Virus record (IMG/VR): IMGVR_UViG_3300029787_000039
Location: 1-25,683 of that record
DNA from: a virus
Strand: one strand, 5' to 3'
Length of the DNA: 25,683 nt
Part shown: in pieces, positions 1-25,683 of the stretch
Numbering within the stretch: position 1 is the stretch's first letter
Layout: each line of letters begins with the position of its first letter
The notes under the pieces: generated by a model
What the model was told of the DNA's origin: nothing
Databases searched by the model: none
What the model saw: only the letters and a program-made list of their open reading frames with translations
Translations under genes and position numbers: made by a program

Positions 1-23
1 TAAATTACTTGCATGAGGTAAAA

Positions 24-311
24 ATGAAAACAGAATCGAGAGATAATTATATTTTAAGAAGAATGAAAGAAGATAGAGAACAAGTAGTGATTGAATCTAA
101 TGAAGATACATTAGACAAACAAATAGGAGGAGATCATTATAAAGATTGTAAGATACAGCCTGTCGAGTACATACATGCTAATCAATTAGATTACTTTGAG
201 GGCAATGTAATTAAGTATGTTACTAGACACAGAACAAAGGGAGAAGGAAAAAAAGATATTGAAAAAGCCATACACTACGCTGAACTAATACTAGAACTAT
301 ATTATAAATAA
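24..311 (+). CDS. DUF3310 family small protein
   Basis: A 95-residue protein whose C-terminal two thirds match the DUF3310 pattern common in phages: GGDHYK at about 35-40, KIQPVEYI at 43-50, GNVIKYVTRH at 60-69, and a final helix KDIEKAIHYAELI. The family is sometimes labelled a phage nucleotide-kinase-like protein, but its biochemical role is not established. I chose ATG at 24 because GAGG at 15-18 is a Shine-Dalgarno (SD) sequence five bases upstream; a TTG at 9 would add five residues and put the SD inside the gene. It sits 11 nt before the ribonucleotide reductase on the same strand, fitting an early nucleotide-metabolism module. The N-terminal 30 residues are charged and not diagnostic. 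Confidence 0.85.
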   Translation: MKTESRDNYILRRMKEDREQVVIESNEDTLDKQIGGDHYKDCKIQPVEYIHANQLDYFEGNVIKYVTRHRTKGEGKKDIEKAIHYAELILELYYK

Positions 312-322
312 GGAGGGGAACT

Positions 323-2248
323 ATGCCTAACAACTACCTGCCAACGCTTTACCAAGAATTTATCCACCTATCAAGATATTCTCGTTGGCTCTATGATGAA
401 GAGAGGAGAGAGACTTGGCCTGAAACAGTGGGAAGATACTTTACTTTCTTCAAAGAACATGTCAAAGATTTACATGATTTTAATCTGACTGCCAATACAA
501 TAAAAGAATTGGAAGAAGCTGTGTTATCCTTAAAGGTAATGCCTTCTATGCGTTGCTTGATGTCAGCAGGGGATGCCCTCAAACGAGAGAATATAGCAGG
601 GTATAATTGTTCTTATGTTGCGATTGATCGTGTTCAAGCTTTCGATGAAGTCTTATACATTCTTATGAATGGTACTGGTGTAGGCTTCAGTGTTGAGCGT
701 CAGTTTGTTTCTAAGCTACCAGAAGTAGCAGAGGAGTTTCATTCTTCTGATTCTGTTATACCTGTACCTGATAGCAAGATGGGATGGGCAAAGGCACTCA
801 AGGAACTTATTGGTATGCTCTATGTAGGGCAGATACCTAAGTGGGATATGAGTAAGGTACGTCCAGCAGGTGCGCCACTTAAAACATTTGGAGGCAGGGC
901 GTCAGGTCCAGAACCATTGGAGTCTTTGTTTGAGTTCTGTGTGCAAGTATTTCAGGGGGCTGCAGGACGTAGGCTTAACTCTATAGAGTGTCATGATATT
1001 GTATGTAAGATAGGAGAGATCGTTGTTGTAGGTGGTGTACGTAGGTCTGCACTCATTAGTCTATCTAATCTATCTGATGACCGTATGCGTCATGCCAAGG
1101 CGGGTCAGTGGTGGGAAGCTAATCCACAAAGGGCATTGGCAAACAACTCTGCTTGTTACACAGAGAAGCCAGACATAGGTATCTTCATGGATGAGTGGAA
1201 AGCTCTGTACGACTCTAAGTCTGGTGAGCGTGGCATCTTTAATCGTGAGTCGGCTGTAAACATGGCAGCTAAGAATGGACGCAGGGAGACAGAAGGTTGG
1301 CAGTTTGGTACTAACCCATGCTCAGAGATTATACTAAGAGATCGTGAGTTCTGTAATCTATCTGAAGTTGTAGTCAGGGCAGATGATACTCCTAAGTCTT
1401 TAAAAGATAAAGTACGCATGGCTGCTATTCTTGGAACCCTGCAATCAACACTGACTAATTTTAGATATGTATCTAAAACGTGGAAGAAGAACTGTGAAGA
1501 AGAAAGATTACTTGGTGTTTCTCTTACAGGTATAATGGACAACGCTCACACCAATGGCAAGTATTTAAATAGAGTTGATCTTGCAAAACTATTAGAAGAA
1601 TTAAAAGAGATTGCTGTAGCTACAAATAAAGAGTGGGCAAAGAAGATTGGTATTCCTCAATCAGTTGCTGTTACCTGTGTTAAGCCATCAGGTACAGTCA
1701 GTCAGCTTACTGATGCGGCCTCTGGTATTCATGCAAGACATAACTCTTACTACATACGTACAGTACGAGGCGATAAGAAAGACCCTCTAACAAAGATGAT
1801 GGTAGAATATGGCTTCCCTGTAGAGAACGATGTGATGAAGCCTGATCATACTTCTGTCTTCTCTTTTCCTATGAAAGTAGAACAAGGTGCAGTCTTTCGT
1901 ACAGATCGGTCAGCCATACAACAGTTAGAACTATGGCTTATATATCAAAAGCATTGGTGCGAACATAAACCATCTGTAACAATCTCTGTTAAAGAACATG
2001 AGTGGATTGATGTAGGTGCATGGGTATACAAACACTTTGAGTTTATGAGTGGTGTATCTTTTCTACCTTTTAGTGAACACACCTATCAACAGGCACCCTA
2101 TCAAGACTGTTCTGAAAAAGAATATAAAGAACTGGTAAATAAGATGCCAAAGAATATTGATTGGAATAAGCTATCTGATTGGGAAAGTATAGACATGACT
2201 ACAGCATCTCAAGAGTTAGCCTGTGTAGCAGGATCTTGTGAGATATGA
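323..2248 (+). CDS. nrdJ: Class II (adenosylcobalamin-dependent) ribonucleoside-triphosphate reductase
   Basis: This enzyme reduces ribonucleotides to deoxyribonucleotides using adenosylcobalamin, supplying dNTPs for phage DNA synthesis without oxygen or a metal radical subunit. All residues expected for the monomeric Lactobacillus leichmannii type are visible: C96 in GYNCSYV and C344 in EFCNLS (the redox pair), C333 and E335 in NPCSEI (thiyl radical Cys and Glu), and C634/C639 in the tail CVAGSC, with the same five-residue spacing as the known C-terminal shuttle pair. GTGVGFSVER (117-126) and KPSGTVSQL (454-462) are also typical. At 641 residues it is shorter than the roughly 740-residue bacterial enzyme, as phage versions often are, but looks intact. 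AAGGAGGGG just upstream is a strong SD. The stop overlaps the next ATG (ATGA). Confidence 0.95.
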   Translation: MPNNYLPTLYQEFIHLSRYSRWLYDEERRETWPETVGRYFTFFKEHVKDLHDFNLTANTIKELEEAVLSLKVMPSMRCLMSAGDALKRENIAGYNCSYVAIDRVQAFDEVLYILMNGTGVGFSVERQFVSKLPEVAEEFHSSDSVIPVPDSKMGWAKALKELIGMLYVGQIPKWDMSKVRPAGAPLKTFGGRASGPEPLESLFEFCVQVFQGAAGRRLNSIECHDIVCKIGEIVVVGGVRRSALISLSNLSDDRMRHAKAGQWWEANPQRALANNSACYTEKPDIGIFMDEWKALYDSKSGERGIFNRESAVNMAAKNGRRETEGWQFGTNPCSEIILRDREFCNLSEVVVRADDTPKSLKDKVRMAAILGTLQSTLTNFRYVSKTWKKNCEEERLLGVSLTGIMDNAHTNGKYLNRVDLAKLLEELKEIAVATNKEWAKKIGIPQSVAVTCVKPSGTVSQLTDAASGIHARHNSYYIRTVRGDKKDPLTKMMVEYGFPVENDVMKPDHTSVFSFPMKVEQGAVFRTDRSAIQQLELWLIYQKHWCEHKPSVTISVKEHEWIDVGAWVYKHFEFMSGVSFLPFSEHTYQQAPYQDCSEKEYKELVNKMPKNIDWNKLSDWESIDMTTASQELACVAGSCEI

Positions 2249-2481
2249 GTGTACATATGTCTTTACTAGAACACCTAAGAAAAGGAAGGTATGCCAAAGA
2301 AAAATCTCCCTGTATATCAGACTGTACTCTTGTTAATAAAAGTACATACATGATATGCAGGGGATGCGGTAGAACTCAAGAAGAAATAGCAGGGTGGGGA
2401 ATGCTTACTAAAATAGAAATAGATAAAATATTAGATAGACTGAAAAAAACACTTGACAAACCGCTAGAAAGTATTATATAA
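2245..2481 (+). CDS. DUF1289 Cys-motif protein
   Basis: A 78-residue protein with the four-cysteine DUF1289 signature: SPCISDC (C23, C27), then C38 and C41 in ICRGCGRT, followed by QEEIAGW. DUF1289 proteins are small and thought to bind a metal or Fe-S cluster; their function is not known. Start at 2245 gives an ATGA overlap with nrdJ, so translation is probably coupled to the reductase; an in-frame ATG at 2257 is an alternative. The C-terminal part (KIEIDKILDRLKKTL) is helical. The last codons overlap a consensus promoter for the genes downstream. Position next to nrdJ suggests, but does not prove, a role in nucleotide or redox metabolism. Confidence 0.85.
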   Translation: MSVHMSLLEHLRKGRYAKEKSPCISDCTLVNKSTYMICRGCGRTQEEIAGWGMLTKIEIDKILDRLKKTLDKPLESII

Positions 2482-2482
2482 T
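2453..2482 (+). promoter_or_regulatory. Consensus sigma-70-type promoter
   Basis: TTGACA at 2453-2458 and TATAAT at 2477-2482 are both perfect matches to the bacterial housekeeping -35 and -10 boxes, with an 18-nt spacer. The expected transcript start is about 2489-2491, just before the SD and ATG of the gene at 2509. The element overlaps the 3' end of the DUF1289 gene and would drive the coiled-coil, HNH, glycosyltransferase and methyltransferase genes separately from nrdJ. An AT-rich genome makes the -10 alone unremarkable; the pair with near-optimal spacing at a gene boundary is what supports the call. Confidence 0.65.
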
Positions 2483-2508
2483 AGGATTAAGAATTCAAGG
2501 GGGAAAAA

Positions 2509-2682
2509 ATGGATGAAGAATTAAAAGATAGAATAGATCATATGAACTTTCTTTTAAAAGAAATTAGAATACTAGAAAAAAGAATAAAGCCTACAGATAC
2601 AGGCCATATTAATACAACTATTAGTACTCTTGAACACAGAGTAAAAGAAATACAGGAAGAAATATTAAATGAAGAAAGATGA
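2509..2682 (+). CDS. Small coiled-coil protein, unknown function
   Basis: A 57-residue reading frame starting MDEELKDRIDHMNF and ending EILNEER. The start is supported by AAGGGGG (about 2498-2503) at good distance from ATG 2509, directly downstream of the consensus promoter. The protein is almost entirely charged helix with heptad-like hydrophobics (MNFLLKEIRILEKRI, then ISTLEHRVKEIQEEIL), so two short coiled-coil helices joined by a PTDTGH turn are likely. I do not recognise a family. It is the first gene of the promoter-headed unit and ends 9 nt before the HNH gene. Confidence 0.6.
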   Translation: MDEELKDRIDHMNFLLKEIRILEKRIKPTDTGHINTTISTLEHRVKEIQEEILNEER

Positions 2683-2691
2683 GAAAAAGTT

Positions 2692-3255
2692 ATGGAACTT
2701 ACTGCTGAGATAGCTAGAGAATTATTAACTTACAATCCTGATACTGGTAAACTCTTCTGGAAAGAAAGACCAGCAAAATATTTTAAAAATCCTAAAGGGT
2801 GTATGAAGGCTTGGAATGTTAAATATGCTGGTAAAGAAGCACTTACAGCCATTACTCGTAGAAAGTCTGGACATATAGCTAGATTAAATGGCAGTGTGTT
2901 TAAAAAAAGCTATTACACACATCGTATAGCATGGTTAATATATTATGGTGAATGGCCTAAAAATCAAATAGACCATATAAATCAAGACCCTACAGATAAT
3001 AGAATAAAAAATCTTAGGGATGTAACTAACGCTGAAAACCATAGAAACGAAACCTTACGCAGTACCAATACATCTGGTTATATAGGGGTGAGTTTTTATA
3101 AAGGAAAAAATAAATATGCAGCGTCATTAATAATAAATGGAGTAAAGAAATGGCTAGGATATTATGACACTGTTGAAGAAGCAGCAGCAGTTAGAAAAAT
3201 AGCAAGTATTAACTACAACTTTCATCCTAATCATGGGAACAGTAAAGGAATATAA
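2692..3255 (+). CDS. HNH endonuclease with AP2-type DNA-binding domain (homing-endonuclease-like)
   Basis: This 187-residue protein has the HNH_3 layout seen in free-standing phage homing endonucleases. An N-terminal segment (LLTYNPDTGKLFWKER, 11-26) is typical of the group. The nuclease core runs about 75-120: THRIAWLIYYGEWP, then IDHINQDPTDNRIKNLRDVTNAENHRN with D94/H95, N98 and N116/H117 as likely catalytic and metal positions. An AP2-like module at about 128-176 (SGYIGVSFYKGKNKYAASLIING, then LGYYDTVEEAAAVR) would bind DNA. Such genes spread by cutting and repairing into intergenic sites. It lies between a coiled-coil gene and the glycosyltransferase block and is followed immediately (0 nt) by the next ATG. 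The motifs are complete, so it is probably active. Confidence 0.88.
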   Translation: MELTAEIARELLTYNPDTGKLFWKERPAKYFKNPKGCMKAWNVKYAGKEALTAITRRKSGHIARLNGSVFKKSYYTHRIAWLIYYGEWPKNQIDHINQDPTDNRIKNLRDVTNAENHRNETLRSTNTSGYIGVSFYKGKNKYAASLIINGVKKWLGYYDTVEEAAAVRKIASINYNFHPNHGNSKGI

Positions 3256-4035
3256 ATGAAAAACGATAAGATAAATACTATATACATAGGCTATGATCCT
3301 AAAGAGAGAACAGCTTATGATGTTTTGCATCATACAATTGATCGTTGCACAAACACAGCGACTGAAGTTAAACCTTTAGATGTTAATGTACTTAGACGTA
3401 TGAATCAGTATTGGAGAAAATACACAGAAGAGAATGGTCAAAAAATAGATTCAATAGATGGTCGGCCCTTTTCAACAGAGTTTAGTTTTACAAGATTTTT
3501 AGTACCTTCCCTTAATATGTATAGGGGATGGGCTTTATATATGGACTGCGATATGTATGTTCGTACAGATATAAATGATTTGTTTGAAGAGTATAATAGT
3601 GACTACTATCCTTTGTATTGTGTTAAACATGATTACAATCCTACGGAAGAATCAAAGATGGATGATCAAAGCCAAGCCAGATATCCTAGAAAGAACTGGT
3701 CAAGCTTTATGTTGTTTAACTGTGGACACGAGCTTAATAAAAGGCTTACGCCTGAAGTTGTTAATTCCAAAGATGGAACATGGTTGCATAGGTTTCAGTG
3801 GTTGCCAGATAAAGAAGCTGACATAGGTACAATTAAGGAAGAATGGAACTGGCTTGATGGTCATTCCTCAGAAACTATAAAACCAAAAAACGTACACTTT
3901 ACTACAGGTGGTCCTTGGTTTAAGCAATGGAAGATGGTTCCCAACAGAGAAGCTGATGGATACTATGCTCAAGAATGGAATCAAGAATACACCTATCTTG
4001 TAGGACACAATTTAATAGAGCCATTAGATGACTAA
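3256..4035 (+). CDS. GT8-like glycosyltransferase
   Basis: A 259-residue protein resembling GT-A fold, GT8-type glycosyltransferases, which move a sugar from a nucleotide donor to an acceptor. Visible features: an N-terminal strand INTIYIGYDPKE (6-17); TEFSFTRFLVPSL before the metal/nucleotide-binding DxD (D97-C-D99 in YMDCDMYV); and a C-terminal HFTTGGPWF (H214) that matches the position of the family's second His-Gly-Pro-Trp metal site. No signal peptide or membrane segment is seen, so it should act in the cytoplasm. Its stop overlaps the next gene by 8 nt. Substrate cannot be read from sequence; candidates are host surface glycan, phage virion protein or modified DNA. Confidence 0.75.
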   Translation: MKNDKINTIYIGYDPKERTAYDVLHHTIDRCTNTATEVKPLDVNVLRRMNQYWRKYTEENGQKIDSIDGRPFSTEFSFTRFLVPSLNMYRGWALYMDCDMYVRTDINDLFEEYNSDYYPLYCVKHDYNPTEESKMDDQSQARYPRKNWSSFMLFNCGHELNKRLTPEVVNSKDGTWLHRFQWLPDKEADIGTIKEEWNWLDGHSSETIKPKNVHFTTGGPWFKQWKMVPNREADGYYAQEWNQEYTYLVGHNLIEPLDD

Positions 4036-6406
4036 ACTTAAAATTGTCAGTTGCTTTAATGAAGATTATCTTCAAGAGTTTACAACACACTTATTAAAAA
4101 ATATTAGTAAGTCGTGGCAGAGTTCTATTGAGTTTCATTTTTATTACTATGATCTTGATTTAAAAAACTATTCCTTACCCAAAGCATCTAATATACATTA
4201 CCATAATCTAGAAGAAGTCGAAGACTTTAATACATGTATGGAAGAATTTAAGATACATGATGGAACAGAGGGAGGTATTGTTCCCTATAACAGGGCTTTA
4301 GATGCTGTAAGATTTATACCTAAAGTAATATCACTTACGGAAAGTGCTTTTAATAATTCTGACTGTTGGTTATTCTGGATGGATGCTGACACGATGGCTA
4401 AGAAAAAGATTTACGAGAAGGACTTGCTTTCTATTCTTCCCGAACACCAAGAGAAATGTGACATGGTATCTCTTGTTGATGAAGATGAAGACATAGATCA
4501 TTTTCTGGAAGGCTTTAATCTTTCTCGTCAAACACCAGTAGATTTGTTAGGTGATCTACGAGGTGCATACTTATCAGGAGAGTTTCGTAACTATAGAGAA
4601 TGGCATGATGGTTTTATTTTAAATCGTTTGGTAACCATCTATACTGCTCACGGCATGGCCCTCCATACAGTGCCGACTGAGAAATCTATAGTCTCTGATT
4701 TATTTATACATCTTCACGGCAATACGAATATTGCTTTACGGGACGAGGATGGGCAGCGTGTGTTTACGCTATCAGATGAAGAAACTTCTCCTGATATTTT
4801 ACCCAACAGGTATAAGCAACTTGCTGATATAGTGCGTTTATATAAACCCAAAACCATACTTGAGACAGGTACATGGAATGGTGGACGTGCTATTGAGATG
4901 TCTCTTGCTGCCTTTGAGAACTGTGATAAAGTTCATTATATAGGTTATGATTTGTTTGAAGATGCAACAATAGAAACAGATGAGGAAGAATTTAATGTTA
5001 AGCCTCATAATACTTATGCTGCTGTTGAAAAAAGATTTAAAGAGTTTGCAGAAGTTGTAAAGAAAAGAGATAACAAAACATTTACCTACAAATTACATAA
5101 GGGTAATGTACGTGACAAGTTAAATAGTAAAGGTCTAAAGAAGGTTGACTTTGCTATGATAGGCAGCGGTAATAGTTTTATTACTGTAGAGCATGAATAT
5201 AAATCTTTAAAAGATATTCCAGTTGTGGTACTAGATCATTACTTTTCTAAAGATGAAGATGATAATGTACCACCAGAAAGATATCATGGAGCTAAAGAAG
5301 TCTTTGATGCGGTGCCTACTAAGAAAGTAGATGTTCAAGAAACAACAGAAGATGGATGGACTACCTTTGATGAAAATTCTTCTACTCGTAAGTATGTACT
5401 TCCTTCTGGAGATAATGTTGTGGGAGGTGGACATACTCACCTATGCTTATTCCTACATGATCCAGAATTAGAGGACTGCCCTGAAGATTTAAAGCGAGTT
5501 CCAATTATTGTTCATCCTAGAGATTGTGTGCCACAAGACTATATCCAAGATAATATTAAAGCTAACATGAAGTTGATAGGTGATGATTGGATTGTAAAAC
5601 ATCCTGCACACAGGGAAACCTGTATTATTGTTTCTGCTGGCCCTTATATAAACTTTAAAGAACTAAAGCAAACAATAAGAGACAATGGTGATTGTAAAGT
5701 TGTCTGTGTTAAACATTCTTATCCAATGTTAATGGAGAATAAAATTAAACCTTGGGGATGCGTCATCTTAGATCCAAGACCTATTACAGGAACAAGTACG
5801 CATGGTATAGTACGCAAAGAATTGTTTAACAAGATGGACGATGATACAATCTTTTTCCTTGCTTCTATGACAGACCCCTCAGTAACAGAGTTTCTAAAAG
5901 AAAGTAACTCTAAGATATGGGGGTGGCATGCTTTTACTGACTCATTAAGACAAGAAGTTGACCAAGGTAAAGAAATTAAGAATCAAAAAGTTCACATTAT
6001 GGATGAGCTTGGTATTCCTAAAGGAGCTACCTTAATTACTGGTGGTACTTGTGCGGCTATGCGAAGCATTGGTATGATGCATACAATGGGCTTCAGAGAC
6101 ATACATCTCTTTGGTTATGACTGCTGTATGGAAGAACCTACAGATGAAGAAAAGACACAAACCACAGGTGATGTAGAAGGTGGTGAGACACCAAGGCCCA
6201 AGTACTTTCAAGTAACAGTGGGTGAGAATACATACTGGACTACAGGAGAACTTCTAGCAATGGGACAGGACTGTGAGAAAGTTTTCTCTGATGATGGTCT
6301 TGATGGAGTGCTGACCCTACACGGAGAAGATACAATGGTTTCTGATCTTTGGAGAATAAAACAAGAACGAGATAAAAGACCTTTGTTTGGAGATTATTAT
6401 GATTAA
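4028..6406 (+). CDS. Fused glycosyltransferase-methyltransferase-DUF115 (MAF-like) protein
   Basis: A 792-residue multidomain protein. Residues 1-240 look like a second GT-A glycosyltransferase, with DxD as D119-A-D121 in FWMDADTM and WHDGFILNRL near 192-201. Residues about 258-460 look like a class I SAM methyltransferase, with motif I ILETGTWNGGRAIEM (277-291) and an acidic strand end IGYDLFED. Residues about 510-792 match DUF115/MAF-type proteins of flagellin and surface-glycan modification: IIVSAGPY (533-540), KPWGCVILDPR (574-584), then LITGGTCAAMRSIGMMHTMGFRDIHLFGYD. In the middle domain the usual metal-binding IDGxHS loop reads IGSGNS, so methyl transfer may be lost or altered. It overlaps both neighbours by 8 nt. 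The fusion implies sequential work on one glycan or glycosylated target. Confidence 0.72.
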   Translation: MTKLKIVSCFNEDYLQEFTTHLLKNISKSWQSSIEFHFYYYDLDLKNYSLPKASNIHYHNLEEVEDFNTCMEEFKIHDGTEGGIVPYNRALDAVRFIPKVISLTESAFNNSDCWLFWMDADTMAKKKIYEKDLLSILPEHQEKCDMVSLVDEDEDIDHFLEGFNLSRQTPVDLLGDLRGAYLSGEFRNYREWHDGFILNRLVTIYTAHGMALHTVPTEKSIVSDLFIHLHGNTNIALRDEDGQRVFTLSDEETSPDILPNRYKQLADIVRLYKPKTILETGTWNGGRAIEMSLAAFENCDKVHYIGYDLFEDATIETDEEEFNVKPHNTYAAVEKRFKEFAEVVKKRDNKTFTYKLHKGNVRDKLNSKGLKKVDFAMIGSGNSFITVEHEYKSLKDIPVVVLDHYFSKDEDDNVPPERYHGAKEVFDAVPTKKVDVQETTEDGWTTFDENSSTRKYVLPSGDNVVGGGHTHLCLFLHDPELEDCPEDLKRVPIIVHPRDCVPQDYIQDNIKANMKLIGDDWIVKHPAHRETCIIVSAGPYINFKELKQTIRDNGDCKVVCVKHSYPMLMENKIKPWGCVILDPRPITGTSTHGIVRKELFNKMDDDTIFFLASMTDPSVTEFLKESNSKIWGWHAFTDSLRQEVDQGKEIKNQKVHIMDELGIPKGATLITGGTCAAMRSIGMMHTMGFRDIHLFGYDCCMEEPTDEEKTQTTGDVEGGETPRPKYFQVTVGENTYWTTGELLAMGQDCEKVFSDDGLDGVLTLHGEDTMVSDLWRIKQERDKRPLFGDYYD

Positions 6407-7136
6407 AGCTAACTTAGACTACAGTAGGGAAAACCCTTCACAAGATTACACTGAGTTACTAACAGAGTATAAGATGATGCATAAAGCATCTGACGGTATG
6501 TTTAATGGACGTAGCCTTGTAAAATTTATTACTATTATAGATAACTTTATTAAGAAATATAATTGTGAATCTTTACTTGATTACGGATGTGGAAAAGCTG
6601 TACTCTATACAGATAACTTTAAAAAAGTAGCTGATGTTCCTGAGATAACTAAACCAATACATGAAATATGGGGTATTGAAAAGTTTAAATTATTTGATCC
6701 CGGTTATCCTGAACACGACACGTTGCCAAAAGATGAACTGTTTGATATGGTTATATCTACTGATGTATTAGAGCATATACCCTCTACAGATTTAGATTGG
6801 GTTATTAGAGAGATCTTTAGTTATTCAAGTAATGTTGTATTTCTAAACATTGCCTGTATGCAAGCTTTAAAAAAATTAAAAGATGGTAGGAATGCTCACA
6901 TATCTTTATATACATCAGGAGAATGGTTACAGTTTATTGCACGAATTACAGAAGACTTTCCTTATCTAACAGTTTATATTTTTGCAGACGAGTTTAATGA
7001 AGATGGCGTTTTAGAAACAAATGGATTTAAAATTATCCCTCGACCTACAATCATACCTTTAATAAAAGAAGAGCAACCAATGAGAGAAGCTTCTGATTTT
7101 GAACATAAGTCTGATATAGTACAGAGATGGGATTAA
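6399..7136 (+). CDS. Class I SAM-dependent methyltransferase
   Basis: A 245-residue methyltransferase. SAM-binding motif I is LLDYGCGKAVLY (59-70), and the post-strand motif FDMVISTDVLEHIP (115-128) is typical of Methyltransf_11/12-like enzymes. I start at ATG 6399, because GGAG at 6389-6392 sits six bases before it; a TTG at 6387 is possible but would swallow the SD. The gene overlaps the multidomain protein by 8 nt and probably modifies the same product. The C-terminal region after about residue 185 (EFNEDGVLETNGFKIIPRP) is not diagnostic. Target (sugar, protein or small molecule) is unknown. Confidence 0.78.
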   Translation: MIKANLDYSRENPSQDYTELLTEYKMMHKASDGMFNGRSLVKFITIIDNFIKKYNCESLLDYGCGKAVLYTDNFKKVADVPEITKPIHEIWGIEKFKLFDPGYPEHDTLPKDELFDMVISTDVLEHIPSTDLDWVIREIFSYSSNVVFLNIACMQALKKLKDGRNAHISLYTSGEWLQFIARITEDFPYLTVYIFADEFNEDGVLETNGFKIIPRPTIIPLIKEEQPMREASDFEHKSDIVQRWD

Positions 7137-7148
7137 AGGAGAAGTATA

Positions 7149-7559
7149 ATGGTATTAGGAATAGCAGATTCAATAATAGGAGTAGCAGGTAAGGTACTTG
7201 ATAAGTTTGTAGCAGACAAAGATCTAAAAGCTAAGTTAGACTTTGAGCTACGTAAAGCATACTCAGATGCTAACCTTGCTCAGATAGATGTTAATAAAGA
7301 ACAAGCGAAACACCCTAGCCTTTTTGTTGCAGGAGCTAGGCCCAGCATCATGTGGATATGTGCCTTTGGTTTAGGGTGGCAGTTCGTATTTCTACCTATT
7401 GCTGCATGGTATATAGCCGTGACAGGCCAGCCCATACCACTGCCAGAGATTGAGACTGAAGGATTGATGTCCCTGACACTTGCGTTACTAGGACTTGGCG
7501 GTATGCGTACATTCGAGAAGAAGAATGGTACGCATAGAAACAATATGAAGCATAGATGA
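7149..7559 (+). CDS. GTA-type 3TM holin
   Basis: A 136-residue membrane protein matching the gene-transfer-agent-release holin pattern. It has an N-terminal amphipathic/hydrophobic segment (GIADSIIGVAGKVLDKF), a charged helical middle ending KHPSLFVAGARPSIMW, then hydrophobic segments at about 66-91 and 105-121, and a basic tail. Holins collect in the inner membrane and open holes that time lysis. AAAGGAG 5-11 nt upstream is a good SD. It is on the opposite strand from the M15 endolysin, so the two lysis functions would be expressed from different transcripts. The ATGA overlap with the next tiny gene suggests coupled expression. Confidence 0.8.
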   Translation: MVLGIADSIIGVAGKVLDKFVADKDLKAKLDFELRKAYSDANLAQIDVNKEQAKHPSLFVAGARPSIMWICAFGLGWQFVFLPIAAWYIAVTGQPIPLPEIETEGLMSLTLALLGLGGMRTFEKKNGTHRNNMKHR

Positions 7560-7663
7560 TTAATAGTATTATAGCAATATTAATAGGATCATGGATAACA
7601 TATATTATGGGATCAGCTATAATCAATACTCTATGTAGTAGGTGTTTAACACATGGGTCTTAA
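7556..7663 (+). CDS. 35-residue membrane peptide
   Basis: A short frame (MINSIIAILIGSWITYIMGS, then AIINTLCSRCLTHGS) that starts in an ATGA overlap with the holin stop and ends 11 nt inside the terminase small subunit gene. Residues 4-25 form one hydrophobic helix; the tail carries a C-x-x-C pair. The tight overlaps on both sides and membrane character support a real gene, possibly a holin partner (antiholin or pinholin-like). No SD of note is present, so it would rely on coupling. Composition could also arise by chance in AT-rich DNA, hence modest confidence. Confidence 0.45.
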   Translation: MINSIIAILIGSWITYIMGSAIINTLCSRCLTHGS

Positions 7664-8087
7664 TGAGAAGCAGGAGAAGTTTGCACAGTCCTATGTCCTC
7701 CACAGGAATGCGACTGAAGCTGCCAAGGCTGCAGGATATGCAGCACGTTCTGCTAATAATCAAGGCTATAGACTATTACAGTTAGATGAAATTGTTGAAA
7801 GAGTACGTGAGTTAGAGAATGAGTTAGAAACATCTGTTGATGTGATAGATGAGTTAGAAAGTCAGTATGCTTTTGCTAAATCTAACGGGCATACTAACAG
7901 TGCAATCAAAGCTTTAGAACTTTTATCAAGAGTACGAGGTGCTAACTCTGATATAATGACTTCCCTAGATGAAGAGACGTTAGAGACAGCTATTGTCGGG
8001 TGTTTAAATGTTATAGGAGAAGATAAAGTCTATAGCCTAATTACAAAATGTGACTTCTATAAAGAAGAAGAAGATGATACTGATTAG
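7653..8087 (+). CDS. terS: Terminase small subunit (Terminase_2-like)
   Basis: A 144-residue protein with the typical terminase small subunit N-terminus: LNEKQEKFAQSYVLHRNATEAAKAAGY (3-29), the helix-turn-helix that recognises packaging sites, followed by a helical oligomerisation region (IVERVRELENELET) and an acidic tail EEEDDTD. It should bind phage DNA and load the large terminase ATPase/nuclease. Unusually, no large subunit follows; instead a DHODH-like gene overlaps its last 14 nt. The virion genes are on the opposite strand. A plain DNA-binding regulator is the alternative reading. Confidence 0.75.
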   Translation: MGLNEKQEKFAQSYVLHRNATEAAKAAGYAARSANNQGYRLLQLDEIVERVRELENELETSVDVIDELESQYAFAKSNGHTNSAIKALELLSRVRGANSDIMTSLDEETLETAIVGCLNVIGEDKVYSLITKCDFYKEEEDDTD

Positions 8088-8814
8088 CCCTCCCTTTGGT
8101 AACTATATTTCTTTGAAAGGATGCACCAGTGTAAAAGGTAGCTATACCTATTTAAAGAGAAGGGGCTTGATAAAACAAATTATAAAAACTCTTCGACCAA
8201 TAAAGGGTGGTTGGAGAAACTCCATTGGCTTACGCAATAAGGGTATCTGCAATATAAAGAAGTATGATAAGAATAGTATATACAGTATTGCTGCTGTTGA
8301 GCCTACCTCTAAGCTTCACTATCCCCCTTGGTCAGCACTGCATTTTAAAATCCCTAGCAAGGTATCCTTAGAACTAAATATTGGATGCCCTAATGTATCT
8401 GGTATGTCAGAGCTTAAAGACTACCACATTATACACTTTGTAGATAAGTTTGAGAATGTTATTGTTAAAGTTCCACCGACAGTTTCACTAGATAGTATTG
8501 CAAGGATGTATGATTTAGGTATAACTAAATTTCATTTAAGCAATACATTACCCATGATAGATCACAATGGAGATGGGTATGGTGTTAGCGGTAAGAGATT
8601 AAAAGAACAGAACCTTCCCTTTGTAGAGAGTGTTGCTTCATTCTTCAAGCTAAAGAATACTCCAGTATCTATCATAGCTGGAGGAGGTATTTATAAAGCA
8701 GAAGATGTAGAAGATTATTACAATGCAGGGGCTACAGACTATAGTCTAAGTACTGTCTTCTTTACCCCTTGGAAGGTGCCTGAAGTACTAGATACTATCA
8801 AATATATAAATTAA
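8074..8814 (+). CDS. Dihydroorotate dehydrogenase-like (class 1 type) flavoenzyme
   Basis: A 246-residue protein that follows the DHODH barrel motif by motif: NSIGLRNKGI (49-58); ELNIGCPN (100-107), with C105 where class 1 enzymes carry the catalytic Cys between two Asn; VIVKVPP (129-135) with K132; SNTLP (156-160); YGVSGKRL (169-176); IIAGGGI (200-206); and GATDYSLSTVFF for FMN phosphate binding. DHODH oxidises dihydroorotate to orotate in pyrimidine synthesis; class 1 enzymes are soluble. It is shorter than the usual 300-plus residues, with parts of the barrel trimmed. I prefer ATG 8074, overlapping terS by 14 nt; GTG at 8050 would add eight Lys-rich residues. It is the last + strand gene before the convergent spacer. 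A related FMN enzyme acting on another substrate cannot be excluded. Confidence 0.78.
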   Translation: MILISPPFGNYISLKGCTSVKGSYTYLKRRGLIKQIIKTLRPIKGGWRNSIGLRNKGICNIKKYDKNSIYSIAAVEPTSKLHYPPWSALHFKIPSKVSLELNIGCPNVSGMSELKDYHIIHFVDKFENVIVKVPPTVSLDSIARMYDLGITKFHLSNTLPMIDHNGDGYGVSGKRLKEQNLPFVESVASFFKLKNTPVSIIAGGGIYKAEDVEDYYNAGATDYSLSTVFFTPWKVPEVLDTIKYIN

Positions 8815-8927
8815 CAGCAGGTAGGGTAGAAGGCTCACAGAGAGGCATCTTATTTTACCCCTACCTAGACTACCTATACTATAAATTAGGCTACTGTATG
8901 GGCCTCTATGAGCTTTTAAAAGGGTAT
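8815..8927. terminator. Convergent intergenic region with long inverted repeats, probable terminator
   Basis: This 113-nt spacer separates the + and - transcription units. Two pairings are visible. GCTCA (8833-8837) plus AGAGGC (8841-8846) pair with GCCTCT (8902-8907) plus TGAGC (8909-8913), followed by TTTT at 8914-8917, which suits termination of the + strand unit. AGGTAGGGTA (8819-8828) pairs with TACCCCTACCT (8856-8866) with one bulged C. The two stems interleave, so they are alternatives or a pseudoknot. The U-tract is short, so factor-independent termination is plausible but not secure. No open frame of note lies here. Confidence 0.45.
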
Positions 8928-9194
8928 CTAAGGGTAATATGGAGAGGTAACTTCCCCTTCTTCATGAGATACACTAAAAACATCATCAGGAAACTCATTT
9001 ATTAGCATATCTTCCACCCCTAATTTAAGGGTAAAGGTACTAGCAGCACACCCTGCACATGATCCTGTTAGCTTAACATGTACGTTCTTGGTATCTTCAT
9101 CATAAGATAGTAGCTGTATATGTCCACCATGCATAGCAATAGAAGGTGCTACCTTATCAGCCAAAGCATCTTCTATCTTAGCAAAAGTTGTCAT
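8928..9194 (-). CDS. NifU C-terminal-domain (Nfu-type) Fe-S scaffold protein
   Basis: An 88-residue stand-alone NifU domain: helix IEDALADKVAPSIAMHGGHIQLLS (7-30), strand NVHVKL, then the cluster-binding GSCAGCAAS (C46, C49), and TLKLGVEDML. Nfu proteins hold and pass Fe-S clusters to target enzymes as CxxC-bridged dimers. The start at ATG 9194 overlaps the upstream stop (ATGA); a GTG at 9209 is less likely. It is the last gene of the long - strand unit. Length fits a minimal Nfu domain, so it seems complete. The client protein in this phage is not evident; the DUF1289 gene is the only other obvious Cys-motif metal-binding candidate here. Confidence 0.85.
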   Translation of the reverse strand: MTTFAKIEDALADKVAPSIAMHGGHIQLLSYDEDTKNVHVKLTGSCAGCAASTFTLKLGVEDMLINEFPDDVFSVSHEEGEVTSPYYP

Positions 9195-9604
9195 TTTTTT
9201 CTCACACACCCATAACCTTTTAGTGCTTTCCCAACACCCATACGACCACCCTTTTTCCTTTTCATTAAATTAGAACTACGGTTTTTTGCAGCCGTAATTG
9301 CAGCCTCTTTAGATTTATGTATGCTTGTTGGTTTTATTTCTTTATTTTTTAAAAGCTGTTTTAATTGCTGTTGATTAAATAATTCCCCGTTATGTATACT
9401 AGGAATGTTGATCCACTTACCATCTATTTTCATTGTTCTTGATATTTCAGATACATCTACTGGAGAAACTGCTTCATCTTTCAAAGGTAAATTTTCACGT
9501 CTTGTAACAATATCAGAGGTAGCTGTATAGACGGGTCTACCTGCTCTCGTTCTTTTATTTGTTTTACGTCCTACTGTTTTACCTTTGATAGATAGTTTAT
9601 TCAT
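9191..9604 (-). CDS. Basic phage protein with W-x-NIPSI module, unknown function
   Basis: A 137-residue, strongly basic protein. Residues 59-110 contain DGKWINIPSIHNGELF followed by a helix and IHKSKEAAITAAKNRS, a short module I have seen as a recurring part of marine phage structural or hypothetical proteins. The C-terminus KRKKGGRMGVGKALKGYG is a Gly/Lys-rich tail also frequent in such phages. Its start lies in the left copy of a 26-bp direct repeat, eight nt inside the end of the mazG-like gene, and its stop overlaps the NifU-like start (ATGA). Possible DNA-binding or virion-associated protein; no function assigned. Confidence 0.6.
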   Translation of the reverse strand: MNKLSIKGKTVGRKTNKRTRAGRPVYTATSDIVTRRENLPLKDEAVSPVDVSEISRTMKIDGKWINIPSIHNGELFNQQQLKQLLKNKEIKPTSIHKSKEAAITAAKNRSSNLMKRKKGGRMGVGKALKGYGCVRKK

Positions 9605-9622
9605 TTTCTACTACCACCATTA
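9597..9622. repeat. 26-bp direct repeat, left copy (flanks mazG-like gene)
   Basis: Perfect 26-bp match to 9847-9872, at a 250-nt offset; mismatches begin immediately on both sides. On the - strand it carries the final codons and TAA of the mazG-like gene and the ATG of the 137-residue gene. Confidence 0.9.
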
Positions 9623-9854
9623 GCCCTTGTTCTTGAAGTTTTGTGTACTTCACTTTTTTTTGTTCCATGAGTTTTTTTCTGTTTAGGAGATTTGATTTTT
9701 CTAATAATGTGAGCATTGCAAGCACGTCTCCAGCTTCCTCATTCAAATCATTTAGTTGTTTTTCTCCTGTACCATGACGAATTACCTTACTGCAACGCTG
9801 AATAAACTCACCACATTCTTCCATAGCAATAATGAGGAGAGTCGTGTTATTCAT
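9597..9854 (-). CDS. MazG-like nucleotide pyrophosphohydrolase (short)
   Basis: An 85-residue protein with the all-alpha NTP pyrophosphohydrolase signature: MEECGEFIQRCSK (E12, E13, E16) and LNEEAGDVLAMLTLL (E39, E40, D43), i.e. the ExxE and EExxD Mg-binding pairs. Such enzymes hydrolyse NTPs or dNTPs, and phage MazG has been linked to nucleotide pools and to the host stringent-response alarmone. It is shorter than full MazG and has a Lys-rich tail. Start and stop both fall in copies of a 26-bp direct repeat, so the gene is a self-contained cassette between its neighbours. ATG 9854 overlaps the upstream stop (ATGA). Confidence 0.75.
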   Translation of the reverse strand: MNNTTLLIIAMEECGEFIQRCSKVIRHGTGEKQLNDLNEEAGDVLAMLTLLEKSNLLNRKKLMEQKKVKYTKLQEQGLMVVVENE

Positions 9855-9872
9855 TTTCTACTACCACCATTA
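9847..9872. repeat. 26-bp direct repeat, right copy (flanks mazG-like gene)
   Basis: Perfect match to 9597-9622. On the - strand this copy encodes the end of the 97-residue membrane protein (NGGSRK then TGA) and the ATG of the mazG-like gene. It is read in a different frame from the left copy, so coding constraint does not explain the identity. Confidence 0.9.
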
Positions 9873-10144
9873 AATATCTTATCATTAAGTTTCTGTACCT
9901 GTGTTTCCAGTGAACCAATCTTCAGGTCTTGCCTTACATCACTTGGTAAAGACCCTGATCCCCATCGTCCTGCTGGCCACAGTTCAACGAACTTTGAGTT
10001 CTTGCTTACATCTTTAGCAATCATTTGTATTTGAAAGTCATTGTGTTGTACAGAGGCTTGTAGTCCAGCCAACCACCAGATAACACCAGCCGCTTGTATA
10101 AACAAACCAACACCTAAAGTTATTATAAATTTACTATCCATCAT
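9851..10144 (-). CDS. Small membrane-anchored coiled-coil protein of the lysis region
   Basis: A 97-residue protein with one N-terminal membrane helix (FIITLGVGLFIQAAGVIWWLAGL, about 6-28) and a soluble region with a central ELWPAGRWGSG loop and a C-terminal helix LKIGSLETQVQKLNDKIF. This type-II membrane layout beside an endolysin fits an inner-membrane spanin-like or holin-accessory role, which is inference from position and topology only. Two adjacent ATGs (10144, 10141) are possible starts; 10144 overlaps the stop of the preceding 26-residue frame (ATGA). GGATG just upstream is a weak SD. Confidence 0.6.
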   Translation of the reverse strand: MMDSKFIITLGVGLFIQAAGVIWWLAGLQASVQHNDFQIQMIAKDVSKNSKFVELWPAGRWGSGSLPSDVRQDLKIGSLETQVQKLNDKIFNGGSRK

Positions 10145-10221
10145 TCATCCTTTGTTAGATAATAACCAAAGTAACAAACAGCCGCAAGTCCTGCTGCACA
10201 TATCAAAAATTCTATTAACAT
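10141..10221 (-). CDS. 26-residue membrane peptide between endolysin and membrane protein
   Basis: A tiny frame reading MLIEFLICAAGLAAVCYFGY then YLTKDE. Residues 2-22 make a clean hydrophobic helix followed by a charged tail. It fills exactly the gap between the endolysin stop (TAATG overlap at 10221) and the next gene's ATG (ATGA overlap at 10144). Such precise start/stop overlaps on both sides would be unlikely for noise, and this unit uses the same overlaps elsewhere. A small lysis-associated peptide is the likeliest reading; no family is recognised. Confidence 0.6.
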   Translation of the reverse strand: MLIEFLICAAGLAAVCYFGYYLTKDE

Positions 10222-10604
10222 TACTTATAACTCCATATCGACGGTCTAGGATTTTTATCACTATCTTCTAGGTCATCAATATGTATAAACCTTTTTATAG
10301 CTGGTCCTCTTTGTGCTACCCCTATACCTGTCATACCCATATCTAATGCTAGACGTACTAATCTTAATGCTTCGCTACCCATGATAGACACATCTACAGC
10401 CCTACCTTTAGTATGTGCTGAGTTTGGTGCGCCTCCTATTACCATATTATGTGCAGGATGTCTGTAACCTGAAGTAATAATCATAGGCTCATTAAACTTT
10501 TTTCTTAACTCTATTAATTTTGACATGAATTGTTCATTCATTTCACATCCACCTGTACCCTTACAGTTTAATTCTTTTTCAGTAAAAAATTCCCAATTAG
10601 CCAC
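10221..10604 (-). CDS. M15 peptidase endolysin (D-Ala-D-Ala carboxypeptidase-like)
   Basis: A 127-residue single-domain zinc peptidase: SGYRHPAHN (45-53), SAHTKGRAVD with H64 and D71, and FIHID with H108 supply the three zinc ligands of Peptidase_M15_3. It should cut peptidoglycan cross-bridges at lysis. No signal peptide is seen, so it needs the holin. The start is GTG at 10604: the frame has a stop just upstream and no ATG before residue 22. It overlaps the preceding gene by 8 nt, with GGAGAGA as SD. C14 and C20 near the N-terminus are unusual but of unknown importance. Confidence 0.9.
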   Translation of the reverse strand: MANWEFFTEKELNCKGTGGCEMNEQFMSKLIELRKKFNEPMIITSGYRHPAHNMVIGGAPNSAHTKGRAVDVSIMGSEALRLVRLALDMGMTGIGVAQRGPAIKRFIHIDDLEDSDKNPRPSIWSYK

Positions 10605-10848
10605 GGCTCATTCTCTCCATAAAGTTATCAATTTTAGTTTCTAGACGATCAAATCTATCCATTATTTTTTCTAAGTCTTTATCCACTTCATCTTTAAGTG
10701 CATATTCTTTAGCCATTTCTTCTCTGGTCCTGCTTACCAACTTTCTATTCTCTTCTATCTTTACATTGATGCCTCTCATCCACCACATAAAAGAGCCACA
10801 GGCTAGACTTAGTATAGCATTCCATATCATTGCAGGGTTGTCAATCAT
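10597..10848 (-). CDS. Membrane-anchored coiled-coil protein upstream of endolysin
   Basis: An 83-residue protein with an N-terminal hydrophobic helix (MIWNAILSLACGSFMWWM, 7-24) and a long charged coiled coil (KIEENRKLVSRTREEMAKEYA, then DEVDKDLEKIMDRFDRLETKI). Topology and position before the endolysin suggest a lysis accessory role such as an inner-membrane spanin or holin-like protein; this is inference. AGGAGA gives a strong SD, overlapping the stop of the giant virion gene, and its own stop overlaps the endolysin GTG. Confidence 0.65.
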   Translation of the reverse strand: MIDNPAMIWNAILSLACGSFMWWMRGINVKIEENRKLVSRTREEMAKEYALKDEVDKDLEKIMDRFDRLETKIDNFMERMSRG

Positions 10849-10857
10849 TCTTATCTC

Positions 10858-13800
10858 CTAGTTTTGTTTTTCTTTGTCATCAATTTTAGTTCCAAAATAT
10901 TTTTGAGACTTATTATATAATTCATTTGGAAGTCTTTTATCTCCAGCCAAGTTGTCAAATATTTCAAGAAGTAGTTTGTCAGGAATTTGTGTAGAAAAAT
11001 AATAATTATTTTCAATATCCATTAATTTTTTTATAAGCTTGTCTGGAAGTTTTTGTCTTCCTTTTTGAGAAAGAGCGTTTTCTATATCTGCATTTTCAAA
11101 ACCAAGTCTTTTATAAGTTTTAATCATTTCTCTTACTTCTAAAAGATATTTTTTTCTAGTTCTTTGTAATGCATCGTAGTCATTAAGAATACTATTTCCT
11201 TCTTCTCCTGATAAAGTTTGATCTCTCCATCTTTTAAGATAGTCTGTATCTTCTTGATCTACATTCATTATAGGTTTACCAACATTAAAGTAAACACCTG
11301 TAGTTAGGTTTAATGGTTTTACTCCTAACCCTGCAAAATCTTTTATATCAACAGCACCCATTTCTGAATGATATTTATTAAAAGCTTTTCCTGTAGGTTC
11401 TATACGTAAGTTTTTTTCTCTTGCTGCTTGAGCTTGTAAAGATCTTTCATATTCTTTTCTTCTTGCAAGCCATTTTAAAAATCCCGGTTCAAAAACTTCT
11501 GCTATTTGTGCGCCACCTCTAACTACATTTTCAGGTAAATCTACATTATACTCTGAAGATAATGTACTTCTTAATTGTTTTAAAAGTTGTCCCGTTGTAG
11601 TATTTTCTGGAAATCTTTCTTTCTTTTGATCCGTTACTGTTGCTAAAAGAGCATCTGTTAACATTGAACTTCCTAAAAAAGGACTAAGTGTTTTATCTAA
11701 CATTGCTACTGCAGCTTTATTTACCATAAGATTTTTTTCAGAATCTTTTAACCCTGCCCAATCTGCTCCTGAAAGAAGTGATTGATGTATAAATTTAGAA
11801 GCTACTCTGACTTGATCAAAAGGATCGAAAGGTCCAAATCTAACAACATCTGCTATTATTTCTCCTTTACTATTTTTTCTTAATTGATTGGTAAAAACTT
11901 TATTACTACCTGTGTAAAATGGAGCATCAACTTTTTTAATTGCATCTTGTTCTTCTTGACTATAACCAAATACTTTAGCAGACATATCTTCCATTGCTTC
12001 AGGAATAATAGCCACACCTGTCATCGTTCCTAATCTTCTTCTTGCTGCTCTTTCTAAAATAGGTACACCACTAGTTAAATCATCTAATGTATATTTAATA
12101 AGGTTTTTAGCTACCCGTGTTGACTCAGCAGGAAAAGCAGCAAAGTCACCAATTGGACTGTATCGTAACTTTTTAAAAAATCTTGGAACAAGGTTATAGT
12201 TAGGCATTAAATCTCTTGTTCTTCTGGCTGCTAATCTTTTTACTTCATCTTCTGCCATATTAGGTAGGGCTTGCTTTAACATATTTAAAGTTTTTTCATA
12301 ATGCATTACTTTAAATACAAAATCTTCACCTTCATATAATTTAGCAATCCATTTAGCAGGAGTTACACCAGCCCTTACAGCAGCCTTACCAGCACCCTGA
12401 CCTTTAAGAGAATTAATAAATTTATTTTCATCTGCTAATCTTTTAAAACTATCTCTAACAAGACCAAGCGTTACACTACTGTCTGCTAAACCAAGACCAA
12501 CCATTTCCCCTATAACTTTATTTAAATCTTTATCATTATAATCTGCAATTCTTGCACTAGTTTGTTTTAAAGCAGACCAACCACCTTTACCAAAAGGAAG
12601 CATTCCATTTGCTCCCATAAATACCATATTACCAACTACGTTTCTTCCATGTGTAGCTGGATTATAAACAGTTTGTGATGCTTGGGTAATACCTTTCATA
12701 GCTCCCCAATATTTAAGAAAAGATCCTAATCCACCTTTAGTTGGTTCTTCTGTAATTTCTTTTAAAACATTTACATATTCAGGAGATACATATACTTTTT
12801 TTGCTGAAGCTGAAAGACCTTTTATTACTCTAACATTTTTAGCACCACCAAAAACTACTTTAGCTCTTTCATCTGCAATCTCTTGAATGCTTTGCCAACC
12901 TTCTTTTTTTACTTTAGATGCTGCAGCGTCTGTTGCAAATGTTTTAGTTAATAAATCTTTTTCTAAATTATGTGCTATTGTAGACATAAACTCACGTTCA
13001 GCTTTTAATACAGAAATTTTACTCATTGTATTAACATAAGATTGGTAAGGATTTTTAACCTCTCCATACAAAGCTCTTAATTCTTTTGGAATATTATTAA
13101 TTTTTTTAGTTGCTTTAGATGAACCTAAGATTGGATCTCCTTTAGTAGCAAAAGCAAAAAAAGCATCTGCCTCTCCATCTCCAGCCCTTCCTAAAAAATC
13201 ACTTAACATTTCTCCTATTTCTTTATCGTTTAGTGTGGGGTTCTCTCCTTTTAAATAATGCCATGCATCATCAACAACTGTTTTTAATTGCTCACCTTCT
13301 GAAGTCATTGGTTTATAATTTTGATTTTTTAAATACTTTTCAGCAGCATTATTAATCTTATCTCTATATAAACCATCATCAAATATTCTATAAGATCTAT
13401 TTAAATAAAATCCTAAATTCTTTTTTATTCCTCCCGTAAGCTTTCCTTTAAAAACATTATCTCCTAGATATTGAGAAATATCATCTATATTAGTTCTCAT
13501 TTCTGTAACTAAATCTCTAGTTTCTTTAGACAAAACATCAAAAGCTTGAGCATCTCCTCTTAATGCTGCTGTAACAACATCTTCATTAATGTTTATATTC
13601 ATATCAAGATTATCTATATATTTAGTTGGATTAACTTTTAAGTATTGCTCATAAGCTTGCTTATCATTCTTTTGTACTGATTTTTCTAAAGCTGTTGCTA
13701 CTCCTGTTGCTTCAACTTGTGCCTTTTGTGCGCTACGATTTCTTTCAACATATCTATCAAAAAATTTATCATTTGTTCCCATACGAGTTGTAAAGTTTCT

Positions 13801-14649
13801 TTGTAATAATCTATGTATACGGCTACCTGTCTTTGTATTTTTAAAAGCTTTATATGTTTTAACTATTCCTTTACCACCACCAAGAAAAGCTCCTTCAATT
13901 CCTAAATTTATAGAGAAATTTTTAAGAAGATTAGTAAGCTGCCTATCATCTGGATTAGTTTCTAATTCTTCTAAAATTGCTAACCCTTCTGGAGATTTAG
14001 TAATCTCTTCTAATGCATCTATATCTGTATTATTAATAACACTTTCATGAGCAGCGGCAGCAACACCGATAGCCCCTAGTTTACCTTTCTTACTAGCAGC
14101 CATCTTTTTAATTGTATCAGCATGTTTTCCTAGATTCTTTGCCTTACTTAATGCAGACATACCTTTTAAAGCAAGACCAACGGGACCAAATCGAGGTAGA
14201 AATGTAGCTATCTGCGCTCCAACATTTTCAGCAGTTCCTTGTATACCATCTCCATGATAAGGATCAAAGTATTCTTGCCACTCTTTAGGAAGAGAAGCTG
14301 CTAAAGATGTTTTTCCAGATACACCGGGAAGTAAAGATAAATAATTAGAAAATTCTTCTGTTGTTCGACCACCAACTCTTAGTAATGTTCCAGCAGTTTC
14401 TTCAAACCAATTTGTTTCAGGATCATCATCAAATTGAACCTGCGCTCCACGAAAATCAGTTACACCTTTTCGATCTGCAGCATCCCACTCAACATAACCT
14501 TCTTTAAAGTCATTCCAATCCATACCTAGTTGTTCGACAAGCTTTTGTTGAAGTGCATCGTTATTACGAAACTCTTCATTATTCTCCATAAGTGTATTAA
14601 ATTCTTGTAGAGTATCTTGAAAAGTTTTAGTATAGATATTAATAGCCAT
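10858..14649 (-). CDS. Giant internal virion / DNA-ejection protein (putative)
   Basis: At 1263 residues this is the largest gene here. The N-terminus (TKTFQDTLQEFNTLMENNEEFR) is charged helical. A stretch at about 85-215 has Gly/Ala-rich, weakly hydrophobic helices (LLRVGGRTTEEFSNYLSLLP, and FLPRFGPVGLALKGMSALSK). The rest is mostly long charged helices with no enzymatic motif I can identify. Size, position downstream of tail genes and just before lysis genes, and pairing with a 950-residue protein match podovirus internal core proteins ejected with the DNA. Function is inferred from this context. It is intact. The SD is weak (AGGTAA). Confidence 0.6.
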   Translation of the reverse strand: MAINIYTKTFQDTLQEFNTLMENNEEFRNNDALQQKLVEQLGMDWNDFKEGYVEWDAADRKGVTDFRGAQVQFDDDPETNWFEETAGTLLRVGGRTTEEFSNYLSLLPGVSGKTSLAASLPKEWQEYFDPYHGDGIQGTAENVGAQIATFLPRFGPVGLALKGMSALSKAKNLGKHADTIKKMAASKKGKLGAIGVAAAAHESVINNTDIDALEEITKSPEGLAILEELETNPDDRQLTNLLKNFSINLGIEGAFLGGGKGIVKTYKAFKNTKTGSRIHRLLQRNFTTRMGTNDKFFDRYVERNRSAQKAQVEATGVATALEKSVQKNDKQAYEQYLKVNPTKYIDNLDMNININEDVVTAALRGDAQAFDVLSKETRDLVTEMRTNIDDISQYLGDNVFKGKLTGGIKKNLGFYLNRSYRIFDDGLYRDKINNAAEKYLKNQNYKPMTSEGEQLKTVVDDAWHYLKGENPTLNDKEIGEMLSDFLGRAGDGEADAFFAFATKGDPILGSSKATKKINNIPKELRALYGEVKNPYQSYVNTMSKISVLKAEREFMSTIAHNLEKDLLTKTFATDAAASKVKKEGWQSIQEIADERAKVVFGGAKNVRVIKGLSASAKKVYVSPEYVNVLKEITEEPTKGGLGSFLKYWGAMKGITQASQTVYNPATHGRNVVGNMVFMGANGMLPFGKGGWSALKQTSARIADYNDKDLNKVIGEMVGLGLADSSVTLGLVRDSFKRLADENKFINSLKGQGAGKAAVRAGVTPAKWIAKLYEGEDFVFKVMHYEKTLNMLKQALPNMAEDEVKRLAARRTRDLMPNYNLVPRFFKKLRYSPIGDFAAFPAESTRVAKNLIKYTLDDLTSGVPILERAARRRLGTMTGVAIIPEAMEDMSAKVFGYSQEEQDAIKKVDAPFYTGSNKVFTNQLRKNSKGEIIADVVRFGPFDPFDQVRVASKFIHQSLLSGADWAGLKDSEKNLMVNKAAVAMLDKTLSPFLGSSMLTDALLATVTDQKKERFPENTTTGQLLKQLRSTLSSEYNVDLPENVVRGGAQIAEVFEPGFLKWLARRKEYERSLQAQAAREKNLRIEPTGKAFNKYHSEMGAVDIKDFAGLGVKPLNLTTGVYFNVGKPIMNVDQEDTDYLKRWRDQTLSGEEGNSILNDYDALQRTRKKYLLEVREMIKTYKRLGFENADIENALSQKGRQKLPDKLIKKLMDIENNYYFSTQIPDKLLLEIFDNLAGDKRLPNELYNKSQKYFGTKIDDKEKQN

Positions 14650-14661
14650 TACTTATATTAC

Positions 14662-17514
14662 CTATCGTAAGCTTGGAGGTACTATTAAACCTGACCTAGT
14701 TATTAGCTCTCTCATTAATGATCTAGCCTGTGCTACTCCATTTTGTTGAGCATAGGCCGATAAGTCAGACATTAACTTTCCTTCTAAATCTGTTCTATGA
14801 CCACCGCCAATATCTTTTTTAACACGGGGATTTGCTTGAATCATTTTTGCTGCTAATCTTGAAATAGCTTGTGATACTACAACAGCACTTTCATCTGTTA
14901 ATTGATCTAACTTGCTACTTGCTGTTCCCATATTTTTTCCACCTAATGCTATTCTAATATTCTTAGTTTTCCAAAGACGTTTAGCTATTTTATCAACATC
15001 GGTTCCTTTTCCTATTTGCTTTATTTTTCCTCCTGTTATATCATTCATTACCTTTAGAACATCAGCCGATGCTTTACCTGCAGCAATTTCTTTCATAATT
15101 ATAGCAAGTTTATCAGCAGGAAGTTTTCTAATTTCTTCCTGACTCTTTTCATCTAGTGATAACATAAGTTTGCTAAAGTCATACTGTGCGCCAATTTGTG
15201 TTTTTTCTAAATCATATTTTAAAGTAGCTATTTCTTTATCAAGAAGTCTAGCTTCTTTTTCATTTAGATCGTTTTGTTTTTTCCAATCCATATAAGCTTC
15301 GCCAGCACCTGCTAAGAACCCGTCTTTATGTACAGCACCTTTTAATCCTATCATAACTAATAATTGATTTATATCTGCTTTAGGAGGAGCAGCTTTTTTC
15401 AAAGATTGAAGTCTTTCATCTGATAAATTTTTCATTTTTTCTATATAATTACTATGCATTTTAGTTCTATTTTTTTCTGTCTCTGCATATCTTTTTTTAA
15501 TTTCATCAGAAGAGAGTGTCTTTGAATATGCATCTAAAGCCCCCGGTAATTTCTCCATGCTTGTCATAAGATTTTTTAAAATTGCTGACTTTTCTTTGCT
15601 CATTCCTATTCCAGAACTTTGATTATAATCTCCTAATATTTTATTAAGGGCTGTGTTTGCAGTAGCATCTCCTATTTTTCCTCGCAGTCCTTTTATTTCG
15701 GCTAGTTTTTCTTTTTGATAGCCACTTACAGGATAGCGTTTACCAGTAACACCTTTAAATGTTTTAGTTGTCTCTTTTCTAGAAGCGTCTTTACCACTTT
15801 CTCTAAGCTTCTCTTCAGACTGTGACCACTCAGGATATCTAGAACTATCTACAGCAAATCTATCTGTAGGCTGTAAACCTCTTAAACTTGGAATAGATTT
15901 ATCTACCTTTGCTGCTCCTTTTTGTTCTACTATATCAGATCTTTTTTTTAAACTTTTTTGAAGTTGTAATAATGCTTCTTTAGCAGCTTTACCTGCTTGA
16001 GCATCTCCAGTTGCTTCTGCTTTTCTAAGTCTTTCTAAAGCCTTTTGTTGATTAGAAATGTTTTGATCAACTGCATATGTAATACCTTCGTCTACATCAC
16101 CAGTAACATCACTAAACTCATCAATATTAGGATCAAACCCAATTGATATATCACCTACATTAATTTTAGGATACCTATCTATATTTTCTTGAATCATACC
16201 ACCATTATCTTTATAAACTGTAGGCATAAGAGAGGCAATACCACCTCCTGTAGCTCCCGGTGCTTTAGCTCCGAAGAAAGGATTAAAACCACCAGCACCT
16301 GCTATAGCTGTACCAATGCCTAACAACTGTTGACCAAAAGGTACTCCCGGTGTAGTAGTTGTTTGAGAAGGTTTAGCTAACATAGGATTACCATAGATAG
16401 CACTTGTATATCTACCTAGTAATGTTTCGGGACGTTCCCTTCTTTCAAGCCAATCAGCATAAGAACGATCAAGACCTTTTTGCGCTCTCTTCTCAGCATC
16501 AGCACCTAATGTTTCTAAGGCACCAAGTTCTCTCATTTCTTGACCATAACGACCTTTGGCTAAAGACTGTAGATCTTGAGCTTGTTGTCTTTCTCTTTTC
16601 TTACGATCAGCAAATTGTTGTGCTTCAAAAGTTCTCTCACCTTTTTCAAAATCTCTTTCACCTTTTAGAAAAGCTTGTTGATTCCTATCAAAACCAACAT
16701 CAAAAGCTCTTTCTCCTCTTCGCCTATCTATATTACCAATGTCTAAACCAGTTAGATAATCTCTTTCTCCTTCTAAGAAAGCTCTTTCACGTTCTTCAAA
16801 TGAGCGTTGATCTCTAAATCTATCAAAGTCTTCAGCTTTACGTGTTTGTGCGTCTTTATAAGCTTCTAACAATCCTGTTTTTTCTAAATCACCAAGACGT
16901 TCTAATTGTTTTGCTCCAAGTAAACCAGCTTGAACACCAGCCCTTGAACCATAACCAGACATACCACCCATACTAATAGCTTGTTTTTCAAATTGTGGCA
17001 TTAGTTTAGCAAAATCTTCTTGAGCTTTTCTTTTCTCTATATCAGTGACAGCACGTTGGTAGGGATTCATATATTCACTAATATCTTTTTCTTGAAATCT
17101 TTCAGATGTAAATCCTGTAGGTGCGCCTGTAAAGTCCACACCACGGGCTGCAACTGTAGGATCAATTCTATCATAGTCTCCTCGTTGTAATGCGTCAATA
17201 CGTTCAGGAGAAATATCAGTTGTAAACCTCTCATCACCTCCTGTAATTCCTTGACGAGCAAGAGCAAAGTCATCTTCAGTAGATCCTACAAGACCACGAA
17301 TACCAGCCCTAGCATCTAGTTGATCTTGTGTAAGATCAGCAATAGTTTGCCCTTGATACTGGTATGTAGAAGGCTCTTCTGCAAGTCTTCTCCTATAGAG
17401 TTCTTGTTGTTCTTTATTTACTTCTGTTACATAAGGAGCAAGCTCTTCAGGTATCTTGCTCTGAACAACAGTTGTCTTTGGCCCACCGCCAAATAAGTTT
17501 GATAAAAATCCCAT
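14662..17514 (-). CDS. Large coiled-coil virion protein, putative ejection protein
   Basis: A 950-residue protein beginning MGFLSNLFGGGPKTTVVQSK, a Gly-rich start common in large marine phage virion proteins, with EYMNPYQRAVTDI at about 147-159, another recurrent motif of that group. Residues about 228-310 hold imperfect repeats of the form ERxFxxGERD, giving an Arg/Glu-rich coiled coil. A Gly/Ala-rich hydrophobic stretch (QLLGIGTAIAGAGGFNPFFG) follows near 400, then long Lys/Glu helices to the C-terminus. The SD GAGAGGG lies in the end of the upstream gene. With the 1263-residue gene it probably forms the internal or tail-channel protein set; no catalytic motif was seen. Confidence 0.6.
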   Translation of the reverse strand: MGFLSNLFGGGPKTTVVQSKIPEELAPYVTEVNKEQQELYRRRLAEEPSTYQYQGQTIADLTQDQLDARAGIRGLVGSTEDDFALARQGITGGDERFTTDISPERIDALQRGDYDRIDPTVAARGVDFTGAPTGFTSERFQEKDISEYMNPYQRAVTDIEKRKAQEDFAKLMPQFEKQAISMGGMSGYGSRAGVQAGLLGAKQLERLGDLEKTGLLEAYKDAQTRKAEDFDRFRDQRSFEERERAFLEGERDYLTGLDIGNIDRRRGERAFDVGFDRNQQAFLKGERDFEKGERTFEAQQFADRKKRERQQAQDLQSLAKGRYGQEMRELGALETLGADAEKRAQKGLDRSYADWLERRERPETLLGRYTSAIYGNPMLAKPSQTTTTPGVPFGQQLLGIGTAIAGAGGFNPFFGAKAPGATGGGIASLMPTVYKDNGGMIQENIDRYPKINVGDISIGFDPNIDEFSDVTGDVDEGITYAVDQNISNQQKALERLRKAEATGDAQAGKAAKEALLQLQKSLKKRSDIVEQKGAAKVDKSIPSLRGLQPTDRFAVDSSRYPEWSQSEEKLRESGKDASRKETTKTFKGVTGKRYPVSGYQKEKLAEIKGLRGKIGDATANTALNKILGDYNQSSGIGMSKEKSAILKNLMTSMEKLPGALDAYSKTLSSDEIKKRYAETEKNRTKMHSNYIEKMKNLSDERLQSLKKAAPPKADINQLLVMIGLKGAVHKDGFLAGAGEAYMDWKKQNDLNEKEARLLDKEIATLKYDLEKTQIGAQYDFSKLMLSLDEKSQEEIRKLPADKLAIIMKEIAAGKASADVLKVMNDITGGKIKQIGKGTDVDKIAKRLWKTKNIRIALGGKNMGTASSKLDQLTDESAVVVSQAISRLAAKMIQANPRVKKDIGGGHRTDLEGKLMSDLSAYAQQNGVAQARSLMRELITRSGLIVPPSLR

Positions 17515-17515
17515 T

Positions 17516-18325
17516 TTATACCCTCTCTATCATTGGACTAAGTGCTGCTAGTCCATTTATTTCATTAGGTTGTTGACGTGTACCAAACGCCTGTTGCCTT
17601 ACTCTTTTTACTACTTCATCCATTACGTCAGCCCCTTTATCTGGATTACCATTACCTAAAGCTGCCATAGTATGACTATCAACCACATACTCTGTAGGAC
17701 TTACAGCTAGTGTTGCTACTTGTTCTGTACCCTCTTTAATAGGCATAAAAACATTATCTTCCATTCCATGACCATCACCCGGAACTCTACCAGAAAACTC
17801 TCCACCTGCTGCTAACTGCATTAATCCTCCACCAGATTCTCTATTCAATCTTCCACCTTCTTCAGCTTGTATCATACTCATTACATCTAAATTAGCATTT
17901 TTAAGTAACATTTCTGTAGCCATAGCAGCAATAGAGTCCCCTGTATTAGTAGCAGTAAACAACATATCATGAACATCTTGATTAGGCGTAAGTTGTTCTT
18001 GTTTTTGATTCATCTCCTGTTCTGCTAACATTTGTTGTAAAACTGCAGGAGAAGGATCAACATCTTTTGGTACAACTTTTAAAGCTTCTCTTGGATCAGG
18101 TGAAGAAGCCATACCTTGACCTTGATCCATACCCTGACCTTGATCCATACCCTGACCTTGATCAGAAACCATTACATCTTTTACATTAGTACCTAGAGTA
18201 CCTAAAGGTGCTCCTTCATCTTCCATATATTTAAGATCATCCGTTAAAGTAGGAGTTTTTAAATCTTCTCTTAATTGTAATAATTGTTTTGCTTGAGTTC
18301 TTTTATTTGGATCTTCTTCAACCAT
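17516..18325 (-). CDS. Conserved phage virion-associated protein with DQGQGM repeats
   Basis: A 269-residue protein. Residues 55-72 are three exact copies of DQGQGM in a disordered, Gln-rich linker. The C-terminal 100 residues carry a pattern I recognise as recurring beside large internal proteins in marine phages: GGEFSGRVPGDGHGMEDNVF (174-193), SPTEYVVDSHTMAALGNGNP (209-228) and QQPNEINGLAALSPMIE. Its function is unknown; a structural or assembly role fits the position between tail genes and the 950-residue protein. Start is a TAATG overlap with the preceding gene. A short helical N-terminus (KRTQAKQLLQLREDLK) precedes the linker. Confidence 0.6.
   Translation of the reverse strand: MVEEDPNKRTQAKQLLQLREDLKTPTLTDDLKYMEDEGAPLGTLGTNVKDVMVSDQGQGMDQGQGMDQGQGMASSPDPREALKVVPKDVDPSPAVLQQMLAEQEMNQKQEQLTPNQDVHDMLFTATNTGDSIAAMATEMLLKNANLDVMSMIQAEEGGRLNRESGGGLMQLAAGGEFSGRVPGDGHGMEDNVFMPIKEGTEQVATLAVSPTEYVVDSHTMAALGNGNPDKGADVMDEVVKRVRQQAFGTRQQPNEINGLAALSPMIERV
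18111..18164. repeat. Three tandem 18-bp repeats
   Basis: Three head-to-tail 18-bp units encode DQGQGM three times in the - strand gene. The second and third units are nearly identical, and the first differs by one base in the shared core (CTTG versus CTGA context), suggesting slippage expansion of a disordered linker. Confidence 0.85.
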
Positions 18326-18522
18326 TACTTTAACCTCGCATAATTAGACTGTGGTGCAGTCTGTTCTTTAAAAAACTCTCCAGTATCAGATTTTATCTTT
18401 TTAAAATGATCTTGCTTCTGACTCAATAAGTATCTATTATGATCAATAGCATTTCCTCTATTGACATTCTGAATAAATGTGCTATTATTAATTAAATCAA
18501 AATGTTCTTTTATTGTTTTCAT
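18325..18522 (-). CDS. Small hypothetical protein in tail gene cluster
   Basis: A 65-residue, polar helical protein (MKTIKEHFDLINNSTFIQNV onward) with no recognised family. I chose ATG 18522 because it forms a TAATG overlap with the preceding stop, the arrangement used repeatedly in this unit; ATG 18540 would add six residues and overlap the upstream gene by 19 nt. Its stop also forms TAATG with the next gene. Position suggests a minor virion or assembly factor. Confidence 0.55.
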   Translation of the reverse strand: MKTIKEHFDLINNSTFIQNVNRGNAIDHNRYLLSQKQDHFKKIKSDTGEFFKEQTAPQSNYARLK

Positions 18523-18806
18523 TAATTTAAATCCTGCCATGAAGTTTCTGAACCTAGACTCACATATCCTTTAAATTTACCAGAGCTTGTTGAGTAAGCT
18601 ACATCACCTTTCATTGGCCTTCCTATATTAGTTACTGTTGTTACTGCATATATATTTGTTGAAGGAGTTGTTTCAACATCTATATCCCTTGAATCAAGTT
18701 CATTCGTTAATACTGCTGCCCACGATTGTATTGTTTGATACAGTTCACGGACTTCTTCCACCTTCATGTCGTTGACATAAAATGGAAAGGTTGGGTATCT
18801 TGACAT
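18522..18806 (-). CDS. Small tail-associated protein, unknown function
   Basis: A 94-residue protein. The N-terminal half is helical (KVEEVRELYQTIQSWAAVLT), and the C-terminal half reads TNIYAVTTVTNIGRPMKGDV then AYSTSSGKFKGYVSLG, a beta-rich motif (GDVAYxTSxGKFKGYV) that I associate with small phage tail or fibre-adaptor proteins. It starts in a TAATG overlap with the gp10-like gene, so the two are probably co-translated and may act together at the tail. No enzymatic motif is seen. Confidence 0.55.
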   Translation of the reverse strand: MSRYPTFPFYVNDMKVEEVRELYQTIQSWAAVLTNELDSRDIDVETTPSTNIYAVTTVTNIGRPMKGDVAYSTSSGKFKGYVSLGSETSWQDLN

Positions 18807-20986
18807 TATCTGCCACCATCACCTTGAACTCCAAGTCGTATTGATCCCCATTTCCAACTTGAGTTCTGTGATGAACAAGATACCCTAATTTTAGCTTGCC
18901 TTCCCCTCGCCCTAAAATTAACTTTCTCAGTTTGATCTGTTACATCAAATTCTTTTGTAATAGTATCATTACTTTCAGGATATTTCTTAGTTATTAATTT
19001 AACTCTGATCTTACCTGTGCTTAAATCAAAGTCAGGTATTAATTTATTCATGTACATAATATCATTACCATCTTGTACATCAAAGTCTGCTGACTCAATA
19101 TAAGATGTTAAGACTTCATTATTAGCTGTAAATACTCCTTGAGGTTCATTGTTATAAACATTATTTCCTGATGCTGTTACACCCGTAGTAATTGTATTAC
19201 CAAAAACTTCCCTATCAGCAAAGGTTGTAAAGATCATCTCACCATAAACCCAATAACCATTCTCAGGAGAGTAGATAACATAACTATCACACTCTGAAAC
19301 ATTATTACCAGAAGAAGCATATAACCAGATAATTTCTTGAAACTCTGAATTAATACCTGCAAATACTTTATCTTTATATTTTATATTTAATCTATCAAAT
19401 ATATACCGTCTAACAGTGCAGTCTAAAGTTCTTACAGCACCATCAAATAAATAAAAGTTATCGTATCCCATCCAATAGGTAATACCATTATAATCTACTG
19501 CTGCGTGTTGAGCAATCATACCACAGTTTGTACCCTGCTGTTGGAATCGAAATGTAAAAGGAGGTCCAACATAATTCATTGTCCACAAGGCATTATCTGT
19601 CCAAATGTTAATAGCATTCTTTGCTCTAACCCCACCAACAATTTCTGTGCCGTCTGTTAATACAACTTCACCTGCTGTATTTGTAGCTGCTGGAACCCAA
19701 TCTGTTCTATTATCTTGATCAGACCAACGAACTAACATGGCATTAAATGTGCCACTTACTGTAGCAGATGCTTCATATTGATTAGCTCCTAATGCTATTA
19801 GGTGTCTATCATTAGGAGATACGACAATAGAGTTGACACTAACTGGCGATGTTGTTATTGATGTTGCCCTTATTGGTGTTGTAGAAGCATCACTTTCAAA
19901 ATAAAAGATATTACTTCCACTCCTATTAGCTATAACATCAGTTCCCCAATTGTCCAAACTCCATTGTGTAATATTAAAAACAATATCAGTAGCATCTGCA
20001 CTTGCTGGTTCATTCCATGATCTTAATGTAGAGGCTGCTCCTCCAGCTTCTTGTGGATAAATACGAGCAGTCATATTAATATTAGATGTTACATCACCAC
20101 CTGCAGATGCTGCTGTTTCTACATTAAAGATAATTTGTGTACCATTAACAGATACAATAGTAAAGTCTGGTCCTCCAACTGCCACACCATTTAATGATGG
20201 TTTTGTTAAAATTAAATTACCACCTACTGTTACAGGAGTTACGGAATTATTAGCTGGCATAAAAAATATAGAATCATTTGCTGCCCCTCCATGCGCTGCT
20301 GCACATGATATTGTTACTAAAGTATTACTCTCTGTTGTAGTTATCTTACTAATACCAACTGAAGTAGGATCTGCTGCATTATAAGAAGCGGCTCCAAAAC
20401 CTGTACCAGCAACAGCTACGGAATTACCCGTAGGTATTAAATAATTAAATGTTGCGTCTCCCTGTGCAGATTCTGTACTGTCTGCTGCTGCTGAAACAGT
20501 TATACTAAATGAGTTAGCATCCATTACAGAAACAATTTGATAAACATTTCCACTTAAACTTACATTACTACTTCCTATTGCAGAAGTAGAAGTAAAGGTA
20601 ACATAGTTTCCTACTGCTTGACCATGCCCTGCATCTGAGCAAGATACTCTTGTAGTTCCGCTTGATGTACCAAAACATTTTGTTAATGTAGCTTTAGTTG
20701 TAATAGGTGTGATATCTGTTAATGTATCACCACTACTTTCATAAAGTTTATCTGGTGTACCAAACACCATTCTCTTTTTACTATTATTACTTCTATATGT
20801 TAATAAATCTCTAGCACTACCATCAAAGGTTGAGCTTACTCTTGTTTCATATCCTCGTATATTTTCAGGTTTTCCTGCTCGAAATCGAACACGATTACCA
20901 TCATACCATTTACCGTCTTCCTCATATTGAGTAGACTCACGGTGAAAGCCCTGTTTAAAATCAAATTTTGCAAGACGTGCAGTCAT
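18806..20986 (-). CDS. P22 gp10-like tail / packaged-DNA stabilisation protein (putative)
   Basis: A 726-residue protein. The N-terminus (LAKFDFKQGFHRESTQYEED, then GKWYDGNRVRFRAGKPENIRG) and the propeller-like core (NAINIWTDNALWTMNYVGPP; GMIAQHAAVDYNGITYWMGY; DNFYLFDGAVRTLDC) match what I know of phage stabilisation proteins that plug or extend the portal. Two inserted beta domains at about 98-175 and 205-300 (for example HGQAVGNYVTFTSTSAIG) resemble the FCCH-like beta modules common in phage tail proteins and explain the length beyond P22 gp10. It sits between the collar fibre and the putative ejection proteins, as expected for a short-tailed virion. The SD is weak. Confidence 0.55.
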   Translation of the reverse strand: MTARLAKFDFKQGFHRESTQYEEDGKWYDGNRVRFRAGKPENIRGYETRVSSTFDGSARDLLTYRSNNSKKRMVFGTPDKLYESSGDTLTDITPITTKATLTKCFGTSSGTTRVSCSDAGHGQAVGNYVTFTSTSAIGSSNVSLSGNVYQIVSVMDANSFSITVSAAADSTESAQGDATFNYLIPTGNSVAVAGTGFGAASYNAADPTSVGISKITTTESNTLVTISCAAAHGGAANDSIFFMPANNSVTPVTVGGNLILTKPSLNGVAVGGPDFTIVSVNGTQIIFNVETAASAGGDVTSNINMTARIYPQEAGGAASTLRSWNEPASADATDIVFNITQWSLDNWGTDVIANRSGSNIFYFESDASTTPIRATSITTSPVSVNSIVVSPNDRHLIALGANQYEASATVSGTFNAMLVRWSDQDNRTDWVPAATNTAGEVVLTDGTEIVGGVRAKNAINIWTDNALWTMNYVGPPFTFRFQQQGTNCGMIAQHAAVDYNGITYWMGYDNFYLFDGAVRTLDCTVRRYIFDRLNIKYKDKVFAGINSEFQEIIWLYASSGNNVSECDSYVIYSPENGYWVYGEMIFTTFADREVFGNTITTGVTASGNNVYNNEPQGVFTANNEVLTSYIESADFDVQDGNDIMYMNKLIPDFDLSTGKIRVKLITKKYPESNDTITKEFDVTDQTEKVNFRARGRQAKIRVSCSSQNSSWKWGSIRLGVQGDGGR

Positions 20987-21003
20987 TAGTTTTTATACCA
21001 ATA

Positions 21004-22581
21004 CTAAGTTTTAATAATATAGTTAATAATTAATGAAGGAGGAATATTACTATGAGAACCACTACCCCCTGTAGATCCAGTACTAACAGTTGAATTAGCT
21101 GCAAAATGTGATTCAAGGCCCAGACCAGAACTATTAGCTTGTACTCCTTCATCATCTCCTGAACCACTTATCCATGCTAAATGTTGGTGAGAAGGTATTT
21201 GTGCAACAGCCAAAGCAACTGCTTGTGTACCACCAGTATTACCTATACTAGCACCTGTAATCATGCTTACTGTCACACTTGTTAATACACTTGTACCAGC
21301 ATCCCAACCAGCAAGAAAACGACCTCTAGTATCTGGAACATTAAAGGTAGTAGAACCATTGCCAACGCCATACTTTACTCCAATAACACCAAATAAGTCA
21401 GCGTATGTGGTTCTATTATATGCTGTACCATTACATAATACATATCCTGATGGAGCAACACTAGACCCATAAGGTAATATAGCTCCTGTAGGCATTGCGC
21501 CTGTAAGATTAGAGCCATCACCATAGTAAGCAGAGGCACATACTTTAGCATTAGGTGCAGCAAGATTAGCACCTGATATTGTAACTGTGCCGCCTATAGA
21601 AGTATTACCAGCTATATTAACATTACCACTTACAGAGACTGCAGATTTAAATGTACCCGCACCTACTACTGTAACAGTAGAAGCAAAATTAGTAGCTCCT
21701 GCAACACTAAGAGTAGAAGCAAGACTAACAGCCCCTGCTATTGTTACAGTCCCTCCTATTCTAGTATTACCACTAACAGATACATCTGATTTAAAAGTAG
21801 CTGCACCAACTGCCGTAACAGTGCTTTGTAATTGTGCGGCTCCTGCTGCTACAAAAGCTCCACCTACAGTTGCTGTACCACCTATAGAAGTATTACCTGC
21901 TATATTAACATTACCACTTACAGAGACTGAATCTTTAAATATAGCTGATCCAACAATAGTAGCTGTACTATTAAGTTGAATGGCTCCTGCTATAGTAGCA
22001 GTACCTCCGATATTAATATTTCCCGATACTGATACATCATCTTTAAATGTGGCTGCGCCTACTACAGTAGTTGTTGTATTAAAAGTAGCGGCTCCAGAAA
22101 CAACCATATTTCCTTCTACTGTAACATTACCTTCTACAGTAAGATTAGTAAAACTATCTTGGCTTATCTCATAGATAGAAGTTCCATCAGTAATAATATG
22201 TTTATTAGTACCGCTTGGTATTGTAACACCTGTATTACCAGCAACTCGCATAATTAATGCATTAGCATTTGTAGCATAAGATACAGAGTTACGAACAACA
22301 TAACCTTTAGAGTTATTAGGTATAAGAACAAATATAGAAGTATGTGCTGTACCTAATGATCCTGTAAATTCAAGAAAAGCAGAACGAGATTGATCTGACG
22401 ACCCTTGGTTTTGCGTTAAAGCAACACTTACTGTCGAGCCTACAGATACTTGAGTATATCCTGCAATAGCAGTATCGGCAAGACTAATGACACCATCATT
22501 AAGAATCTGGCCCCAACTATTAGGGTTTTCGCCATCACCTTGTTTGGTTAGTCTTAAATTTGTAGTATATGAACTTGCCAT
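21004..22581 (-). CDS. Tail fibre protein with beta repeats and tail-collar domain
   Basis: A 525-residue fibre. The N-terminus (SYTTNLRLTKQGDGENPNSW then GQILNDGVISLADTAI) is a common virion-attachment domain of marine phage fibres. Residues about 145-335 are degenerate beta repeats built from FKDDVSVSGNINIGGTATIA-like units, probably a trimeric beta shaft. A tail-collar domain follows from about 360 (GAILPYGSSVAPSGYVLCNG, then TYADLFGVIGVKYG and FNVPDTRGRFLAGWD). The C-terminal part has IPSHQH and ends PPSLIINYIIKT, typical of collar-tipped receptor-binding proteins. AGGAGA is a strong SD. One shaft unit is nearly duplicated in the DNA 288 nt away. Confidence 0.85.
   Translation of the reverse strand: MASSYTTNLRLTKQGDGENPNSWGQILNDGVISLADTAIAGYTQVSVGSTVSVALTQNQGSSDQSRSAFLEFTGSLGTAHTSIFVLIPNNSKGYVVRNSVSYATNANALIMRVAGNTGVTIPSGTNKHIITDGTSIYEISQDSFTNLTVEGNVTVEGNMVVSGAATFNTTTTVVGAATFKDDVSVSGNINIGGTATIAGAIQLNSTATIVGSAIFKDSVSVSGNVNIAGNTSIGGTATVGGAFVAAGAAQLQSTVTAVGAATFKSDVSVSGNTRIGGTVTIAGAVSLASTLSVAGATNFASTVTVVGAGTFKSAVSVSGNVNIAGNTSIGGTVTISGANLAAPNAKVCASAYYGDGSNLTGAMPTGAILPYGSSVAPSGYVLCNGTAYNRTTYADLFGVIGVKYGVGNGSTTFNVPDTRGRFLAGWDAGTSVLTSVTVSMITGASIGNTGGTQAVALAVAQIPSHQHLAWISGSGDDEGVQANSSGLGLESHFAANSTVSTGSTGGSGSHSNIPPSLIINYIIKT
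21593..21641. repeat. 49-bp near-identical repeat in fibre shaft, copy A
   Basis: Matches 21881-21929 with one mismatch in 49, at an offset of 288 nt (96 codons, in frame). It encodes the VSVSGNVNIAGNTSIGG unit of the collar fibre, pointing to a recent in-frame duplication or gene conversion within the shaft. Confidence 0.85.
21881..21929. repeat. 49-bp near-identical repeat in fibre shaft, copy B
   Basis: Partner of 21593-21641; one mismatch. Encodes the second VSVSGNVNIAGNTSIGG block. Confidence 0.85.
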
Positions 22582-22592
22582 TTAGTTATCTC

Positions 22593-22790
22593 CTAGCTCT
22601 GCACTTGTGTTATACATTTCGCTGTTTTTATCTCTGCATTATATACACTATCAACCATATCCGCTACCTGTGCTTTGTAAACTTCGCACTGATATTTTTC
22701 TGGAAACGGACCTATTACAGCTTTCTCTTCCACAGGTATATTCATGGGAGCAAGTGTAAGAAAGGCTATGACTGATACGTAATAAAACAT
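22593..22790 (-). CDS. Small secreted or membrane-anchored Cys-containing protein
   Basis: A 65-residue protein with a short hydrophobic N-terminus (FYYVSVIAFLTLAPM) that could be an export signal or anchor, and a soluble part with two cysteines (C35, C59) that could form a disulphide in the periplasm. No lipobox is evident. No family is recognised. The ATG directly follows the upstream TAA, and no clear SD is present, so coupling is likely. Between two fibre genes, possible roles are host envelope modification (for example superinfection exclusion) or fibre assembly; both are speculative. Confidence 0.5.
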   Translation of the reverse strand: MFYYVSVIAFLTLAPMNIPVEEKAVIGPFPEKYQCEVYKAQVADMVDSVYNAEIKTAKCITQVQS

Positions 22791-23030
22791 TTAGTTTAAA
22801 TTAAGTTCTAGCTGTTGAGGAACTTCTTCTTCCTCAACCTCTACTGTTTTAATTAGTTCTTCTGTAAACTTATCTTGAGCAACAACTACTTGATCTAGTT
22901 GAAACCTTAAACTATTTGCCTTTAGTTGTAGATCACGTACCTGATTTATAAGATACCTTTGACCTTCATTAAGATTATCTTCAATATATTCTTGACCGTT
23001 AATTGTTACTACGTTGTTTTCAGTTTCCAT
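22791..23030 (-). CDS. DUF6447-like small coiled-coil protein
   Basis: A 79-residue protein opening with a short beta hairpin (VVTINGQEYIEDNLNEGQRYL) followed by a coiled coil (INQVRDLQLKANSLRFQLDQ then VVVAQDKFTEELIK) and a very acidic tail EVEEEEVPQ. The INGxEYxxDxLxxxxxYxINQ pattern is what I recall for DUF6447, small proteins common near fibre genes in cyanophages and other marine phages; function unknown, perhaps a fibre chaperone. AGGAAAA, overlapping the upstream stop, is the SD. Confidence 0.65.
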   Translation of the reverse strand: METENNVVTINGQEYIEDNLNEGQRYLINQVRDLQLKANSLRFQLDQVVVAQDKFTEELIKTVEVEEEEVPQQLELNLN

Positions 23031-23035
23031 TTTTC

Positions 23036-23299
23036 CTATCCGTTAATATAGTTTACGCCAGCAGTGATAGCATCAGTATATGAAGACTTATCACGACTAT
23101 CTTCTGTTGCCCAATCTTTAACTAATTGAATTTCAAGATGATCAGTATTACGTTTCACCATCTCTTTAACACCTTCTGCACTGTCAAACATTTCTAATGC
23201 GTCAGTATCATCGGCAATAGTATCATTTATTAAATTAACACTATCATCCATTGCAGAAAAGTGTGCATTAATTTCTTCTGCAGTTAGTTCTTCACTCAT
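23036..23299 (-). CDS. Small acidic hypothetical protein
   Basis: An 87-residue acidic helical protein (MSEELTAEEINAHFSAMDDS onward), ending YTDAITAGVNYING. The pattern VKRNTDHLEIQLVKDWATED resembles short phage proteins found next to fibre genes, without an assigned function. AAGGAGA, inside the last codons of the S74 fibre gene, is a strong SD, and only one base separates the two genes. Likely a fibre assembly partner by position only. Confidence 0.6.
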   Translation of the reverse strand: MSEELTAEEINAHFSAMDDSVNLINDTIADDTDALEMFDSAEGVKEMVKRNTDHLEIQLVKDWATEDSRDKSSYTDAITAGVNYING

Positions 23300-23300
23300 T

Positions 23301-25683
23301 TTATTCTCCTTTTAAAGTTTTAATTTCGTCTTTTAATTCGTCAACTTGTGATGACAATTCTTGTACTGCTTTAATTAGAGGGATTACAAACATCTCTCTA
23401 CTCATTACTTGACTACCATCTTTACGTTCTTTCCACCCTGCAAAAGTATCACATTCAGCATTGTCTAATGCTTGCTTGATATCCTGTGCAATCATACCGT
23501 GCATTACAATATCAGTATCTACACTGCTTTCCTCAGAGTATTCATTCCATTCTTTTGGATACTCGTTAGAGGGTTTCCACTGATATGTAACAGTTTTTAA
23601 ATCGTTGACAAAATCAAGTCCAAGTTTGTCTTCTTGGATATTTCTTTTCTTACGTCTATCTGATGTTCGTGTCCAAGCAGCATCAGTATCAAATTCGTTA
23701 GTAACAACACTATTTGTTGTACCAAAAGAAAATTGGTAATCTTCAGTACCTGCTATCGCAGAACCAATAACAATTTGAAAATTACCATCATTAGCACTAG
23801 GGTCAGTGTCTCTTCCTATGCAAACATTATAAGTACCAGTTGTAATAACATCACCAGCATTAGTCCCAACTGCCGTGTTATTATCTGAAGTAGTAGTTGC
23901 AACACCTGCTGCTGTTCCTATGAAAACATTGTTGTCACCTGAAGTAATAGCGTGACCAGCCGTATATCCTATAGCAATATTACCTCCACCAGCGACTACG
24001 TTATAAAGAGCATTATCACCCACAACAACATTTCGTATTCCTGTCACAGCACCAGAAGCAGCAGCATTATCACCTATGATTATATTTGATCCACCTGTTG
24101 TAAGTGCGGCTCCTGCGTTATTACCTATTATGACGTTTTCAGAAGCAGTGGTCATTGCTGTACCAGCAGACTGACCAATAATAACTGATGTATGGCCTGT
24201 TGTTACAGCATCACCAGCCAAAGCACCAATAAAAGTATTACTTGCACCTGTCGTTACTGCTCCACCAGCGAGAAAACCTACTAAAGTATTATTCGCCGCC
24301 GTAGTGTGCGCTGTCCCAGCAGCAGACCCCACAAATGTATTCTGAGTGCCTGTCGTAACAGCATCGCCAGAAGTAGCTCCAAGAAAAGTGTTGTTTGTTC
24401 CTGTAGTTACCGCAGTACCAGAATCATAACCGATGAAAGTATTAGTACCTCCTGTCGTAACAGCATCCCCAGCATAAGCACCTACAAAAACATTACTAGA
24501 AGCAGTTGTTAAAGTAGCACCTGCTTGTGAACCAAAGGCTGTGTTGTTTGTGCCATCTGTACACGCTCCAAGAGCGTTGTGGCCCATAGCAGTATGTTGA
24601 CCAGTTGTTGTACAAGCATCCAGTGCATTAGCACCTACTGCGGTATTACTGCTTGCCGTTGTGTTTGCTCCAAGAGCAGAATGACCTACAGCAGTATTTG
24701 ATCCACCTGTTGTATTTGCAATTAAAGAAGAACTACCAAAAGCATTGTTTAATGTTCCTGTCGTATTTGCACCAAGTGCATGATGACCAAAAGCTGAATT
24801 GTCATTAGCCGTTGTATTAGCGTCTAATGCACCAGTACCAAAAGCACAAAGAGATTGGCCTGTGGTATTTGCTCCTAAAGCACCATAACCAAAAGCATTT
24901 ACATTTGTTCCTGTAGTAGTTGCATCTCCAGCATGGCTACCCATGATAGTATTAGAAGCACCAGTTGTTACTGCACTACCAGCACCAAATCCAACAAATG
25001 TACTGTTACTAGCTGTGGTTTGTGCGTCACCAGCAGCATTTCCTATTATGACGTTATAAGAACCTTCTGTAACGGCAGTACCAGCTTGATAACCTACATA
25101 AACATTATCAGTGCCTGATGTATTTGCTGCTCCTGCTTCATACCCAATACCAGTTAAAGACCCTACTGTTGTTACAGCACCTAATGCTCCATAGCCTACA
25201 GCCGTATGGTTTCCACCAGTTGTTATTGCATCACCAGCCGCTGTTCCTATTGCAACACTGTTTGAACCTGTAGTATTTGCACCAAGAGCATTTTGTCCAA
25301 GTGCTGTGTTATTATTTCCTGTAGTGTTAGCATCCAGACAAGCAGCACCTACGGCTGTACTTCCATAACCATCTGTATTAGTACCAAGAGCAGAAGCTCC
25401 TACTGCTGTCATACTACCTACAGTTGTTACAGCACCTAATGCACCATAGCCTACAGCCGTATGGTTTCCACTAGTTGTTACTGCGTCACCTGCTTGAAAA
25501 CCTAGAAATGTATTATTAGCACCAGTTGTTACTTGTCTACCAGCATCATACCCTATACCTGTATTATAACCAGCAGTTGTAAGCGCACCTAATGACCCTC
25601 TACCTACTGCAACATTCTGAGTGCCCGTAGTTGAAGTATTTAATGCACCATATCCAACAGCCGTATTGGATGCACCTGTATTT
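23301..25683 (-). CDS. Tail fibre with 17-residue repeats and S74 intramolecular chaperone (5' end outside window)
   Basis: The frame is open to the right edge, giving about 793 residues of an incomplete protein; the ATG at 25412 is internal, since repeats continue upstream of it. At least 37 units of 17 residues, consensus T-A/F-V-G-x-x-A-G-x-A-x-T-T-G-x-x-N, form a trimeric beta-roll shaft resembling YadA-head-type repeats. The C-terminal ~120 residues are a Peptidase_S74 domain: catalytic Ser at 23661-23663 in TSDRRKKRNI, with Lys five residues later as in endosialidase fibres, then HGMIAQDI and a final coiled coil VQELSSQVDELKDEIKTLKG. The chaperone should cut itself off before that Ser after trimerisation. 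Receptor binding is likely. Confidence 0.9.
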   Translation of the reverse strand, partial: NTGASNTAVGYGALNTSTTGTQNVAVGRGSLGALTTAGYNTGIGYDAGRQVTTGANNTFLGFQAGDAVTTSGNHTAVGYGALGAVTTVGSMTAVGASALGTNTDGYGSTAVGAACLDANTTGNNNTALGQNALGANTTGSNSVAIGTAAGDAITTGGNHTAVGYGALGAVTTVGSLTGIGYEAGAANTSGTDNVYVGYQAGTAVTEGSYNVIIGNAAGDAQTTASNSTFVGFGAGSAVTTGASNTIMGSHAGDATTTGTNVNAFGYGALGANTTGQSLCAFGTGALDANTTANDNSAFGHHALGANTTGTLNNAFGSSSLIANTTGGSNTAVGHSALGANTTASSNTAVGANALDACTTTGQHTAMGHNALGACTDGTNNTAFGSQAGATLTTASSNVFVGAYAGDAVTTGGTNTFIGYDSGTAVTTGTNNTFLGATSGDAVTTGTQNTFVGSAAGTAHTTAANNTLVGFLAGGAVTTGASNTFIGALAGDAVTTGHTSVIIGQSAGTAMTTASENVIIGNNAGAALTTGGSNIIIGDNAAASGAVTGIRNVVVGDNALYNVVAGGGNIAIGYTAGHAITSGDNNVFIGTAAGVATTTSDNNTAVGTNAGDVITTGTYNVCIGRDTDPSANDGNFQIVIGSAIAGTEDYQFSFGTTNSVVTNEFDTDAAWTRTSDRRKKRNIQEDKLGLDFVNDLKTVTYQWKPSNEYPKEWNEYSEESSVDTDIVMHGMIAQDIKQALDNAECDTFAGWKERKDGSQVMSREMFVIPLIKAVQELSSQVDELKDEIKTLKGE
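23709..25683. repeat. Tandem 51-bp (17-codon) degenerate repeat array in fibre gene
   Basis: About 37 head-to-tail units with very regular 51-nt spacing (one 54-nt unit) span most of the fibre gene. Units diverge at the DNA level, but two 73-nt stretches (25163-25235 and 25418-25490) differ at only five positions, exactly five units (255 nt) apart. The left limit is approximate, because the last units degenerate into the chaperone junction. Confidence 0.85.

Follow-up and report, generated by a model that had tools for sequence, protein, structure and literature searches.

How does a phage come to carry a small gene enclosed by two identical copies of a gene junction? The question arises in a 25,683-nucleotide stretch of DNA, hereafter the window, which covers bases 1-25683 in a virus record of 59,154 bases; the ends of that record carry a repeat of roughly 98 bases, and the source phage is uncultured and probably marine. 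Here a mazG-like gene lies between two copies of a 26-bp block, each of which holds the stop of one gene and the start of the next. We propose that related phages recombined at a cargo slot downstream of a gene for a 97-residue protein and that the repeat is the mark this left; we give this reading about three chances in four. It is read as a trace of gene swapping because relatives show the same spot empty or otherwise occupied. Most phage mosaic joints hold no sequence that explains them. At this slot, empty, single-copy and two-copy states stand side by side and show how a gene can enter a tight or overlapping pair while leaving its neighbours unbroken, and the slot makes a specific excision reaction testable.

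The duplicated junction and its genes

On the minus strand, an M15 peptidase endolysin gene is followed by the 97-residue gene, the mazG-like gene, a 137-residue gene and a NifU-like gene (Table 1). The 26-bp block (TTATTCATTTTCTACTACCACCATTA) is exactly repeated at a spacing of 250 bp. In copy 1 it spans the stop of the 97-residue gene (after NGGSRK) and the mazG ATG; in copy 2, in another frame, it spans the mazG stop (after VVENE) and the ATG of the 137-residue gene. The earlier note had described the match, its abrupt ends and the stop-and-start content of each copy in differing frames, and our analysis agrees on every point: the match is exact, the open reading frames are 97, 85 and 137 residues long as stated, and no relatedness of the flanks is detectable beyond the repeat (upstream P = 0.11-0.16; downstream P > 0.4). 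An alignment had hinted at a longer, diverged repeat upstream of both copies, which was discarded as not above chance. By sequence it is also correct, as that note had held, that deletion of one copy together with mazG would restore an ATGA-coupled pair of the 97- and 137-residue genes.

Table 1. Positions of the genes and repeat copies at the window locus and in the L050 family
Feature	Position	Strand	Remarks
M15 peptidase endolysin gene	10221-10604	-	adjoins the 97-residue gene
97-residue gene	9851..10144	-	small conserved protein with N-terminal hydrophobic stretch; anchor of the variable slot at its 3' end
Repeat copy 1	9847..9872	-	TAATGGTGGTAGTAGAAAATGAATAA on the minus strand; 3' end of the 97-residue gene, its TGA and the mazG-like ATG
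mazG-like gene, 85 residues	9597..9854	-	copy 2 encodes its last 7 residues (MVVVENE)
Repeat copy 2	9597..9622	-	last mazG-like codons and TAA, ribosome-site-like GGTGGT, ATG of the 137-residue gene
137-residue gene	9191..9604	-	function not assigned; reading frame downstream of copy 2
NifU-like gene	8928..9209	-	PF01106, E 4.8e-20; closes the slot
27-base copies, L050	3483-3509 and 4206-4232		duplicated overlap of 97- and 44-residue genes
27-base copies, L047	4271-4297 and 5573-5599		duplicated overlap of 97- and 44-residue genes
27-base copies, L073	2258-2284 and 2380-2406		duplicated overlap of 97- and 44-residue genes

The 26-bp exact repeat is far above chance. Across 60 dinucleotide-shuffled versions of window bases 1-23000, exact direct repeats reached at most 17 bp overall and at most 16 bp for copies within 1 kb of each other, and the only longer repeats in these bases of the window itself are coding repeats within structural genes. 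The whole 59,154-base record holds no third copy, the next best site having 8 mismatches. On the minus strand, a consensus scan for sigma-70 type promoter-like and for terminator-like sites found none between 9150 and 10250.

Based on its domain score and metal-binding motif, the mazG-like protein is predicted to be a MazG pyrophosphohydrolase: it scores 22.8 bits against PF03819 (cut-off 22), matches PHROG 4856, nucleoside triphosphate pyrophosphohydrolase (E 8.6e-17), and carries the EExxE...ExxD motif, with E12, E13 and E16 and E40 and D43 invariant in alignment A1. Its relatives stop near the boundary between the window protein and copy 2 and have no VVENE tail; the repeat thus supplies the final seven residues of the window protein. 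Searches of bacterial genomes returned no mazG relative, and searches of GenBank phages returned none for the mazG, 97-residue or 137-residue genes. The 137-residue gene also has no close relative in the viral contigs; a profile search returned only the L014 contig, where the sole relative (42-45% identical, L014/G014) is placed directly behind the endolysin gene.

Several other features of the phage were recorded. A dihydroorotate dehydrogenase match (PF01180, E 1.5e-12) lies at window 8050-8814, in a phage that also has ribonucleotide reductase (RNR) and NifU-like genes. The fibre-like protein encoded at window 23301-25682 is built from repeats of ~17 residues (51-nt period), and its DNA contains many imperfect repeats. 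Outside the window, the early-gene region holds five or more copies of the palindrome TTGTGAAAATTTTCACAA (G000 44633, 45731, 46336, 47617 and 50862), which, from its sequence, looks like an operator or promoter-associated site.

A variable slot behind the 97-residue gene

Which of the two copies is native can be read from close relatives. An exact search of the viral collection for the repeat returned only the L083 and L001 contigs; searching with a degenerate form brought in just L002 and L003. In L001-L003 the block has at most one mismatch and the end of the 97-residue gene is preserved, followed by a different gene, of 107 residues, which likewise starts ATGAATAA. In L178, L180, L182 and L183, which have no 97-residue gene between the endolysin and 107-residue genes, the latter starts ATGGATAA, and the ATGA coupling is therefore a property of the junction between the 97- and 107-residue genes. 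Because L001-L003 keep the block before another gene, the 97-residue gene natively ends in copy 1, and copy 2 is therefore the additional, non-native one.

The contig L083 is a second, independent assembly showing the mazG 5' join. Its bases 1-182 hold the first part of mazG, the 26-bp block and ~20 more bases of the 97-residue tail. Over these 182 bases it is 97% identical to the window, compared with 82% for the RNR genes, and the phage is otherwise window-like only at the RNR gene and its neighbour. The mazG block is found directly behind the RNR gene stop, an arrangement that may reflect either translocation, with the block travelling with mazG, or a chimeric contig. The join is ~190 bp from the contig end and the local gene order is inverted, and we do not rely on L083 as proof that the block moves with mazG.

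More broadly, the position behind the 97-residue gene has had many occupants. We confirmed 113 relatives of this gene in the viral contig collection, and the 66 sites at which the slot is readable hold 25 next-gene families. Close relatives contain the 107-residue gene, or this gene with a 64-residue gene and NifU, or NifU alone; in L011/L012 the NifU homologue comes directly after the 97-residue gene. Among bacterial genomes the 97-residue gene was found in three contigs, where reading ~120 bases beyond its stop gave no obvious sign of a repeat. Two further repeats were seen at loci of this collection. L032 is a related case, in which the 97-residue homologue and the next gene are each preceded by the same 33-base leader with a GGAG ribosome site (426-458 and 759-791, respectively); in L037, a 33-base terminator-like hairpin (CCCCCTCTTCGGAGGGGG) occurs at 172-204 and 407-439, 235 bases apart.

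The same architecture is found in one branch of these relatives, the L050 family, in which the 97-residue homologue overlaps a 44-residue gene by 26 bases. L041, L049, L051 and L052 have this overlap in its single, empty form, and in L050, L047 and L073 a stretch of 27 bases, from the A before the 44-residue start codon to the 97-residue stop, is present twice. The cargo enclosed by the two copies is unrelated among these three: a GT8 glycosyltransferase gene, a GT25-like gene (a weak match, under cut-off) and a 40-residue reading frame. L050 and L052 are 91% identical on either side of a 696-base insert in L050, and the two alignments overlap by 27 bases in L052. When all distinct 3' ends of the 97-residue gene were tested for a downstream copy, only L050, L047, L073 and the window rose above background, at scores of 26, 24, 18 and 15 against at most 14 in shuffled controls. 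A search of all loci for duplicated insert ends gave only the three L050-family cases as clear, other matches being 16-17 bp at 75-88%. GenBank phages contain no match to the L050-family form of the 97-residue gene.

Comparison within this branch also points to exchange at the junction. L073 and L041 are 69% identical in the 97-residue gene and 99-100% identical from the 44-residue gene onward, and judged from this break in similarity, a crossover at the junction of the two genes is visible. L047 and L050 have different inserts, and the 44-residue gene behind copy 2 is 100% identical in both. Copy 2 reads ATGCTC in L050, L047 and L073, and every empty site reads ATGG, which suggests either that the two-copy state goes back to a common ancestor or that copy 2 was freed from the coding constraint of the 97-residue gene. 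The L050-family cases may thus represent one duplication spread by recombination, as opposed to several independent events.

These comparisons bear on two proposals of the earlier note. The first, that a gene was gained at or could be lost through the junction repeat, agrees with the orthologous site, which is seen both empty and with two copies, but no empty site with the 97-residue gene, the repeat and the 137-residue gene was found, because the 137-residue gene has one distant relative in the collection. The second, that relatives would show empty sites or other occupants, holds at the orthologous junction but not for mazG itself, for which there was none.

Origin of the second copy

We propose that the block acts as a transferable gene joint, bringing together the upstream stop, the downstream ribosome site and the start. 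By one plausible route, one parent would have carried the 97-residue gene, the joint and mazG; the other would have carried the 97-residue gene, the joint and the 137-residue gene. A crossover between the end of mazG in the first and the start of the joint in the second would give, in one step, the order 97-residue gene, joint, mazG, joint, 137-residue gene, with all genes translatable. A newcomer between genes that share the block would be accepted only with the block on both sides, and the duplication would be limited to the shared junction because selection keeps the neighbours intact. The recombination-type genes of the phage encode a Gp2.5-like annealing protein, a Cas4-domain exonuclease and an endonuclease VII-like protein, the first two of which would suit short-homology annealing. 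What we infer here is who the parents were, which way the event ran and which enzymes took part. Several observations weigh on the other side: the viral collection contains no parent genome with the 97-residue gene, joint and 137-residue gene, the join of mazG, joint and 137-residue gene is present in a single assembled record, and the 26-bp block exceeds the 4-base overlap of the reading frames, so that the minimal-overlap rule of the L050 family is not exactly followed.

Phages are well known to lose DNA between short direct repeats, and a later, exact excision through the repeats is possible. It is a larger step, and a doubtful one, to view the locus as an integrase-free cassette slot at which phages of this group repeatedly swap single cargo genes, duplicating the overlapping stop/start block and leaving copies that are interchangeable ends for exchange or clean loss. 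We regard as unlikely the related idea that the copies now serve frequent, precise loss or exchange of mazG in the population. The geometry would permit exact loss, the orthologous site has empty and refilled states, and the phage encodes the annealing protein and exonuclease; the static assemblies, however, contain neither a deletion junction nor an empty version of the site with the 97-residue, mazG and 137-residue genes, and the continued identity of the copies is explained equally well by recent origin.

It is also conceivable, if quite improbable, that the repeat reflects selection for a good coupled start site, with the block kept, or copied by gene conversion, as a translation-initiation unit. 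Both copies form the same anti-Shine-Dalgarno duplex (-6.2 kcal/mol; random 20-mers have a median of -1.3, and ~90% of them do less well), and the L032 leader offers a parallel in a ribosome site repeated before a 97-residue homologue and the next gene. Such selection would explain why the repeat was retained, not how it arose: 26 identical bases are beyond convergence, and a copying event is therefore still needed.

An assembly artefact, in which strain variants were joined at the repeat, is very unlikely. The record is metagenome-derived, and the mazG-RNR join of L083 could, from its position, itself be chimeric; against this, the join of the 97-residue tail to mazG recurs in L083 as an independent contig, and the same architecture is present in three other contigs. 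Moreover, assemblers usually finish with k-mers longer than a 26-bp repeat. Least credible of all is insertion by a transposon-like or integron-like enzyme, with the repeat as target-site duplication or attachment site. A direct repeat that lies flush with the insert and is single in empty sites resembles a target-site duplication, but mazG is alone between the copies with no recombinase, the insert ends have no terminal inverted repeats and the repeat no hairpin, and the repeat sequence varies between families and coincides with stop/start signals.

Comparison with known systems

The same tests set the locus apart from several known element types. By the features examined it is not a transposon, the insert being mazG only, with no inverted arms at its two ends; nor an integron cassette, as in a test for attC-like sites the repeat folds no better than shuffles (z = 0.57 and 0.10); nor a moron, as the sigma-70 type consensus scan gave mazG no promoter or terminator of its own. 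T4-type PeSL cassettes (Arbiol 2010, Comeau 2014, as cited in PMC4503421) resemble the window in that short repeated regulatory intergenic sequences are recombination points for module shuffling. A PeSL is described there as a promoter with a stem-loop terminator (PMC4503421), whereas the window repeat has no structure above shuffles and no promoter- or terminator-like match in 9150-10250, and we set this class aside. Lambdoid boundary sequences, as cited in PMC3029335, are likewise short conserved junction sequences that join different modules; they are conserved across genomes, whereas the window block is present only in the closest relatives.

The earlier note considered the mechanism not to be known as described, and here it must be corrected, as two published cases are close (Pope et al. 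2011, PMC3029335). In mycobacteriophage LRRHood, genes 43-46 (1.35 kb) are enclosed by direct repeats of 29 bp at a gene 3' end, of which relatives such as Cali have a single copy, and the authors propose that the genes were either gained from another phage by recombination or lost through the repeats (PMC3029335). As in the window, extra genes lie between direct repeats, one of which sits at the very 3' end of the preceding gene, and no recombinase was identified as responsible (PMC3029335). The LRRHood insert differs in comprising four genes, including a repressor from another cluster (PMC3029335), whereas that of the window is one 250-bp gene, and the window repeat also carries the downstream start signals. 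In mycobacteriophage Island3, gene 68 has 85 residues, as does the window gene, and its 3' end duplicates that of gene 67, the recombinant sequence being single in the relative Brujita; its authors invoke general recombination, with either gain or loss (PMC3029335). The Island3 repeat is ~50-60 bp, imperfect and encodes related C-termini (PMC3029335), whereas the window repeat is exact over its 26 bp and its copies are read in different frames.

With these cases the window shares repeats of tens of bases that derive from the 3' end of the upstream gene. The single-copy state without an insert is seen at the orthologous site of the L050 family, and in L001-L003 the window block is itself single, but another gene follows. 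The window is a further case of the kind described in LRRHood and Island3, and what it adds is a block that spans the stop and start signals of both neighbours, at a slot with several occupants and empty states.
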